Positions 1 through 64,000 of a DNA stretch of 64,000 nt are shown one piece after another (position 1 is the first letter of the stretch; every line of letters begins with the position of its first letter). The stretch is taken from NCBI RefSeq assembly GCF_028882255.1, contig NZ_JARBUY010000003.1, positions 85,018 through 149,017 on the forward strand, read 5' to 3'. A program made the position numbers and the translations under genes. Under the pieces are notes generated by a model. The model had not been told where the DNA came from. It was given only the letters and a program-made list of their open reading frames with translations, and did not search any database. This DNA is from Maribacter polysaccharolyticus (lineage in GTDB: Bacteria; Bacteroidota; Bacteroidia; Flavobacteriales; Flavobacteriaceae).

Positions 1-3000
1 ATCGTACCGCTTCCTCCTGTTGGAGTTAAAGTGATATCGGAGGTTTCGGTGGGACAGTAAGGTGCGGTGGCGCTGAAGTCGATGTCTGTTGGTGGCGTTA
101 ATGGATCGATGGTGATGGGCCTGGTTGCGGTACATCCGTTGGCGTCCCTTACCGTAAGGGTATAGGTACCATCGGTTAGGTTCGGAAAGGTTTCCGCACC
201 TGCACCGGAAACGAAATTGACCCCATCGATACTGTATTCATAGGGCGCAGTACCACCGGTCACATTTTGGGCCTCTACGCTGGCCTCCTGTAGACAGGTA
301 TATTCTTGTATGATAGCAGCATCGAACATAATCGCTGCGGGCTCCCCTACGGTAACCGAATTGGTCACGGTACAGCCTTTGCCGTCCTGAACGGTATAGG
401 AATAGGTCCCTGCCGCCAGTCCGGAATAAGTGGTATTGTTGCTTAGTCCCCCTCCGTCGAAGTCCACTTGATAGGGAGCCGTTCCAAAATTGGGGTCCAC
501 GACGATTTCCACCACCCCGTCACTGCCACCGTTACAGCTTACATCGGTCACGTTTTCAGTGGCTTGTGGGTAACTGATCGGGTCAATGGTGATCACGCTT
601 GTCTGTGCGGTACACCCTTCACTATCGGTGATCTCGAAGCTATAGGTCCCTGCGCTTGAAGCGGTATAGCTGAAGTTGGCCACTCCGGCGCCCAAAGCGT
701 TGGAAGCCCCGTACGCTGCCCCGTCTATGCTCACTTTATAGCTATAATCGGCATAGCCATCGTTGATGGTGACATCGATTACGGCATCGGGAGAACCGGT
801 ACAATCGAGTTCCTTGGTCACCGATGCCGTTGCGGTAAGCTGTGGTTCTATGGTTATGGCATTGGAAGTAACGTTACAGCCGTAGGCATCGACTACCGCT
901 ACGGAATAGGTTCCGGGGGCCAGGTTGTCGAATACGTTCGAGTTCTGTGCCTGGGCACCGTTAAGGCTGTAGGTATAGGGTGCGACTCCCCCAGCAGCGG
1001 TAGCGGTAAGGCTGACGCCCGTGGTGGGATCATAGCAAAGGTCCGTTGTTGCCGCCAATGTGGCCGTAGGATTTGAAGGAGTTGTGATATCGAAGGAATC
1101 GGTCACGGTACATCCACCGGCATCGGTAACGCTAATGGTATAGGTCCCGGTCTGTGTAAGTCCGGAGAAGGTATTTGAGGCCTGTGGTCCCAGGACGTTG
1201 GAATTCGGTTCCGTAAGCTGATATTCGTATCCTCCCCAACCATCGGTAGCGGTAATGGTCACGCTGGCATCGGTTGAACAGGTCAATGGGGCAACCACTG
1301 AGGTAAATGCCAAAGGCGCTGTGGGTTCGTTAACGGTAACGGTAGCGGTATCGCTACAGTTCGTGGTATCGTCGGTAACGGTAATCTCGTAATCGCCCGC
1401 CGTAAGACCGCTGAAGTCCAAGGGATCGGTGTTGATTCCCGATTGTGCGGGGATAACCGTAGGGCCTGTCATGGTAAAGCTATAATTTCCCGAGAACCCG
1501 GACACGTTGAACGATATGGCCCCATCGGCACTTCCCTGACAGGAAACGTTCTGTGTGAGCGTACCCACTACATTGATCTTTGTAACGGGGTTTAGGGTAA
1601 AGTTTTCGTCATAGGAGCACCCTTTGTCATCGGTGATCCTGAAGGTATAGGTATCGGGTGCAAGTCCGGTGAACACCCCTGTTGCATTGGTAGCCACTGC
1701 GGTGGCCGGTGCTAAAATTTCATAAGTGATCGTACCGCTTCCTCCTGTTGGAGTTAAAGTGATATCGGAGGTTTCGGTGGGACAGTAAGGTGCGGTGGCG
1801 CTGAAATCGATGTCTGTTGGTGGCGTTAATGGATCGATGGTGATCGCCCTGGTGGCGGTACATCCGTTGGCATCCCTTACCGTAAGGGTATAGGTGCCGT
1901 CGGTGAGTCCGGTAAAGGTATTGGAAGCCCCAAAATTAACTCCGTCAATGCTATAGGTGTACCCAGGCGTTCCACCCGTAACGTTTTGTACTTGGATAGT
2001 TCCTGTTTGAAGACAGGTATAGGTTTGTGTCAATACGGCATCCGCGGTTATGGCATCGGGGGCAGTTAAGGTAACACTTCCGTTGAAAATACATCCTTTG
2101 CTGTCTTCAACAATATAGGTATAGGTACCTGCTGCTAATCCTGAATAAATTGTTTGGGATGAAAGTCCGGCTCCATCGAAGTCCACTTGATAGGGAGTGG
2201 TCCCAAAATTGGAATCAATGACTATCTCAACACTACCATCTGAAGCTGCGTTACAAGTCGGATCTGTAGGATTGGTTGTTGCCGTAGGATTCGTAATAGG
2301 ATCAACAACCACTGTTGTTTGGGCCGTACAACCTTCACTATCCGTAATCAAGAACGTAAACGAACCGTCTACGGTTGTTGTATAGGTAAAGGCACTACCC
2401 GTAACCGGGATGCTTGCACCGCCATTTACTTGGTAGGTAAAAGTAGAATACCCACCATTGATGGTAATATCAATGATTGCATCAGGTGAGGCAGTACAAT
2501 CCAATTCTTTGGTTAGCACAGGTGAAACCGATAATTGCGGTTCGATCGTAACGGTATTGGAAGTAGCAGTACATCCGTAGGAATCGGTAACAACAACAGT
2601 ATACGAACCTGGAGTTAAGTTATTGAATACATTACCGGATTGTGTTGGCCCTCCGTTAATACTGTATGAATATGGTGCGACTCCATTGGTTACTGTTGCC
2701 GTAAGGCTGACACCGGTTGATGGGTCATAACATAAATCCGAAGTGGGATCTAGGGTTACCGCTGGATTTACCGGAGCGGTAATATCAAATGTATCTGTCT
2801 CCGTACATCCACCGGCATCGGTAACGCTGATGGTATAGGTCCCGGTCTGTGTAAGTCCGGAGAATACGTTGCTGGCTTGTGGACCTAAAACGGAATTATC
2901 CGGCTGTTCAATTATATAAGAATAGCCGCCCCAACCATCGGTAGCGGTAATGGTTACAGCCCCATCCGAAGTACAGCCTAATGGGGTTACATTGAAAGTG

Positions 3001-3729
3001 AATGACAATGGATCAGTGGGTTCGCTAACGGTAACGGTAGCGGTATCGGTACAGTTGGTAACCTCATCGGTTACAATGATGGTGTAATCACCCGCAGCAA
3101 GTCCGGTAAGATTGATATTGTTTGCCGATTGGGCAGTTATTTGGGCAGCACCGTTAATGCTATACGCATACGAGCTTGAAAAGCCGTTTACGGTAAAGTC
3201 AATAGCCCCATCCGAAGCTCCAACACAGGTTATAGCATTGACCAAGGTGCCTACAACGGTAATAGGAGCAACAGGGGTGATGGTAAAATCTTCCGTATAG
3301 ATACATCCTTTATCATCAGTGACCCTAAATGTATAGGTATCGGGTGTAAGTCCGTCAAAACTGGCCGTTGCTCCGGAGATCGATGTAGCGGCAATGGCTG
3401 AAGGGGCAATGATATCAAAAACAAAAGGTGTATTTCCGTCCACAACCGTTACGGTAACATCGGATGTCTGTGTGGGACAATTCGGGGCAGTAGCCGTAAA
3501 GGTTAAGTCGCTGGGTTCATTTAGTGGTAATATGGTTATTTCGGGCGTTGTGAACGTACATCCATTAGCATCCCTTACCATGATGGTATAGGTACCATCG
3601 GTTACATTTGAAAAGGTTTCCGCACCGGCACCCGAAACGAAATTTACCCCATCGATACTGTATTCATAGGGCGCAGTACCACCGGTCACATTTTGGGCTT
3701 CAATGATGGCATCTTGGGTACAGGTATAG
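1..3729 (-). repeat. Seven-module coding superrepeat, period about 1.7 kb
   Basis: Positions 1-76 are identical to 1729-1804, giving a period of exactly 1728 bp (576 codons). The order of modules repeats again toward about 3460 with a period of about 1695 bp. Each period encodes seven SprB-like modules of about 82 residues. Similarity is patchy: 1-120 matches 1729-1848 best, while 168-302 matches 3591-3729 best, and other segments are clearly diverged. This is a repeat inside the adhesin gene, not a separate element. Confidence 0.85.
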
Positions 3730-6700
3730 TCTTGGACAAGGGCAGAATCCGCACTTAGCGCATTGGTCGGTGTCGTTATGGTGTAATATTCAAAATAATC
3801 ACAGGAAGCACTTCCTTTGCGTTGATTGATTACGATGACATAATCCCCGGAGGTCAAATTGGGAAAGGTTCCCGTGGTATTACTATCCAAGGCATCCAAA
3901 AGGTCATAATCGGTTTCATCGAATCCTGTAGCTTCAAATAAATAATAGGTAAGTTGGTACCCATTGCTGCTGACGAGATTGAATGCTATGGAACCTGTTG
4001 AATCCCCAAAACAAAGGACATTGGTTACAGAGGTAGCATTGAATTCCGCAGCAGGTTGAAACTCTATGCTGACCGTGTTTGAAATGGCATAACAGCTTTT
4101 CTTGTCAACAACCACAAAAGTATAATTCCCGGGTTCAAGTATATCAAAAATAACACTGGTTTGGAATGCCGAAGCAGGAATGTCATCCACTGTGGGATAT
4201 GATGTAACCGTTGTACCGGTTTCATCGATGTATTCCCAAATGGCATAGGTATGTGGAGTTTGTCCCCCGTTGGAATCCATCTGTATATTTCCTTCTTTAC
4301 AGGATATATGTTGTGAAACCTGGGCGGTCAATTCTAAATCGCTCTCATCGATAATAGTGATCTGTTCGCTATATGAACAGCCATCATCGGTGCTGACAAC
4401 GGCAATATAATCCCCTGGATTGAGACCGCTGAACGTAAAATTGTTATTGGTTTGGGCAGATTCACTGTCGACCAATGTTCCCAGACCTCCGTTCGATCCA
4501 TCATCCATTCGGATTTCATAGTCATAATTGGCATCGGCATTGGTAACCCGAATCGTCGCGGTCCCCAAAACATTGCAGTTTGCCGGGGTTACCTCTACTT
4601 CGTATTGTACATCCCTTTCAACAATTCCTATGACCGGGGTTTCAAAAATACAGGCATCATCAATAGGATCACCGGCATTGTCCAATTGGGTCACCTGTAC
4701 CCTGTAAGCGCCGTTTTCACCCGTTACAAAATCAAAACTTGAACCATTGTTCGCACTAAAGGGAATCAGGATATTTCCTGTGGCATCATCTACCAATTGG
4801 TAGCCATAACCGGTTCCTAAATTGGTAATGGTGATATTTCCTGGGGTGTTACAGATGATATCGTTGTTCGTGTATTCAAGATCCAAGGTGTTTTGGAAGA
4901 CATTGAAGTAAAAACGACTGGTACACCCATTTTGATAGGTGACCGACAATCTGTATTTACCCTCACTCGAAACCAAATAATTATTTCCCGTTCCTTCGGC
5001 GCTCCATGTACAGCTAAGGTTCTTATTGGCGCAATCATCTCCGGCAGCACTACAACTACCTTCGTCCAATTTTTCCCAAACAATACTTTGGGCATCCAGT
5101 ATATTTACCTGTATCTGTCGGGTATCCCCTACTCCACAAAGGAATAACTTGGGAAGCAAGTCATTATCAACACTACATTGTACAATTTCCCCAGCCAAGT
5201 CATTCGATGGGTCACTGTCGCTGTTGACTTCATTGAAATATTCAATCACAGGGTTGGTTATGGTTCCTGAACCATAGGGTACCACGGTGATTATTTCTTT
5301 AAATCCTTTACAGGGATCCGTAGCGATTTTGTCCACGATGTAAGTCCCAACCTCGGTTACCGACATGGTACTGGGATCGTTATCCGGGTCACCATCGGTA
5401 ATGACGGTATCGGAAGAATCAAATTGTTCATTCCCATTATCGTCCCTTACCCAAATGTAGTCTTCAAAATTATCCCCTGCATCCAAAATAGCCTCGGAGC
5501 CACAGAGTTCTACGGTACGGGAAAAGGTACAATCGGAAAGGTCATCCAATAAAAAGTTGGTGGCCCCGGGTACGGTAAAACCACAGGCATTGAATTCGGT
5601 AATACTGGGGTCATCGGTGATTTGAGCGGTGTTCTCTACCCCATGATAGGTGGAGTAGGCTAAATTCTCAATCAAATCGGAACAAGCATCCACGAAATCG
5701 AAACAGTTTTCAGCGACCTGTACGCGCATTCGGATGGAGTAAGGGGTTAGACCCTGTTCGACCAATGCATCGGGGATATAGAATTCGACGGTATGGGTAG
5801 CCGTATCATAGGAGTAAGTTACCCCTGTGGGCAGAACAAAATCGGAATCGGTAAAATCAACCCCATTGGGGGGGTAAACGTTTACAGGGAGTACATCCCT
5901 AATGACATAATCCGCTACATCATCGTTCCCAATATTCTGGAAGGTGAGCACATAATCCAAAATTTGGCCTAGATTCACCCCTTCGCCCGTGATATCATCT
6001 CCCCCAGGGGTATTCACCTTTTTTTCCAATACGATATTGGGCTCAATGATCTCTACATCGAAGGACGTAAAAAAGATGTCGTATTTGTCCTGTGAGGAAC
6101 TTGCCCTTAGTATGGCGCTCGTGGCATCGTTTGGAATCACATTGTTGTTAGGAACGTTGGTGACCGGGAACAAATCAACATCCCAGCCTAAGGTGTTTTC
6201 ACTATTGGGATTACGGGCCGTAAACACATCGGGATCGATCGTAATGTTCGAATTGAAAAAGTTGTTGGCCGGATTATGTGTACTGTTAAGGGTGGTAAAA
6301 GAACCGTTTGCATTTATAGCGAGTGCGTCCCCGGTGATTTTATTGTCCCCTTCCAATGCAGCGACACCAATATTGGCATTTACTTGAAATGGTGCGGGTA
6401 GGGTGGTAAAGCCACTTACGGGGATATCAAGGGTTTCCCCGGATTTAATACCGGCATATCCATCAAAGGTGGTAATGTATTTACTGCCTGCTAGGTTGGG
6501 GTTTTCGTAGACCACGACTAGGGTCCAACCCCCTGATACCCCTCCGGAGATACTACTACCGGAACTTGCCCGTACATTGGCCACAAAATAGTCCCCATCG
6601 GGGCTGGCCAGTGCTGATACGATCGAGGTAACATCCTTATAACAGGCATATGGGCTATAATACCCGAAATCGGTATCACCATTCCCGTCAAAAAGAATTT

Positions 6701-7175
6701 CATCTGCGGTAATATCTTGGTAACTGCCTCCGGGAACTTGGAATTTTATATCGTCAATGGTGCTTCTGTCCGAATTCACGTAAACTGCTGACCAATAGAG
6801 TCCGGCATAGCGTACCAACGAACAACCTTCATCGGGTATATCGAGTGTGGCACTACTTGAACTGAACGTAGAGGCATCACTATCCACATCGATATATTGC
6901 ATGTTGAGATTGTCATTATAATCCGATGAGCTACCTGTCTCGTTATAGGGGTCATTGGGACTTTCAGCGGGTACGAGCGTCCTATTCTTTCCCTTGCCTC
7001 TATAGTATTCATCAACTTGTCGATTGACGATATTATTGGCTATAAAGGTGATTTCGCCTCGAAGATCCGTTGCGTAACGAACATCAAAATCGTTTTTAAC
7101 TTGTGAGAAGGCGGTAAATACGCCAAAGAAGAGAAAACAAGCTAATATGGGTAAGAAGGGCGACTTTATTTTCAT
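1..7175 (-). CDS. Giant SprB-like repeat adhesin, T9SS cargo (partial, C-terminus beyond left edge)
   Basis: The frame is open from an ATG at 7175 to the window edge, 2391 codons with no stop. A Sec signal peptide (about residues 1-25, ending AFSQ) starts the protein. An N-terminal region of about 350 residues follows, then a DUF11-like segment near residues 375-510 ([25 protein letters not shown]). Cys-containing Ig-like modules of about 82 residues run from about residue 850 onward, with recurring motifs such as [15 protein letters not shown] and ATVTVSEP. These match SprB-type repeats of gliding adhesins. By family knowledge the protein is exported by the T9SS and should end in a type B C-terminal domain, which is not visible here. 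A PorP/SprF-like gene lies immediately upstream in the same direction, as is usual for such adhesins. The 367-bp gap before the start carries paired direct repeats, so the gene may have its own promoter. The exact ligand or role (gliding, attachment) cannot be told. Confidence 0.9.
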
Positions 7176-7542
7176 TTGGTCAGTTAGTTAGGTACTTTGC
7201 TTTTGATCGGTCTTTAAAAGGATCGATCCGTAATTTCCAGAAAATGAACGGTCCGGAAGCTACCAATAACAAATATTGACCATAAAAGTCAGCTTTGGAA
7301 TTTTATGTTGTAGTTGGCTGATTTTCTGTTGTGAAACGGTATTTGTCCAAGGTTTGGATTTTAGGAAAGCCTTGGATTACAGTGTAATCTGGAAGATGTA
7401 GGAAAAAAAATCAAAACATAGTTGGAGAAGTTCGAGTTGATTATGGTCGAAGCCAATCCAGGGTAGCGGTCAAAACATACCATGCTTACTTCCCGTGGGC
7501 AGTTCATGGTGAAATTCTCAACGTATGTACGGATTATGGATT
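7176..7542. other. Intergenic region between PorP/SprF-SPOR gene and giant adhesin
   Basis: This 367-bp stretch has no convincing gene. A 72-codon leftward frame at 7361-7579 overlaps the upstream gene and has no signal of being real. I found no perfect TAnnTTTG element reading leftward. The notable content is a pair of direct repeats at 7302-7333. Confidence 0.6.
7302..7333 (-). promoter_or_regulatory. Paired direct repeat A (TTTnTGTTGTR, 21-bp spacing)
   Basis: On the + strand TTTATGTTGTA (7302-7312) and TTTCTGTTGTG (7323-7333) are spaced 21 bp from G to G, two helical turns. They lie 132-158 bp upstream of the leftward giant adhesin start. The same arrangement occurs at 12099-12130 and 37346-37397. 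The spacing resembles direct-repeat operators such as those of LytTR regulators; that assignment is inference. Confidence 0.45.
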
Positions 7543-9678
7543 TTAGGTAATCTGGTTGGGGGTCACCCTCATGATCCACATTTTATCATCGTAGGAATCG
7601 TTTATCTTGGTATAGTAAGAGATAAGGGCATTGTTCCATGATTGGTGTCTCTTCAGATACACATACCTATAATTGTTTTTCGGATTTATAAAGTAACTCG
7701 CATTTAGGCCATAGGAATTCAATAGCTTAACAAAGCGTTTGGCATTATTGGGATTCGCAAAGACATTGGCAATTAAATAGTAACCGGAGTCTACCCCATC
7801 GATATTTTGGGTTTTGGGTTCCAATCCGTTAGCTGCTACCTTATCCCTTACGATTACATTTTGTTGAAGTAGGTCTCTATTGTATTTTGCGGATTTTTCC
7901 TTAATCTTGATCGTGTTCTCGGTATATGCTTCATTGGTATAACGGTTGTCTACATTCATGATCCATGTAGCCCCCTTATAAGTGCCATCAATTTGGCTGG
8001 TATGGGCTTCAGCAGCCTCCTGCCATGTATCATAGCGTTTAAGGTAAACATATTTAAGTCCGTTATTTGGATTTTCAATGTAGTCGGCGTTGATTCCTTT
8101 TTGTTCAAGGGTTTCAATAAAACGGTTCATATATACCCCTCCTTTGTAGACATTGGCCACAACATAATAACCGTCTTCCACGCCTTCCAAATCACGGAAT
8201 TTGCGACTTTTTATGGTTGGCTTCGCGACACTAGTAACAGGGGATTCGTTCCTGATCTTGTCTTTGGCGGTTTCCGGTTTTGTTTTATAGGCCGATTCAT
8301 TTTGTGCAAGGGCTTCCTTGACTTTTGAAGAAGGAACCGTCGTTGTCAAAACAGGTTTTTTCGTAATCTGGGGTTCCTTTATAGACTTATCGGTATATTT
8401 TATGTTTATATATGGTGTTTGTCCGTCATTACTTGCATTATTGGCAGCAACGGATACGTTGGAATCCTTTCCAAGGAACAGGGCTTTGGCTTTGTCTTCC
8501 AGGTCGGGACGCTTACCACTCGTTTCATTCCTGACCATACGCATGACCATTTCAAATCGTTTTTGAAGGTCTGCCTTTCGGTTGGCTTCCAGGGAATCTT
8601 GCCTAAACATGAGTTCTTCAATGATGGCATCGTTTTCGGCCAGTTTTCGTTTAAGTTCCTCCAATTCGTCCGAGGTCGCCATGGGATCCTCTCTAAACGG
8701 CTCCCCAGCGTCGACCAGTTCGCTGTCTTTCTCCAATAAAACACGGTCTTCGGTTAAGTTCGGCGTAAAGGAATAAGCGAAGGAAATTTCATGGGTAACC
8801 CCGAAATTGTCAAAGTTGCTAGAAAGTCCCTTTTCCATGGTATACCCTAAGGAAAGACGTTTGCTCAAATTAAATCCAACCCCGGCCGAGGCACCATAAA
8901 AACTATCGTACCCGCCTTGTACCCATCCTATTTTAGGAAGATCTAGGATCAGGCTACCACCAAGGACGACATCTTCTTCCCCTACTTTACGGGCACGGGC
9001 CAAGGGCATTAATCGTCCACTTTCCAAAATCCCGGTGGCATTTTCGAATTCGTGGGTATATTGCAAATGTCCTGAAAAAGTCTTGTCCTTGAATTCCGTG
9101 ACCGATTCACTGGTCTTTAAATTATAGTCAAAGAGGTTTTCTGCGAAAAGCCCGAAATCAAACTGTCCGTATGAGATATTGAAACCTGGTTGAAAAGATA
9201 ATAGGTTACTATCTTGTAGTCCGGACAAATAGGGGTCATCCTCTACGGTAGATACCCGGCTTTCATCAAAACCACTGTTGTAGTAGGAAACATTGGCCCC
9301 AAAGGTAAAATTACTTTTGTCGCTTAATTTGACCCCATAGGCGTAATTGGCCAATACCCCAAAATTGGACACGGTCCCTTCCCTTTGGGAGTATAGGCTC
9401 AATCCCAATCCGGTCCTATCGCTGATCCTACCACTATAACTTAAGAAGTAATTTTGATTGTTGTCATCAAATTGTACCGATTGGTTTCTGTGTAACATAT
9501 TTATATAGGAAACATCCTCCCTAACCGTTGAAAATGTTGGGTTTATCAAAAACCGGTTATATTTCAATAGGTTTTGGGAAGGCACGTCATAGGTTACAAA
9601 TGGCGAGTCTTCTTGGGCATTGACCTTGGTCAAGGCTATCAAAAGCATGAGTATGTATATAAATCTGTACTTGAACAT
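7543..9678 (-). CDS. PorP/SprF-like outer-membrane protein fused to coiled coil and two SPOR-like domains
   Basis: This 711-aa protein has a signal peptide (about 1-21, ending VNAQ). About 300 residues follow with the features of the PorP/SprF family: an N-terminal NPTFS-type motif and alternating beta-strands rich in Gly and aromatics. Residues about 335-375 form a charged, probable coiled coil, followed by a low-complexity linker. Two homologous C-terminal domains (about 499-577 and 627-707) share the pattern GYYhhANV, NRF/KRF, NP.N..YVYLKR and WIM.V, which looks like SPOR peptidoglycan-binding folds. The stop of the upstream adhesin gene is only 13 bp from this start, so the two are probably cotranscribed. 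Family knowledge places PorP/SprF partners in the outer membrane, where they retain T9SS type B adhesins; the SPOR-like tail would add a cell-wall anchor (inference). Ordinary PorP proteins are about 300 aa, so the extension is unusual. Confidence 0.85.
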   Translation of the reverse strand: MFKYRFIYILMLLIALTKVNAQEDSPFVTYDVPSQNLLKYNRFLINPTFSTVREDVSYINMLHRNQSVQFDDNNQNYFLSYSGRISDRTGLGLSLYSQREGTVSNFGVLANYAYGVKLSDKSNFTFGANVSYYNSGFDESRVSTVEDDPYLSGLQDSNLLSFQPGFNISYGQFDFGLFAENLFDYNLKTSESVTEFKDKTFSGHLQYTHEFENATGILESGRLMPLARARKVGEEDVVLGGSLILDLPKIGWVQGGYDSFYGASAGVGFNLSKRLSLGYTMEKGLSSNFDNFGVTHEISFAYSFTPNLTEDRVLLEKDSELVDAGEPFREDPMATSDELEELKRKLAENDAIIEELMFRQDSLEANRKADLQKRFEMVMRMVRNETSGKRPDLEDKAKALFLGKDSNVSVAANNASNDGQTPYINIKYTDKSIKEPQITKKPVLTTTVPSSKVKEALAQNESAYKTKPETAKDKIRNESPVTSVAKPTIKSRKFRDLEGVEDGYYVVANVYKGGVYMNRFIETLEQKGINADYIENPNNGLKYVYLKRYDTWQEAAEAHTSQIDGTYKGATWIMNVDNRYTNEAYTENTIKIKEKSAKYNRDLLQQNVIVRDKVAANGLEPKTQNIDGVDSGYYLIANVFANPNNAKRFVKLLNSYGLNASYFINPKNNYRYVYLKRHQSWNNALISYYTKINDSYDDKMWIMRVTPNQIT

Positions 9679-9691
9679 TTTTTGGGTTGAT

Positions 9692-11947
9692 TTATCTAAT
9701 TACGGTTATAGTGCCTTGTTTCAAGACCTTTTGGGAATTCCGTATTTTATAATAAAATACCATATTCTGTTTAGGAAATGATTGGGAAGAAGATGGCCAT
9801 GAATTGGAATAACCATATTCATTGAGCAATTCCTCTCCGTTTTCATTGTAGATGATCACATTGACATCTTCCTGGTTTGAATACGAATTTGGGAGAACCC
9901 ATTGGTCGTTTATACCGTCACCATTTGGACTGATTACATTGGGAATTCTAAAAGTATCCAACAGGGTAACGTTTACTTGTCTGACTATCTCACAATCATC
10001 GATATTGGCGATAAGGGTATACGTTCCTGCTTCGGTCACATTGAGGGAATATCCGGTACTCAATTCATTATTGTTGGCATCGTACCAACGATAAGCTGTT
10101 CCCCCGTCGGCCGAAATTGTTTTTGAAGTACCTTCGGGTAATACGATATCGCCTGAAGGATCAAGGGTGATCAAGGATTCGTCCAAGTCGCTAATCGTGA
10201 TTTCATTGGAAGTCACTGAACATCCGTTCCTTTGCAAAACCAAGCGGTATGTTCCTGTGCCGTCGATAGCAAACGAAGCATCGGTGGTATTTACCGAAAC
10301 ACCGTCTTTCTGCCATTCAAAGGTTTCACCTGAAAGGGCTGTGGTAGTGCTTAAGGTGACCACATCCGAATCACTACAATACACGGTGGCGGTACTTTCA
10401 ATGGTCACGGTTTCCGAAGTAAGCAGTTGTACGGTTAAGGCGTTACTGGTGGCCGTATATGTCGAAATGGTACCCAATACGGTATAATCCCCATTTTCAG
10501 TAATATCGGTTAGGTTGATCGAACTGCCGGAAGCCCCTGGTACGTTGGTGTCGTCCAATGTCCATTGATAGGTAAAGTCGGAGAGGATATCCGTTGTTAC
10601 ATCAATAGAGGAGCCATCGGTTAATATAGCGTTGATCGTTTGGATCTGAAGTACGATATCTGTTGATTCACAGGAGGTATAACTGGAAGCATAATCGGCT
10701 ATGATCTCGAAGGAATCGGGAACCACTATAGTGGTGATTTCTGAATTTTTTATTGTTCCGGGACACGTACCCCCGCCTTGGGTTACCTCTACATAATAGG
10801 TCCCGGCTTGGTCAGCGCTTAGGGTAGCGCCAGTCTCTCCGGCTATTTCCGTACCGTTTCTATACCATTTATAGGTAGGGGAAACCGCGGTAGTGGTCAC
10901 TCCCAACGTTTTGGTCTGGGTAGGCAATAGTACGAGGTTCTCTTCATTGTCCCGTGTAACCGTAAAGTCATCGGCATTTGATAGGCTAACGGCTTCCGAT
11001 TTTTCGGTACATATGGCGCTGGAGGATATTTCAACCTGATAATCACCGGCAAAATCGGCATCATTGGCATCAACGGTATAAGTGGATGAGGTAGCTCCGG
11101 TAATCTGCACCCCGTCCTTATACCAACTGTAGTTCCAGCTGCTATCCGTTGTATTGATGCTCAAGGTTTCCGTTTCCCCCGCACATAGGACGGTCTTGGA
11201 TGGGGTATTGATGAAAATCCCTTTCCCACCGGAACCTATGGTCACGTCAATGATATTGGAATCGGTATTGGCAGAACCCGAACAAACATCCCCATAATCG
11301 ATAAGGGCATAGTACATTCCAGAAGTACTGACCGTTAATGTATGTCCGGTTTCCCCGTCAATAGGGCTACCGCTCATATACCAAATATACTGATAGGTTT
11401 CCGGATTGGATATGTTATCTACCTGTAGGGTAATAGGTCCGGTGGAACAGACCATACCTGGGGGTACACCGCTGCCGTCGGCACTTATGTTGATATTCGA
11501 GGTTACGTCCATGTAATACATGGGATATGCAGGTGATTCGCTGCTGGTATAGGCCGGGTCTGTGGAACGCACCCTTAATTTATAACCATCTCCCCGGGTA
11601 TCGGTAGGAATGGAAAATTCTGCATCGAATTCTTTTGGGGAATTGGTGTTTTGATCGGTTACATTGACCAATTCTACGGGATTGGTAAAATCCCCGTTCT
11701 TATCGGAAAGTTCCAAAATAAAGGCATTGCCACTGTTTGCGGTACCAGCCCATGAGATGTTCACATAATATTGGTTGAATCCGCCTACCCCTGCACAAAT
11801 GGCACTCCACGGTGATGAACCCGATAAATTTGGGTTGTCTATGGGTTCGGGGGCGTTTACGAGTATTTGGGCCGATAGCGGGGTCAGGCCTAACCAGAAT
11901 AAGGCGATTGGAATAAGACGGAGAAAGAAATTTAATTTAGGCTTCAT
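9692..11947 (-). CDS. Ig-like repeat cell-surface protein with T9SS type B C-terminal domain
   Basis: This 751-aa protein begins with a signal peptide (about 1-26, ending PLSAQ). Several Ig/PKD-like modules follow, each with a Cys pair and motifs such as YKWYRNGTEIAGETGAT and AGTYYVEV. The C-terminal 85 residues or so, starting near PNVISPNGDGINDQW, match the gliding motility-associated type B sorting domain: an N-GDGIND motif, then hIIYNENGEEL and a final beta-strand. By family knowledge this directs export by the T9SS and attachment or release at the surface. It is the first gene of a leftward cluster of three. The upstream intergenic region (11948-12146) holds a hairpin and paired direct repeats. 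Confidence 0.85.
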   Translation of the reverse strand: MKPKLNFFLRLIPIALFWLGLTPLSAQILVNAPEPIDNPNLSGSSPWSAICAGVGGFNQYYVNISWAGTANSGNAFILELSDKNGDFTNPVELVNVTDQNTNSPKEFDAEFSIPTDTRGDGYKLRVRSTDPAYTSSESPAYPMYYMDVTSNINISADGSGVPPGMVCSTGPITLQVDNISNPETYQYIWYMSGSPIDGETGHTLTVSTSGMYYALIDYGDVCSGSANTDSNIIDVTIGSGGKGIFINTPSKTVLCAGETETLSINTTDSSWNYSWYKDGVQITGATSSTYTVDANDADFAGDYQVEISSSAICTEKSEAVSLSNADDFTVTRDNEENLVLLPTQTKTLGVTTTAVSPTYKWYRNGTEIAGETGATLSADQAGTYYVEVTQGGGTCPGTIKNSEITTIVVPDSFEIIADYASSYTSCESTDIVLQIQTINAILTDGSSIDVTTDILSDFTYQWTLDDTNVPGASGSSINLTDITENGDYTVLGTISTYTATSNALTVQLLTSETVTIESTATVYCSDSDVVTLSTTTALSGETFEWQKDGVSVNTTDASFAIDGTGTYRLVLQRNGCSVTSNEITISDLDESLITLDPSGDIVLPEGTSKTISADGGTAYRWYDANNNELSTGYSLNVTEAGTYTLIANIDDCEIVRQVNVTLLDTFRIPNVISPNGDGINDQWVLPNSYSNQEDVNVIIYNENGEELLNEYGYSNSWPSSSQSFPKQNMVFYYKIRNSQKVLKQGTITVIR

Positions 11948-12086
11948 AAGTAGTGCTTTTAAATCATAAAAATTTACCGTCTGATTGGGGTTGATTCGGG
12001 GTTTGTTTTAGAGGGATTACAGTTGGGTATGCTGTATTCCCGATTTATTGTGTTCATTATCAAAAACAAATATTAAACTTATTAAC

Positions 12087-12111
12087 AGCGCAAAAAATTT
12101 AATGTTGCGCT
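12087..12111. repeat. Inverted repeat between divergent adhesin cluster and glnS
   Basis: AGCGCAA (12087-12093) and TTGCGCT (12105-12111) form a perfect 7-bp stem with an 11-nt AT-rich loop. No T-run follows, so it is not a typical terminator. It overlaps the left half of direct repeat B and may be part of the same operator. Confidence 0.4.
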
Positions 12112-12130
12112 ATAAGGTATTTATGTTGTG
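12099..12130 (-). promoter_or_regulatory. Paired direct repeat B (TTWATGTTGYG, 21-bp spacing)
   Basis: TTAATGTTGCG (12099-12109) and TTTATGTTGTG (12120-12130) have a G-to-G spacing of 21 bp, as in repeat A. They lie about 155-180 bp upstream of the leftward adhesin start at 11947. They are also about 60-90 bp upstream of the glnS -7 element, so which promoter they serve is ambiguous. Confidence 0.4.
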
Positions 12131-12187
12131 AAATCCTACTATTTGTATGCTAGCCCATTTAATAGCCTGTAATCCCTGCAATTTTGC

Positions 12188-12195
12188 TACATTTG
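12188..12195 (+). promoter_or_regulatory. Bacteroidota -7 element of glnS
   Basis: TACATTTG is a perfect match to TAnnTTTG, 20 bp before the ATG at 12216. No clear -33 TTG is present. If transcription starts just downstream, the in-frame ATG at 12147 lies upstream of the transcript, which supports 12216 as the true start. Confidence 0.5.
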
Positions 12196-12215
12196 CTCTG
12201 CTTAAAACAAGACTG

Positions 12216-13901
12216 ATGAGTGAAGTATCAAAATCATTGAATTTCATTGAACATATCATAGAGGAGGACCTTAATAACGGTTTTCCAAAGGAAAAATTGC
12301 GATTTCGTTTTCCTCCGGAACCAAATGGCTATTTGCACATCGGACATGCGAGTTCCATTTGTCTCAATTTTGGTCTGGGTTTGCGGTATGATGCGCCCGT
12401 AAACCTGCGGTTTGATGATACCAACCCCGTCAAGGAAGAACAGGAGTTTGTAGATGCGATAAAAAGGGATGTAACCTGGTTGGGATTCCAATGGGATACC
12501 GAACGGTATGCTTCGGATTATTTCCAACAATTATACGATTGGGCGGTTTTGTTGATCGAAAAGGGAAAGGCTTATGTAGACAGTCAGTCTTCTGAAGAAA
12601 TGGCAGATCAAAAAGGCACGCCTACGGAACCGGGTTCACCAAGTCCGTTTCGGGAAAGGAGTGTAGCCGAGAATTTGGATCTGTTCAAAGCGATGAAAAA
12701 TGGGGATTTCAAGGAAGGGACCCATGTACTTCGAGCAAAAATAGATATGGCTTCCTCCAACATGTTGATGCGCGACCCGATCATGTATCGCATATTGCAC
12801 AAGGCACACCATAGAACCGGTAACGATTGGTGTATTTACCCCATGTATGATTGGACGCATGGAGAAAGTGATTATATCGAACAGGTTTCCCACTCTTTAT
12901 GTACATTGGAATTTTTACCCCATCGGGAATTGTACGATTGGTTCTTGGATCAAGTATATGATGCCAATTTGATCCGACCTAAGCAACGTGAATTTGCGCG
13001 AAGAAACCTTAGTCATACCGTGGTAAGCAAAAGGAAATTGCTGAAATTGGTCGAGGAAAATGCAGTAGAGGGTTGGGATGATCCAAGGATGCCTACCATA
13101 TCCGGTTTAAGACGAAGGGGATATACACCGGAGGCCATCCGTAATTTTGCGGATACCATTGGTATTGCCAAGCGGGACAACTTAATCGACGTGTCTTTAT
13201 TGGAATTCCATGTTCGGGAGCATTTAAATAAAGTTGCGCCCAGGGTAATGGGTGTTTTGGACCCAATAAAGGTCGTGATCACGAACTATCCGGAAGGAGG
13301 CGAAGAATGGTTGGAGGCTGAAAATAACCCGGAAGATCCTAAGGCCGGATCAAGAAAAGTCCCTTTTTCACGGGAAATCTATATTGAAAAAGAAGATTTC
13401 AGGGAGGAAGCGAACAGGAAATTTTTCCGGTTGAAATTAGGAGGGGAAGTACGGTTGAAGAATGCGTATATCATCAAGGCGGAAAGTTGCACCAAGGATG
13501 CCGAAGGGAATATCACCGAAATACAATGTACCTATGATCCCAAAAGTAAAAGCGGAAGTGGTACAGAGGAAAGTCTACGGAAGGTAAAAGGAACCCTACA
13601 CTGGGTTTCCATAGAACACGCCCTGAAAGCTGAGGTGCGAATTTACGATCGGTTGTTTTTGGATGAAAGTCCGGATACACACAAGGATAAGGATTTTATG
13701 GATTTTATAAATCCTGAATCCTTAAAAGTGATCACCGGGTATTTGGAGCCCAGCTTAAAAACGGTAGGTCCTGAAGATCGGGTTCAATTCCAAAGATTGG
13801 GCTATTTCTGTGTGGATCGGGATTCCGCCGCCGAAAAATTGGTATTTAACAAAACGGTCGGTTTAAGGGATACTTGGGCCAAAATACAGCAAAGCAACTA
13901 A
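12216..13901 (+). CDS. glnS: Glutaminyl-tRNA synthetase
   Basis: This 561-aa enzyme would charge tRNA-Gln with glutamine in the cytoplasm. It is a class I synthetase. The HIGH signature is at residues 41-44 within PEPNGYLHIGHASS, and the KMSKS-like loop is VVSKRK near residue 269, as in the GlnRS family (VMSKRK). The C-terminal part has the two beta-barrel anticodon-binding regions. The frame is open from 12147, but the extra 23 residues do not resemble the family, and a promoter element lies between the two ATGs, so I chose 12216. The gene stands alone and converges on the SPFH gene across a shared bidirectional terminator. Confidence 0.95.
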   Translation: MSEVSKSLNFIEHIIEEDLNNGFPKEKLRFRFPPEPNGYLHIGHASSICLNFGLGLRYDAPVNLRFDDTNPVKEEQEFVDAIKRDVTWLGFQWDTERYASDYFQQLYDWAVLLIEKGKAYVDSQSSEEMADQKGTPTEPGSPSPFRERSVAENLDLFKAMKNGDFKEGTHVLRAKIDMASSNMLMRDPIMYRILHKAHHRTGNDWCIYPMYDWTHGESDYIEQVSHSLCTLEFLPHRELYDWFLDQVYDANLIRPKQREFARRNLSHTVVSKRKLLKLVEENAVEGWDDPRMPTISGLRRRGYTPEAIRNFADTIGIAKRDNLIDVSLLEFHVREHLNKVAPRVMGVLDPIKVVITNYPEGGEEWLEAENNPEDPKAGSRKVPFSREIYIEKEDFREEANRKFFRLKLGGEVRLKNAYIIKAESCTKDAEGNITEIQCTYDPKSKSGSGTEESLRKVKGTLHWVSIEHALKAEVRIYDRLFLDESPDTHKDKDFMDFINPESLKVITGYLEPSLKTVGPEDRVQFQRLGYFCVDRDSAAEKLVFNKTVGLRDTWAKIQQSN

Positions 13902-14102
13902 CATCGATATTCTTTATAGTCAGCATTATATCGATTGGTATATTTTATGGAAAGCCACCTTTTTTAAAGAGTTTTAAAGGTGTTTCGAATCGGAGTAATG
14001 TTCTTCTTAAGGTGGGGTGGAGATCCCCTCTCAAAAGCGCTTAAAACCAGGATTCGGTAAAACCTCCTAAAAAATCATACCATTTAGAATATTTTACAAA
14101 AT

Positions 14103-14136
14103 AAAAAACCACTATCGGATAGATAGTGGTTTTTTT
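14103..14136. terminator. Bidirectional intrinsic terminator
   Basis: AAAAAACCACTATC (14103-14116), a 5-nt loop and GATAGTGGTTTTTT (14122-14135) form a perfect stem flanked by A and T runs. It lies between the convergent glnS and SPFH genes and should serve both strands. Confidence 0.85.
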
Positions 14137-14151
14137 ATCATGATGAATTTA

Positions 14152-15078
14152 TTATTTTTCTTTTTTCGTTTGTGACTTTTTCATCTGTTCCCCGATCATA
14201 TTACTTGCCGTAAAAGAAGCCACCATATTGTTCAACATATCACTACCGGCTTGTGGGGAGTTTGGTAGTAGTATTAAATTGGTGTTCGTTTCTTCCCCTA
14301 TCGATTGTAAGGTGTCGTAATGTTGGGTAACGACTATAAGGGCTGAAGCCTCCTGTGAATTGATCCCAACTTTGTTCAATACCTCAACCGATTCTTCCAG
14401 ACCCCGGGCAATTTCACGACGTTGATCGGCTATACCTTGTCCTTGTAGCCGCTTGCTTTCTGCTTCGGCTTTGGCTTTTTCAACAATGAGGATCCTGGCG
14501 GCATCCCCCTCGAACTGGGCCGCTATTTTTTCACGTTCCGAAGCATTGATCCGGTTCATGGCCGCCTTTACCTGGGCATCGGGGTCGATATCGGTTACCA
14601 ATGTCTTGATAATATCATACCCGTAATTGATCATGGCGTCTTGCAATTCCGCTTTTACGGCGATGGCAATGTCATCCTTTTTCACAAAGACATCATCCAA
14701 TTTCATTTTAGGGACTTCGGCCCGTACGACGTCAAAAACATAAGAGGTGATTTGATCATGAGGGTATTCCAATTTGTAAAAGGCTTCATATACCTTTTCT
14801 TTTATCACCACATATTGAACGGATACCTTCAATTTGACAAAAACATCATCCAATGTTTTGGTCTCAACGATAACATCGAGTTGTTGGATCTTTAATCCCA
14901 CCCGAGCCGCTATACGTTGCACGAAAGGTATCTTGAACTGTATGCCCGAATGTCGAACACTTGTGAACTTTCCAAAAGTTTCAATTAATACCGCGGTTTG
15001 TTGTTTTACGATAAAAATACCGGAAGCTATGGTTACCAGTATAAAAAGGAATAAGGGAATCAATAAATAGTCGCCCAT
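14152..15078 (-). CDS. SPFH/band 7 membrane protein (stomatin/QmcA-like)
   Basis: This 308-aa protein has one N-terminal transmembrane segment (about residues 4-23) and then a band 7 domain (QQTAVLIETFGKF onward). An Ala/Glu-rich helical stretch with AKAEAESKRLQGQGIADQRR precedes a C-terminal tail. This layout is that of stomatin/prohibitin-like proteins (QmcA group), which oligomerise at the membrane and are linked to membrane-protein quality control and microdomains. There is no adjacent NfeD-like gene, so a specific partner cannot be named. The start at 15078 places the membrane anchor directly at the N-terminus. Confidence 0.88.
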   Translation of the reverse strand: MGDYLLIPLFLFILVTIASGIFIVKQQTAVLIETFGKFTSVRHSGIQFKIPFVQRIAARVGLKIQQLDVIVETKTLDDVFVKLKVSVQYVVIKEKVYEAFYKLEYPHDQITSYVFDVVRAEVPKMKLDDVFVKKDDIAIAVKAELQDAMINYGYDIIKTLVTDIDPDAQVKAAMNRINASEREKIAAQFEGDAARILIVEKAKAEAESKRLQGQGIADQRREIARGLEESVEVLNKVGINSQEASALIVVTQHYDTLQSIGEETNTNLILLPNSPQAGSDMLNNMVASFTASNMIGEQMKKSQTKKEK

Positions 15079-15441
15079 GATGTATATAGTTTTGTTTGAG
15101 TATGAATTTACAAAACCTACGGCTATTACAATAAGAAACCAGGTTTAATATTCACATCTCTATTTTATCTCCTTCAAGTGTGGTTGGAATTGGATAAATT
15201 GATACTTCCCTTTACTTACTGGGTTATTTCGAGGCCTAATATGGACTAGGGTTAAACAGGAGATGAACGCTATGCTCATTGGGAATTGGGGATGCAAATA
15301 GGAAACTATGGTAAAGTATTTATAAGCACCCTAAGCCATTGTCAACTTTTTTCTTTTTACCCCCTATAATTTCGGATTTCATAAAGATGATGACATATCC
15401 TTACTTTTTAAATCGGGATCATACATAATTACTACTTTAGT
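15079..15441. other. Intergenic region between divergent SPFH and carboxypeptidase genes
   Basis: This 363-bp stretch shows no coding sequence. It must contain both divergent promoters. I see only imperfect -7-like elements: TACTTTAG at 15434-15441 on the + strand, and TAGGTTTT near 15106-15113 on the - strand. Confidence 0.5.
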
Positions 15442-18219
15442 ATGACCAACTATCCAATATCCCCTATGAAAACTTTATTTTCCAAATTTTCATTACCCCC
15501 TGTTCGTAGTAAAACTGGTTATAAACCCCTTTTGGTGCGGCATCCTATTTTATTGCTAATGATCTTGGTTGCTATGATGCACCGGATCAATGCACAAAAC
15601 GTCCCCAATCCTGATGAGGTAATTGGTTTTGAAATTGGTTCCGATTTTCATTTGGCGACCTACGAAGAGTCCATTACATATTTTAAGGAATTGGCCAAGG
15701 CAAGTGATATGGTCCAAATGCGATCTGCGGGGAAAACATCGGAAGGCAGGCCATGGGAATATGTTTTGATTTCTACCCCGGAAAATCTAAAACAAATAGA
15801 TCGTTACAAAGCGATTTCCCAACAGTTGGCGCACCCGGAAGGCCTTACTAGGGATATGGCTAAGCATTTGGCGGAAGAGGGAAAGGCCATTGTGGATATC
15901 AGTGGAGGTCTGCACGCTTCTGAAGTGGCCGGGGCCCAACACATCATTACCTTGGCCTATGAATTGGTCAGTAAAGCAAAGACCAAAAAGTATAAAGATA
16001 TTTTCGACAATGTTATCCTGGTTCTTTGGCCTTCCTTAAATCCGGATGGGCAGGATATCATTGCCAATTGGTATTTGGGCAATGTGGGTACCCCCTATGA
16101 AACGGCACCGACGCCATGGCTATATCAAAAATATGTAGGTCATGACAACAATAGGGATGCCTATATGTTGAATCAGCTGGAGTCTCGCGTTGTAGGCCGT
16201 ACATGGCGGGAATGGGAACCGAACATCATACATGTGCACCATCAATCTTCCCCATTTCCTACCCGGATTTGGCTTCCGCCATTTGCCGAACCGGTTGCGC
16301 CCCAGACCCCTCCTTTAGTGGCTAGGGAGGTCAACATGATCGGTATGGCCATGGCACAGGAATTGGAAACCAATGGTCAACCCGGGGCAGTTCATATGGG
16401 TAAGGGTTTCGACGCTTGGTATCCGGGCTATATTGATTATATGCCCGCTATGCAGAATATCCCTTCATTCTGGACCGAAACGGCATTGTATAGGTATGCT
16501 ACCCCTTATTTTTATACCATTCGGGATTTTCCTAAGGACAGGGTTGATTTACGGGTAGAGTCTTTATATTCAAGTCCTTGGAAAGGCGGATGGTGGCGAT
16601 TGAAAGATGCTGTGGAATACATGCAAACAGCTTCCATAGCGGTGTTGGACTATGCAGCTAAATATAAGGAAACCCTTCTTCTCAATAAATACCAATCGGG
16701 AATCAGTACCATTGAAAAGTACAAATCGGAACCTCCTTACGCTTATTTTGTTAGGCAAAAACAACGAGATCCGGTTCGACCGGTCGAATTTTTAAAACGA
16801 CTGGCCTTCAATGGTATTAAAATCTCCCAATTAAAGGTCGATTTATCTTTTGAGGGAAATACCTATCCGAAAGGAACTTGGGTAATCCCTATGGACCAGG
16901 AATTTGGGGAGTTGGCGCGTCAACTCATCGATGTTCAGGAATATCCTGATTTAAGGGAGTCACCAGACGGACCTTTGGAGCAGCCTTATGATGCTGCCGG
17001 ATGGACCTTACCCTATCAAATGGAAGTTGAAGTGATTGCCGCCATGTCTCCTTTACCTGATGAGGTAAGCTCCCAACTTATTCCTGTAAAAGGGACCCCT
17101 ATAACAGCGGAATCCGATGAAGAATTGGAAGGGAACAAAGTGGATTTCATTAGTGGGGCTGGTTTTGATACCAATGAGGTTGCAGCAGGGGTCGTACCCT
17201 TACCGGGAACATTGAAAGGTAGCGGTGGAACTATGATTGTAAACCCTAAGGAGAATAATATATTCCGGATTATCGGAGAAGCCATGAACAAAAACTATAC
17301 GGTAAGTTATAATTCAAAGAATCAGACCTATGCCATTAATAACGCTCCTAAATTCCAAATCAACCGCTGGGTCAAGGAGTATGCCGTCAATGCCGGGCTG
17401 ACTTCCAGCAGACCGAAAACGAAGGTGGATTCAAGAATTGGGGTCTATGACCCTTGGACGGCCAGTATGGATATGGGGTGGACGAGATGGTTATTGGATA
17501 ATTTCGGTATACCGTATACCGTTGTTCGTAATGCGGATATCCATAATGGTAATCTAAAGGAGCGCTACGATGTTATCCTAATGGCTTCCGAAAGACCCGG
17601 AACGCTTGAAAACGGATTTCAAAAAGGTTATGCACCTGTGCAATATACGGGAGGTTTAAAGGGGCAGGGCGTTCGTAATATAGAGGATTTCGTAAGTATG
17701 GGAGGTACTTTGGTATGTATGAATAAAAGCACTGAATTTGCCATAAAGGAACTTCATTTACCTATTGAGAATACCGTTGAAAATGTGAAGCGAAATGACT
17801 TTTTTACCGGGGGATCCATTATGGAAGTTACCCATAACACCCTTCATCCTGTTATGGCGGGTATGCCCGAAAAGTCGGGAATTTTCGTGTTCGGAAGTCC
17901 AGTGTTCAAAATCCTTGAAGGTTTTAAAGGGGAAGTACTTTCCAAATATCAGGAAAAAGGCTCTCCATTGTTGTCGGGCTATTTGGTTGGGGAAGCGTAT
18001 ATGAACAATAGGGCGGCTGCAGTTGATGTGCACTACAAAGATGGTCATGTCGTACTTTTTGGTTTTCAACCCCAATGGCGCGGACAATCCATGGGTACCT
18101 ACCGGGCTTTATTCAATGCTTTGTTATATACCAATGATGTTTCCGGGGACCATACGATATCCGACAAGTGGTCGGCTATGAGTGAAACTGTTGATAAGCT
18201 AGCGGAAGTAAAAGAATAG
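15442..18219 (+). CDS. Secreted M14-family zinc carboxypeptidase with C-terminal amidotransferase-like domain
   Basis: This 925-aa protein has a long n-region and a hydrophobic signal segment ending INAQ (about residue 52). The M14 zinc site is visible: HASE supplies His158 and Glu161, and IIHVHH near residues 262-267 supplies the third ligand. FWTETAL is a candidate region for the catalytic Glu. The C-terminal part from about residue 660 (RIGVYDPW, YDVILMASE) looks like a class I glutamine amidotransferase-like fold, without an obvious Cys-His pair. The family cleaves C-terminal residues from peptides, here outside the cytoplasm. An alternative start at 15466 (MKTLFSK) gives a more usual signal peptide and cannot be excluded. 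It is a single gene, convergent with gltX. Confidence 0.88.
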   Translation: MTNYPISPMKTLFSKFSLPPVRSKTGYKPLLVRHPILLLMILVAMMHRINAQNVPNPDEVIGFEIGSDFHLATYEESITYFKELAKASDMVQMRSAGKTSEGRPWEYVLISTPENLKQIDRYKAISQQLAHPEGLTRDMAKHLAEEGKAIVDISGGLHASEVAGAQHIITLAYELVSKAKTKKYKDIFDNVILVLWPSLNPDGQDIIANWYLGNVGTPYETAPTPWLYQKYVGHDNNRDAYMLNQLESRVVGRTWREWEPNIIHVHHQSSPFPTRIWLPPFAEPVAPQTPPLVAREVNMIGMAMAQELETNGQPGAVHMGKGFDAWYPGYIDYMPAMQNIPSFWTETALYRYATPYFYTIRDFPKDRVDLRVESLYSSPWKGGWWRLKDAVEYMQTASIAVLDYAAKYKETLLLNKYQSGISTIEKYKSEPPYAYFVRQKQRDPVRPVEFLKRLAFNGIKISQLKVDLSFEGNTYPKGTWVIPMDQEFGELARQLIDVQEYPDLRESPDGPLEQPYDAAGWTLPYQMEVEVIAAMSPLPDEVSSQLIPVKGTPITAESDEELEGNKVDFISGAGFDTNEVAAGVVPLPGTLKGSGGTMIVNPKENNIFRIIGEAMNKNYTVSYNSKNQTYAINNAPKFQINRWVKEYAVNAGLTSSRPKTKVDSRIGVYDPWTASMDMGWTRWLLDNFGIPYTVVRNADIHNGNLKERYDVILMASERPGTLENGFQKGYAPVQYTGGLKGQGVRNIEDFVSMGGTLVCMNKSTEFAIKELHLPIENTVENVKRNDFFTGGSIMEVTHNTLHPVMAGMPEKSGIFVFGSPVFKILEGFKGEVLSKYQEKGSPLLSGYLVGEAYMNNRAAAVDVHYKDGHVVLFGFQPQWRGQSMGTYRALFNALLYTNDVSGDHTISDKWSAMSETVDKLAEVKE

Positions 18220-18460
18220 TAATTGGTTGGGTCCTACCTGGCAAAAAACTAATTCGAAGGGTTTTAGTATTGGGATTTTGGAGCTTGGCTTTAGGGATTT
18301 GGATGGTAATTGTCGGTATGAAGTATTAATGGATATAGAGTGAATACCCATTGGCTATTACCTAGTATAAATTTCATAAAAAGGCACACTTTAGTTATAT
18401 AGACATAGGATGAAATAAAAGGTATGCTTGGTTTGCCGGTCAAGGATGTTCAGAAAGCTA

Positions 18461-18503
18461 AAAAAACCGGTTTACAAAGGAATGGATATGTAGACCGGTT
18501 TTT
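18461..18503. terminator. Bidirectional intrinsic terminator
   Basis: AAAACCGGTTTACA and TGTAGACCGGTTTT pair across a 12-nt loop, with A and T runs at the outer ends. It serves the convergent carboxypeptidase and gltX. The rest of the 306-bp gap (18220-18525) shows nothing recognisable. Confidence 0.75.
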
Positions 18504-18525
18504 GATTATTGGGTATTCCCGATAA

Positions 18526-20040
18526 TTAATTATCGATGAATTCGGTCAATGCTGTTTTTATCCTTGTAATACTTTCTTCCTTTCCGATAAGTTCAAGAAT
18601 GTCGAAAATATGTGGTCCTTTCATCGCTCCTACAATTACCAAGCGCAAAGGCGGCATAACCTTACCGAAACTTAGTTCTTTATCGGAAATCCATTGTTTG
18701 ACCAATTTTTCAATATGCCCTGAAGTATATTCGGAAATACCGTCCAAAACCGTAACAAGATCTTTCATGATGGCCGGGGTATCTTCTTTCCATTGCTTGC
18801 GAACGGCTTTAGCATCAAAGTTCCGCGGGGCTTCAAAGAAGTAATCACTTAAGGACCAGAAATCGGAAACAAAGTCAGCCCTTTCTTTTACCAAGGATAC
18901 TACTTTCTCAATATGGTCTAATGTTGTAATTGAAGTAGGGATATCCTTTTGTAGTAATTCGGGTTGATATAAAGTGGCTAATTCCCGTTCAGATTTTTTT
19001 TGAAGATACTGGTGATTGTACCATTTGGTTTTTTCCGGATCGAAACGAGCGCCTCCTTTTTGCACCCGGTCTAAGCTAAATACCGCTATCAAATCCTTAA
19101 GCGCAAAAAGTTCTTGTTCGGTTCCTGGATTCCAACCCAATAAAGCCAGAAAATTAACAACGGCTTCTGGAAAATAACCGGATTCACGATAACCTTGGGA
19201 TGTTTCCCAAGATAGGGGAAAAACCGGAAAGCCTAATTTTTCGCCATCCCTTTTGCTCAGTTTGCCTTTACCCACGGGTTTCAATATAAGGGGTAAATGG
19301 GCAAATTGGGGTATTTCCCATCCAAAGGATTTATAGAGCAAGTGGTGAAGGGCCAAAGATGGGAGCCATTCCTCTCCACGAATGACGTGGGTGATTTGCA
19401 TAAGATGGTCATCCACGATATTCGCCAAATGGTAGGTAGGCATACCATCACTTTTAAATAGAACTTTGTCATCCAATATATTGGAGTCGATTTCCATATC
19501 GCCCCGAATGATATCATGTAACTGTAATTTTTCATCCTGTGGGACGAGAAATCGGATAATATAGTCCTCCCCGGAATTTATTTTCTCTTCTGTTTCCTTG
19601 GCAGATAAGGTCAAGGAATTTTTGAGTTTAAGACGGTTATGCCAATTGTAAATAAAGGTCTTTCCTTTGGCTTCATGATCTTTTCTATGGTTGTCAAGTT
19701 CTTCTGTAGTGTCAAAAGCGTAATAGGCATGGCCACTTTTGATCAAGGCCTCGGCATAGTCTTTATAAAGTTCTTTCCGTTCACTTTGGCGATAGGGTCC
19801 GAATCCTTTGTCTTTTCCAGGGCCTTCATCAAAAGTGAGACCGCACCATTCCAAGGATTCGATGATATATTGTTCGGCCCCTGGTACATACCTATTTTGA
19901 TCCGTGTCCTCAATGCGTAGAATAAAATCACCATTGTGTTTTTTGGCAAATAAATAGTTGAATAGGGCGGTACGGATACCGCCAATGTGTAATGGTCCTG
20001 TCGGACTAGGGGCAAATCTAACTCTTACTTTTTGGCTCAT
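18526..20040 (-). CDS. gltX: Glutamyl-tRNA synthetase
   Basis: This 504-aa class I synthetase would attach glutamate to tRNA-Glu. The first motif is RFAPSPTGPLHIGGIRTAL, which contains the HIGH element, and the second is KLSKRDG near residue 260, both diagnostic of bacterial GltX. The length is typical. The window also encodes GlnRS, so the indirect amidation route for Gln-tRNA is not required. A clear promoter (TTG, 20 bp, TATCTTTG) lies just upstream of the start, and the gene is monocistronic and divergent from DUF4175. Confidence 0.96.
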   Translation of the reverse strand: MSQKVRVRFAPSPTGPLHIGGIRTALFNYLFAKKHNGDFILRIEDTDQNRYVPGAEQYIIESLEWCGLTFDEGPGKDKGFGPYRQSERKELYKDYAEALIKSGHAYYAFDTTEELDNHRKDHEAKGKTFIYNWHNRLKLKNSLTLSAKETEEKINSGEDYIIRFLVPQDEKLQLHDIIRGDMEIDSNILDDKVLFKSDGMPTYHLANIVDDHLMQITHVIRGEEWLPSLALHHLLYKSFGWEIPQFAHLPLILKPVGKGKLSKRDGEKLGFPVFPLSWETSQGYRESGYFPEAVVNFLALLGWNPGTEQELFALKDLIAVFSLDRVQKGGARFDPEKTKWYNHQYLQKKSERELATLYQPELLQKDIPTSITTLDHIEKVVSLVKERADFVSDFWSLSDYFFEAPRNFDAKAVRKQWKEDTPAIMKDLVTVLDGISEYTSGHIEKLVKQWISDKELSFGKVMPPLRLVIVGAMKGPHIFDILELIGKEESITRIKTALTEFIDN

Positions 20041-20059
20041 ACATCGGAATATTGAAGGG

Positions 20060-20090
20060 CAAAGATAGGGGAATAGCTTTAGCTACCCAA
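20060..20090 (-). promoter_or_regulatory. Bacteroidota promoter of gltX
   Basis: Reading leftward, TTG (20090-20088), a 20-bp spacer and TATCTTTG (20067-20060) match the -33/-7 consensus TTG-N17-23-TAnnTTTG. The -7 element ends 19 bp before the gltX ATG. Confidence 0.65.
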
Positions 20091-20174
20091 GAAGTAGGAG
20101 GTTACTGGATGGGTTGGTTTTGGGCGATTTAACAAGAATTTGAGGTAGAAATTGGAGATATCGATTATCTTGGT

Positions 20175-23100
20175 ATGAAAATAAGGTGCAATTTGGATGC
20201 TTTTAATGACATATTAGATAAATTAAATCAATTTACCAGGAAGTATTATACAAAGGTCCTGATCAAGGGACTGTTGATTTTCTTGGTTATAGGGATATTG
20301 GTTTTTTTGGCCATTTTGGGAATTGAATATTTTCTTTGGTTGGGTACTACGGCCAGAATGGTATTGTTTTTCTTTTTTGTCCTTCTAACAATGGTACTTT
20401 TCTATAAATTCATTCTGGTACCGGTATTGTATTTGTTCAAAGTTAAGAAGGGAATCACCAATAAGGAGGCCTCCCAATTAATAGGGAAACATTTTCCTGA
20501 AGTTAGCGATAAATTATGTAATCTGCTCGATTTGTCCGAAGATAAATACCAATCGGAATTATTAAGGGCTAGTATCGCTCAACGATCCAAGGAACTAAAT
20601 CCCGTCCCCTTTACCAAAGCGGTGACGTTTAGGGAGAGTTATGGGTATTTTAGGTATTTATTGATTCCCGTAGCCATAGTAGGTGTACTGTTGGTTTCCG
20701 GAAACTTCGGTTCTTTTTGGAATTCTTATGATAGATTGAAGAATTATGATTTAGCGTATGCACCACCGGCCCCTTTTCACTTTAAACTGATGAATAAGGA
20801 GCTAAACGTGTTACAGGATAAATCGTATACGATTCTAGTCACTACCGAGGGTAATGTACGTCCAGACGTTGTATTTATTAGGGTTAACGGTAAGGACTTG
20901 ATGTTGCAAAAATCAGGCAATGAATTTTCTTATACATTCACGGCACCTTTGGAAGATACCTATTTCCAATTTTTTGCCGAACAAGTTAGATCCGAAGAAT
21001 ATCATTTGGAGGTAATAAAAACACCCAGTATAGAAGATATTGAAATTGAATTCAGCTATCCTGCCTATTTGAATTTGACGAATCAAACCTTAAAAAGTAC
21101 GGGGAATGCCATTGTGCCTGAAGGTACCAAAATTACATGGAGCGTTAAGGGCAATAATGCAGAACGAATTGATTATATCGATAAGGATACGGTGGAAGGT
21201 TTTTCTAAGGAAACTGACTTTTTTCATTTGTCAAAAACCCTGTATAATTCTTTGGAGTATCAAATTACGGCCTCCAATTCTCGGCTTGAGGATTATGAAA
21301 AACTAAATTATCAGATAAAAATTATAAAGGATGCCTATCCCACGATCAAGGTAGAACAGGTTTTGGATACCCTGCGGGCCAATACGTCTTATTTTATTGG
21401 TGAGACATCCGATGATCATGGTTTGGAAGTCATCGAACTGGTTTATTATAAAAAAGGAAATCCCGATAATAAAGAGGTAATCGTTCTTGGCAACCCAAAA
21501 GTTAATTTTGAAAAGTTTTATTATACGTTTCCATCAGGCTTGGATGTAGAAGAGGGCGTGGAGTATGAGTTTTATTTTAGGAGTATCGATAACGACGGTA
21601 TTCGGGGTGGGAAATCAACCAAAAGTCGGGTTTTCTCCAATAGGATATTGGATAAGGACGAGGTACATAAAAGGGAATTAAAGGCGCAGGAGGATATTAT
21701 CAATATCATGGATCGTTCATTGGAAAAGTTGAATGCACAGGAAAAGGTGCTAAAAGAACTCAATAAAAATCAAAAAGAAAAGAAGGAGTTGAATTTTAAT
21801 GACCAAAATCAGATTAAAAGTTTTTTACAAAAGCAGGAGGTCCAGGAAGAACAAATGCAAAAATTCAGTAAGCAGTTGCAGGACAATCTTCAAAAACAGG
21901 AAGGTGATAAGGAGTTGAACAAGTTATTGCAGGAACGTTTGGAACGTCAGGAATTGGAGGCAAGAAAGAATCAGATATTATTGGAAGAGCTGAATAAGAT
22001 TGCCGATAAAATAGATAAGGAAGAATTAAGCAAGCGTTTGGAGGATCTTGGAAAGAAACAACAAAGCAGCAAGCGTAACCTGGAACAGCTGGTAGAGCTT
22101 ACCAAAAGGTATTACGTGACGGAAAAAGCGGCGCAATTGGCCAATGAACTTGAAAAATTAGCCGAAAAACAGGAAAAGTTGGCGGATGATGTACCGGAGG
22201 AAAAATCGATAAAAAAGGAGCAGGAAACATTGAAAAATGAGTTTGAGGGTCTTGCCGATGAATTGAAGGAATTAATGAAAGATAATGATGCTTTACAAAA
22301 GCCTTTGCGTTTGGAAATCGATGCCAATAAGGAAAAGGGCATTAAAAACGATCAAAAAGAAGTGCTAGGGGAATTGCAGAAGTCCATCGAGGATCAAGGG
22401 GAGTTTTCCGAAGGGGAAAAACAATCAATGGAGGATAAAATCAAATCCAAGCAAAAGGCGGCAGCAAACAAAATGAAGAAAATGGCCGAAGAATTGGGTA
22501 ATTCGAGTATGGGGGCCTCAGATGGATCGGCCATTACCGAAGACGCTGAGATGTTACGTCAGATCCTGGATAATTTGGTGATATTTTCTTTTAAGCAGGA
22601 AAAATTACTCGATGAACTTGAGGTATCCGATTATGATATTACTAATTTTTCGAAGACGGTTAAGGAACAGAATGAATTAAGAAGACTTTTTGAGCATGTC
22701 GATGATAGTCTTTTTTCATTGTCCTTACGACGCGCTGAATTAGCGGAATTTGTAAATGAACAAATTGGGGAGGTTTATTATAATATTGATAAATCTTTGG
22801 AAAGCATTGCCGACAACATAATATACCAAGGAGTATCTTATCAAAAATATGTGTTGAATGCGAGTAATTCCTTGGCGGATTTTTTAGCGAATATTCTGGA
22901 CAATATGCAACAAAGTTTGCAATCAGGTAAAGGAAGTGGGGATGGTGAAAAAGGATTCCAATTGCCTGATATTATCAAGGGACAAGGGGAAATTAAGGAT
23001 AAGATGGGCAGTAAGGGGAATTCCCCTGGAGCCCAGGCAGAAGGTAAAGGCAATAAACCGGAAGGCAAATCCGGTGAACAAGGCGAGGGCAATGAAGGGA

Positions 23101-23624
23101 AAGATGGGAACAATAGTTCCAAAGGCGATAAACAAGGCCAGAAAAATGGTTCCAAAGGTCAAGAAGGAAGAGAAGGGTCCGGTAAAGGGCCTACTGGTAA
23201 TGAGGATGATTTAAGGGAGATCTATGAGATCTATAAGGAGCAACAGCTATTGCGACAGGAGTTGGAAAAGCAACTTCAGGATATGATTGATACCGATGGA
23301 AGGAAATTGGGAGAGAAATTAATAAAGCAAATGGAGGATTTCGAAAATGATCTATTGGAAAATGGCATAACCCAAAGAACCATCGATAAAGTCAATTTTA
23401 TTGAACATGAGCTTTTAAAGTTAGAGAATGCAAGTTTGACCAAAGGGAAGAAAGAAGAGCGCAAAAGTAATTCGAATGAAAGGGATTTTCAAAACCCACT
23501 GTTATCCAAACCATCTTTTTTGGAGGAGTATAAAAACAATATCGAAATTTTAAATCGACAAGCATTACCTTTGCGCCAAAATTATCAAATATTGATAAGG
23601 GATTATTTTGAGCAGTATGATTGA
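20175..23624 (+). CDS. DUF4175 family membrane protein
   Basis: This 1149-aa protein matches the Bacteroidota DUF4175 family by layout. Two transmembrane segments lie near residues 35-58 and 62-85, with a third near 160-178. A large beta-rich, probably extracytoplasmic region follows. A very long Lys/Glu/Gln-rich coiled-coil region extends over about residues 490-760. A low-complexity Gly/Lys/Asn/Glu segment occupies about residues 915-1010, before a final helical tail. Its function is unknown. It overlaps ybeY by 8 bp (ATGATTGA) and sits upstream of mnmG, so the three probably form one operon. A TATCTTGG element directly upstream (one mismatch to the -7 consensus) is a weak promoter candidate. 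Confidence 0.8.
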   Translation: MKIRCNLDAFNDILDKLNQFTRKYYTKVLIKGLLIFLVIGILVFLAILGIEYFLWLGTTARMVLFFFFVLLTMVLFYKFILVPVLYLFKVKKGITNKEASQLIGKHFPEVSDKLCNLLDLSEDKYQSELLRASIAQRSKELNPVPFTKAVTFRESYGYFRYLLIPVAIVGVLLVSGNFGSFWNSYDRLKNYDLAYAPPAPFHFKLMNKELNVLQDKSYTILVTTEGNVRPDVVFIRVNGKDLMLQKSGNEFSYTFTAPLEDTYFQFFAEQVRSEEYHLEVIKTPSIEDIEIEFSYPAYLNLTNQTLKSTGNAIVPEGTKITWSVKGNNAERIDYIDKDTVEGFSKETDFFHLSKTLYNSLEYQITASNSRLEDYEKLNYQIKIIKDAYPTIKVEQVLDTLRANTSYFIGETSDDHGLEVIELVYYKKGNPDNKEVIVLGNPKVNFEKFYYTFPSGLDVEEGVEYEFYFRSIDNDGIRGGKSTKSRVFSNRILDKDEVHKRELKAQEDIINIMDRSLEKLNAQEKVLKELNKNQKEKKELNFNDQNQIKSFLQKQEVQEEQMQKFSKQLQDNLQKQEGDKELNKLLQERLERQELEARKNQILLEELNKIADKIDKEELSKRLEDLGKKQQSSKRNLEQLVELTKRYYVTEKAAQLANELEKLAEKQEKLADDVPEEKSIKKEQETLKNEFEGLADELKELMKDNDALQKPLRLEIDANKEKGIKNDQKEVLGELQKSIEDQGEFSEGEKQSMEDKIKSKQKAAANKMKKMAEELGNSSMGASDGSAITEDAEMLRQILDNLVIFSFKQEKLLDELEVSDYDITNFSKTVKEQNELRRLFEHVDDSLFSLSLRRAELAEFVNEQIGEVYYNIDKSLESIADNIIYQGVSYQKYVLNASNSLADFLANILDNMQQSLQSGKGSGDGEKGFQLPDIIKGQGEIKDKMGSKGNSPGAQAEGKGNKPEGKSGEQGEGNEGKDGNNSSKGDKQGQKNGSKGQEGREGSGKGPTGNEDDLREIYEIYKEQQLLRQELEKQLQDMIDTDGRKLGEKLIKQMEDFENDLLENGITQRTIDKVNFIEHELLKLENASLTKGKKEERKSNSNERDFQNPLLSKPSFLEEYKNNIEILNRQALPLRQNYQILIRDYFEQYD

Positions 23625-24039
23625 ATTTTTTTACGAGGATGCATTTCGTTTGGAGAATGAAATACGCTACATCCAATGGATCGGTAAGGTGTTGGAATCG
23701 GAGGAATATGATTTAGGTGATTTGAATTATATATTTTGCGATGACAACTATTTGTTGGAGATCAACAAAAAATATTTGGATCATGATACGCTTACCGATA
23801 TCATCACTTTTGATTATACCGATAATAGGGTCTTAAGTGGGGATATATTTATATCCATAGAAAGAGTCCGTGAAAATGCCGACATGTTAAATATCGATTT
23901 TAAAATTGAATTACTAAGGGTAATGGCCCACGGGTTATTGCACTTAATGGGATTCAATGATAAAAACGAATCCGATATTGTACTAATGAGGAAAAAGGAA
24001 GAGGAAAAGATAAATATGTTCCACGTGGAACAATCATAA
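23617..24039 (+). CDS. ybeY: Endoribonuclease YbeY, 16S rRNA maturation factor
   Basis: This 140-aa protein belongs to the UPF0054/YbeY family, which is needed for 16S rRNA 3'-end maturation and ribosome quality control. The metal-binding motif HGLLHLMGF is at residues 105-113. The third His of the usual HxxxHxxGxxH motif is Lys here (FNDK), which I recall as normal for Bacteroidota versions. I chose the ATG at 23617; an upstream TTG at 23608 would add three residues. The ATG overlaps the DUF4175 stop. The last codons, encoding MFHVEQS, coincide with a perfect parS palindrome, so the C-terminal tail is probably shaped by a DNA site. Confidence 0.92.
   Translation: MIEFFYEDAFRLENEIRYIQWIGKVLESEEYDLGDLNYIFCDDNYLLEINKKYLDHDTLTDIITFDYTDNRVLSGDIFISIERVRENADMLNIDFKIELLRVMAHGLLHLMGFNDKNESDIVLMRKKEEEKINMFHVEQS
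24017..24032. other. parS centromere site 1 (ParB binding)
   Basis: TGTTCCACGTGGAACA is a perfect 16-bp palindrome matching the parS consensus TGTTnCACGTGnAACA. It lies inside the 3' end of ybeY and reads there as part of MFHVEQ. ParB/Spo0J nucleates on such sites, which cluster near replication origins. Confidence 0.85.
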
Positions 24040-24043
24040 GATT

Positions 24044-25912
24044 ATGTTTGGAGAAGTATATGATGTAATAGTAGTTGGAGGTGGGCATGCTGGGGCGGAA
24101 GCTGCGGCGGCGGCGGCCAATATGGGCTCAAAAACCTTGTTGGCGACCATGAACCTACAGACCATAGGACAGATGTCTTGTAATCCGGCCATGGGTGGCA
24201 TTGCCAAAGGACAAATCGTTAGGGAGATCGATGCCATTGGTGGTTATTCCGGTATTATTACCGATAAGTCGGCCATTCAATTTAAGATGTTGAATAAATC
24301 CAAGGGGCCTGCCATGTGGAGTCCTAGAGCACAAAGTGACCGTATGCGTTTTGCCGAGGAATGGCGTTTGGCTTTGGAACGTACCCCGAATGTCGATTTC
24401 TATCAAGAGATGGTACAGGGATTGTTGATTGACGGGAACAAGGTTGTCGGAGTGAGGACCTCCTTGGGTATCGATATAAAAGGCAGGTCTGTGGTATTGA
24501 CCAATGGCACTTTTTTAAATGGATTGATCCATATAGGGGAAAAACAATTTGGTGGGGGCAGAGCCGGTGAAAAGGCCGTAACTGGCATTACCGAACAGCT
24601 GACTGCTTTGGGTTTTGAAAGTGGAAGAATGAAAACGGGTACTCCGCCACGTGTCGATGGACGCTCTTTGGATTATTCCAAAATGATCGTTCAACCGGGA
24701 GATCCCATACCTGAGAAATTCTCTTATTTGGATACGCCGGTCTTAAAAGAACAACGGGATTGTTATATGAGCCATACCAGTGCCGAGGTACATAATCTTT
24801 TGCGGGAAGGGTTCGATAGATCTCCGATGTTCAACGGTAGGATCAAAAGTATCGGTCCCAGATATTGTCCCTCTATAGAGGATAAAATCAATCGTTTTGC
24901 AGATAAGGATAGCCATCAATTATTTGTGGAACCTGAAGGTTGGGATACCGTTGAAGTTTATGTTAATGGTTTTTCAACTTCCTTGCCCGAGGATGTCCAA
25001 TTTAAGGCATTAAGATCTGTTAGGGGTTTTGAAAAAGTGAAATTCTTTAGACCGGGATATGCCATAGAATACGATTATTTTCCACCGACACAATTGAAGC
25101 ATACATTGGAAACCAAATTGGTGGAGAACTTATATTTCGCCGGACAGATCAATGGTACGACGGGATACGAGGAAGCGGCTTCACAAGGTTTAATGGCAGG
25201 TATAAATGCGCATTTAAAAATCAATGGGCAAGAACCCTTCATATTGAAAAGGGATGAAGCCTACATTGGTGTTTTAATAGATGATCTTATCACTAAAGGC
25301 ACCGAAGAACCATATAGGATGTTTACATCGCGGGCCGAATATCGGACACTTCTTCGGCAGGATAATGCCGACTTACGATTAACCCCTAAAGGGTATGCCA
25401 TTGGCTTGGCGTCAGAAGAGCGCTTAAGGCGAATGGAAGAAAAAGAAAAAAAATCGAGTGATTTTGTGACCTTTTTTAAAACTACCAGTGTGCAACCGGA
25501 AGATATAAATCCGATATTGAAAAGTGTGGATTCAGCATTGGTAAAACAATCGGATAAAATGTTCAAGGCTTTTTCGCGTCCTAATGTTACCATGGATCAT
25601 ATGTTGAAATTGGCCCCTGTGGCTGATTTCGTTTTGGAAAATAACCTGGGAAGGGAAGAAATGGAACAAGCCGAAATACAGATCAAATATGCGGGTTATA
25701 TCCAAAAGGAAAAGAATAATGCGGATAAATTACAACGGCTTGAAAATATTAAAATTCCGGATAATTTCGATTATTCAAAGCTAAAGTCCCTCTCGTTCGA
25801 AGCACGGGAAAAACTAAAATCCATTCGTCCGGTAACCATTTCCCAAGCATCGCGGATCAGTGGGGTTTCCCCTTCGGACATTAGTGTGCTTTTGGTTTAT
25901 ATGGGTAGATAG
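24044..25912 (+). CDS. mnmG: tRNA uridine-5-carboxymethylaminomethyl(34) synthesis enzyme MnmG
   Basis: This 622-aa FAD protein works with MnmE to modify the wobble uridine of several tRNAs. The N-terminal Rossmann motif VIVVGGGHAGAEAAAAAA (about residues 6-23) binds FAD. The family motifs MSCNPAMGGIAKGQIVREID and MKTGTPPRVDG are present, and the C-terminal helical domain that contacts MnmE ends with the usual ISRxSGxxPxDIxxLL pattern. The length is typical. It starts 4 bp after the ybeY stop and is probably in the DUF4175-ybeY-mnmG operon. A parS site lies on each side. In many bacteria mnmG (gidA) lies near oriC. Confidence 0.97.
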   Translation: MFGEVYDVIVVGGGHAGAEAAAAAANMGSKTLLATMNLQTIGQMSCNPAMGGIAKGQIVREIDAIGGYSGIITDKSAIQFKMLNKSKGPAMWSPRAQSDRMRFAEEWRLALERTPNVDFYQEMVQGLLIDGNKVVGVRTSLGIDIKGRSVVLTNGTFLNGLIHIGEKQFGGGRAGEKAVTGITEQLTALGFESGRMKTGTPPRVDGRSLDYSKMIVQPGDPIPEKFSYLDTPVLKEQRDCYMSHTSAEVHNLLREGFDRSPMFNGRIKSIGPRYCPSIEDKINRFADKDSHQLFVEPEGWDTVEVYVNGFSTSLPEDVQFKALRSVRGFEKVKFFRPGYAIEYDYFPPTQLKHTLETKLVENLYFAGQINGTTGYEEAASQGLMAGINAHLKINGQEPFILKRDEAYIGVLIDDLITKGTEEPYRMFTSRAEYRTLLRQDNADLRLTPKGYAIGLASEERLRRMEEKEKKSSDFVTFFKTTSVQPEDINPILKSVDSALVKQSDKMFKAFSRPNVTMDHMLKLAPVADFVLENNLGREEMEQAEIQIKYAGYIQKEKNNADKLQRLENIKIPDNFDYSKLKSLSFEAREKLKSIRPVTISQASRISGVSPSDISVLLVYMGR

Positions 25913-25919
25913 ATCGCTA

Positions 25920-25939
25920 ATTGTTCCACGTGGAACAAT
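25920..25939. other. parS centromere site 2 (ParB binding)
   Basis: ATTGTTCCACGTGGAACAAT is a perfect 20-bp palindrome containing the 16-bp parS core (25922-25937), located 7 bp after the mnmG stop. The core is identical to that of site 1, 1.9 kb away. Confidence 0.85.
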
Positions 25940-26520
25940 GAAAGTCGGGGATGTTTTATGGCTGGCGGAAATGAATAATCACCTTGGACTTCGGGGGCGG
26001 ATTTTGCCTAGGGCCGGTATTACGGAATGTTTAGGAAGATTGATTCAGGGAGCTGTTTACCCTTGCTTTCTTATAGCTTCGTTTTTTCATTGTTGGCGTA
26101 ATGTGTACGATGAATATCCATTAGACAGGATCATTATGGTGTCCCCCACCACTGGATAACCGTTAGTGGTAAATCAAAAGGCAACCTACCATTTTTAGTA
26201 TGGATTTCTATAAGGATAATGGAGCATAGGTTTTGTGGTGTCCAATTTTCCAAATAGCAGAAAAGCGCTTTTTTGTTTTGAACGCTAGGGCTGTTTTTAC
26301 GACTTTGAATGTTGACTGGGCTTTTTCACATTTGGCCTGCGTTGATTTGTGTAATGGAAACCTGTTCTGTTTTTTGGTTTGTCCGGGTGCGATAGTAAGC
26401 TTGGTTACAAAATGTAATTAGGGGTTTAAAATAAAGGATGGGGAGAAGAGTGCTTTCAGAAGAAGTAGTTTTGGAGTACCTTAGGCCCCTTGGAATAAAT
26501 TTTATTTTGTCAGATTAACA
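25940..26520. other. Gene-poor region to the right of parS site 2
   Basis: These 581 bp carry only short frames without family resemblance (74 codons from 25939, 62 codons at 26233). An inverted repeat ACCACT/AGTGGT lies around 26147-26170. One TTATCCAGT, a poor DnaA-box match, occurs near 26150 on the - strand, which is not enough to call an origin. Confidence 0.5.
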
Positions 26521-27348
26521 ATGAAGCCGTATTTAAAGATCAAGGACCATTCCGTAACGGGGGAAAATTTTGAATTGGTGTACGATGATGTTTTGGAGAT
26601 GTTGTCAACGAAACCCAAACCCGTCGATTTGGCCAAATATTATTTGAGTGAAAACTACATTTCGCACACCGATGCCAATAAAACGGTGATCGATAAACTC
26701 TATCAAAAAGTAAAAAAGTATAGTCTAGGTAAAAAGGAGCGTTTGGTTTCCAAATATGCCGGGAAAGAAAAAACGCTTTTGGATGTCGGGGCCGGTACGG
26801 GCGATTTTTTATTAAAGGCCCAAAGTGAAAACTGGAAAGTGGATGGAGTGGAACCGAATAAGGAAGCACGGAAAAGGGCGTCGGAAAAAGGTATTGCGCT
26901 TTATGACGATTTTGAAAAAATATGCGGCACAAAATATGAGGTCATCACCCTATGGCATGTTTTGGAACATCTTCCCGATCTGGAGGACCAAATCAAAAAA
27001 TTGGTTTCGTTACTATCCGAGAAGGGAACCCTTGTGGTGGCCGTACCTAATTTCAAGTCATACGATGCTTCATTTTATGGTAGGTATTGGGCGGCATATG
27101 ATGTTCCCAGGCACCTATGGCATTTTTCCAAAGTGGCCATTGAAAAACTTTTTGCCGCAGAAGGAATGAGAGTCGAAACCATTAAACCATTGATTTTTGA
27201 TTCGTTCTATGTCTCTATTTTGTCCGAGCAATATAAGACGGGACGCCAAAATTATATTAGGGCATTTCTGGTAGGGCTGTGGTCAAATCTAAAAGCTTTC
27301 CGCAGCAAGGAGTATTCTTCACACATTTACATCCTAAAAAGAGCCTAA
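26521..27348 (+). CDS. Class I SAM-dependent methyltransferase
   Basis: This 275-aa protein has the SAM-binding motif LLDVGAGTGDFLLKA (glycines near residues 90-94). Motif VDGVEPN follows, then LWHVLEHLPDLEDQI, as in the Methyltransf_23/UbiG-like group. Substrate cannot be deduced; related proteins act on quinones, lipids or sugars. It is downstream of mnmG but separated by a 600-bp gap, so it is probably transcribed separately. Confidence 0.88.
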   Translation: MKPYLKIKDHSVTGENFELVYDDVLEMLSTKPKPVDLAKYYLSENYISHTDANKTVIDKLYQKVKKYSLGKKERLVSKYAGKEKTLLDVGAGTGDFLLKAQSENWKVDGVEPNKEARKRASEKGIALYDDFEKICGTKYEVITLWHVLEHLPDLEDQIKKLVSLLSEKGTLVVAVPNFKSYDASFYGRYWAAYDVPRHLWHFSKVAIEKLFAAEGMRVETIKPLIFDSFYVSILSEQYKTGRQNYIRAFLVGLWSNLKAFRSKEYSSHIYILKRA

Positions 27349-27369
27349 AACGCATTTTAAGGCGTTTTA
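27346..27369 (+). terminator. Possible hairpin at methyltransferase stop
   Basis: TAAAACGC (27346-27353) and GCGTTTTA (27362-27369) pair across an 8-nt loop and overlap the stop codon. There is no long T-run, so termination activity is uncertain. The remainder of the 27349-27664 gap holds only the promoter described at 27605. Confidence 0.3.
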
Positions 27370-27604
27370 AGGATAGATTTACCGAAGAATGGAAGTATGT
27401 ATATTAAATTTTGAATTGAGCGGTTAAAACAAATCAAAACATCCCAATTACAATAGAAAATAACAATCCAAACAATAAAAGGCCATAGAAACTATTGATG
27501 GTTGTTGGTTGGGGTGTTTTGGGCCCCGAATTTTATTTTGATGTGCCGATTTTGTATCCCGACACAAATAGTACAATAAAAGTAAAAGTTCTAAAAAGCT
27601 TTCC

Positions 27605-27612
27605 TATTTTTG
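27605..27612 (+). promoter_or_regulatory. Bacteroidota -7 element of the OmpH-like gene
   Basis: TATTTTTG matches TAnnTTTG, 52 bp before the ATG at 27665. A clear -33 element is not visible, so it is tentative. Confidence 0.4.
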
Positions 27613-27664
27613 CCCAATTCGTAAAGGTGAACTTTTACCAAAACAGGAATCTAAAACATAAAAA

Positions 27665-28171
27665 ATGAAAAAATTAGTATTGGCCGCTGTAGTATTGGTC
27701 ATGGTATCTTGCCAACAAGAGAAAATCGGATTTGTAGATAACGTCAAGTTGATGGAAGACTATAAGGAAAGGGTGGATGTCGAAGCCAAATACAAAACCA
27801 AATTGGAAACTTTCGGCAAAAAGAAAGATAGTATAAGCCAGGCCTTTCAAATAGAGGCGCAAGCTTTTCAGGTAAAGGCCCAAAAAATGTCACAACAAAA
27901 GGCCCAGGAAGAATACGGGGTTATGCAGCAAAAAGGCCAATTCATAGGTCAACAGTTGCAACAGGAAGAGCAACAATTGCAAATGGCCGGGCAAACCGAA
28001 ATGGATAGTTTGGTCAAAAAAGTCAAAAGGGAGATCAAAGCCTATGGCGAAGCCAATTCGTATGCCTATATCCTCGGTGGAGGCGACGGGGGTAGTGTGT
28101 TATATGGAAAGGAGACAAACGATCTTACTGCGGAAATCCTAAAACTGCTAAACGACAAATACAAGAAATAA
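27665..28171 (+). CDS. OmpH/Skp-like periplasmic chaperone-type lipoprotein
   Basis: This 168-aa protein has a lipoprotein signal with lipobox VMVSC (Cys at about residue 16). It continues as the Skp/OmpH fold: a short beta-strand (KIGFVDNVKLMEDY), two long Gln/Lys/Glu-rich helices forming the coiled-coil tentacles, and a C-terminal strand region (YAYILGGGDGGSVLYG). Skp-type proteins hold unfolded outer-membrane proteins. A lipid anchor is a variation on soluble Skp. It is a single gene with its own promoter and terminator. Confidence 0.85.
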   Translation: MKKLVLAAVVLVMVSCQQEKIGFVDNVKLMEDYKERVDVEAKYKTKLETFGKKKDSISQAFQIEAQAFQVKAQKMSQQKAQEEYGVMQQKGQFIGQQLQQEEQQLQMAGQTEMDSLVKKVKREIKAYGEANSYAYILGGGDGGSVLYGKETNDLTAEILKLLNDKYKK

Positions 28172-28194
28172 GCATTCCTCGAAATGTGTATTCA

Positions 28195-28228
28195 GAACCC
28201 CGACCTCACCGTCGGGGTTCTTTCATTT
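28195..28228 (+). terminator. Intrinsic terminator after the OmpH-like gene
   Basis: GAACCCCGAC (28195-28204) and GTCGGGGTTC (28211-28220) form a perfect GC-rich 10-bp stem with a 6-nt loop, followed by TTTCATTTT. It abuts the stop of the convergent DoxX-like gene. Confidence 0.85.
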
Positions 28229-28626
28229 TAGGCCTGAAGCAAGTAAACCAAGAAAATGGCAGGGATAAAATAAATGGCAATGGTCCTTGCCCCATCATAG
28301 TCTTTGGCCACACGTTGGCCAAAAAGGAGCATCAATAAAACAATACAGGATACGGCTGCACCGTACATCGCAAAGGAACTTTTGCCCGTGCCAAGTATTT
28401 GAACAACGCTTATAGTGCATAAAATGGCCGCCAAAATCTCAAGAATCAACACGACCCCCAACAGTAGCGGTACGCTGTTCTTTAAAGGGGTCTTTTCAAA
28501 ATGTCCCTTTAACCAAGCCAAATTACCGGTCCAATCCGTTAATTTATCCCATCCGCTCTGCAGAAAAGTGATGATCAGGAATAATAAAAGAAGTAGTTCC
28601 GTACTATTGGCGATAATAAACTCCAT
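28228..28626 (-). CDS. DoxX-like four-helix membrane protein
   Basis: This 132-aa protein has four predicted transmembrane helices (about residues 10-25, 50-70, 78-98, 108-130) and a GWDKLTDW motif between helices 1 and 2. This fits the DoxX/SURF4-like membrane-protein group, whose biochemical role is generally uncertain. It begins 11 bp after the holB stop and is probably cotranscribed with it. Confidence 0.7.
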   Translation of the reverse strand: MEFIIANSTELLLLLFLIITFLQSGWDKLTDWTGNLAWLKGHFEKTPLKNSVPLLLGVVLILEILAAILCTISVVQILGTGKSSFAMYGAAVSCIVLLMLLFGQRVAKDYDGARTIAIYFIPAIFLVYLLQA

Positions 28627-28637
28627 AGCGCTGTTGT

Positions 28638-29807
28638 TTAAGGTTGATTTTGAATAGGGGATGCCTTGGTATGCAATAAACGGGTCAATTTGATCGAGAG
28701 GTCGGTAAAAATGATCTTGGCATTTCCGTTACGTTCAATATGATAAATGGCATCTTCCAATTCGGAAACGATGGTTATAATATTGTTTTCATGCACAAAA
28801 GGGGCGAATTTTTCCATCTTGAATCCATCTACATGCATTCGCATAAAGGCCAAATCCTTTACATTAAAATTAATGAGCATGGCTTGGCGCATGACCGCAA
28901 TGCAATAATGCAGAAATTTCTTTTGGGTTTCCCTACCGGTCTTTGCCACCTCTTCGGCCCAAAGGATCAATTCATTGATCACCGCTTTATTGCCCCTTGC
29001 CTTAAAGGCACTACGCACCCACTGTACGAACCATTTTTCAAAAACCAAATCCTCCGAATCCTTATTCATTAAATCGAGCGCCCGGTTAAAATTACCATCG
29101 GCCTCAAGTGCCAATCTTTGGGCTTCTTCACGAACCAACCCACGGTTTTCAAGTCCTTTGGCAATGGCAGCTTCGGCCAAGGGTGGGAACTGTAGGATCT
29201 GACATCGCGATTTAATGGTCTGCAGGATTTGATCGTCATTTTCGGCGATCAAAAGGAATACGGTTTTTTCCGGCGGTTCCTCAATCAATTTCAAAAGCTT
29301 GTTGGCCGCAGCGGTATTCATTTCTTCCGCCATCCATATCAACATCACCTTATACCCTCCCTCATAGGATTTAAGCGATAATTTTTTAACGATATCATAG
29401 GCTTCATCCACCCCTATCTGCCCCTGTTTCTTCACAATGCCGATCAAGCGGTACCAATCAAAAAGGTTTCCATAGGGCTGTTCCTTGACAAATTGCCGCC
29501 ATTCCTCCATATAATGGTTGCTAACGGCGTGACTTTTTACCTTATCGGAATTGGCAACCGGGAATGCAAAATGCAAATCGGGATGCGAAAGCGAATCACA
29601 TTTCATGTTACAGGCCTGGTTATCCCCGTTGTTTTCGCCGTTCTGATTGTTACAGATAATATATTGGGCATAGGCCAAGGCCATGGGAAGGGTCCCCGAA
29701 CCTTCAGGTCCCACGAAAAGTTGTGCATGGGGTATACGTCCGGCATCGGCACTCAGTGCCAAATGTTTTTTGATATGCGTAAGCCCTAAAATTTCCTTAA
29801 ACAGCAT
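28638..29807 (-). CDS. holB: DNA polymerase III delta'-like clamp-loader subunit
   Basis: This 389-aa AAA+ protein resembles Bacteroidota delta' subunits. It starts with FKEILGLTHIKKHL. The P-loop is degenerate (GPEGSGTLPM, no GK[ST]), and a Cys-rich insert (residues about 51-69) suggests the clamp-loader zinc site. MLIWMAEEMNTAAANKLLKL and EEPPEKTVFLLIAEN are the conserved delta' helices with a SRC sensor motif (IKSRCQILQF). Delta' is the non-hydrolysing stator of the clamp loader. A perfect -7 element ends only 4 nt before the ATG. Confidence 0.9.
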   Translation of the reverse strand: MLFKEILGLTHIKKHLALSADAGRIPHAQLFVGPEGSGTLPMALAYAQYIICNNQNGENNGDNQACNMKCDSLSHPDLHFAFPVANSDKVKSHAVSNHYMEEWRQFVKEQPYGNLFDWYRLIGIVKKQGQIGVDEAYDIVKKLSLKSYEGGYKVMLIWMAEEMNTAAANKLLKLIEEPPEKTVFLLIAENDDQILQTIKSRCQILQFPPLAEAAIAKGLENRGLVREEAQRLALEADGNFNRALDLMNKDSEDLVFEKWFVQWVRSAFKARGNKAVINELILWAEEVAKTGRETQKKFLHYCIAVMRQAMLINFNVKDLAFMRMHVDGFKMEKFAPFVHENNIITIVSELEDAIYHIERNGNAKIIFTDLSIKLTRLLHTKASPIQNQP

Positions 29808-29811
29808 GGTT

Positions 29812-29819
29812 CAAAGATA
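29812..29819 (-). promoter_or_regulatory. Bacteroidota -7 element of holB
   Basis: Reading leftward, TATCTTTG (29819-29812) is a perfect match and ends 4 nt before the ATG at 29807. The transcript would therefore be leaderless or nearly so if this element is used. Confidence 0.55.
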
Positions 29820-29900
29820 GTTTTTTTGCCCAAGTAAATAAATGTGTGGAAACACCTCAAATTATGGAGTCCTATTTTTTCTAAGAACCTTATAAATCTT

Positions 29901-29908
29901 TACCTTTG
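29901..29908 (+). promoter_or_regulatory. Bacteroidota -7 element of pgk
   Basis: TACCTTTG matches TAnnTTTG, 37 bp before the ATG at 29946. It lies downstream of the alternative in-frame start at 29844, which argues against that longer frame. Confidence 0.5.
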
Positions 29909-29945
29909 CCATTCGTTTAAAAGCACACTATTAAAGCATACTACT

Positions 29946-31139
29946 ATGACGACGATTGACGATTTTAATTTTAAGCAGAAAAAGGCATTGATTCGGGTTG
30001 ATTTCAACGTACCCTTGGATGGGGAATTCAATGTAACCGACACAAATAGGATCGAAGCTGCAAAGCCAACGATCATCAAAGTATTGGAAGATGGCGGTAG
30101 TGCTGTTTTAATGAGCCATATGGGGAGGCCCAAAGGGCAACGTAATGCGGACATGTCCTTAAAGCATATTTGTGCCAAGGTTTCCGAGATCATCGGGGTT
30201 CAAATTAAGTTCGTTGATGATTGTATAGGGCCAAAAGCTGAAGAAGCAGTTGCGGAGCTTAAGGAAGGGGAAGTGCTTTTATTGGAAAATTTGCGTTTTT
30301 ACAATGAGGAGACAGCGGGCGATGTGGACTTTGCCGAGAAATTGTCCAAATTGGGCGATGTCTATGTGAACGATGCCTTTGGTACCGCACATAGGGCCCA
30401 CGCATCGACCACGATCGTAGCCCAATTCTTCCCAGGCCAAAAATGTTTCGGATATTTATTGGCCAAAGAGATAAAATCGATAGAAAAAGTAATGCGCACC
30501 GGGGAAAAACCGGTTTTGGCGATCCTTGGCGGCGCAAAGGTGTCTTCGAAAATCACCATTATTGAGAACATACTTGACAAGGTAGATCACTTGATTATCG
30601 GTGGTGGTATGACCTATACCTTCATTAAGGCCCAAGGGGGTACGATCGGGGATTCCATTTGTGAGGATGATAAAATGGATCTTGCGTTGAGCATCTTGGA
30701 ACAGGCCAAGGCCAAAAATGTCCAAGTACACCTTCCGGTAGATGTTATTGCCGCGAATGATTTCAGCAATGATGCCGAAACACAGATCATCGATGTGGAT
30801 AAAATCCCATCGGGTTGGCAAGGTTTGGATGCCGGACCTAAAACCTTGGAGAATTTCAAGAAAGTCATCTTGGAAAGCAAGACCATATTATGGAACGGTC
30901 CTATTGGGGTTTTTGAGATGGAAAGTTTTGCCAAAGGCACCATCAGCGTCGGTAACTTTATCGATGAAGCAACCCAAAAAGGCGCATTTTCCCTTGTAGG
31001 TGGAGGGGATTCCGTTGCCGCGGTAAAACAATTCGGTTTCCAGGATAAGGTAAGTTACGTATCTACCGGTGGCGGTGCGATGTTAGAAAGTTTGGAAGGA
31101 AAAACTTTGCCCGGAATCGCTGCAATATTGGAAGGGTAA
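29946..31139 (+). CDS. pgk: Phosphoglycerate kinase
   Basis: This 397-aa glycolytic enzyme interconverts 1,3-bisphosphoglycerate/ADP and 3-phosphoglycerate/ATP. The N-terminal signature [14 protein letters not shown], the SHMGRPKGQ substrate loop and the C-terminal nucleotide region [13 protein letters not shown] are all present. The 34 extra codons upstream to 29844 do not resemble the family and lie ahead of the promoter element, so I used 29946. There is no adjacent gap gene. It stands alone, with the lytic transglycosylase 115 bp downstream. Confidence 0.97.
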
Positions 31140-31254
31140 GGGCGTTATCGATAAACGGGACAGGAGGATACAATCCATACTTTAAGGTTTAAAATTTCAT
31201 TCTTTCAAAAAAAAATACGATTTTCGTTAGTTCCCGATAACTAAAGGATTTCCT

Positions 31255-32907
31255 ATGCATTCATATAAATTTTGGCTTTTAAGTATTGTCCTGTCGCTTT
31301 ATGCGCATACTTCGGCCGTTGGCCAAGATGTGAATGATGCAACGAAAGAACAACCCCAAGGTGATGCCGTGAAGGTTGTCCTCTTGGATACGCTTGCCAC
31401 TAACGATTTAAAAGGTGTTGATAAAACGGAGAAGACCGGGGCTTTGGGGGAAATCAACGTTAACTCCTTACCGATCGTTATGGTGGGGGACAAAAAAACC
31501 TATGATCTAAAAGACCTCGATATCGTTTCAAAATACGATAGTCTTTGGATGAAGGAACTGTATGGGAATGCAGCGCGCTTTGACGAGATGTACGAAATGG
31601 TCACCGACCTGGAGGTCGATACCACCCAAGTCGTTGATAGCAGTCTCGATACCGACACCTTAAAACTGCGCTTGGAAAGGTTGAACCAAAAAACACCTTT
31701 CAATGTGACCTATAATCCATCCTTGGAAAATGTCATCAAATCATTTTTGGTCCGTAAGCGTGGACTTATAGAGCGGATGTTGACGGTAAGCCAGTTTTAT
31801 TTTCCCATGTTCGAAGAACAATTGGACAAATATGACATTCCACTAGAAATGAAATATCTGGCCATTGTGGAATCCGCATTGAATCCCAAGGCAAGATCAC
31901 GGGTGGGAGCTACAGGATTGTGGCAGTTTATGTACAGCACGGGTAAAATGTACCAATTGGATGTAAACAGTTATGTCGATGAACGTAGCGACCCGATTAA
32001 ATCTACCGAAGCGGCCTGTAAATACTTATCCAAGCTTTATGGTGTTTTCGGCGACTGGGATTTGGCACTAGCGGCATACAACTCAGGACCCGGTAATGTG
32101 AACAAAGCCATTCGCAGATCTGGGGGCTATACGAATTATTGGAACATCCGTAGGAACCTTCCACGGGAAACAGCGGGTTATGTGCCTGCCTTTTTGGCCA
32201 CCATGTATTTGCTCGAATATGCCGAGGAACACGGAATAAAAGGAAAAAAAGTAGAACGCAACTATTTTGAAACGGATACCGTTGTGGTGAAAAGCCTGAT
32301 TACCTTCGACCAGATTTCTGAAATGGTCGGAATCGGTGTCGATGAATTGAAGGTTTTGAACCCCTCCTACAAATTGAACATCATTCCCGTTGTCGAAGGA
32401 AAGGAATATACGCTGAGGTTGCCCATTGTGGAAATGGGTAAGTTCGTTGCAAACGAAGAGGCCATATATGCCCATGTAAAGGAAGAATTCAAAAGTAAGG
32501 AATCCCCATTGCCACAGTTGGTAAAAGCGGATGACCGCATACGTTATAAAGTCAAAAGTGGGGATTACCTGGGTAAAATCGCGGAACGCTATGGTGTTGG
32601 GGTAAGCCAGATCAAACGTTGGAACGGTTTAAGGAGCAATGACCTTAGGGTCGGCCAACGACTCACCATTTTCAGTAGAAATCCTGTGGTGGCCTCCAAT
32701 CCGGCATCCAAAAGCACGCAAGTTGCGACGAATACGGCCAATTTGCCGGCATCAAAAATACATACTGTGAAAAGTGGCGACTCGCTTTGGACCATTTCAA
32801 GAAAACATCCGGGAATTAGTATCGAAAATTTACGAGAATGGAACGGTATTAGCGGTAACAATCTAAAACCAGGCACAAAATTGAAATTGTGCAATTGCTC
32901 ATCGTAA
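31255..32907 (+). CDS. LysM-containing membrane-bound lytic murein transglycosylase (MltD-like)
   Basis: This 550-aa protein has a signal peptide (about 1-23) and a Thr/Asp-rich linker. The SLT domain lies around residues 185-320: AIVESALNPKARS with catalytic Glu206, GLWQFM, and AYNSGPGNVNKAI. Two C-terminal LysM domains (about 425-470 and 500-548; YKVKSGDYLGKIAERYGV, HTVKSGDSLWTISRKH) bind glycan strands. It cleaves peptidoglycan to 1,6-anhydro-muropeptides in the periplasm. The next gene (DUF4837) starts 13 bp after the stop, so they are likely one operon. Confidence 0.92.
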   Translation: MHSYKFWLLSIVLSLYAHTSAVGQDVNDATKEQPQGDAVKVVLLDTLATNDLKGVDKTEKTGALGEINVNSLPIVMVGDKKTYDLKDLDIVSKYDSLWMKELYGNAARFDEMYEMVTDLEVDTTQVVDSSLDTDTLKLRLERLNQKTPFNVTYNPSLENVIKSFLVRKRGLIERMLTVSQFYFPMFEEQLDKYDIPLEMKYLAIVESALNPKARSRVGATGLWQFMYSTGKMYQLDVNSYVDERSDPIKSTEAACKYLSKLYGVFGDWDLALAAYNSGPGNVNKAIRRSGGYTNYWNIRRNLPRETAGYVPAFLATMYLLEYAEEHGIKGKKVERNYFETDTVVVKSLITFDQISEMVGIGVDELKVLNPSYKLNIIPVVEGKEYTLRLPIVEMGKFVANEEAIYAHVKEEFKSKESPLPQLVKADDRIRYKVKSGDYLGKIAERYGVGVSQIKRWNGLRSNDLRVGQRLTIFSRNPVVASNPASKSTQVATNTANLPASKIHTVKSGDSLWTISRKHPGISIENLREWNGISGNNLKPGTKLKLCNCSS

Positions 32908-32920
32908 ACTACGAATAAAC

Positions 32921-33907
32921 ATGAAGTACATTAAGTTAGTTTTTGTCCTTTTCCTTGCTGTGATCCTATCGTGCAAAGAGAGTGGAAAAAAGAATTATTT
33001 ACCCGGTTCTATCGGTGCTTATAATTCATTGATCGTTGTCATAGACAACCAGGCATGGAAATCAAAGGTTGGGGATAAGGTAAGGGAGTATTTTGCGGCA
33101 TCTTCCTTGGGACTCACCATGGAAGAACCCATATTTTCAATAACCCAGATCCCCCCGGAAGTATTCTCCGGTGCCGTACGCAATAGTAGAAATGTACTTT
33201 ATGTGCAAAAAGACACCTTGAATTTGGCCCATATCAAAACCGATATGTATTCCCAACCCCAAAAAGTGGGGGTGATCAAGGGGCATAACGATAGTGAGAT
33301 CATAGCGAATATCGAAAGCAAGGCCCCGGAAATGATCAACTCCTTTAAGCAGCTCGAGATCAATGAGGCCCAACATCGTTTTCTCAAGTCCTTGAACAAG
33401 GAAAAAGACCTACAGGATAAATTCGGAATCGGGTTAAGTATACCTTCGGTTTATAAAGTGGTCAAGACCGAGGAAAATTTTGTTTGGTTGGAAAGACAGA
33501 TCCAAAAAGGAACCATGAACCTAATTGCCTATACCATGCCATGGGACAGTTTTACCGCTGATTCCACCTTTGTAAAGGATATCGTTCGTATGCGCGATTC
33601 TATTGGGGAATTGTTCATACCGGGACCCGATGTACCCGGGAAAAAGACCTATATGCGTACGGAACCTGCTTTTTCGCCATCTATCTTTCCGGCTGAGATT
33701 TCAGGGAACAAGGCGGCAGAGGTCCGTGGCTTGTGGGACATTAAGAACTACCCTATGGCAGGGCCTTTCTTAACCTATATCGTCAATGATAAGAAACACA
33801 ATCGTAAAATGGTCATTGAAGGGTTTACCTTTGCACCTTCGACCGAAAAACGGGATTATATGTTCGAATTGGAAGCCATAATAAAAACATTGCGCTTTTT
33901 GGAGTAA
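32921..33907 (+). CDS. DUF4837 family lipoprotein
   Basis: This 328-aa protein has a lipoprotein signal (VILSC, Cys about residue 18) and matches the Bacteroidota DUF4837 family in length and motifs (GAYNSLIVVIDNQAW, RNVLYVQKD, RGLWDIKNYPMAGPF). Its function is unknown. Its position directly after a lytic transglycosylase suggests a cell-envelope role (inference). A strong terminator follows. Confidence 0.82.
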   Translation: MKYIKLVFVLFLAVILSCKESGKKNYLPGSIGAYNSLIVVIDNQAWKSKVGDKVREYFAASSLGLTMEEPIFSITQIPPEVFSGAVRNSRNVLYVQKDTLNLAHIKTDMYSQPQKVGVIKGHNDSEIIANIESKAPEMINSFKQLEINEAQHRFLKSLNKEKDLQDKFGIGLSIPSVYKVVKTEENFVWLERQIQKGTMNLIAYTMPWDSFTADSTFVKDIVRMRDSIGELFIPGPDVPGKKTYMRTEPAFSPSIFPAEISGNKAAEVRGLWDIKNYPMAGPFLTYIVNDKKHNRKMVIEGFTFAPSTEKRDYMFELEAIIKTLRFLE

Positions 33908-33924
33908 CCGCTTTTCAACGAAAC

Positions 33925-33960
33925 AAAAAGCCCCGAAGTAGTCATACTTCGGGGCTTTTT
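33925..33960. terminator. Bidirectional intrinsic terminator
   Basis: AAAAAGCCCCGAAGTA (33925-33940) and TACTTCGGGGCTTTTT (33945-33960) form a 16-bp perfect stem with a 4-nt loop. It ends the DUF4837 operon and also faces the convergent DUF6747 gene. Confidence 0.9.
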
Positions 33961-33978
33961 TTATTTTTTATCGGTAAC

Positions 33979-34155
33979 CTATAGATTACTGAAACTGAAT
34001 CCTGTTGATACCCTATATATCAGTGCATACATCGCAATTACTATCAATGCAAAACAGAACCAGGAAAAGACCTTGAAATATTTCTTAAAAAACATACTGG
34101 TCCAGTTTTTAAATGCCTCAATATAAATCTCCTTCAAAAGTAATAATTTGTTCAT
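33979..34155 (-). CDS. Small DUF6747-like membrane protein
   Basis: This 58-codon gene begins with ATG at 34155 and stops at TAG 33981-33979. The protein starts MNKLLLLKEIYIEAFKN. It has YFKVFSWFCFALIVIAM and ALIYRVSTGFSF, predicting one transmembrane helix at about residues 31-48 with a basic, amphipathic N-terminus. I recognise this pattern as the small flavobacterial DUF6747 family; the function is unknown. The conserved layout, a terminator facing its 3' end and a decayed homologue 250 bp away support a real gene. Confidence 0.75.
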   Translation of the reverse strand: MNKLLLLKEIYIEAFKNWTSMFFKKYFKVFSWFCFALIVIAMYALIYRVSTGFSFSNL

Positions 34156-34401
34156 ACGCCCATTGGTTTTATTGTTAACGCTGCTAAAATCACTATTTTT
34201 CTTTCAGGGTTAAAAAAAATAGGATAAAATACATCTTTATTGGATGATACTAAGCGGCGGATTATAACCACTCCATAAACGGCAATTAAACACGGTGAAC
34301 TGCCTTTCTCTATATTTTCGAACAGAGGGACGGCGAATTAAAAAAGCGCCCGTATAAGCGCTCATTTTGCAATACCTTCGGGTATGGTTTGAATGGGATC
34401 G

Positions 34402-34574
34402 ATCCAAAGTAAAACCTGAAGATACCCAAGACAGAATACGAAGACCTAAAGCATAAGGATATAAGCGTGGATGAAGGACCTGGACAAGGCCTTAAAATAG
34501 GATGTAAAAATGCCCTGACCTAAATCCTTAAAAGCTTCCGAACGGATTTCTTCGATCAATACGAAGTTTTTCGT
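34402..34574 (-). pseudogene. Decayed second copy of the DUF6747-like gene
   Basis: Reading leftward from 34574, the codons give TKNFVLIEEIRSEAFKD and then YFKALSR, aligning without gaps to the first 31 residues of the intact neighbour: L, EI, EAFK, F, YFK and S are conserved. The expected ATG is ACG. The frame runs into TAG near 34446. The family ending reappears in another frame as VSSGFTLD (34425-34402), matching VSTGFSFS. Start loss plus frameshift indicate a pseudogene. The rest of 34156-34758 shows nothing else beyond the terminator at 34702. Confidence 0.6.
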
Positions 34575-34701
34575 GCTGTCTGGATTTGGTTGTTGTTGAA
34601 ATGGGTTCTGTAGAACAACACAAACAATAGATGTTAATTGTGCGTAGAGGGCGATTTTGTTGAAAGCGGTGGTTAAAATGCGGTGTATTTGTAAATGGCA
34701 C

Positions 34702-34733
34702 AAAAAAACCGTGGACCCTTACGGCTCCACGGT
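34702..34733 (-). terminator. Intrinsic terminator of the OmpA-like gene
   Basis: Reading leftward, ACCGTGGA (34733-34726) and TCCACGGT (34715-34708) form an 8-bp stem around a 10-nt loop, followed by seven T residues. It lies about 25 bp after the stop of the OmpA-like gene. Confidence 0.8.
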
Positions 34734-34758
34734 GGAAAATTTTCAGAATGGGGTAGAC

Positions 34759-37227
34759 CTACATATCCACGATAATGAATTCCGATCTACGATTAAGTAA
34801 GTGAGCGGATTCCGTACACCGAACCGTTCCATCACATTCATTGATCAATCGCTCTTCTCCGTACCCTATGGCACTTTCAATCCTATGGGCATCAATACCC
34901 TTGGATATGATGTAATCCCTTGTGGATTTGGCTCGTTGGTCAGATAGGTATTTGTTATAGGCCCGTTTACCCCTAGAGTCGGTATGGGATTCGATCTTAA
35001 TGATCATTTTTGGGTTTTCAGTCATGACCTGGACCAGTTTGTCAAGTTCTTCGGCCGCATTACTTTTAATATTGAATTTATCGAAGTCAAAGAAAATCTT
35101 ATCGGTTTTCAGTTTACGTACACCCTCCTCGACAACGATCATTTCCTTCAATCTCCGCATGGCGATATCGGTATGGACCACTTCATTTTCTTTGGTAGAA
35201 ACTGCCACCGCTTCATCGAAATAATCCCCTTTCTTGGTTTGGACGATATACTTGGTATTACCATCCAAATCCTCAAAAAGGAAGCTACCATCATCGGCGG
35301 CGACCATTTCTTTCAATTTGATGTTGTTATCATCCAATAAGGTCACCATGGTTTGCGGCATTAGGTCGCCGGTTACCAAATCAATCACCGTTCCGGCTAT
35401 GGCATTAAGGTTTTCTGGAACCTCCTCTACTTTTAGGCGTTTAAAGGAATAAAGGTCGTCATCACCTTTTCCTCCTTTTCTGTTCGAGGCAAAAAATCCT
35501 ATCTCATTTTCCTCATTGACGATATAGGAAAAGTCATCCTTGTTGCTGTTTATGGGTTGCCCCAAGTTCTTTACCGCTAAAAATCCACCTGCTTCATCAA
35601 TGGCCGCTTCGAAAACATCCAAACCGCCAAGGCCCACATGACCGTCAGAAGAAAAATAGAGTTTCCCTTCATTGATAAAAGGGAACATTTCCTTTCTTTC
35701 GGTGTTGATATCCGGCCCAAGATTACGGGGTGCTGAAAATTCACCACCTTCCAGTACGTCGACCACGAAAATGTCGGTTTGTCCGATGCTTCCCGGCATA
35801 TCCGATACAAAATAGAGTTTTTTGCCATCCGGACTCAGGGCTGGGTGGCCCGTGGAATAATCATCACTGTTGAAAGACACCTCAGTCGCTTCTGTCCATT
35901 CCCCATTCATCAAAACCGAGCGGTATATTTTTAAATGGTTCACCCCTTTTTTATCCCTCTTTAACCGTTTCCCGTAATTATTACGGGTAAAATACATGGT
36001 TTCATGGTCTGGGGAAAAGGTGACCGAAGCTTCGTGGTATTTGGTATTGACCGTTTTTGAGAATTTATGGGCATTAGTGAGTTCCTGTGATTCGGTATTC
36101 AATTGGGCAACATACAGATCCAAATAAGGCTGATTGTTCCATTTATACTTTCGGGTTGCGAATATGGCGGTATCCACCGAAGAGGCATAGACGATTTGCC
36201 CATTGTTGTGGAACATGGGTGAAAATTCAGAATATTCACTGTTGATTTTCAAATTCTGAACACCAAAAACCTGCTCCATTTTCAGGATGTTGTCCAAAAC
36301 GGCTTCCTTCATATCCCTATTGGCTTCAACCTGGGCATCTTTTAGTCCGCTATTGTCCATTTCCCTATCATAAAGCCTCATCAAGCGTTTGGCCCTACCG
36401 TATTTTCCTGTACCTTTTAAGGTGTGGGCGTACTTAAATAGATGTTCCGGGGAAAGGTCATCCTTATATCGGTCGTATAGAATATTGTACCAATGGTAGG
36501 CCTTTTCCATATTGGTATTGAAATAATAGGAATCCCCGGCCTTCTGAAGAATTTCCAGGGAGTAATTATTTTCATTCTTTGTCAGGGCCTGTTCGTATAA
36601 TTTGGCCGCTTCCGCGTACCACATTTTATTGAAATAGCTATCGGCTTTTTGAATCAATTTGGATTTGTTGACGGGATGGCCCTTCATGGCCTCTTCAGAT
36701 GATTCTGAACGTTCGATCATGTCATGGGTTACTTCTTCCAAAGCAATTTCGCCCGTCTGTTCCGCTGCGGTTCCTGGGGTAATATGTAATATCCAAAGCG
36801 ACTGGTCGTAATGGCCGCCCAAGTCCGTACTACAAGCGTCGATGGCCATTCGCCCATCGGTATAATGGTCTAGAAAGACGTAGTATCTATTATCTTCAGG
36901 ATTGAAGATAAGTCCCGAATCAAAACCTTGCTTTTTATATTTTTTTACTGCGCGTTTTGCATAGCGGTTTTTCGAAAATACTGCGGATATGAGAAAGTAA
37001 CCACTCTCAGTATCCAAGTTTGCGATTTCCCTATAGGGTATACCCTTTGATGCTGCGAGTTCTTCAATGGAAACAACAGGCGATCTATGGTTTAAGGTTG
37101 TGTTATTTCTGGAAGTGGTATTGGCATATACTTGGGTCAACGACGTAGAAGGGGATGTCTGTGCTACCGCTCCAATTGCGAAAAAGAGCAATAAAGGAAT
37201 AGCTATATTTTGAATTTTGATTTTCAT
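34759..37227 (-). CDS. PorE-like OmpA-family protein with SPOR-like, TPR, PD40 propeller and CarboxypepD_reg domains
   Basis: This 822-aa protein has a signal peptide (about 1-23, ending GAVAQ). Domains in order are: a SPOR-like domain (about 72-152; SGYFLISAVF, YYVFLDHY, LWILHI), TPR-like helices (about 190-300), a PD40/WD40-like propeller (about 320-600; repeats of the type YFTRNNYGK, SPDGKKLYFVSDMPG), a carboxypeptidase regulatory-like domain (about 610-690), and an OmpA peptidoglycan-binding domain (about 705-822; FFDFDKFNIKSNAAEEL, SHTDSRGKRAYNKYLSDQRA). This layout resembles the T9SS protein PorE, with the SPOR-like domain added. It is the last gene of a leftward adhesin/PorP module. 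A 322-bp gap with direct repeats precedes it, so it may also have its own promoter. Confidence 0.88.
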   Translation of the reverse strand: MKIKIQNIAIPLLLFFAIGAVAQTSPSTSLTQVYANTTSRNNTTLNHRSPVVSIEELAASKGIPYREIANLDTESGYFLISAVFSKNRYAKRAVKKYKKQGFDSGLIFNPEDNRYYVFLDHYTDGRMAIDACSTDLGGHYDQSLWILHITPGTAAEQTGEIALEEVTHDMIERSESSEEAMKGHPVNKSKLIQKADSYFNKMWYAEAAKLYEQALTKNENNYSLEILQKAGDSYYFNTNMEKAYHWYNILYDRYKDDLSPEHLFKYAHTLKGTGKYGRAKRLMRLYDREMDNSGLKDAQVEANRDMKEAVLDNILKMEQVFGVQNLKINSEYSEFSPMFHNNGQIVYASSVDTAIFATRKYKWNNQPYLDLYVAQLNTESQELTNAHKFSKTVNTKYHEASVTFSPDHETMYFTRNNYGKRLKRDKKGVNHLKIYRSVLMNGEWTEATEVSFNSDDYSTGHPALSPDGKKLYFVSDMPGSIGQTDIFVVDVLEGGEFSAPRNLGPDINTERKEMFPFINEGKLYFSSDGHVGLGGLDVFEAAIDEAGGFLAVKNLGQPINSNKDDFSYIVNEENEIGFFASNRKGGKGDDDLYSFKRLKVEEVPENLNAIAGTVIDLVTGDLMPQTMVTLLDDNNIKLKEMVAADDGSFLFEDLDGNTKYIVQTKKGDYFDEAVAVSTKENEVVHTDIAMRRLKEMIVVEEGVRKLKTDKIFFDFDKFNIKSNAAEELDKLVQVMTENPKMIIKIESHTDSRGKRAYNKYLSDQRAKSTRDYIISKGIDAHRIESAIGYGEERLINECDGTVRCTESAHLLNRRSEFIIVDM

Positions 37228-37549
37228 TTTGGAAAACTGAAGTTGGTCTTAATTTACTTTGGTCGTTGACATTTTAGCGGTCTACATAGATCGCCACAAG
37301 TACATTTAGTATTCGAAACTAGTCGTTCTTTGGGCGTTGGGATATTTTTTGTTGTGAAAGAAGGTTTTTTTGTCGTGTATTGCTGCTTTTTGTCGATAGG
37401 CGCCTTATTTGTAGGGCTTTATTGGTGAACGTTTTAAGATATTTGAGGCGTTATGTATTCCGATGCCATGAAGTCTGTTGAGCGTTGGAAAATCGATTAA
37501 AGCATGTAAAAACCAGCGGGTTGCCTATGGTATTTTCATGCAGGGGGTA
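37228..37549. other. Intergenic region upstream of the OmpA-like gene
   Basis: No gene is seen in these 322 bp. The one structured element is the triple direct repeat at 37346-37397. No perfect TAnnTTTG was found on the leftward strand. Confidence 0.5.
37346..37397 (-). promoter_or_regulatory. Triple direct repeat C (TTTTTGTYG, 20-21-bp spacing)
   Basis: TTTTTGTTGTG (37346-37356), TTTTTGTCGTG (37367-37377) and TTTTTGTCGAT (37387-37397) repeat at 21 and 20 bp, on the + strand. They lie 120-170 bp upstream of the leftward OmpA-like start at 37227. They match the repeats at 7302-7333 and 12099-12130. Confidence 0.5.
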
Positions 37550-38470
37550 TTAGAAAAATCGTGGGGATTTGAGCTTTTTGACTTTTGAGATCAGTTGATA
37601 CCTAAAAAATATCTCATGGGTCCCTTGGTTGTAAGAATTCAGGGCGTTGATACTGTAATCATACGCATATCCCATATCGATCTGGGTACTTATTTGAAAA
37701 CCCATTAGGGCGCTCAACGAATCCTCCAGTCTATAATTGACCCCCAAATTCAGGGTTTCGTGTATGAGGAAGTTCAAGGATGCGTCAAACGACACGGCCC
37801 CTCCCAATACATTTTTAACGAAAATGGACGGTTTGAATTTTAAATCCGGATTCAAATCGATAACGTAACCTCCAATAAAATAGAGATGCATTTTGTCCGA
37901 AGCCTGGGATTCGGCGACATCGTCATAGTGTTTGCCATTTAGTAAATTTGGAGTGGAAGCCCCAAGATAAAACCGATTGGTATAGTAAAAAAGACCAGCC
38001 CCTAATGCCGGCAGTATCTCACTGTTGATGTTCTTATTGAATGCCGCTTCAGGTTCCCTATACCTCCCTTTGGACCAATCCAGGCTTAGGAATTTCATTC
38101 CTGCCTTTATTCCAAGAGCAAGTCGATCTCCATTACGGTTGAGGATTAGGTGGTGGGCATAATTCCCATCGATGAAAGTTTCTTGGGAAGGTCCTAGTTC
38201 ATCGTGTATAATGGAAATTCCAAATCCATCAAAAAGACCAACCGGTGATTCTAGGCCAAATGATAGGGTAGCAGGGGCCCCTTCAATGCCGGCCCATTGA
38301 TTCCTGAACAGGGACGTAATCGTCAAATGTCCTCGAGAACCCGTATATCCGGGATTTACCGTCATGGTATTGTAGTTGTACTGGGTATATTGGGGTTCTT
38401 GCTGTCCATAGGAATTTATAAAGACAAGAAATAATACGATTGTAAATGGTAATATTTTTGGGGGAATCAT
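37550..38470 (-). CDS. PorP/SprF family outer-membrane protein
   Basis: This 306-aa protein has a signal peptide (about 1-22, ending SYGQ). It then has the classic family opening QEPQYTQYNYNTMTVNPGYTG and continues with RNQWAGIEGAPATLSFGLE. The rest alternates hydrophobic strands typical of a 14-stranded outer-membrane beta-barrel. SprF-type members are needed for surface display of the adjacent type B adhesin. The gene lies 37 bp after the stop of the 1473-aa adhesin, so they are likely an operon. Confidence 0.93.
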   Translation of the reverse strand: MIPPKILPFTIVLFLVFINSYGQQEPQYTQYNYNTMTVNPGYTGSRGHLTITSLFRNQWAGIEGAPATLSFGLESPVGLFDGFGISIIHDELGPSQETFIDGNYAHHLILNRNGDRLALGIKAGMKFLSLDWSKGRYREPEAAFNKNINSEILPALGAGLFYYTNRFYLGASTPNLLNGKHYDDVAESQASDKMHLYFIGGYVIDLNPDLKFKPSIFVKNVLGGAVSFDASLNFLIHETLNLGVNYRLEDSLSALMGFQISTQIDMGYAYDYSINALNSYNQGTHEIFFRYQLISKVKKLKSPRFF

Positions 38471-38507
38471 TAAATAGCTATTTATCCTATTGCTGTTAAA
38501 TTGTTCT

Positions 38508-41500
38508 TTATCGACTTATGTATAACCATCCACTTTTTACTGGGGTACCCCCATCTCCAAAGTCCAAGAGGTAAAAATAAGTGCCAACGGGAAGGTCGGT
38601 ACCCATACCATTCAATATTCCCGTGGATACCGTTCCGTTCCAGTCGTTTTTATACCCTTTGGTTTCAAACACCTTTTTACCCCAACGATTAAAGATCTGG
38701 AGGTGGTTATTGGGATAATCCTCAATACATTCAATGTAAAATACATCGTTTGATCCATCGCTGTTAGGTGAAAACTCATTGAATACCACCAAGCAATCCG
38801 AATCACTTTCTTTCTCCTCTTCAGTTAAGGTTATTTCGGCCATCGAAGTATCGTTTTTTGGTGTGAAATCGAGCTGGTCAACATAGGCCAAATAGGCCAT
38901 ATTGATGTAATCGTCCATTTCGGTTATGATGGCGGTGATGGCCAATTCCGCAGTTTCCCCAATACCGAGGGCATCCATTTCCCAGACACCGGTTACAGGA
39001 TCGTAGCTACCCCTTTCGTCAGAATAGGACACATAGCTATAGCCAATGGGCAGTTCATCGATTATCCCCAAGTTTGTGGCTTCATAGGGCCCTAGGTTGT
39101 TTACCGAGATGGAAAAAACAACTTCATCCCCAACAGCGCCGAAATCTGGTTTCACTGACTTTTTAATACCTAGGTCCACGACTGGGGTAGGGATAATATG
39201 GCTGTCCTCATCATCCTCACTCTGGTCATCATCATCATTATTTGGACTGGAATCGGGGTCAAGCTGATCAACCTCGGTAATTTGGGCAATATTCCTATAT
39301 TCATCATTCCCCCCGGTTGGCAGATTCACCATGACCCCATAGGTTAGGATTTGTTCCCCCACGGGGACTGTCGGTAAAGTCCAACTTAGAACATTCCCCT
39401 GTATCGAAGCGCCGTTCTCGTTCGACTGTAAGGTGTACCCTGTAGGCAGTCGATCTTCAATGGTGACATTTGTTGCCTCTTCAGGACCAAGATTGGTCAA
39501 TGTCAAGGAAAAATTTATGATGTCACCACTATTGGGCTCGGGGTGATCAACGGTTTTATCCAGACTAAGGTCCGACCCCCCTGTTACCTCAATGGTAATT
39601 GTGTCCGTGCCGGTACAACCCATGGCATCTTCACCGATTACCGTGAAGACGGTCGTATGGAATAATTGGATGGGAATACCATCGGCGGCTTCATTGTCCC
39701 AAACATAATTTTCAGCCCCTTCCCCCGATAAGGTAACATACTCCCCGGCATTTATACGGGTAGCGGAAGCATTGGCCGTGACCGTTGGGGTATTTACGTG
39801 TAGCGTAACGGGAATTGAGGGTTCCACTGGACAGATATGGCTGTCATTGTTTATCAATACCCTATAGCTGTTTCCGTTATCGGCTATGGAAGCATTGCTG
39901 ATCGTAAGTACATCGGTTTGGGTTCCTCCATGGATACCACTGTCATTAAGATCTATCCAATCCGACCCATCCAATAGTTGCCATTGATAGGAACCTGTAT
40001 TAGCTGCGCTTACCGAAAAGGAGGTATCCCCCCCTGGACAAACGGATTCGTCATTCGGTTGTATTAAAAAATAAGGAGCGGTATTTTCTCTAAATTCAAA
40101 TTCCCCATTGGCATTTATATCGACCGGAAGGGTATAGGCGGCACCTACAACAGCACCATGGTCATTGATTATTGATGGGGATCCATTACCATAAAAGGCA
40201 TTATCCCCTTCGTCCGCATTGGGGTCGTTATACGCCTCATTGGCATCACTACAACCATCATCGTCGCTATCGGTATCCATATAATCCGGACCTGGTGTAC
40301 CATCGGTATTTATTATTTCATAATTTATAGTACCACTTTCCGGTTCCGTTTCCACGTTGTCGGCCAAGCCATTGGACCCATAAGGGCCATCTACCACGCC
40401 ATTGGTATGGGTTTGATTATGGCCGGCCTCCACGGCATCGTATATACCGTCATTGTCCACATCAAGGTCCAATTGGTTGGTAACCCCATCCCAGTCGTTA
40501 TCCAACCCATATACTTGAGGGTCGATATAATTGGTAACGCAACCAAATTCTATATTATGTTGCCTTTGTGTCGATGATGCCCCTGCCACCCTTGCTACGG
40601 CACCGACCCGTATGGATATTTCGGATCTGGAATTATAATTGACCCCATAATTGACTTGGGGCACAATATTGCTCCCAGTAGGGTATGTTGTGGTCCCGGC
40701 CGTACCTATGACCCATTTGCCATCTGTGGACATCGTTAATTCAGTGGGGTTTGATACGACATAACTCGTGGGATTGTAACTCCAGGTCTGTTCCCCGTAT
40801 TGATCGGTACCATCAATGTCGTTAAAATTCATGATAATTTTATCGAGGACTACGGGGCTTGATCCCCCGCTGCCAACAAAACGGATTTTGTATTCTATCA
40901 ACCCTTGGTCACCTTTGTTTGCAAAATTAAAAGCGGTATACGGCCTAAAGGCTTCCTTGGCCATGCTATTGTTGTCAATTTCGGCGACCGTGGCATTATA
41001 GATCCGTACAATGGTAATTAAGGCATCAATCTCCGTGGCCACATTCGGAATCCTATATACCGCACCTTGTTGTAGGGCCGTACCGGAGACCAGGACGGCG
41101 TTGTCGCTGAAATCCAAAGTGGTCTCCCCTCCACATTCAGGCTGGGAATTGGCGATGATGGTATTTAATTCCTGTATATCCGGAATGCCATCATTGTCAT
41201 CATCCAGATCGGAACGGTCGAGAATCCCGTCATTGTCAGAGTCTATAAAAGGTGGTGGAATGTCCTCTAGGGTTTCCACGGTTACCTGCCCTATATCACA
41301 AAGTCCATCCGTATCACAGATCTGATATTCAAATAAATCCGCACCCAAATATCCATCATCCGGGGTATATACAATCTCTCCCGTTTGCTTGGATAGGGAT
41401 ACCGTACCGTTTGAGGGTTGTAATAATCCGCTATTGTCTATTGAACTTACGTCTATATTGCTGTCAAGGTCTATGTCATTGTCCAATACCTGGATGACCA

Positions 41501-42929
41501 CCGAGCTGTTCTTGGTAACCTGAACCATATCGTCCACAGCACAGGGTTGGGCATAAACCGTAACGCTTGAGGCGTTGTCGGGGTCTGGATCACAACCTTG
41601 GCAAGGGGCGATATTCAAGGTATAGGTACCGGGATTGTCAATATCCACAGTGGTCAGGCCCAAGCCTTCCATAGTAGTTTCTCCATTGGGAAAAGTAACG
41701 CCTGGTGTTAATGATTCCCAAAAATAAAGTGCGGATGACGATGTGAAATCAGCCTCTAAAGAGATGGACTGATCTTCTTCACAACTGTCAAAATTTACAG
41801 GTTCAAGAAGGCTTGTATACATGGTACCTTCTTCGGCTTTGCCAAGAAAAGGATACGGTCCTGCAAAATCGACCAAACCGGAATCAAAGGAAGCGGAGCC
41901 TCTGGTTTTGACCAAGACGGTACTATAGGGGAAATAGCAGGAATTTTCCAGACCGTATAAGACGGGGTCAAAACCCAGTGCGGTAAAATCAATTCCTACC
42001 TCGGCCAACGCTTCCGTAGAATAGGAAGACGAAGCTGTAAGCCCGGTCGAATATGTCCCCCAAGGTGGGGCCTCTACAGGGGCACTATTGATCACACTAA
42101 AAGTGCTTCCTTCACAGTCAACATGTGCATAACCGTATGGGGAGGTACTATTTTCGCTATCAAAATCTTTATAGTCAAAACCATTCTTTGAGAGATAATC
42201 TTCACGCGATATCCATATCCTAATATCCAAACTCATAACACTGGATCCCGAATAGTCAAATCCCACGTCCAAATCCCCAATCTTGGTTACTTTCCCATCC
42301 CCATCGAACTGCCATGCCGTATGTCCGTTTTCGGCCCCAATTGTGGAAAAAGTATGGTCCGCCAGTGTAAGTTCTTCAATATAAAACTCGACATCGGTAT
42401 AATGGGCACCCCCATTATCCAACGTACTTACAGCAGCGGTAACCCATAAATTGTCCTCCTTGGATGGCCCTTCCCTTCTAACGTGTACATAGGCATCAAC
42501 GATATCGGCCTTTTTTGCAATCGCCGATGGATTGACCCCCCAGTTATTGGGGTTATCGCCATTCTTGCCATTTTGAAAAGCGGTATTATCTTTTTTATCG
42601 GCAATTAAATCGTGTCCAAAAATAGCTCCATACCACAACCTCCCATTCATGGCAGTATAATTGGGATGGTCCATAGCTGCTTTAAAGGCTATATTCTGAC
42701 CGGAATCGATATATCCCTTAAAGGTATCCAGATTACTTTCGTCAATGACGCCAGCACCCGTAGTCCCTTGAAACCAATCGTCATTTTCAGGGTTTGGGTT
42801 GCCCGAATGAATATCGGCCTCAATTCCAAAATTGGCACCAACCCCAGATTGGGCCGTTAGGCTTTGGGATAAGGTCAGTAGGAAAAAAAAACAAAAAATC
42901 GTAAAACTATCGCACGTCGTCCTCTTCAT
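38508..42929 (-). CDS. Large T9SS type B surface protein with TSP3-like and DUF11 repeats
   Basis: This 1473-aa protein has a signal peptide (about 1-27, ending SLTAQ). A Ca-binding thrombospondin type 3-like run starts near residue 563 (DSDNDGILDRSDLDDDNDG), with more near 808 and 883 (DTDSDDDGCSDANEAY). An Ig-like segment near 980-1110 follows. Two DUF11 domains (about 1118-1240 and 1249-1370; VDLGIKKSVKPDFG) precede a type B C-terminal sorting domain from about 1378 (FNEFSPNSDGSNDVF, LQIFNRWGKKVFE). The family is exported by T9SS. It is the promoter-proximal gene of a leftward module with PorP/SprF and the OmpA-like protein. The ligand is unknown. Confidence 0.9.
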   Translation of the reverse strand: MKRTTCDSFTIFCFFFLLTLSQSLTAQSGVGANFGIEADIHSGNPNPENDDWFQGTTGAGVIDESNLDTFKGYIDSGQNIAFKAAMDHPNYTAMNGRLWYGAIFGHDLIADKKDNTAFQNGKNGDNPNNWGVNPSAIAKKADIVDAYVHVRREGPSKEDNLWVTAAVSTLDNGGAHYTDVEFYIEELTLADHTFSTIGAENGHTAWQFDGDGKVTKIGDLDVGFDYSGSSVMSLDIRIWISREDYLSKNGFDYKDFDSENSTSPYGYAHVDCEGSTFSVINSAPVEAPPWGTYSTGLTASSSYSTEALAEVGIDFTALGFDPVLYGLENSCYFPYSTVLVKTRGSASFDSGLVDFAGPYPFLGKAEEGTMYTSLLEPVNFDSCEEDQSISLEADFTSSSALYFWESLTPGVTFPNGETTMEGLGLTTVDIDNPGTYTLNIAPCQGCDPDPDNASSVTVYAQPCAVDDMVQVTKNSSVVIQVLDNDIDLDSNIDVSSIDNSGLLQPSNGTVSLSKQTGEIVYTPDDGYLGADLFEYQICDTDGLCDIGQVTVETLEDIPPPFIDSDNDGILDRSDLDDDNDGIPDIQELNTIIANSQPECGGETTLDFSDNAVLVSGTALQQGAVYRIPNVATEIDALITIVRIYNATVAEIDNNSMAKEAFRPYTAFNFANKGDQGLIEYKIRFVGSGGSSPVVLDKIIMNFNDIDGTDQYGEQTWSYNPTSYVVSNPTELTMSTDGKWVIGTAGTTTYPTGSNIVPQVNYGVNYNSRSEISIRVGAVARVAGASSTQRQHNIEFGCVTNYIDPQVYGLDNDWDGVTNQLDLDVDNDGIYDAVEAGHNQTHTNGVVDGPYGSNGLADNVETEPESGTINYEIINTDGTPGPDYMDTDSDDDGCSDANEAYNDPNADEGDNAFYGNGSPSIINDHGAVVGAAYTLPVDINANGEFEFRENTAPYFLIQPNDESVCPGGDTSFSVSAANTGSYQWQLLDGSDWIDLNDSGIHGGTQTDVLTISNASIADNGNSYRVLINNDSHICPVEPSIPVTLHVNTPTVTANASATRINAGEYVTLSGEGAENYVWDNEAADGIPIQLFHTTVFTVIGEDAMGCTGTDTITIEVTGGSDLSLDKTVDHPEPNSGDIINFSLTLTNLGPEEATNVTIEDRLPTGYTLQSNENGASIQGNVLSWTLPTVPVGEQILTYGVMVNLPTGGNDEYRNIAQITEVDQLDPDSSPNNDDDDQSEDDEDSHIIPTPVVDLGIKKSVKPDFGAVGDEVVFSISVNNLGPYEATNLGIIDELPIGYSYVSYSDERGSYDPVTGVWEMDALGIGETAELAITAIITEMDDYINMAYLAYVDQLDFTPKNDTSMAEITLTEEEKESDSDCLVVFNEFSPNSDGSNDVFYIECIEDYPNNHLQIFNRWGKKVFETKGYKNDWNGTVSTGILNGMGTDLPVGTYFYLLDFGDGGTPVKSGWLYISR

Positions 42930-43212
42930 TAATTTATTTTACATAGGTCACCCTATGGGGGGAATTAAATATGCTATTTGGCCATTGTCTCTTTTTAAAA
43001 AGGGATTTTGGATAAAACCAATACTAAACAAAAAAAAGCCATGATTATTGTTGTGTGTTGCCGTTTTTACAGGATGAACAACCTTAGATCGGTGGTGAAT
43101 ACCAAGAAGAGATTTATTTTACAATTGGCTAACACTTTAAAAATCAAGTGTCTATTGATCAACGTTGGGTATGGAAAGGTAGTGTTATGGCGATAGTCGG
43201 TAAAAAGCAAAA
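42930..43212. other. Intergenic region upstream of the 1473-aa adhesin
   Basis: No gene is supported; a 62-codon rightward frame at 43008 looks random. TGTTGTG at 43049-43055 lies 120 bp upstream of the adhesin start, but without the 21-bp partner found in repeats A-C. Confidence 0.45.
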
Positions 43213-43238
43213 AAAAACACTCTTTTCAGAGTGTTTTT
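43213..43238 (-). terminator. Intrinsic terminator of tatA
   Basis: AAAAACACTCT (43213-43223) and AGAGTGTTTTT (43228-43238) form an 11-bp stem with a TTTC loop and an A-run on the left (T-run on the leftward transcript). It lies 22 bp after the tatA stop. Confidence 0.8.
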
Positions 43239-43259
43239 ATTATGAATATGTAATCGATG

Positions 43260-43445
43260 TTATTTTTCGTTCTTTTCATTCAGTTTTTCATCATCTTTCG
43301 AAGCATCCTTGAATTCTTTGATTCCGCTTCCCAAGCCCCTCATTAGTTCTGGTATCTTTTTTCCGCCGAATAAAAGCAGAACTACCACTACGATCAAGAT
43401 AATTTGTGGGGCGCCAATAACTAAAAAAGTGTGTAAAGCTGTCAT
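43260..43445 (-). CDS. tatA: Twin-arginine translocase TatA/TatE family subunit
   Basis: This 61-aa protein has one N-terminal transmembrane helix ([14 protein letters not shown]) followed by the TatA hinge and amphipathic helix ([20 protein letters not shown]), ending with a charged tail. TatA multimers form the conduit for folded Tat substrates in the inner membrane. I chose the ATG at 43445. A longer frame would start at TTG 43469, but that TTG is part of the -7 element TACATTTG. No tatC is seen next to it. Confidence 0.93.
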
Positions 43446-43466
43446 ATAGAAGTATTTTATGGGAAA

Positions 43467-43474
43467 CAAATGTA
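43467..43474 (-). promoter_or_regulatory. Bacteroidota -7 element of tatA
   Basis: Reading leftward, TACATTTG is a perfect TAnnTTTG, ending 21 bp before the chosen ATG. It decides the start in favour of 43445. Confidence 0.55.
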
Positions 43475-43778
43475 CTAAAAACTTATGAGTCTGCTGTTAA
43501 AATTAACGTAACGAACATTATTTTGTGCCTAAATACAGCCATATTTGTGAGTTGTAAACAAAAGCAAGGGACTTTGTATTTGATAGAATACACACCCCAA
43601 ACCATACAACTTTTTATACCGATATGGATATTATTTGGTTAACATCGGATATCCCCAACATCATTTTCTGCTTGGCAGAAAAACCATAACGGGTGATTTT
43701 CCGTACGTATAACGGTTTCTGGATCCCACGGGGTTGTGTTTAAATGATGAAGAAGGTCCGATAATCAAATTCTAAGTT
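43475..43778. other. Intergenic region between divergent tatA and M23 peptidase
   Basis: These 304 bp have no recognisable gene or repeat; they separate the two divergent promoters. Confidence 0.5.
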
Positions 43779-43786
43779 TATCTTTG
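43779..43786 (+). promoter_or_regulatory. Bacteroidota -7 element of the M23 peptidase gene
   Basis: TATCTTTG is a perfect match ending 6 nt before the ATG at 43793, so the transcript would have almost no leader. Confidence 0.5.
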
Positions 43787-43792
43787 TAAGTA

Positions 43793-44662
43793 ATGGCTAA
43801 AAAAGTAAAAAAGAGAAAGGCTATAAAAAGAAAGCTGCTTCATAAGTACCGCTTGGTCATTCTTAATGAAAATACCTTTGAAGAAAAAATAAGTTTCAAA
43901 CTGAACCGTTTGAACGTATTCGTCAGTGGTTCCCTTTTCATTATCTTTTTAATTGGTTTTACGATCTTATTGATCGCTTTTACCCCCTTACGGGAATACA
44001 TACCCGGGTATTCTTCCACAAAATTGAAGAGACAGGCGACCGAGCTGACCTATAAAACCGATTCCTTGGTCAATAGCTTAAATTATACCAATAGGTATTT
44101 GGATAACATCCGCAAAGTACTCCGGGGTGATATCGAGAATACCGAAATAAACCGGGATTCTTTATTCGAACAATTTAAACTGGATCCTTCGAGTGTAGAT
44201 CTTAATCCGATCAAAGAAGACTCTTTGTTAAGGGCGGAGGTTGCCCTGGAAGACAAATACAATTTATTCGAAAACGATGGCGATAGGTCCATTGTAATAT
44301 TGTTTCCTCCCTTAAGTGGAACCATAACGGACACCTTCGATAGGGATAAAAAGCATTTTGCCGTCGATATCGCGGCCCCAAAGGATACCCCGATAAAAGC
44401 CGTGGCCAATGGCATTGTGATCTTTGCCGAATGGACCGCGGAAACCGGATATGTGATCATTTTGGAACACAAAGACGGACTTCTAAGTGTTTATAAACAC
44501 AATGGTTCGCTGAGCAAGTCGCAAGGGGATATCATACGGGCCGGGGAAGTTATTGCCTCGGTAGGAAATACAGGGGAATATACGACGGGTCCCCATCTTC
44601 ATTTTGAATTATGGGATAACGGAAGCCCCGTAAATCCACAAGATTTTATAGATTTCAAATAG
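43793..44662 (+). CDS. M23 family metalloendopeptidase, membrane anchored
   Basis: This 289-aa protein has a very basic cytoplasmic N-terminus (KKVKKRKAIKRK), one transmembrane helix (about 45-65) and a coiled segment. A LytM/M23 domain with the zinc ligands follows: HFAVD (His188, Asp192) and HLHFELW (His268, His270). Such enzymes cut peptidoglycan cross-links, or act as scaffolds when degenerate; here the site looks complete. The GH3 gene starts 1 bp after the stop, so the two are one transcript. Confidence 0.92.
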   Translation: MAKKVKKRKAIKRKLLHKYRLVILNENTFEEKISFKLNRLNVFVSGSLFIIFLIGFTILLIAFTPLREYIPGYSSTKLKRQATELTYKTDSLVNSLNYTNRYLDNIRKVLRGDIENTEINRDSLFEQFKLDPSSVDLNPIKEDSLLRAEVALEDKYNLFENDGDRSIVILFPPLSGTITDTFDRDKKHFAVDIAAPKDTPIKAVANGIVIFAEWTAETGYVIILEHKDGLLSVYKHNGSLSKSQGDIIRAGEVIASVGNTGEYTTGPHLHFELWDNGSPVNPQDFIDFK

Positions 44663-44663
44663 T

Positions 44664-46166
44664 ATGTCATTAAAGTCCATAGCAGCCAAAATATTTGCAA
44701 GGCAAGTTGCAAGGAAAACAGCGAAATGGGTACATCGCCCATTGGAGACCCAAGAAGCGGTTTTCCAAGAACTGTTGCGTACCGCAAGCGATACCCTTTT
44801 TGGTAAAGCCCACAATTTCGGGGAAATTCAAGATCATGCCGATTTTGTAAAGCATGTTCCGATCCGTGATTATGAAGAGCTCAAAGGGTATGTGGAAAAG
44901 GTGGTAGCCGGTGAAGCCGATGTGCTTTGGCCCGGAAAACCCATATATTTTGCCAAAACTTCGGGAACGACCTCCGGAGCAAAATATATCCCTATCACAA
45001 AGGGTTCCATTGCACACCAGGTGGAAGCGTCGCGTAATGCCATCTTGAACTATATACATGAAACCGGACAAGCGGATTTCGTGGACGGAAAAATGATCTT
45101 TCTTCAAGGAAGTCCGGAATTGGAGGAGAAAAACGGAATTAAATTAGGGAGGCTGTCCGGGATTTCGGCCCATTATGTCCCTGGTTATCTCCAGAAGAAC
45201 AGATTGCCGAGCTGGGAAACCAATTGTATCGAAGATTGGGAAACAAAGGTCGATACCATTGTGGACGAAACCATCAACGAAAACATGACCGTCATTGCCG
45301 GTATACCCTCTTGGGTTCAAATGTATTTTGAAAAGCTAAGGGATAAAGGCAATCAAAAAGTCGGCGACCTTTTCAAGAATTTCCAGTTGTTCATTTATGG
45401 TGGGGTAAACTATGAACCCTATCGGGCCAAGTTCGAAAACTTGATAGGCAGAAAAGTCGATAGTATCGAACTGTTTCCTGCCAGTGAAGGTTTCTTTGCC
45501 TATCAGGATTCCCAGACCGAAAAGGGCATGTTATTGCTACTGGATTCCGGAATTTTTTATGAGTTCGTAAAGGCCGACGAATTCTTCAATGAGGACAGGC
45601 AACGCTTGACCCTGAAAGATGTTGAGGTCGGGGTCAATTATGTCATGATCATTTCGACCAATGCCGGATTATGGGCGTATAACTTGGGCGATACCATTCA
45701 GTTTATTTCTACAGACCCCTATAAAATAGTGGTTTCTGGGCGTATCAAACATTTTATTTCCGCCTTTGGCGAACATGTTATCGCAAAAGAAGTGGAAGAG
45801 GCGATGTTAAAAGCGGTTCAAGGGACCAATGCAGAGATCAACGAGTTTACCGTGGCCCCACAAATCACCCCAAGCGACAATGAATTGCCTTATCATGAGT
45901 GGTTCATAGAATTTGAACAGGAGCCTTCGGATATGGGGAAATTCATTCAACTCCTTGATACTTCATTACAGGCACAGAACAGTTATTATTTCGATTTGAT
46001 CGAAGGTAAGATCTTGCAAACCTTAAAAGTTTGTTCCATCCGAAGCGGTGGTTTTCAGGAGTATATGAAATCCATAGGGAAATTGGGCGGACAAAATAAG
46101 GTGCAACGGTTGTCCAACGACCGAAAAGTGGCCGATGCCTTATCATTATTCGCACGGGAAAAGTAG
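44664..46166 (+). CDS. GH3 auxin-responsive promoter family protein
   Basis: This 500-aa protein belongs to the GH3 branch of adenylate-forming enzymes. The ATP-binding P-loop-like motif is FAKTSGTTSGAKYIPIT. Later motifs include FIYGGVNYEPY, ELFPASEGFF and VSGRIKHFISAFGEHV. Plant members conjugate amino acids to acyl acids; the bacterial substrate is unknown. It is tightly linked to the M23 peptidase upstream, an arrangement I recall as common in Flavobacteriaceae. Confidence 0.9.
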   Translation: MSLKSIAAKIFARQVARKTAKWVHRPLETQEAVFQELLRTASDTLFGKAHNFGEIQDHADFVKHVPIRDYEELKGYVEKVVAGEADVLWPGKPIYFAKTSGTTSGAKYIPITKGSIAHQVEASRNAILNYIHETGQADFVDGKMIFLQGSPELEEKNGIKLGRLSGISAHYVPGYLQKNRLPSWETNCIEDWETKVDTIVDETINENMTVIAGIPSWVQMYFEKLRDKGNQKVGDLFKNFQLFIYGGVNYEPYRAKFENLIGRKVDSIELFPASEGFFAYQDSQTEKGMLLLLDSGIFYEFVKADEFFNEDRQRLTLKDVEVGVNYVMIISTNAGLWAYNLGDTIQFISTDPYKIVVSGRIKHFISAFGEHVIAKEVEEAMLKAVQGTNAEINEFTVAPQITPSDNELPYHEWFIEFEQEPSDMGKFIQLLDTSLQAQNSYYFDLIEGKILQTLKVCSIRSGGFQEYMKSIGKLGGQNKVQRLSNDRKVADALSLFAREK

Positions 46167-46215
46167 CTCCTTTCACGAACTAAGGAGATTCAACCTTTTT
46201 CATGGATATAAATCG

Positions 46216-46223
46216 TAATTTTG
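46216..46223 (+). promoter_or_regulatory. Bacteroidota -7 element of the DUF6909 gene
   Basis: TAATTTTG matches TAnnTTTG and ends 14 bp before the ATG at 46238. Confidence 0.45.
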
Positions 46224-46237
46224 CATGAAATTTTTTT

Positions 46238-47923
46238 ATGAAAAACAATAGAGTCACAACCAGGGCACAGGAATCTACCAATGCCATAGAGCGTTTGTAT
46301 ATTACCATGCGCCATCTGTTCAACCGGGGGTTTTATAAACCCATGGGGGTTTCGGGAGAGACCCTTAGGAATGCCTTACTACAGTTGCGTCCGGAAATCT
46401 ATGGTTCCATAGCCGAGGATAAGGCGGAATTGGACGGACTGGTATATGTATTGGAGCGCTTGCCGGAGGGTATTGAACAGTGTAGGTTTATAAACCTTAC
46501 CTCCGATGAGGGCTATGGCAAGGCCCATTTCGCACCGATAATTCCGCCAAAAAGAAGAAGAAACTGCTATCGCATCGATGATGAGCAAATGAACATTGAG
46601 ATTACCCGGGGGCGATCCGACATCTATGATATCCTGACCCATCTCACCTTTTTATTCATCGAGTCCCATAAAATCTGTAAGCACGTTTTAATTGAAGATA
46701 CGTCCGAAACCATTCGGGACTGGGGTAAATTGGAAGCTGCGGTAAAAAAGAAAAAACTCACTTTGGCCGATCGGGAGGTGGCATTGATCCACACTGCGAA
46801 TATCTTGAACCGGCCTTTTGAGGAAGTCTTGGAATACCATAAAAAATTCGCTACCAAAACCGAACCTGAGAAGTTTTTGCATATCATTTATTGGATGGGC
46901 AAATTGGCCATTGAAGAGGAAGTGACCGGAAACAAACGAGCCATTACCTTTACCTCCATGTTGCGGGAAAGGTTGGGGCACCACATCCATGGCGAACGAT
47001 GGGCAAATACCATTAAGGAAGTTTTGGCGGAAAACAATCTGTTATCCAGACCCATCCATATCATCAGTGCCAATATGCACAGCGTCATGAATTCCTTATT
47101 TGCCAAAAAAGCGTTGGCCAAGGAGTACCCTAAAAACGGATCTTTGGATATCTATAAGGCCTTGAGTTCCCCGGAAAACAGTGTATTGCAAAAGAAGGTG
47201 CATACCATTGCCAAAAAAAACGGGATGATTACGATCGAAGATCAAACGGGAACCAATATCGATGTCCAGATTTTCGATTTGGCAAAAATCGGGGAGGATG
47301 CTTGTTGTTACGATTTACCCAAAGGCCTTCCACAAGATAAAAAACCTGTTATATTTGTGATGGACTATGCCTTTGGGGAGCAGGCCTATGAAACGATCGA
47401 TGAATTGTTGAAGCCTTATAAAAGTAATGAAAAAGGGGATGTTTTCTTGGATGTCGCTTCCATTTCGATAATGGGCAAGGCCGGTATTTTAGAAGGGGGC
47501 AAAGGGGATCTGATGATACCTTCGGCCCATATTTTTGAAGGCACTTCTGATAATTACCCATTTAAGAATGAGTTAAGTGCCAAAGATTTTCAAGGGTATG
47601 GTTTAGAGGTTTTTGAAGGAGCCATGGTGACCGTTTTGGGAACGTCCTTGCAGAACAGGGATATTTTGAAATTTTTCCATAAGTCCACCTGGAATGTCAT
47701 CGGATTGGAAATGGAAGGCGTGCATTATCAAAAGGCCATTCAGTCGGCTTCGAAAATACGCAAGAGTATCCGGGAGGACGTAAAGGTCAGGTATGCCTAT
47801 TATGCCTCTGATAATCCTTTGGAAACAGGAAGCACATTGGCTTCGGGCGGATTGGGAACAACAGGGGTAAAACCCACTTATTTGATAACAGACCGGATTT
47901 TAGAACAAATATTTAATTCATAA
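46238..47923 (+). CDS. DUF6909 family protein with nucleosidase-like C-terminal region
   Basis: This 561-aa protein resembles flavobacterial proteins called DUF6909. No signal peptide or membrane segment is visible, so it is likely cytoplasmic. The C-terminal third carries VFVMDYAFGEQAYE, a Gly-rich GKAGILEGGKGDLMIPSA, and GLEMEGVHYQKA, whose EMEG pattern is shared with nucleoside phosphorylases and MTA/SAH or AMP nucleosidases. A nucleoside-related activity is inference only. The Wzz-like gene starts 6 bp downstream, so it leads the polysaccharide transcript. Confidence 0.7.
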   Translation: MKNNRVTTRAQESTNAIERLYITMRHLFNRGFYKPMGVSGETLRNALLQLRPEIYGSIAEDKAELDGLVYVLERLPEGIEQCRFINLTSDEGYGKAHFAPIIPPKRRRNCYRIDDEQMNIEITRGRSDIYDILTHLTFLFIESHKICKHVLIEDTSETIRDWGKLEAAVKKKKLTLADREVALIHTANILNRPFEEVLEYHKKFATKTEPEKFLHIIYWMGKLAIEEEVTGNKRAITFTSMLRERLGHHIHGERWANTIKEVLAENNLLSRPIHIISANMHSVMNSLFAKKALAKEYPKNGSLDIYKALSSPENSVLQKKVHTIAKKNGMITIEDQTGTNIDVQIFDLAKIGEDACCYDLPKGLPQDKKPVIFVMDYAFGEQAYETIDELLKPYKSNEKGDVFLDVASISIMGKAGILEGGKGDLMIPSAHIFEGTSDNYPFKNELSAKDFQGYGLEVFEGAMVTVLGTSLQNRDILKFFHKSTWNVIGLEMEGVHYQKAIQSASKIRKSIREDVKVRYAYYASDNPLETGSTLASGGLGTTGVKPTYLITDRILEQIFNS

Positions 47924-47929
47924 GGTATA

Positions 47930-48985
47930 ATGGCAGAAAATAAAACGCCTAGTAGCTCCAGCGCTTCGGATGAAATTGATTTGGGGCAGTTGTTTCAGTT
48001 GATTGGAAACGGATTCAGGAAATTCTTTCGATTTATAGGAAACATTTTCAAAGGAATTTTCCATACGGTAATCCTGTTCCTGCTTTTCCTGCAAAAACAC
48101 ATTATTAAGTTTGGTATTGCCGCCGTATTAGGCTTGGCATTGGGCTTCTATTTGGATACGATCAAAGAGCCTGAATTTATTTCGACCATGGTCGTGGAGC
48201 CCAATTTCAACAGTGCGCAACAGCTGTATAATAATGTTAATTTTTATAATGAGTTAGCTAAAGCACAGGACTCATCCGCCTTGGCGGAGGCTATGGGAAT
48301 AAGTGTTTCCGAAGCAGCTAAACTAAAAAAGTTTGTGGTCGAGTCTTATTCAGACGAAAACCAAAAGGTACAATTGTTCGACCGATTTGTACGGAGTTTG
48401 GATTCCACCACGAAGAAGGCCATTGATATAGAGAATTATTTGGAGAATTTCAATGCCATGGATTCCCGTTTCCATACCATTTCGGTAACGGCGGCCAATA
48501 ATACCGTTGCCAAAAAGATACAGCCTTCCATCATACAATCCATTTCCCGAAACGAATATTTTCAATTGCAACAAAGCATCAGTGATAAGAATATCAGCTT
48601 ACAGGATAGCTTGTATAAAAAACAATTGGTGGAGGTGGATTCCTTACAACGGCTTTATAAACGTGTCATGGAAAAGGAGGCCGATAAACCCTTGCAAGGG
48701 ACCAATATCAGTTTGGGGGAAAATGGCAGTGAGGAAAACAAGGAATTGGCCTTGATCAACCAAGTGGATAAATTAAAACAAAACTTGGTACAGCTGAATG
48801 AAGAACGCGCCAATAAGTCGAGCATCTTAAATGTGATTTCCGCCTTCCCAAGGAGGGGCGTGGAACTAAAGGGAATATGGTACAGTTATAAATTCTGGAT
48901 TCCCCTGGGATTTATTGGGATTACCTTGCTAATGTTAAGTATGTTGGAATTGAATACCTATTTAAAAAATTATAATAAAGACTAG
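47930..48985 (+). CDS. Wzz-like polysaccharide chain-length/co-polymerase protein
   Basis: This 351-aa protein has hydrophobic segments near residues 42-75 and a second near 321-340, enclosing a largely helical periplasmic domain. This is the layout of Wzz-type polysaccharide co-polymerases, without a kinase domain. These proteins set chain length in Wzy-dependent O-antigen or capsule synthesis, consistent with the wzx/wzy-type genes downstream. Sequence recognition is moderate; the call rests on architecture and position. Confidence 0.65.
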   Translation: MAENKTPSSSSASDEIDLGQLFQLIGNGFRKFFRFIGNIFKGIFHTVILFLLFLQKHIIKFGIAAVLGLALGFYLDTIKEPEFISTMVVEPNFNSAQQLYNNVNFYNELAKAQDSSALAEAMGISVSEAAKLKKFVVESYSDENQKVQLFDRFVRSLDSTTKKAIDIENYLENFNAMDSRFHTISVTAANNTVAKKIQPSIIQSISRNEYFQLQQSISDKNISLQDSLYKKQLVEVDSLQRLYKRVMEKEADKPLQGTNISLGENGSEENKELALINQVDKLKQNLVQLNEERANKSSILNVISAFPRRGVELKGIWYSYKFWIPLGFIGITLLMLSMLELNTYLKNYNKD

Positions 48986-49199
48986 TCTTTTTACATATGT
49001 GTTACCGGTGGGGCTGGTTATATGACCCCCAATAAATTTAGGAGGTTGGCGGACTTATTCAATATAGCATGGTTAGTTTTATTTTTTGGATGTCCTGACC
49101 TTTTACGAGAAGCTAGATTACTTTTTTAAAGAGAACCCAAGAATTGGATTAGCATTTAATTTTTATACTCCTTAGAAAATAACTCCATAACAAAAGCCC
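48986..49199. other. Gap between the Wzz-like gene and rmlA with possible gene remnants
   Basis: In one frame starting near 48998 the codons read ICVTGGAGYM, like the NAD-binding start of an RmlB/GalE-type enzyme, and later in another frame DVLTFYEKLDYFFKENP. There is no continuous frame. It may be a scar of a lost gene or chance. Confidence 0.25.
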
Positions 49200-50063
49200 A
49201 TGAAAGGCATCATTTTGGCAGGCGGTTCAGGAACGCGTTTATATCCCATCACCTTAGCGATGAGCAAACAACTGATGCCCATCTATGATAAACCCATGAT
49301 CTACTATCCCTTGGCCACCTTAATGTCGGCCGGTATCAAGGAAATATTGATCATTACCACTCCGCAGGATCAGGATAAGTTTAAAACCCTTTTGGGGGAT
49401 GGGTCCCAATTAGGATGTTCTTTTGATTTTGCTGTTCAAGAGAATCCCAACGGATTGGCCGAAGCGTTTCTCATCGGTGCCGAATTTATAGGGACCGACA
49501 AGGTTGCCCTGATACTCGGAGACAATATTTTTTATGGGTCAGGCCTGGCCAAATTGTTACAAGCCAATAATGATCCGGAAGGAGGAATTATTTATGGCTA
49601 TCATATACAAGACCCGGAACGTTATGGGGTAGTGGAATTTGATAAAGACGGTAAGGCCATTAGTATAGAAGAAAAACCGTCCAAACCCAAATCGAACTAC
49701 GCGGTTCCCGGCATCTATTTTTACGATAACGAAGTAGTGGCCATTGCCAAAAAGATCAAACCCAGTAAACGGAGGGAATTGGAAATAACCGATGTTAATA
49801 AGGTTTATTTGGAAAAAGGCAAATTGCAGGTGAGTATTTTGGATCGGGGAACGGCGTGGTTGGATACCGGCACCTTTAGTTCCCTGATGCAGGCCTCGCA
49901 GTTTGTTGAGGTTATAGAGGATAGGCAGGGGCTCAAAATAGGGGCTATAGAGGAAGTTGCTTATACCATGGGGTATATTTCCAGAGAACAGCTGCGCAAT
50001 CTCGCTGCTCCCTTGTTAAAAAGTGGTTATGGAGAATATTTGATGGGACTCATTAAGGAGTAA
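49200..50063 (+). CDS. rmlA: Glucose-1-phosphate thymidylyltransferase
   Basis: This 287-aa enzyme makes dTDP-glucose, the first step of dTDP-L-rhamnose synthesis. The start [18 protein letters not shown] is the nucleotidyltransferase signature. [28 protein letters not shown] and [12 protein letters not shown] are diagnostic of RmlA/RfbA. The length is typical. A 283-bp gap, not rmlB, follows. Confidence 0.97.
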
Positions 50064-50346
50064 GTGGTTGCCAGTTTAAATGGTTAAGAAGTTAAGTTGA
50101 AAAACGACAAGTAAACTACATAAAGTCTAGTCGCGAAGTGGAGGGATTATAGAGTTGAAAGGTAAAATAGGGAAGGTTAAGGTCGTAACATAACCGCAGA
50201 ACCGTTTAGCCTTATTACTTATTTAGGGGATTATAAAGTTAAATAACCCAGGAGAAGAACGGAACATAACTTGATAACAAGATAACCATAAAGTCGTCTA
50301 ATTCCAGTAAAAAACATAATTGGAAAACAATATAAAAAAGGAAACA

Positions 50347-50892
50347 TTGAAAGTAACAGAGACCCAGTTAAAAGGCTGTTTTAGTTTAGAACCAACGGTC
50401 CATAAAGATGAACGAGGGGTGTTTTATGAATCCTATCACAAGGCCCAATTGGAGGAGGCCCTTGGAGCGCCCATTAATTTTGTTCAGGACAACATTTCGA
50501 TATCCAATAAAGGGGTATTGCGGGGCTTACACTATCAAAGGGGGGAGTTTGCCCAGGCCAAATTGGTACAAGTATTGAAAGGAGCGGTATTGGATGTGGT
50601 GGTCGACCTGCGCAGGGATAGCAATACCTTTGGGCAGCATTTTAAACTTAAACTGTCCTCTGAAAACAGAAAATCCCTTTTTATACCAAAAGGTATGGCC
50701 CATGGGTTCTTGGCACTGACCAACGAGGTGATTTTCGCTTACAAATGTGATGCGTATTACCACCCCCAATCGGAAGCAGGAATTGTATTTAATGACCCGG
50801 AATTAAAAATTGATTGGGAACTATCGGAAATGGATATGATTCTTTCCGAAAAAGATTTAAGATTGCCCCTATGGACGAATCGCAAAATGTAA
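50347..50892 (+). CDS. rmlC: dTDP-4-dehydrorhamnose 3,5-epimerase
   Basis: This 181-aa cupin epimerises dTDP-4-keto-6-deoxyglucose. Motifs are FSLEPTVHKDERGVFYES, FVQDNISISNKGVLRGLHYQ and LFIPKGMAHGFLAL, the last containing the active-site His region. There is no usable upstream ATG: an in-frame TAA lies at 50317-50319, and only TTG codons at 50320 and 50347 are available. I chose 50347, which gives the family start KVTETQLKGC and follows an A/G-rich stretch. It overlaps rmlD by 22 bp. The 283 bp between rmlA and here hold no gene. Confidence 0.93.
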   Translation: MKVTETQLKGCFSLEPTVHKDERGVFYESYHKAQLEEALGAPINFVQDNISISNKGVLRGLHYQRGEFAQAKLVQVLKGAVLDVVVDLRRDSNTFGQHFKLKLSSENRKSLFIPKGMAHGFLALTNEVIFAYKCDAYYHPQSEAGIVFNDPELKIDWELSEMDMILSEKDLRLPLWTNRKM

Positions 50893-51665
50893 AACGCATA
50901 CTGGTGACCGGGGCTTCAGGCCAATTGGGACGAAGTCTTCAGGATTTGGCTCATGTTTACCCTAAAATGGAGTTTGTTTTCCTGGATTCGGATGCTTTGG
51001 ACATAACCGATCACGAAGCAGTTGCCCAAATCTTCCAAACGGATGGTTTTGACTACTGCATCAACTGTGCAGCCTATACCAATGTGGAACAAGCGGAGAA
51101 AAGCCCGGAAAAAGCCTTTAAAGTGAATGCAGAGGCCGTAAAGAACTTGGCTTTGGCTTGTAAAAAATACAGCGTAATATTAATCCATATCTCAACCGAT
51201 TATGTTTTTGATGGGGAAAAAGGTGCGCCTTATACGGTTGATGACCAACCCAACCCCATCAACATGTATGGAAAATCTAAATGGGAGGGAGAAAAATACA
51301 TACAGGAAATATTGGATACCTATTTTATTGTCCGTACTTCTTGGTTGTACCATAAAGAATATGGGAAGAACTTTTATAGAACGATACTGGAAAAAGCACG
51401 GAAAGGAGAGGAATTGCGGGTTACGGATGAGCAAATAGGTTGCCCTACCGATGCGGTAAACCTTGCTCAATATTTACTGAATCTGATCACCTACGAAAAC
51501 CGGCCATATGGCATTTCCCATTTTACGGATGGACAGGCCTTGAGCTGGTACGGGTTTGCCCTCAACATCCTGAAAGGAAATGGGTTGAAAAATACTACAA
51601 TTATTGTGAAGGACAATAATTATCGTAGTTTTGTGAAGAGACCAAAAATAAGCGTATTAAATTAA
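50871..51665 (+). CDS. rmlD: dTDP-4-dehydrorhamnose reductase
   Basis: This 264-aa short-chain reductase forms dTDP-L-rhamnose. The NAD(P)-binding motif GASGQLGR lies at residues 14-21. VINCAAYTNVEQAEK-type residues, STDYVFDG and the YGKSKWEGE catalytic Tyr/Lys motif are present. I chose the ATG at 50871, as a longer frame from 50814 adds residues overlapping rmlC. It is the last gene before base composition becomes clearly more AT-rich. Confidence 0.95.
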   Translation: MDESQNVKRILVTGASGQLGRSLQDLAHVYPKMEFVFLDSDALDITDHEAVAQIFQTDGFDYCINCAAYTNVEQAEKSPEKAFKVNAEAVKNLALACKKYSVILIHISTDYVFDGEKGAPYTVDDQPNPINMYGKSKWEGEKYIQEILDTYFIVRTSWLYHKEYGKNFYRTILEKARKGEELRVTDEQIGCPTDAVNLAQYLLNLITYENRPYGISHFTDGQALSWYGFALNILKGNGLKNTTIIVKDNNYRSFVKRPKISVLN

Positions 51666-51683
51666 TGCTCAATAAAGAATAAA

Positions 51684-52697
51684 ATGGATTTTACTGGTAA
51701 ATCACTCTTAATCACTGGAGGGACTGGTTCCCTAGGAAAGGCTTTAACAAGTCATATATTTACTAATCACTCTGAAATTAGAAGACTAATCATCTTTTCT
51801 AGAGATGAGCAAAAACAATTTCAGATGGCCCAGGAATATCCTACTGATCGATTTCCTCAAATAAGATTTTTTATAGGAGATGTTAGGGATAGAGACCGAT
51901 TGATTAGGGCATTTAAAGGTGTAGATTACGTTATTCATGCAGCCGCTATGAAGCACGTACATCTAGCGGAATATAACCCAGAGGAATGTATAAAAACAAA
52001 CATAGGAGGGGCTCAAAATGTGGTTGATGCTTGTTTTGAGACGAACGTTGAAAGAGTAGTGGCTTTATCTACGGACAAGGCTTGTGCACCCATAAATCTA
52101 TATGGTGCTACAAAGTTAACTTCTGATAAATTATTTATTGCAGCAAATAACATCAAAGGTGATAGCCCTATTCGCTTATCTGTAGTGCGATATGGAAATG
52201 TAATGGGATCTAACGGGTCAGTAATTCCTTTTTTTATAAATAAGAAAAAAGAGGGTTCCTTGCCTATAACCGATCCAAATATGACCCGATTTAATATCTC
52301 ACTACAAGGAGGAGTTGACATGGTAATGCATGCTCTGAAGTATGCATGGGGCGGAGAGCTTTATATTCCAAAAATACCATCGTACAGAATAATGGATGTT
52401 GCTGAAGCGATTGCCCCGGAATGCGATAAGCCAATAGTGGGAATAAGGCCAGGAGAAAAAATCCATGAAGAAATGATTACTCCTTCTGATTCTTTTTACA
52501 CGTATGATCTTGGAAAATATTATACAATATTACCTTCCACCCATAAATGGAAATTAGAAGACTTTATAAAAGAATTTAATGCAAAACCCGTACCATCCAA
52601 TTTTAGTTATAATTCAGGTGAAAATCAGGAGTGGGAAACTGTAGAGAGCTTACGTAAGCTTATAAAAGAACATGTAGATTCAAATTTTGCTATATGA
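51684..52697 (+). CDS. pseB: UDP-N-acetylglucosamine 4,6-dehydratase (inverting)
   Basis: This 337-aa protein catalyses the first step of pseudaminic acid synthesis, dehydration with C5 inversion of UDP-GlcNAc. Visible are the Rossmann motif TGGTGSLGKAL (residues 11-21), the region SRDEQKQFQM, YVIHAAAMKHVHLAEYNP, and the catalytic Tyr140/Lys144 in YGATK. These match PseB rather than RmlB, which would carry a different substrate loop. Its stop overlaps the pseC start by 4 bp, beginning a tightly coupled operon. Confidence 0.95.
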   Translation: MDFTGKSLLITGGTGSLGKALTSHIFTNHSEIRRLIIFSRDEQKQFQMAQEYPTDRFPQIRFFIGDVRDRDRLIRAFKGVDYVIHAAAMKHVHLAEYNPEECIKTNIGGAQNVVDACFETNVERVVALSTDKACAPINLYGATKLTSDKLFIAANNIKGDSPIRLSVVRYGNVMGSNGSVIPFFINKKKEGSLPITDPNMTRFNISLQGGVDMVMHALKYAWGGELYIPKIPSYRIMDVAEAIAPECDKPIVGIRPGEKIHEEMITPSDSFYTYDLGKYYTILPSTHKWKLEDFIKEFNAKPVPSNFSYNSGENQEWETVESLRKLIKEHVDSNFAI

Positions 52698-53842
52698 TGG
52701 GACCGATACCTTATGGACGTCAAAACATAGAGCAAGACGATATTGATGCTGTTGTAAAAACATTAACAGCTGATTTTTTAACACAGGGACCAAAAGTTAA
52801 AGAATTTGAAGATAAGTTTGCAGAATACGTTGGAGCCAAATTTGCCGTAGCTGTAAACAACGCTACTTCTGGATTGCATTTAGCAGTTTTGGCTTTAGGT
52901 TTAAAACCAGGAGAACGTGTAATCACAACGCCAATAACATTTGCGGCTTCTGCTAATTGCGTAAGGTACGCCGGGGGTGAAGTTTGGTTTGCCGATATTG
53001 ACCCCGATACCTATCTGTTATCATTAGAAAGCACCAAAAACCTTATAGAGAGTAAACCAAAAGGCTTCTTTAAAGGAATTATTCCAGTAGATTTTGCGGG
53101 CTTACCGGTAAATTTGGAGGAATTTCGAAATTTAGCCAACATTCATGATCTTTGGATTATTGAAGATGCAGCACACGCTCCAGGGGGGTATTTTATAGAT
53201 TCGAAAGGTGAGCAGCAAAAGTGTGGTAATGGCAATTACGCGGATATCGCTGTATTTTCATTTCATCCAGTTAAACATATTGCCTGTGGTGAAGGTGGTA
53301 TGGTAACTTCCAACTCTGAAGTTCTATACAAGAAATTATCATTGCTGCGAACACATGGAATCACCAAGGAAAACATGAAAGAAGACCATGGGGGTTGGTA
53401 TTACGAAATGCAAGAACTTGGATACAATTATCGACTAACCGATATACAATCTGCACTGGGTATCGCACAACTTTTTAAAAACGATGCAGGTGTTAAAAGA
53501 AGGAATATTATTGCCGAAACTTATAAAAAATCGTTTAAAGGCAAAATTAAATACCAAAGCTTACCGGGAGGCATGGTCAATGCTCATCATTTATTTGTAA
53601 TCGAGGTTGATGATAGAAAGGGATTATATGAATTTTTAAAAGCTAATAATATTTTTGCACAAATACATTATATACCCGTTCATACTTTACCATACTATAA
53701 AAACATTGACTATGGAAATGTTGATTTAAAAAATGCTGAAAATTACTATTCCAAGTGCATAAGTTTGCCCATGTATCCAGGTTTAACCGATGACGAGCAA
53801 GAATTTGTAATAAATAAAACACTAGGATTCATTAATGGCTAA
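52694..53842 (+). CDS. pseC: UDP-4-amino-4,6-dideoxy-N-acetyl-beta-L-altrosamine transaminase
   Basis: This 382-aa PLP-dependent DegT/DnrJ/EryC1 aminotransferase installs the 4-amino group. The PLP Lys is Lys194 in FHPVKHIACGEGGM. NNATSGLHLA and the DAAHAPGG loop bind cofactor and substrate. YGRQNIEQDDIDAV at the N-terminus is typical of PseC. It overlaps pseB by 4 bp and pseF by 8 bp. Confidence 0.95.
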   Translation: MMGPIPYGRQNIEQDDIDAVVKTLTADFLTQGPKVKEFEDKFAEYVGAKFAVAVNNATSGLHLAVLALGLKPGERVITTPITFAASANCVRYAGGEVWFADIDPDTYLLSLESTKNLIESKPKGFFKGIIPVDFAGLPVNLEEFRNLANIHDLWIIEDAAHAPGGYFIDSKGEQQKCGNGNYADIAVFSFHPVKHIACGEGGMVTSNSEVLYKKLSLLRTHGITKENMKEDHGGWYYEMQELGYNYRLTDIQSALGIAQLFKNDAGVKRRNIIAETYKKSFKGKIKYQSLPGGMVNAHHLFVIEVDDRKGLYEFLKANNIFAQIHYIPVHTLPYYKNIDYGNVDLKNAENYYSKCISLPMYPGLTDDEQEFVINKTLGFING

Positions 53843-54545
53843 TTTAGCTATCATACCGGCCAGAGGTGGAAGCAAACGTATTCCAAGAAAGAATATTAAA
53901 TTCTTTTTAGGTAAGCCGATTATTGCTTATTCCATTGAAGCAGCATTAAAAAGCGAATTGTTCGAGGAGGTAATGGTATCTACCGACGATGAGGAAATTG
54001 CAAAAATTGCTAGTGACTATGGAGCGAAAGTTCCTTTTTTAAGAACTGATAAGAATTCAGATGACTTTGCAACAACTGTAGAAGTTATTACTGAAGTTAT
54101 TGAGAATTACAAGAAGATTGATAAAACATTTGATTACATATGTTGTATTTATCCCACAGCTCCTTTTGTCACTATACAAAAATTAACGAATAGTTTAAAA
54201 ATTTTAAAAAAAAATAGTTTAGATACAGTATTGCCTGTAATTCAATATAGTTTCCCTGTCCAGAGAGCTATGAGAGCATTTCAAAAAAATCTTATCCGTA
54301 TGATTCAACCCGAATACATAAATACACGATCTCAAGATTTAGAGCCGACATATCATGATGCAGGACAATTTTATTGGATGAGAACAGAGAAGATTGTAGC
54401 ACAAAAGAAATTATGGACAGATTGTACGGGATTTATTGAAATTAGTGAGATAGAGGCCCAAGATATTGATACTGTAACCGACTGGAAAATAGCTGAATTA
54501 AAATATAAACTGATGATTGATGGGGAAGAAACGGATTCTATTTAG
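53835..54545 (+). CDS. pseF: Pseudaminic acid cytidylyltransferase
   Basis: This 236-aa enzyme activates the nine-carbon sugar to its CMP form. The CMP-sialate-synthetase signature IIPARGGSKRIPRKNIKFF is at residues 5-23, followed by STDDEEIAKIA and CCIYPTAPFV. QFYWMRTEKI is typical of PseF. It overlaps pseC at its start and pseG at its end, so all are translated from one message. Confidence 0.95.
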   Translation: MANLAIIPARGGSKRIPRKNIKFFLGKPIIAYSIEAALKSELFEEVMVSTDDEEIAKIASDYGAKVPFLRTDKNSDDFATTVEVITEVIENYKKIDKTFDYICCIYPTAPFVTIQKLTNSLKILKKNSLDTVLPVIQYSFPVQRAMRAFQKNLIRMIQPEYINTRSQDLEPTYHDAGQFYWMRTEKIVAQKKLWTDCTGFIEISEIEAQDIDTVTDWKIAELKYKLMIDGEETDSI

Positions 54546-55539
54546 AGCAGATGGAAATTCTAAAACTGGTTTAGGGCATTTATATCGAGTTTTTGCATTA
54601 ATAGAAATGATAAAAGAAGATTACGAATATACCCTGTTAATAAGAGAAGATTCAGAATTAGTCGTCATTCCGAAATCATATAACTTAGATGTTATTCCAT
54701 CAAGGTTTGATACTCTAGAAGAGCCTAATTGGATACTGAAAAAATACGAACCTACAACTAACATTATCATAGCCGATGGCTATGCATATAATTCAAGTTA
54801 TCAAAAGGAAATTAAGAAAGCTGGATATAAACTTATTTATATAGATGATTTAACAACAATCGAAATGTCTGCTGATATTGTTGTTAATCATTCTTTAATT
54901 GTAAAACCAGAACATTTTAGAGCAAAACCAAATACTAAATTTGCCTTAGGTGCTAACTACGCAATGTTGAGGCCTAAGTTCATTGAAATTGCTAAAAGAA
55001 ATAAACGACCTAGTAATGTTAAAGAAGTACTTGTAAGTTTTGGTGGTGCGGATTTTTATGATTTAACAAGTAAGGCTGTTAAAGCTTTAACTCAAATAAG
55101 TTCTATAAAAAAAATTAATGTTTTAATTGGAGCTGCAAATAAAAACCAACATGTATACAAAATTGAGAAGGAATATAAGAATGTAATTATTCATAAAAAT
55201 CTAGCTGAAGCAGAGGTGATAGATGTTATGGAAAAGTGTCAGCTTGCTATTATTCCTTCAAGTACAATTAGTTATGAAGTGTGTTCAGTGAAAATGTTGG
55301 TAATTTGCGGATATTTTATTGACAATCAAGAATTAATATATCATGGATTAAAAGGAAAAAATGTAATTTATCCAGCAGGAGATTTTAAAATGTATGATTC
55401 TCTACGTTTTGAACAAGTTATAAACGAGGTAATTGAATTTGATTTAATAAAACAAAATGAAATGCTTAAAAATCAAAAAACTTTGTTTGATGGAAATCAA
55501 AAAGAACGATTCTTGGACATTATTAAAAAGATTAGTTAA
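54520..55539 (+). CDS. pseG: UDP-2,4-diacetamido-2,4,6-trideoxy-beta-L-altropyranose hydrolase (PseG)
   Basis: This 339-aa GT-B-fold enzyme removes UDP from the 2,4-di-N-acyl sugar. Motifs are RADGNSKTGLGHLYR (with the catalytic-region His), IYIDDLTTIEMSADIVVNHS and LVSFGGADFYDLT. I used the ATG at 54520; a TTG at 54517 precedes it. It overlaps pseF by 26 bp. No PseH acetyltransferase follows; two formyltransferase-like genes occupy that place, so the substrate here may be formylated. Confidence 0.9.
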   Translation: MGKKRILFRADGNSKTGLGHLYRVFALIEMIKEDYEYTLLIREDSELVVIPKSYNLDVIPSRFDTLEEPNWILKKYEPTTNIIIADGYAYNSSYQKEIKKAGYKLIYIDDLTTIEMSADIVVNHSLIVKPEHFRAKPNTKFALGANYAMLRPKFIEIAKRNKRPSNVKEVLVSFGGADFYDLTSKAVKALTQISSIKKINVLIGAANKNQHVYKIEKEYKNVIIHKNLAEAEVIDVMEKCQLAIIPSSTISYEVCSVKMLVICGYFIDNQELIYHGLKGKNVIYPAGDFKMYDSLRFEQVINEVIEFDLIKQNEMLKNQKTLFDGNQKERFLDIIKKIS

Positions 55540-56177
55540 TGAAAATTCAGATTTTAGTCGATAATCCATATTCTTGGATCCTACCGTATTCAAAGCAATT
55601 AATTTTAGAAATTTATAATGAATTTGGACTTAAAGCAACCCTTTTACATAAGCATGAAGATGTTGTAAAAGGAGATTTATTGTTTCTTTTAGCTTGTGAA
55701 AAAATCTTCAAAAATTTAGATTATAATTCCCATAACTTAGTGATTCATGAAAGTGACTTGCCAAAAGGTAAAGGGTGGTCTCCACTTACATGGCAAATTT
55801 TAGAAGGTAAAAATAAAATACCGATAACTTTATTTGAAGCAGCTGTAGCAGTGGATGCTGGAAAAATCTATCTGCAAGATTATATAGAATTAGTTGGACA
55901 TGAATTGTTAACAGAGATAAAACACCAACAGGGGCTAAAAACAATTGAATTAATAATAAAATTTATAAGAAATAAAACCCGAATTTCAGGAAAATCGCAA
56001 AAAGGCGTATCTACTTATTATACCAAAAGAGGCCCCAATGATAGTGCATTAGATATTCATAAATCAATTGATGAGCAGTTTAATCTACTAAGAATAGTTG
56101 ATAATGACCGATATCCGGCATTTTTTGAGAAAAATGGGCAGAAATACATTATAAAAATTTACAAAGATGGCATCTAA
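55539..56177 (+). CDS. Formyltransferase-family protein 1 (probable sugar N-formyltransferase)
   Basis: This 212-aa protein resembles the catalytic domain of 10-formyl-THF-dependent formyltransferases. HNLVIHESDLPKGKGWSPL holds the Asn/His part of the active site, and VAVDAGKIY supplies the Asp. It is shorter than Met-tRNA formyltransferases and lacks their C-terminal domain, as sugar formyltransferases do. The start ATG overlaps the pseG stop by one base. The conserved C-terminal motif RIVDNDRYPAFFE resembles that of the next gene. The likely substrate is the 4-amino group made by PseC, or the amine freed by the deacetylase; which one is inference. Confidence 0.8.
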   Translation: MKIQILVDNPYSWILPYSKQLILEIYNEFGLKATLLHKHEDVVKGDLLFLLACEKIFKNLDYNSHNLVIHESDLPKGKGWSPLTWQILEGKNKIPITLFEAAVAVDAGKIYLQDYIELVGHELLTEIKHQQGLKTIELIIKFIRNKTRISGKSQKGVSTYYTKRGPNDSALDIHKSIDEQFNLLRIVDNDRYPAFFEKNGQKYIIKIYKDGI

Positions 56178-56850
56178 TTATATTATATTATCGAGTAAAG
56201 CTTGGAATATAGATTTAGTTGAGAGGCTTAAATTGGATGCGCCAGAATCTAATTGGCATTATATTTCAAGAAAAGAAGATTTTAATTTAGAGGTTCTTGA
56301 GAAAATTAAGCCAGAGAAAATCTTTATACCGCATTGGTCTTATATTATTCCAGAATCCATTTTTATAAATTTTGACTGCGTTGTTTTTCATATGACGGAT
56401 TTACCATACGGTAGAGGAGGGAGTCCTCTGCAAAATCTTATTGCTAATGGGTTAGAGCATACAAAAATCTCTGCAATTAAAGTTGTAAAAGAATTGGATG
56501 CTGGACCAATCTATTTAAAAAGTGAGTTAGGCTTGTATGGAACTGCAGAAGAGATTTTTATCAGAGCCAATCATATTATTTACAATATGATAATTAAAAT
56601 TAAAAATGAATCCCCTATTTTATCAGAGCAAGAAGGCAAAATTACCACATTTAAAAGGAGAACGCCTAAAATGAGTTCAATAGAAGACTTAAAGGAATTA
56701 GAAGATATATTTAATCATATTAGAATGTTAGATGCCGATGGTTATCCACATGCCTATTTAGAAACTGAAAGATTAAAATTGGAATTTACAAGAGCGTCAT
56801 TAAAAGCAGATAAATCTATAATTGCAGATGTTAGAATCACTAAAAAATAA
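56167..56850 (+). CDS. Formyltransferase-family protein 2 (probable sugar N-formyltransferase)
   Basis: This 227-aa protein is a second formyltransferase-fold protein. FHMTDLPYGRGGSPLQNLI contains the active-site His, and KELDAGPIYLK contains the Asp. RMLDADGYPHAYLE near the C-terminus parallels the first copy. The two proteins are paralogous but clearly diverged, so they probably act on different amines. It overlaps the genes on both sides. Confidence 0.82.
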   Translation: MASNYIILSSKAWNIDLVERLKLDAPESNWHYISRKEDFNLEVLEKIKPEKIFIPHWSYIIPESIFINFDCVVFHMTDLPYGRGGSPLQNLIANGLEHTKISAIKVVKELDAGPIYLKSELGLYGTAEEIFIRANHIIYNMIIKIKNESPILSEQEGKITTFKRRTPKMSSIEDLKELEDIFNHIRMLDADGYPHAYLETERLKLEFTRASLKADKSIIADVRITKK

Positions 56851-57538
56851 AAAAATACTTGTCGTTGTTGCACACCCTGACGATGAACTATTAGGGCTAG
56901 GAGCTAGTATGCATCTACTTATTAAAAAACACAACTGTAAAATAAGGGCCGTTATTTTAGGAGAAGGGATAACTAGTAGATCAGATCAACGTGATGCCGA
57001 AAAATGGAAAGACGAGTTAAAACAACATAAACAAAATATAGAAGACGCGATTTCCCAAATAGGATATGAATCTGTTGGTATTTACGATTTCCCAGATAAT
57101 AGATTTGATTCTATTGCACTGTTAGACATCATAAAAGTTGTGGAAAAGGAAAAAGCTGATTTTGATCCTGAGATAATTTTTACTCATCATGGAGGAGACG
57201 TCAATGTAGACCATCAAAGAACTTTTGAAGCAGTAATAACTGCCACTAGACCCATGGAGCATGAAAAAGCAAAAACGATTATCACCTTTGAAACACCTTC
57301 GGGTACTGAGTGGAGAGCTTCATCCGATCCAAGACATTTTATCCCTAATTTTTACATTTCGGTTAGCGAAGAAGATATTGAAGCAAAAATTAGGGGGATG
57401 GAATCTTATAAATTTGAAAAGCGAGAATTTCCACATCCAAGATCACCAAAGGCATTAACTATTTTGGCACAACAAAGAGGTATTTCAGTTGGTAGAACAT
57501 ATGCAGAGGCTTTTTGTATTGTTAGAAATGTTGACTAA
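56828..57538 (+). CDS. PIG-L family deacetylase
   Basis: This 236-aa protein has the metal-binding motif AHPDDE at residues 15-20 and a downstream H-x-D-H-type motif (THHGGDVNVDHQ), as in GlcNAc-PI/LPS de-N-acetylases and BshB. In this operon it probably removes an N-acetyl group from a pseudaminic precursor or product. I used the ATG at 56828; a TTG at 56822 is an alternative. It overlaps the second formyltransferase by 23 bp. A remnant of a different PIG-L gene lies at 58802-58964. Confidence 0.9.
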   Translation: MLESLKNKKILVVVAHPDDELLGLGASMHLLIKKHNCKIRAVILGEGITSRSDQRDAEKWKDELKQHKQNIEDAISQIGYESVGIYDFPDNRFDSIALLDIIKVVEKEKADFDPEIIFTHHGGDVNVDHQRTFEAVITATRPMEHEKAKTIITFETPSGTEWRASSDPRHFIPNFYISVSEEDIEAKIRGMESYKFEKREFPHPRSPKALTILAQQRGISVGRTYAEAFCIVRNVD

Positions 57539-57569
57539 TTATAAAAAATAAACACTAAGTAATACAAAT

Positions 57570-58613
57570 ATGAAAATAGGAAATAGGCAAATTGGAAATA
57601 ACAATCCTTGTTTTATTATAGCAGAATTATCTGCAAATCATAATGGGGATTTAAATGTTGCGATCGAAACAATAAGAGCTGCAAAAAGAACGGGAGCTGA
57701 TGCCATTAAGCTTCAGACATACACTCCAGACACCATGACTATAGATGCTAATAACGAACACTTTAAAATTACAGTTGGTACTTTATGGGATGGTAAAACA
57801 CTTTATGAACTGTATGGGGAGGCTTATACTCCTTGGGAGTGGCATAAAAGACTGTTTGAGGTAGCGGAGGAAGAAGGATTAATTTGTTTTTCATCTCCTT
57901 TTGATATTACGGCGGTAGATTTTCTTGAAGATTTAAATGTTCCAGCTTATAAAATAGCCTCATTCGAGATTCAAGATATTCCATTAATAGAATATGCCGC
58001 ATCAAAAGGAAAGCCTATTATAATTTCTACTGGAATAGCAGAAGAGGAAGACATCCAATTAGCTGTAGATACTTGCAGGAGCGTTGGTAATAATGATATT
58101 ATTTTATTGAAATGCACATCTTCATATCCTGCTCCCTTAGAATTAGCGAATTTAAATACGATTCCAGATTTAAAAACGCGCTTTCAAGTAGAGGTAGGGT
58201 TTAGTGACCATACATATGGTTCTTTAGCGCCGACAGTAGCAACAACTCTAGGAGCCAAGGTAATAGAAAAGCATTTTATTTTAGACAAGAGTATAGGAGG
58301 ACCAGATGCTGATTTTTCTTTAGATGTTAATGAATTTACAGAAATGGTAAACCGTGTCAGAGATACAGAAAAACTATTAGGAAAAGTATCTTATGAAATT
58401 TCTGAAAAAGTAAAAAATAACAGAAAGTTTGCAAGATCTCTTTTTATTGTCAAAGATGTTAAAGCCGGAGACGTAATAAGCGAAGATAATGTACGTTCAA
58501 TTCGGCCTGGTTATGGAATACATCCAAAATATTATAATGATTTGTTGGGTAAAACGTTTCTTATAGCTAAAAAAGCGGGGACTCCTTTGGAGTTTGATTT
58601 AATCCAGGAGTGA
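57570..58613 (+). CDS. pseI: Pseudaminic acid synthase
   Basis: This 347-aa NeuB-family enzyme condenses the free 6-deoxy-AltdiNAc-type sugar with phosphoenolpyruvate. The N-terminal TIM-barrel motif is FIIAELSANHNGDLNVA. IISTGIAEEEDI, LLKCTSSYPAP and VGFSDHTYGSLAPT are family motifs. The C-terminal SAF (antifreeze-like) domain starts around residue 285 (ARSLFIVKDVKAGDVI). Motif details favour PseI over NeuB/LegI. It ends the pse operon. Confidence 0.94.
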   Translation: MKIGNRQIGNNNPCFIIAELSANHNGDLNVAIETIRAAKRTGADAIKLQTYTPDTMTIDANNEHFKITVGTLWDGKTLYELYGEAYTPWEWHKRLFEVAEEEGLICFSSPFDITAVDFLEDLNVPAYKIASFEIQDIPLIEYAASKGKPIIISTGIAEEEDIQLAVDTCRSVGNNDIILLKCTSSYPAPLELANLNTIPDLKTRFQVEVGFSDHTYGSLAPTVATTLGAKVIEKHFILDKSIGGPDADFSLDVNEFTEMVNRVRDTEKLLGKVSYEISEKVKNNRKFARSLFIVKDVKAGDVISEDNVRSIRPGYGIHPKYYNDLLGKTFLIAKKAGTPLEFDLIQE

Positions 58614-59144
58614 AAGAAAAGGTTCGAAGGGGCTTTATACCAATAGCAATCAATATAGTTTTGATAGCAGAAATAAAAATAACAAGGCCTTTAATAAATG
58701 ATTAAACCCGTATATTATAATTTTTGAAATACCTTCAGAAATGAATGGATTTTTTCTACTGAAATAAAACAATTTATTGTCAGTTTATTTTTGAAATAAG
58801 CGAAAAGCATATTAAGCCAAAAATAAAAGGCTATCAATTTCAAAAAAGAGAGTTCCTGTACCCAAAGTCACCTGGAGCATTGACCATTTTAGCGAAGCAC
58901 AGGGGGCCTTATGGTTGGTAAGCCATTGGCAGAGGCCTTTTGTATCGCGCGGATATTTAAGTAATATAAGCATATTTTTGTAAATTATAACTATTCAATA
59001 AATTCGAATTATTACATTAATTTTTAAATCTTTAGTCTGAGTTCTAAATGGAAGGATTTAAGGTTTAGCAGAAAATAGTAATATTATATTTTAGTTAAAA
59101 TATAAAAAGCAAGAGAGTCTATATGCATCAAAAAAGCTTTGTTA
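58614..59144. other. Intergenic scar between pseI and the flippase gene
   Basis: These 531 bp have no intact gene. The middle contains a decayed PIG-L deacetylase fragment (58802-58964). The remaining sequence is AT-rich without recognisable motifs. Confidence 0.6.
58802..58964 (+). pseudogene. Frameshifted C-terminal remnant of a PIG-L family deacetylase
   Basis: In one frame the codons read YQFQKREFLYPKSPGALT then ILAKHRG. After a +1/-1 shift near 58903 another frame continues GLMVGKPLAEAFCIARIF and stops at 58962-58964. This aligns with the last 40 residues of the intact PIG-L protein (KFEKREFPHPRSPKALT, ILAQQRGISVGRTYAEAFCI). The DNA has diverged and is less AT-rich than its surroundings, so it is not a recent copy of that gene. 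Confidence 0.7.
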
Positions 59145-60380
59145 ATGTTAGGTAAGTCATTCCTGTTGATAAGTATAAGGGGAATCTCTCTTATAACTAA
59201 ATTTTTGTTTGTTTTTTTTTTAGGAAAGTATGCTATAGATACATCAGTAATAGGGGAATATGGAATTATTGTTTCTTCTTTGGGAATAGTTGTTTTTTTA
59301 TTGGGTTTTGAATTTCATGTAAGAAATGGAAGAGAAATTGCCAAATCAAACAAAGATGCGGCCACTTACATTAAAAGACAATTGATTTTATATAAATACT
59401 CCTATCTATTTGTTTTACCATTAATGACCTTATGTTTTTATTTAACTGATTTTATACCACCTAAATATATTCCTTATTTAATTTTATTAATAATAATAGA
59501 GCATTGGGCATTGGAGAACCATAGAATTCTTAACGCACTTAAAAAACCAGTAGTTGCCAGTCTGATTTTTGGAGTAAAAAATATTGCCTGGGTCTTTATA
59601 AGTTTTTTAGATTTTTTCTTCGTAGATAATCGTATAGTTCTTAAAAGATATATACTTTATTGGATAGTTATATCCACTATTTGCTCTTTTGTAGGTTTTT
59701 ATAGAATAAAGTTAATAGTAGGGAAATCTGTTATAAAGTACAAAATAGGGAAGTTTAAAATTGTTAAGGACATAAAATTTGCTTCTATGTTTATGTTGAG
59801 CTCAATGTCGTTTCTCATTATTAATTTTTCTGACAGGTTTATGTTAGATTATTATTCAGATAAGATTGCAGTGGGGGTATATACAACATATTACCAATTC
59901 ACAAATGTAATTGAACAAATTATAGCTACTGTTTTGGTTGTTATGTTTGTCCCAAAACTTGTAGAATTGTACAATGTCAAATCTGACACCTTTAAAAAAG
60001 AATATTCTAAATTCAATCACCTTGTTCTCTTGAGTTCACTTGTTTTCCCGCTTTTAATTGTAGGAGTAGCACCATTTTTATTTAAATTAATGGAGAAGGA
60101 TAATTTATTAGATGATATAATTTCATTGTATTTATTGTTATTGGGAGGGTCTTTCTATGGGCTGTCAATAAGTTTTCATTATAAGTTGTATATACTTGAA
60201 AAGGATAAAATAAATATATGGATTAGTGTTTTGTGTATGTGTTTTAATTTGGTTTTGAATTTTATTTTTATACCTAAAATGGGTATTATGGGAGCTTCGT
60301 TAAGCACATTGTTTACTTTTGTTTTATTGTTCTCTTTAAAAGTTATATTGTCTATTAAGTACAAATTTGTTTATTCTTAA
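59145..60380 (+). CDS. Wzx-like polysaccharide flippase
   Basis: This 411-aa integral membrane protein has about twelve predicted transmembrane helices, starting KSFLLISIRGISLITKF. It matches the MOP/PST superfamily of undecaprenyl-PP-linked oligosaccharide flippases in length and hydropathy, with conserved-type positions such as SDRFMLDYYSDKIAVGVY. I used the ATG at 59145; a TTG at 59139 is in frame. It exports repeat units for Wzy-dependent polymerisation. The following gene starts one base after its stop. Confidence 0.85.
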   Translation: MLGKSFLLISIRGISLITKFLFVFFLGKYAIDTSVIGEYGIIVSSLGIVVFLLGFEFHVRNGREIAKSNKDAATYIKRQLILYKYSYLFVLPLMTLCFYLTDFIPPKYIPYLILLIIIEHWALENHRILNALKKPVVASLIFGVKNIAWVFISFLDFFFVDNRIVLKRYILYWIVISTICSFVGFYRIKLIVGKSVIKYKIGKFKIVKDIKFASMFMLSSMSFLIINFSDRFMLDYYSDKIAVGVYTTYYQFTNVIEQIIATVLVVMFVPKLVELYNVKSDTFKKEYSKFNHLVLLSSLVFPLLIVGVAPFLFKLMEKDNLLDDIISLYLLLLGGSFYGLSISFHYKLYILEKDKINIWISVLCMCFNLVLNFIFIPKMGIMGASLSTLFTFVLLFSLKVILSIKYKFVYS

Positions 60381-60381
60381 A

Positions 60382-61797
60382 ATGAGAAGTGAAAATATAC
60401 TATTGCTAGGCCTTCAACCTGAATTGCATATTAGAATTGCCAAGAGACTAAAAGAGTTGGGACACAATCCGATGTTCACTATATTTAGTAAAAGGCACTC
60501 GCTTTTTTATAAAAACACTGAACAAAAGACATTTTTTTACCAGCAAGAAAATAGGGAAGTTTATAAAGAATATCTAAAGAAAGATATTTCCCTTATTGAT
60601 AGAGAAATTAAGATATTAGAGAATAAGTACAACATACCTTATCACTTCATAATTAATTCCGATAGATATATAAAAGTACTTAATAGTAAGAAGAAGAAAA
60701 TACATGCTATTTTGATGACTAAGCACGCTTTGAATATAATTAGTGAAAACTCCATATCAATTGTATATGGGGAATTAGCGTGTATGGTAGATCTTATTTA
60801 TTATTTTGTAGCAAAAAGCCAAGGTGTTAAATATGCTACTTTTGCCCATGGGAGATATACAAACAAACTTACAATAGACGATGTTTATGGCCAAAGGCAG
60901 GGTCTTAAAAAAGTATATCAGGAATATAAGAAAGGAAGCAGGACAATAACAGATTATGATAATAGACTATTGGAATCACTTCTTGAAAATAAAACCCCAG
61001 ACTATGAAGCTGTAAATAGAAAAGCCGAGAAATTTTCAGAAGTAATTACTAAGGAATTAAGAATAAAAATAGTAAGGCTTTGGCCAAACCTATTGGCTTA
61101 TTTTCACGATAGAAAGATGCCCGTAGCTATTGACTATCGAATTGGGGCAAAAATATTGGGTGTATTAAATAATATGGTGTTTCCTTTAAAAAAAATACTA
61201 TTTAAATATAATTTTTCAAAGACAGATCCTAATGATGATTATTTTTTATTGCCCCTTCATTTTCAACCAGAGGCTTCCACCTTGGTTTTTGCCCAAAATT
61301 ATGTGGACCAATTAGATCATATAAAGAATTGCGCAAGAAATATCCCATTAGGCACTTATTTATATGTAAAGGAACACCCTTCTATGTACAGAACAAGGAG
61401 ATTGTCAGAACTAAGAAAGTTAAAGAGGATAGAAAATGTAAAGTTGATTTCTCCTTACGAAAATACTTTTAACCTTATAAAAAAAGCAAAAGGAATCATA
61501 ACACTTACCAACACAACGGGAATTGAAGGCATTGTGTCTAAAAAACCGGTATACGTTTTTGGGAATGTATTTTATGATATATACGATTTTGCGGACAAGA
61601 TTAGTAATTATGGTGAATTATATGATAAAATAAAAAAAAACGAAAGCATTGCAATTAATGACTTAAACCTTAAATGGTTCCTTTTATCAAGCTATCATTC
61701 CCTTCATGAAGGGAATTATAATAACTTTAAAAAAGATCCTTCTGTTTTAGGTATGGAAAATATAAATAAATGTGTACAAATAATATTAAACAATTAG
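60382..61797 (+). CDS. Capsule polysaccharide synthesis-type glycosyltransferase
   Basis: This 471-aa protein has no membrane segment. The C-terminal half carries TYLYVKEHPSMYRTR and ITLTNTTGIEGIVSKKPVYV, which resemble KpsS/KpsC-like capsule proteins and related sialyl/Kdo transferases. KYATFAHGRYTNK lies near residue 155. By context it may transfer the CMP-activated nonulosonic acid made by the pse operon, but that is inference. An ATG at 60382 is chosen over an in-frame TTG at 60367. Confidence 0.65.
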   Translation: MRSENILLLGLQPELHIRIAKRLKELGHNPMFTIFSKRHSLFYKNTEQKTFFYQQENREVYKEYLKKDISLIDREIKILENKYNIPYHFIINSDRYIKVLNSKKKKIHAILMTKHALNIISENSISIVYGELACMVDLIYYFVAKSQGVKYATFAHGRYTNKLTIDDVYGQRQGLKKVYQEYKKGSRTITDYDNRLLESLLENKTPDYEAVNRKAEKFSEVITKELRIKIVRLWPNLLAYFHDRKMPVAIDYRIGAKILGVLNNMVFPLKKILFKYNFSKTDPNDDYFLLPLHFQPEASTLVFAQNYVDQLDHIKNCARNIPLGTYLYVKEHPSMYRTRRLSELRKLKRIENVKLISPYENTFNLIKKAKGIITLTNTTGIEGIVSKKPVYVFGNVFYDIYDFADKISNYGELYDKIKKNESIAINDLNLKWFLLSSYHSLHEGNYNNFKKDPSVLGMENINKCVQIILNN

Positions 61798-61801
61798 TAT
61801 C

Positions 61802-62908
61802 GTGAAAAAGAAAATATTAATTGTTGGACAAACCCCACCCCCATATCATGGACAGGCTATAATGATAAAAAATTTGGTGGAGTATGATTTTAGTGAACTA
61901 GAAATATATCACATAAGAATGAGGTTTTCAGATGAAACAAATATCGGAAAGTTTAGTTTTTTGAAAATTTTATTACTTCCAAGAATAATTTTAAGCATTT
62001 TTTGGTATCGTATCCGATACAATGTTAGAAATCTTTACTACCCGCCAGCTGGTCCGGATTTTATTCCCATTATAAGAGATATTATAATATTGGGAGCAAC
62101 ACGATTTTTATTTTCTAAAACCATATTTCATTTTCACGCAGGTGGTATATCAGAAAAAATTGCAGAATCCAATTCAGTTTTAAAATTTTTGGCGAAAAGG
62201 TGGGTTTATGCAAAACCTAATTTAACTATACGTTTATCTAGGAGAAATCCAGAGGATGGTTTGTTTTTTAAAGCGAAAAAGGATATTGTAATTCCTTATG
62301 GGTTAAAGGATTTTTTTAATGAAAAATATAATGTTACAAATAATGAAGTTCCGGTAATACTTTATGTAGGTTCTGTTAAAAAGTCTAAAGGAGTTCTAGA
62401 CCTTATTAACGCTGCTAAAATCCTCATGGAAAAAAAGCTTTCTTTCCATTTAAAAATTATGGGAAAGTTTGACTGTCTTTCTTTTGAAGAAGAAATAACA
62501 GTTATATTAAAGGAAAATAAAAGTTTACAGAAACATGTTTCACTAGTAGGAATAAAAACAGGAGAAGATAAATGGAAAGAATATGGAAGTTCAGATATTT
62601 TTTGTTTTCCATCTTATTATGAATGTGAAACTTTTGGTACTGTATTAGTTGAAGCCATGCAATATTCCTTGCCAATTGTAAGTACTTTTTGGAGAGGAAT
62701 ACCCGATATTGTAGAGGATGGTGTATCTGGTTTTCTTCTTGATATTAACAATGTTAGCGAAATAGCGAATAAACTAGAAGTGTTAATTAAAAACAATGAG
62801 CTGAGAATAGATATGGGTAATAAAGGAAGAGAGATTTTTATAAATAAATTTCAAGAAATCTCTTATTACAAAAAATTTGGGAATGAAGTTTCGAATGTGT
62901 GCTCCTAG
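61802..62908 (+). CDS. Glycosyltransferase family 4 protein
   Basis: This 368-aa GT-B enzyme starts with GTG (KKKILIVGQTPPPYHGQAI). The C-terminal GT4 signature is ECETFGTVLVEAMQYSLPIV, followed by GIPDIVEDGVSGFLL, with the EX7E-type glutamates. YVGSVKKSKGVLDLINAAK is the usual linker motif. It adds a sugar to the growing repeat unit at the inner face of the membrane. The sugar and acceptor cannot be told. Confidence 0.88.
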   Translation: MKKKILIVGQTPPPYHGQAIMIKNLVEYDFSELEIYHIRMRFSDETNIGKFSFLKILLLPRIILSIFWYRIRYNVRNLYYPPAGPDFIPIIRDIIILGATRFLFSKTIFHFHAGGISEKIAESNSVLKFLAKRWVYAKPNLTIRLSRRNPEDGLFFKAKKDIVIPYGLKDFFNEKYNVTNNEVPVILYVGSVKKSKGVLDLINAAKILMEKKLSFHLKIMGKFDCLSFEEEITVILKENKSLQKHVSLVGIKTGEDKWKEYGSSDIFCFPSYYECETFGTVLVEAMQYSLPIVSTFWRGIPDIVEDGVSGFLLDINNVSEIANKLEVLIKNNELRIDMGNKGREIFINKFQEISYYKKFGNEVSNVCS

Positions 62909-62997
62909 AAATTTATGAAAAAAATAGGAGCTAATAATAAAACTAAGCTAGTCATATTCGTAATACAAAATTATTTATTGGTCAATACTTTAAAACA

Positions 62998-64000
62998 ATG
63001 GACATGGACCAAGATTTAAGGTTGCAAAGAACATATTATGAAATTTTCGTTTTCTCGACTATAATTTGCTTCTCCCCTTTGCCCAAAGCAGTTATTTTTT
63101 TCCTGCCATTTTCTGCCATCTTCTGGTATTTAAAAAACAACCCAAAAATATACTCTTTTGCAAGGCTTGTTATCTTTTTCATTTCTTTAATTGGCTATGT
63201 AATAATATATTACTTCATTAGAGAAAGAGATTTTTTCTTCTTAAACGTTACTCTTGGAGTTTTGTTTTATAGTTCTTTTATTTTTCTGTTTGTTGCAAAA
63301 GCTCCTAGAATGCTTAATATGGACTATTTCAATAAAAAATATATACCTTTTATCAAGTGGGTCATCATTATAGAATCTTGGATAGGTATTTTACAGATTA
63401 TATTTGTAGGTAAAGGATTTGACCTTGCATCTGGGGACTATGTTCAGGGGACAATAAATTTATTTTCGTTTAATAACAACGAAGTTGGTTTTTCAAATGT
63501 GTATTTTGTTATTAATCTTACAATTTTATTGTTGGCGTACTATATGCTAGCGTTAAGAAAAAACAAATGGGTATTATTATTTGGTTTTTCCGCAATATTA
63601 CTGGCTTCGGCCATACATTTAAGTCTTTCCGTTATTGCCGCTATGTTTGGAACATATCTATTGCTAAATACAGTAAAGGCTATAAAATTCTTAATTCCAG
63701 TGCTAGTTTTCTTTGTTTTGTTATTTGTTGTCACACCTAGGAATTTCTCAAGTATTTCAGGTTATAAAAAACAAATAGTTGAATCTGAAAATTTAAAAAT
63801 GAAATCTTCTATAAAAACCTTTACAGCACTTTTGGATTCTCCAAAGGACTTTTTTTTGGGGTATGGGCTTGGACAATATTCCAGTAGAAGTTCTTTGGTT
63901 TTATCCGGGAATTACTTTTATGATAAAACCACAAAAAAATTCAAAGTACCTTTAGGAATACGAAATGAAACAAAAATTTTTGAAAAAAATTTGAAATTTT
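62998..64000 (+). CDS. Wzy-like O-antigen/capsule polymerase (partial at right edge)
   Basis: The frame is open from ATG 62998 to the window end, 334 codons. Many hydrophobic segments are visible (about residues 18-45, 52-72, 77-97, 118-138, 160-180, 190-240). Near residue 280 the motif FFLGYGLGQYSSRSS resembles the loop of Wzy/O-antigen ligase-type proteins. Position after flippase and transferases supports a polymerase. The first 89 bp after the GT4 gene hold no convincing gene. The true C-terminus is outside the window. Confidence 0.75.
   Translation, partial: MDMDQDLRLQRTYYEIFVFSTIICFSPLPKAVIFFLPFSAIFWYLKNNPKIYSFARLVIFFISLIGYVIIYYFIRERDFFFLNVTLGVLFYSSFIFLFVAKAPRMLNMDYFNKKYIPFIKWVIIIESWIGILQIIFVGKGFDLASGDYVQGTINLFSFNNNEVGFSNVYFVINLTILLLAYYMLALRKNKWVLLFGFSAILLASAIHLSLSVIAAMFGTYLLLNTVKAIKFLIPVLVFFVLLFVVTPRNFSSISGYKKQIVESENLKMKSSIKTFTALLDSPKDFFLGYGLGQYSSRSSLVLSGNYFYDKTTKKFKVPLGIRNETKIFEKNLKF

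Follow-up and report, generated by a model that had tools for sequence, protein, structure and literature searches.

A pseudaminic acid operon of Maribacter polysaccharolyticus with two formyltransferase-fold genes and a PIG-L deacetylase, and the di-N-formyl sugar it may specify

The window considered here is a stretch of 64,000 nucleotides from Maribacter polysaccharolyticus. Between positions 51684 and 58613 it carries eight tightly packed genes, all on the forward strand, in the order pseB, pseC, pseF, pseG, FTA, FTB, PIG-L and pseI (Table 1), where FTA and FTB are two proteins with a formyltransferase fold. PseB, PseC, PseF, PseG and PseI, all listed as present in an earlier note on this DNA, each score above their own NCBIfam cut-offs. 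The two formyltransferase-fold genes and the PIG-L gene that had been placed between pseG and pseI are borne out by profile matches and, for FTA and FTB, by the predicted folds. The inserted genes had also been described as overlapping their neighbours. This holds for pseG/FTA (1 base), FTA/FTB (11 bases) and FTB/PIG-L (23–29 bases), but PIG-L and pseI are separated by a gap of 31 bases. The start of PIG-L is probably the ATG at 56828 rather than the upstream TTG at 56822, and that of PseG probably the ATG at 54520 rather than the TTG at 54517. Another locus (L011) has the identical eight genes in the identical order, and the arrangement is therefore unlikely to be due to chance. The FTA loci nearest to that of the window show 62–64% identity to its FTA.

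Table 1. Genes of the operon and its downstream context, with their profile scores.
Feature	Positions	Strand	Profile match
pseB, UDP-GlcNAc 4,6-dehydratase (inverting)	51684..52697	+	TIGR03589, 494.3 bits (cut-off 407.75)
pseC, aminotransferase giving the 4-amine	52694..53842	+	TIGR03588, 453.4 bits (cut-off 423.5)
pseF, CMP-pseudaminic acid synthetase	53835..54545	+	TIGR03584, 303.5 bits (cut-off 205.7)
pseG, UDP-sugar hydrolase, no acetyltransferase domain fused to it	54520..55539	+	TIGR03590, 172.8 bits (cut-off 153.55)
FTA, short formyltransferase-fold protein, 212 aa	55539..56177	+	PF00551, 27.8 bits (cut-off 26.1)
FTB, formyltransferase-fold protein of the 1ZGH family, 227 aa	56167..56850	+	PF21553, 83.3 bits (cut-off 27.0)
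PIG-L de-N-acetylase	56828..57538	+	PF02585, 72.1 bits (cut-off 28.2)
pseI, pseudaminic acid synthase	57570..58613	+	TIGR03586, 508.3 bits (cut-off 340.25)
Flippase-like polysaccharide protein, downstream context	59139..60380	+	PF01943, 23.8 bits (below cut-off 28.2)
Capsule_synth protein, putative candidate for transferring the sugar	60367..61797	+	PF05159, 42.1 bits

The canonical pathway to CMP-Pse5Ac7Ac (PseB/C/H/G/I/F) has PseB, PseC, PseF, PseG and PseI in common with the operon, which lacks PseH and has FTA, FTB and PIG-L. A genome-wide search for pseH, named beforehand as a check on its claimed absence, gave no match above the TIGR03585 cut-off of 93.1 bits, the best match having 46.3 bits; this cut-off is too strict for counting PseH in the Bacteroidota phylum, where 2 of 375 genomes exceed it compared to 53 with PseI over cut-off, and a local GNAT profile was therefore built. 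With this profile no pseH or GNAT gene was found in the operon, in the window or in some 19–20 kb past either end, and there is no unassigned gap in the operon. One could argue that an unlinked acetyltransferase performs the PseH step and that the formyltransferases are accessory, the candidate being the protein of that best match, a GNAT at G000:C11:538850 to which the local PseH-like profile gives 64.5 bits. However, this gene lies on another contig than the operon and fits better as SpeG-like (65.3 bits as spermidine N1-acetyltransferase versus 46.6 bits as PseH). It was judged unlikely to be pseH, and we consider the scenario very unlikely.

FTA passes the gathering cut-off of PF00551, while FTB falls below it with 22.8 bits, yet is above that of PF21553. 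The formyltransferase fold is supported for both proteins in predicted models, and that of FTA (AF2, pLDDT 96.8) is matched by Foldseek to 1ZGH, VioF, Rv3404c and ArnA. The possibility that either is the housekeeping Met-tRNA formyltransferase was rejected, with TIGR00460 scores of 35.3 bits for FTA and 30.8 bits for FTB versus a cut-off of 201.5. The genome's own Fmt, with 257.8 bits, is found elsewhere, and both Fmt and PurU sit on contigs other than that of the operon.

The catalytic motif of formyltransferases is Asn-x-His...Asp. In both window enzymes the His and Asp are kept and Val replaces the Asn, and the relatives are very similar in this respect. In the aligned FTA set, His70 and Asp106 are present in 74 of 74 sequences, 73 of which have Val in place of the Asn, and in the FTB set the two residues are invariant in 22 of 22, with V, I, C or L at the Asn position in all of them. 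The sugar N-formyltransferases ArnA, VioF, Rv3404c and WbkC have the same fold and the conserved His and Asp, but their chains are longer, and the family Asn, as seen in ArnA alignments, is Val in FTA and FTB. The loss of the Asn is one argument for a scenario in which FTA and FTB have abandoned formyl chemistry, or in which the role of FTA accompanies PseH, be it some other transfer (one-carbon or acyl), a different position or binding. The invariance of His and Asp argues against it, as does the finding that the nearest folds are sugar and tRNA formyltransferases.

The genomic neighbourhoods of FTA bear on the same question. In five loci (L035, L047, L067, L078, L080) FTA is fused in frame to PseG, and at least 16 ORFs in 15 of 52 Bacteroidota-phylum PseI loci likewise join a PseH-type GNAT to PseG. 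Twelve FTA-selected loci are closed, that is, they have PseC, PseG and PseI and no large gap, and ten of them are without a GNAT, five with FTA alone (L041, L042, L059, L077, L080) and five with FTA, FTB and PIG-L (L011, L015, L024, L047, L063). A GNAT is present in 10 of 44 loci with FTA and PseI compared to 33 of 50 PseI loci without FTA (Fisher p 3e-5; a weak GNAT is seen in 5 more of the 50), a contrast that is biased because the sequences used to train the profile came from the Bacteroidota phylum and in part from the comparison set, whereas the FTA set spans many phyla. However, a GNAT is found no more than 400 bases from FTA, or in fusion with it, in 14 of the 74 FTA loci. Six of these are over-cut-off PseH genes, adjoining FTA in L054, L060, L061, L069 and L072 and fused to it in L062, and by coordinates they account for six of the seven genomes with such a PseH among 50 searched. 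PseG-GNAT-FTA fusions are found in L043, L049 and L068, and the closed locus L178 combines a PseG-GNAT fusion with FTA, PIG-L and FTB. FTA is thus not simply replacing PseH everywhere and often works next to it. The six PseH genes next to or in FTA speak for formyl chemistry having been abandoned, or for FTA serving alongside PseH in some other way; given the ten closed clusters without a GNAT, this has in our view a small chance of being right.

The second formyltransferase is tied to the deacetylase. Of 45 FTB clusters formed at 85% identity, 42 have a PIG-L gene in their fetched locus, lying within 60 bases in 33; the three clusters without it are L027, L204–L207 and L209, while L197/L198 and L216 have it at a distance of 3–6 kb. 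Among the 24 FTB clusters that were fetched other than through FTA (the window included), PIG-L is found in 22 and FTA in 5. In the 74 FTA loci, PIG-L is present in 20 of 21 with FTB versus 10 of 53 without it (p 9e-10). L177 and a Synechococcus plasmid (L190) have FTB and PIG-L together with a GNAT but without FTA. In the PIG-L protein, the AHPDD...H motif is represented by His18, Asp20, Asp21 and His131, present in 29 of 29 sequences, and Pro19, present in 26 of 29 (numbering from the TTG). An assignment as the bacillithiol deacetylases BshB1 or BshB2 was rejected (27.4 and 28.6 bits versus equivalog cut-offs of 182.5 and 195.25, respectively); the genome has five PIG-L matches, the operon copy included. 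PIG-L occurs without FTB in nine loci, of which L022, L052 and L166 have a possible alternative transferase and L012, L187 and L173 ligase- or carbamoyltransferase-type genes, while no alternative transferase was found in the scanned parts of L016, L034 and L043.

We regard it as probable, if only just, that the operon makes a CMP-pseudaminic acid in which both nitrogens carry formyl rather than acetyl (CMP-Pse5Fo7Fo). PseB and PseC would convert UDP-GlcNAc into UDP-4-amino-4,6-dideoxy-L-AltNAc, and FTA, in PseH's place, would transfer a formyl group, presumably from 10-formyl-tetrahydrofolate, onto the new 4-amine, the future N-7. Where FTA occurs in a cluster that has no PseH, the sole acetyl group is the one that PIG-L would remove. 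PIG-L would strip the GlcNAc-derived 2-N-acetyl, and the freed amine, the future N-5, would be formylated by FTB, these two steps falling either before or after that of PseG. PseG would remove UDP, PseI would catalyse the condensation with phosphoenolpyruvate, in which the C4 nitrogen becomes N-7 and the C2 nitrogen N-5, and PseF would activate the product with CMP. The finished sugar would go into the surface polysaccharide encoded alongside the operon.

The earlier note had suggested this combination of formylation in place of acetylation with PIG-L and a second formylation. It is the best fit to the gene order, the fusions and the co-occurrence; the Val at the Asn position and the GNAT genes near or in some FTA loci count against it. 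The note had allowed for either a mono- or a di-N-formyl product, and the latter is favoured by the way FTB is tied to PIG-L. In the former case, the pseudaminic acid would retain its 5-N-acetyl and receive a 7-N-formyl from FTA, and PIG-L and FTB would modify a different amino sugar in the same polysaccharide. In line with this, both FTB and PIG-L are missing from the fetched stretch of 43 of the 74 FTA loci, some of these stretches being cut short by contig ends, and some viral contigs (e.g. L193, L203) carry FTB and PIG-L while their fetched stretches show no PseI-like gene. Furthermore, according to a review, 5-N-acetyl-7-N-formyl pseudaminic acid is known from Pseudoalteromonas distincta KMM 638 (PMC3210612). 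However, several distant genomes (L011, L024, L035, L047, L078, L177, L190) have FTB and PIG-L within the core itself, placed between pseG and pseI, and we give the mono-formyl case a modest chance.

Another option is that the roles are swapped, so that the PseC amine is formylated by FTB, and the one that PIG-L frees by FTA. In favour of this, the two proteins have the same fold. However, PIG-L tracks FTB far more than FTA, the five closed pathways with FTA alone are without PIG-L, and fusions to PseG are seen for FTA and none for FTB. We therefore consider the swap very unlikely and retain FTA for N-7 and FTB for N-5.

As to known enzymes, the short formyltransferase PseJ (PDB 6CI2 and 6CI4, presumably the Anoxybacillus protein) reportedly adds a formyl group to the product of PseC. 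It is matched by the FTA profile with E 1.1e-8 over positions 3–162 of both, but the two are remote. The profile gives 38 bits on PseJ versus 78 on 1ZGH and ca 60–63 on ArnA, and no close relation is found between FTA and 6CI2 as single sequences (E 0.52). No mention of PseJ as a formyltransferase was found in the open literature. FTB matches 1ZGH from Clostridium thermocellum over its full length (E 9e-68, TM 0.96, 1.0 Å, 50% identity). This structure is labelled Methionyl-tRNA formyltransferase, whereas the FTB relatives mostly have PIG-L as a neighbour and are often accompanied by nonulosonic acid genes, and because of this operon context the label is doubtful.

Parts of the predicted product have precedents. 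The pilin sugar of P. aeruginosa 1244, given in PMC6222762 as 5-N-hydroxybutyryl-7-N-formyl pseudaminic acid, has the 7-N-formyl group, and its 5-N-acetyl is also exchanged. L052 encodes FTA and PIG-L with acyl-ligase-like, ketoreductase-like and GNAT-like proteins (the last below cut-off), a gene set that could yield this sugar. The Pse5Ac7Fo of P. distincta, as listed in PMC3210612, has the 7-N-formyl as well; unlike both, the predicted product would have formyl at N-5 too. An N-5 formyl group on a nonulosonic acid is described for Halorubrum sp. PV6, whose 5-N-formyl-legionaminic acid belongs to the legionaminic pathway and whose cluster has a suspected formyltransferase gene; the main text of that paper contains no mention of PIG-L, LmbE or deacetyl (PMC6137143). 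A diformamido sugar in the LPS of a fish pathogen was considered and dismissed, as the sugar of Aliivibrio salmonicida is given as 8eLeg5Am7Ac in PMC7371886. In the open literature, no description of di-N-formyl pseudaminic acid and no match for a diformamido nonulosonic acid were found, nor was a link of PIG-L or LmbE to nonulosonic acids mentioned among the matches listed.

Finally, the comparative data favour a modular reading of FTA (N-7) and FTB/PIG-L (N-5). We hold it quite possible, though short of probable, that PIG-L and an exchangeable transferase (FTB in the case of formyl, and elsewhere enzymes for other acyl or amide groups) form a separable N-5 acyl-swap module in the nonulosonic acid operons of many bacteria, that this module together with that of FTA for N-7 gives 5,7-di-N-formyl pseudaminic acid, that both formyltransferases work without the Asn, and that the 1ZGH family consists of mislabelled nonulosonic acid 5-N-formyltransferases. 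The 7-N-formyl form of pseudaminic acid is already known. If true, two widespread formyltransferase-like families and one PIG-L family would gain testable functions, and the name of the solved structure 1ZGH would be corrected. The question of how formyl is transferred with a Val where the catalytic Asn is expected would also be posed. The exchange of the 5-N-acetyl inherited from GlcNAc would then have an explained route, and there would be a rule by which gene content predicts the N-substituents of bacterial nonulosonic acids.

All five pse genes that the earlier note lists for the operon (pseB, pseC, pseF, pseG and pseI) clear their own NCBIfam equivalog cut-offs, and the operon leaves no gap unassigned. 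Adjacent genes share between 1 and about 29 bases; the exception is PIG-L and pseI, spaced 31 bases apart, and the overlaps claimed for the genes between pseG and pseI thus hold for all but this junction. The absence of PseH from the operon is borne out by the genome-wide search for pseH that the note had proposed, which with TIGR03585 gave no matches above the cut-off of 93.1 and five weak ones, the best at 46.3 bits. The top match, on contig 11, scores higher as a spermidine N1-acetyltransferase (65.3 bits) than as PseH (46.6 bits), though it reaches 64.5 bits on a PseH-like profile built here. The latter profile has no matches within the window, nor in the ca 19 and 20 kb past its two ends.

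Locations of the features discussed (window coordinates unless another sequence is named)
Feature	Position	Strand	Description
Window	contig 15, 85018-149017	+	64 kb; genome of 4.76 Mb in 21 contigs
rmlA-, rmlC-, rmlD-like genes	49200-51665		grouped, without rmlB among them
pse operon	51684-58613	+	pseB, pseC, pseF, pseG, FTA, FTB, PIG-L, pseI, in this order; eight codirectional genes
Capsule_synth (PF05159) protein	60367-61797		candidate transferase for the operon's sugar
FTB copy, apparently decayed	G626:C1:1255110-1255777		internal stops
PIG-L, ATP-grasp and phosphoesterase set	L012 6475-9734		beside PseI
PIG-L, ATP-grasp and phosphoesterase set	L187 10540-13804		beside PseI
PIG-L followed by phage-lysozyme-like domain (PF00959)	L034 3002-4135		one frame

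The rml-like genes upstream of the operon, named from sequence rather than by a profile scan, and the genes downstream, for a flippase-like protein, a Capsule_synth protein and a glycosyltransferase, make it very likely that the product is destined for a surface polysaccharide. The Capsule_synth family is linked to Pse transferases, hence the candidate role in the table. The G+C content is 33% in the cluster and 29% just downstream (58700-64000), compared to 43% over the window's first 44 kb, as expected for an imported surface-polysaccharide locus. The only match to rmlB in the genome with an E value of 1e-50 or below sits on contig 17, away from the rml genes of the window.

The AlphaFold models of FTA and FTB, the two proteins encoded between pseG and PIG-L, have pLDDT values of 96.8 and 94.6, and point to a common formyltransferase fold. 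For FTA, the top Foldseek matches are 1ZGH, VioF, Rv3404c and ArnA, and its profile reaches gramicidin synthetase subunit A and PseJ of the PDB (E 1.1e-8), the latter being a demonstrated N-formylating enzyme of the pseudaminic acid pathway, in agreement with its PDB entry name. The structural match of FTB is 1ZGH (TM 0.96, 1.0 Å, 50% identity), a structure from Clostridium thermocellum that the PDB names as a methionyl-tRNA formyltransferase. That FTA or FTB could be the genome's own methionyl-tRNA formyltransferase or formyl-THF deformylase was also considered and rejected, as both of those genes map to other contigs. The His and Asp residues are invariant in FTA (His70, Asp106; n=74) and FTB (His75, Asp111; n=22). 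However, the Asn kept by the genome's Fmt and PurU, and by the ArnA-like proteins of four other pse clusters, is replaced by Val in 73 of 74 FTA sequences and by V, I, C or L in FTB; a further formyltransferase, in locus L022, has Gly there. In PIG-L (n=29), His18, Asp20, Asp21 and His131 are invariant.

For comparison, a pattern scan of 84,980 species genomes, which detects close relatives only, gave 74 FTA loci from many phyla. A sample not chosen by FTA came from a PseI search of 375 genomes of the window's phylum, of which 53 were above cut-off; omitting the window's own leaves 52 PseI-selected loci. FTA and FTB are each rare in this phylum (5/375 genomes). The FTB sample consists of 53 loci (45 clusters at 85% identity) from FTA-selected loci, PseI- or FTB-selected genomes, together with one plasmid of a cyanobacterium and 24 viral contigs retrieved through FTB alone. 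Genes in all comparison loci were named with profiles built in this analysis. The FTA of a Limnochordia bin (L012) is 64% identical to the window's, on par with flavobacterial loci (62%).

FTB is coupled to PIG-L, which is present in 42 of the 45 FTB clusters and lies within 60 bases in 33. Of the 24 clusters reached by routes other than FTA, counting the window, PIG-L is found in 22 and FTA in five, while in the 74 FTA loci PIG-L occurs in 20/21 with FTB versus 10/53 without it (p 9e-10). Nineteen of the 24 viral FTB loci have PIG-L, three of these at 3 to 6 kb; those without are L204-L207 (one cluster) and L209. FTB and PIG-L also occur with a GNAT and without FTA, in L177 and a Synechococcus NIES-970 plasmid. 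If a pathway lacks PseH, the GlcNAc-derived nitrogen carries its sole acetyl group, and PIG-L would therefore most simply act there, stripping the acetyl; FTB would then refill the freed nitrogen, the future N-5, with formyl. The synthases of some viral cases score just 239-342 bits on the PseI profile and are perhaps legionaminic-type. Some of the IMG/VR contigs L193-L216 carry PseB- and PseI/LegI-like genes as well as FTB, and these may be nonulosonic acid genes carried by viruses or proviruses. The apparently decayed FTB copy is in a genome of G017's phylum.

PIG-L without FTB was found in nine loci. It adjoins a different formyltransferase in L022, a PF13527-type protein in L166 and two carbamoyltransferases in L173. 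In L012 and L187, two distant genomes, its neighbours are a calcineurin-like phosphoesterase and an ATP-grasp protein, which may form a further module for an N-5 substituent. In L016, L034 and L043 no alternative-transferase candidates were found among the genes scanned around it. These varied partners suggest that the N-5 group could be exchangeable. In L052, PIG-L occurs with a PF13527-type protein (below cut-off), acyl-ligase-like and ketoreductase-like genes and FTA, a set that could match the substituents described for the pilin sugar of P. aeruginosa 1244 (PMC6222762).

FTA, in place of PseH, would formylate the PseC amine, the future N-7. PseI is on the same strand within the fetched stretch in 44 of the 74 FTA loci, and a PseH-like GNAT is found in 10 of these 44 versus 33 of 50 FTA-less PseI loci (Fisher p 3e-5; weak matches in 5 more of the 50), a contrast biased by a profile trained on the window's phylum and partly on the comparison loci, whereas the FTA loci come from many phyla. 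Firmer support is given by 12 FTA-selected loci that contain PseC, PseG and PseI without any large unassigned gap. Ten of these are GNAT-free, five having FTA alone and five FTA, FTB and PIG-L; the closed clusters with a GNAT are L068 and L072, and L178 of the PseI-selected set. Five loci have FTA and PseG as one fused protein, and at least 16 ORFs (15/52 PseI loci) join a PseH-type GNAT to PseG; the natural reading of both is a hydrolase joined to the acylating step before it. An ArnA-like formyltransferase distinct from FTA precedes PseI in three of the PseI loci, L140, L146 and L148, the last of which has a GNAT-like gene, a weak match, nearby. L137 likewise has such a formyltransferase, plus a GNAT at greater distance.

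It is important to point out that a GNAT lies within 400 bases of FTA, or is fused with it, in 14 of the 74 loci, and a weak one in one further locus. PseH above cut-off adjoins FTA in L054, L060, L061, L069 and L072, and in L062 the two are fused, with PseH following FTA. Of the 50 FTA genomes searched, seven have PseH above cut-off, and by coordinates six of the seven are those just listed. At such loci the two enzymes may compete for the same amine, or the target of FTA may lie elsewhere, and these neighbours lower the support for FTA as the N-7 enzyme. Single-frame PseG-GNAT-FTA fusions (L043, L049, L068) would put both acetyl and formyl transfer domains into one protein, and L178 has a PseG-GNAT fusion together with FTA, PIG-L and FTB. 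FTA thus appears to take the place of PseH in some lineages, including the window's, and to partner it in others.

The earlier note's reading, with formyl instead of acetyl on the PseC amine and a PIG-L step followed by a second formylation, is the best available. The coupling of FTB to PIG-L and the fusions of PseG with FTA count in its favour, while the loci with PseH next to FTA and the loss of the Asn weaken it. A 7-N-formyl pseudaminic acid is known in Pseudoalteromonas distincta (PMC3210612) and in the P. aeruginosa 1244 pilin sugar (PMC6222762), and for some Geobacillus flagellin islands pse genes without pseH and formyltransferase genes are reported (PMC5109656). The part of the open-licence literature searched gave neither a di-N-formyl pseudaminic acid nor a PIG-L step in such pathways, which is weak evidence of absence. 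The predicted product is 5,7-di-N-formyl pseudaminic acid (Pse5Fo7Fo), which, if true, would be a new di-N-formyl form of this sugar beside the 7-N-formyl form already known.
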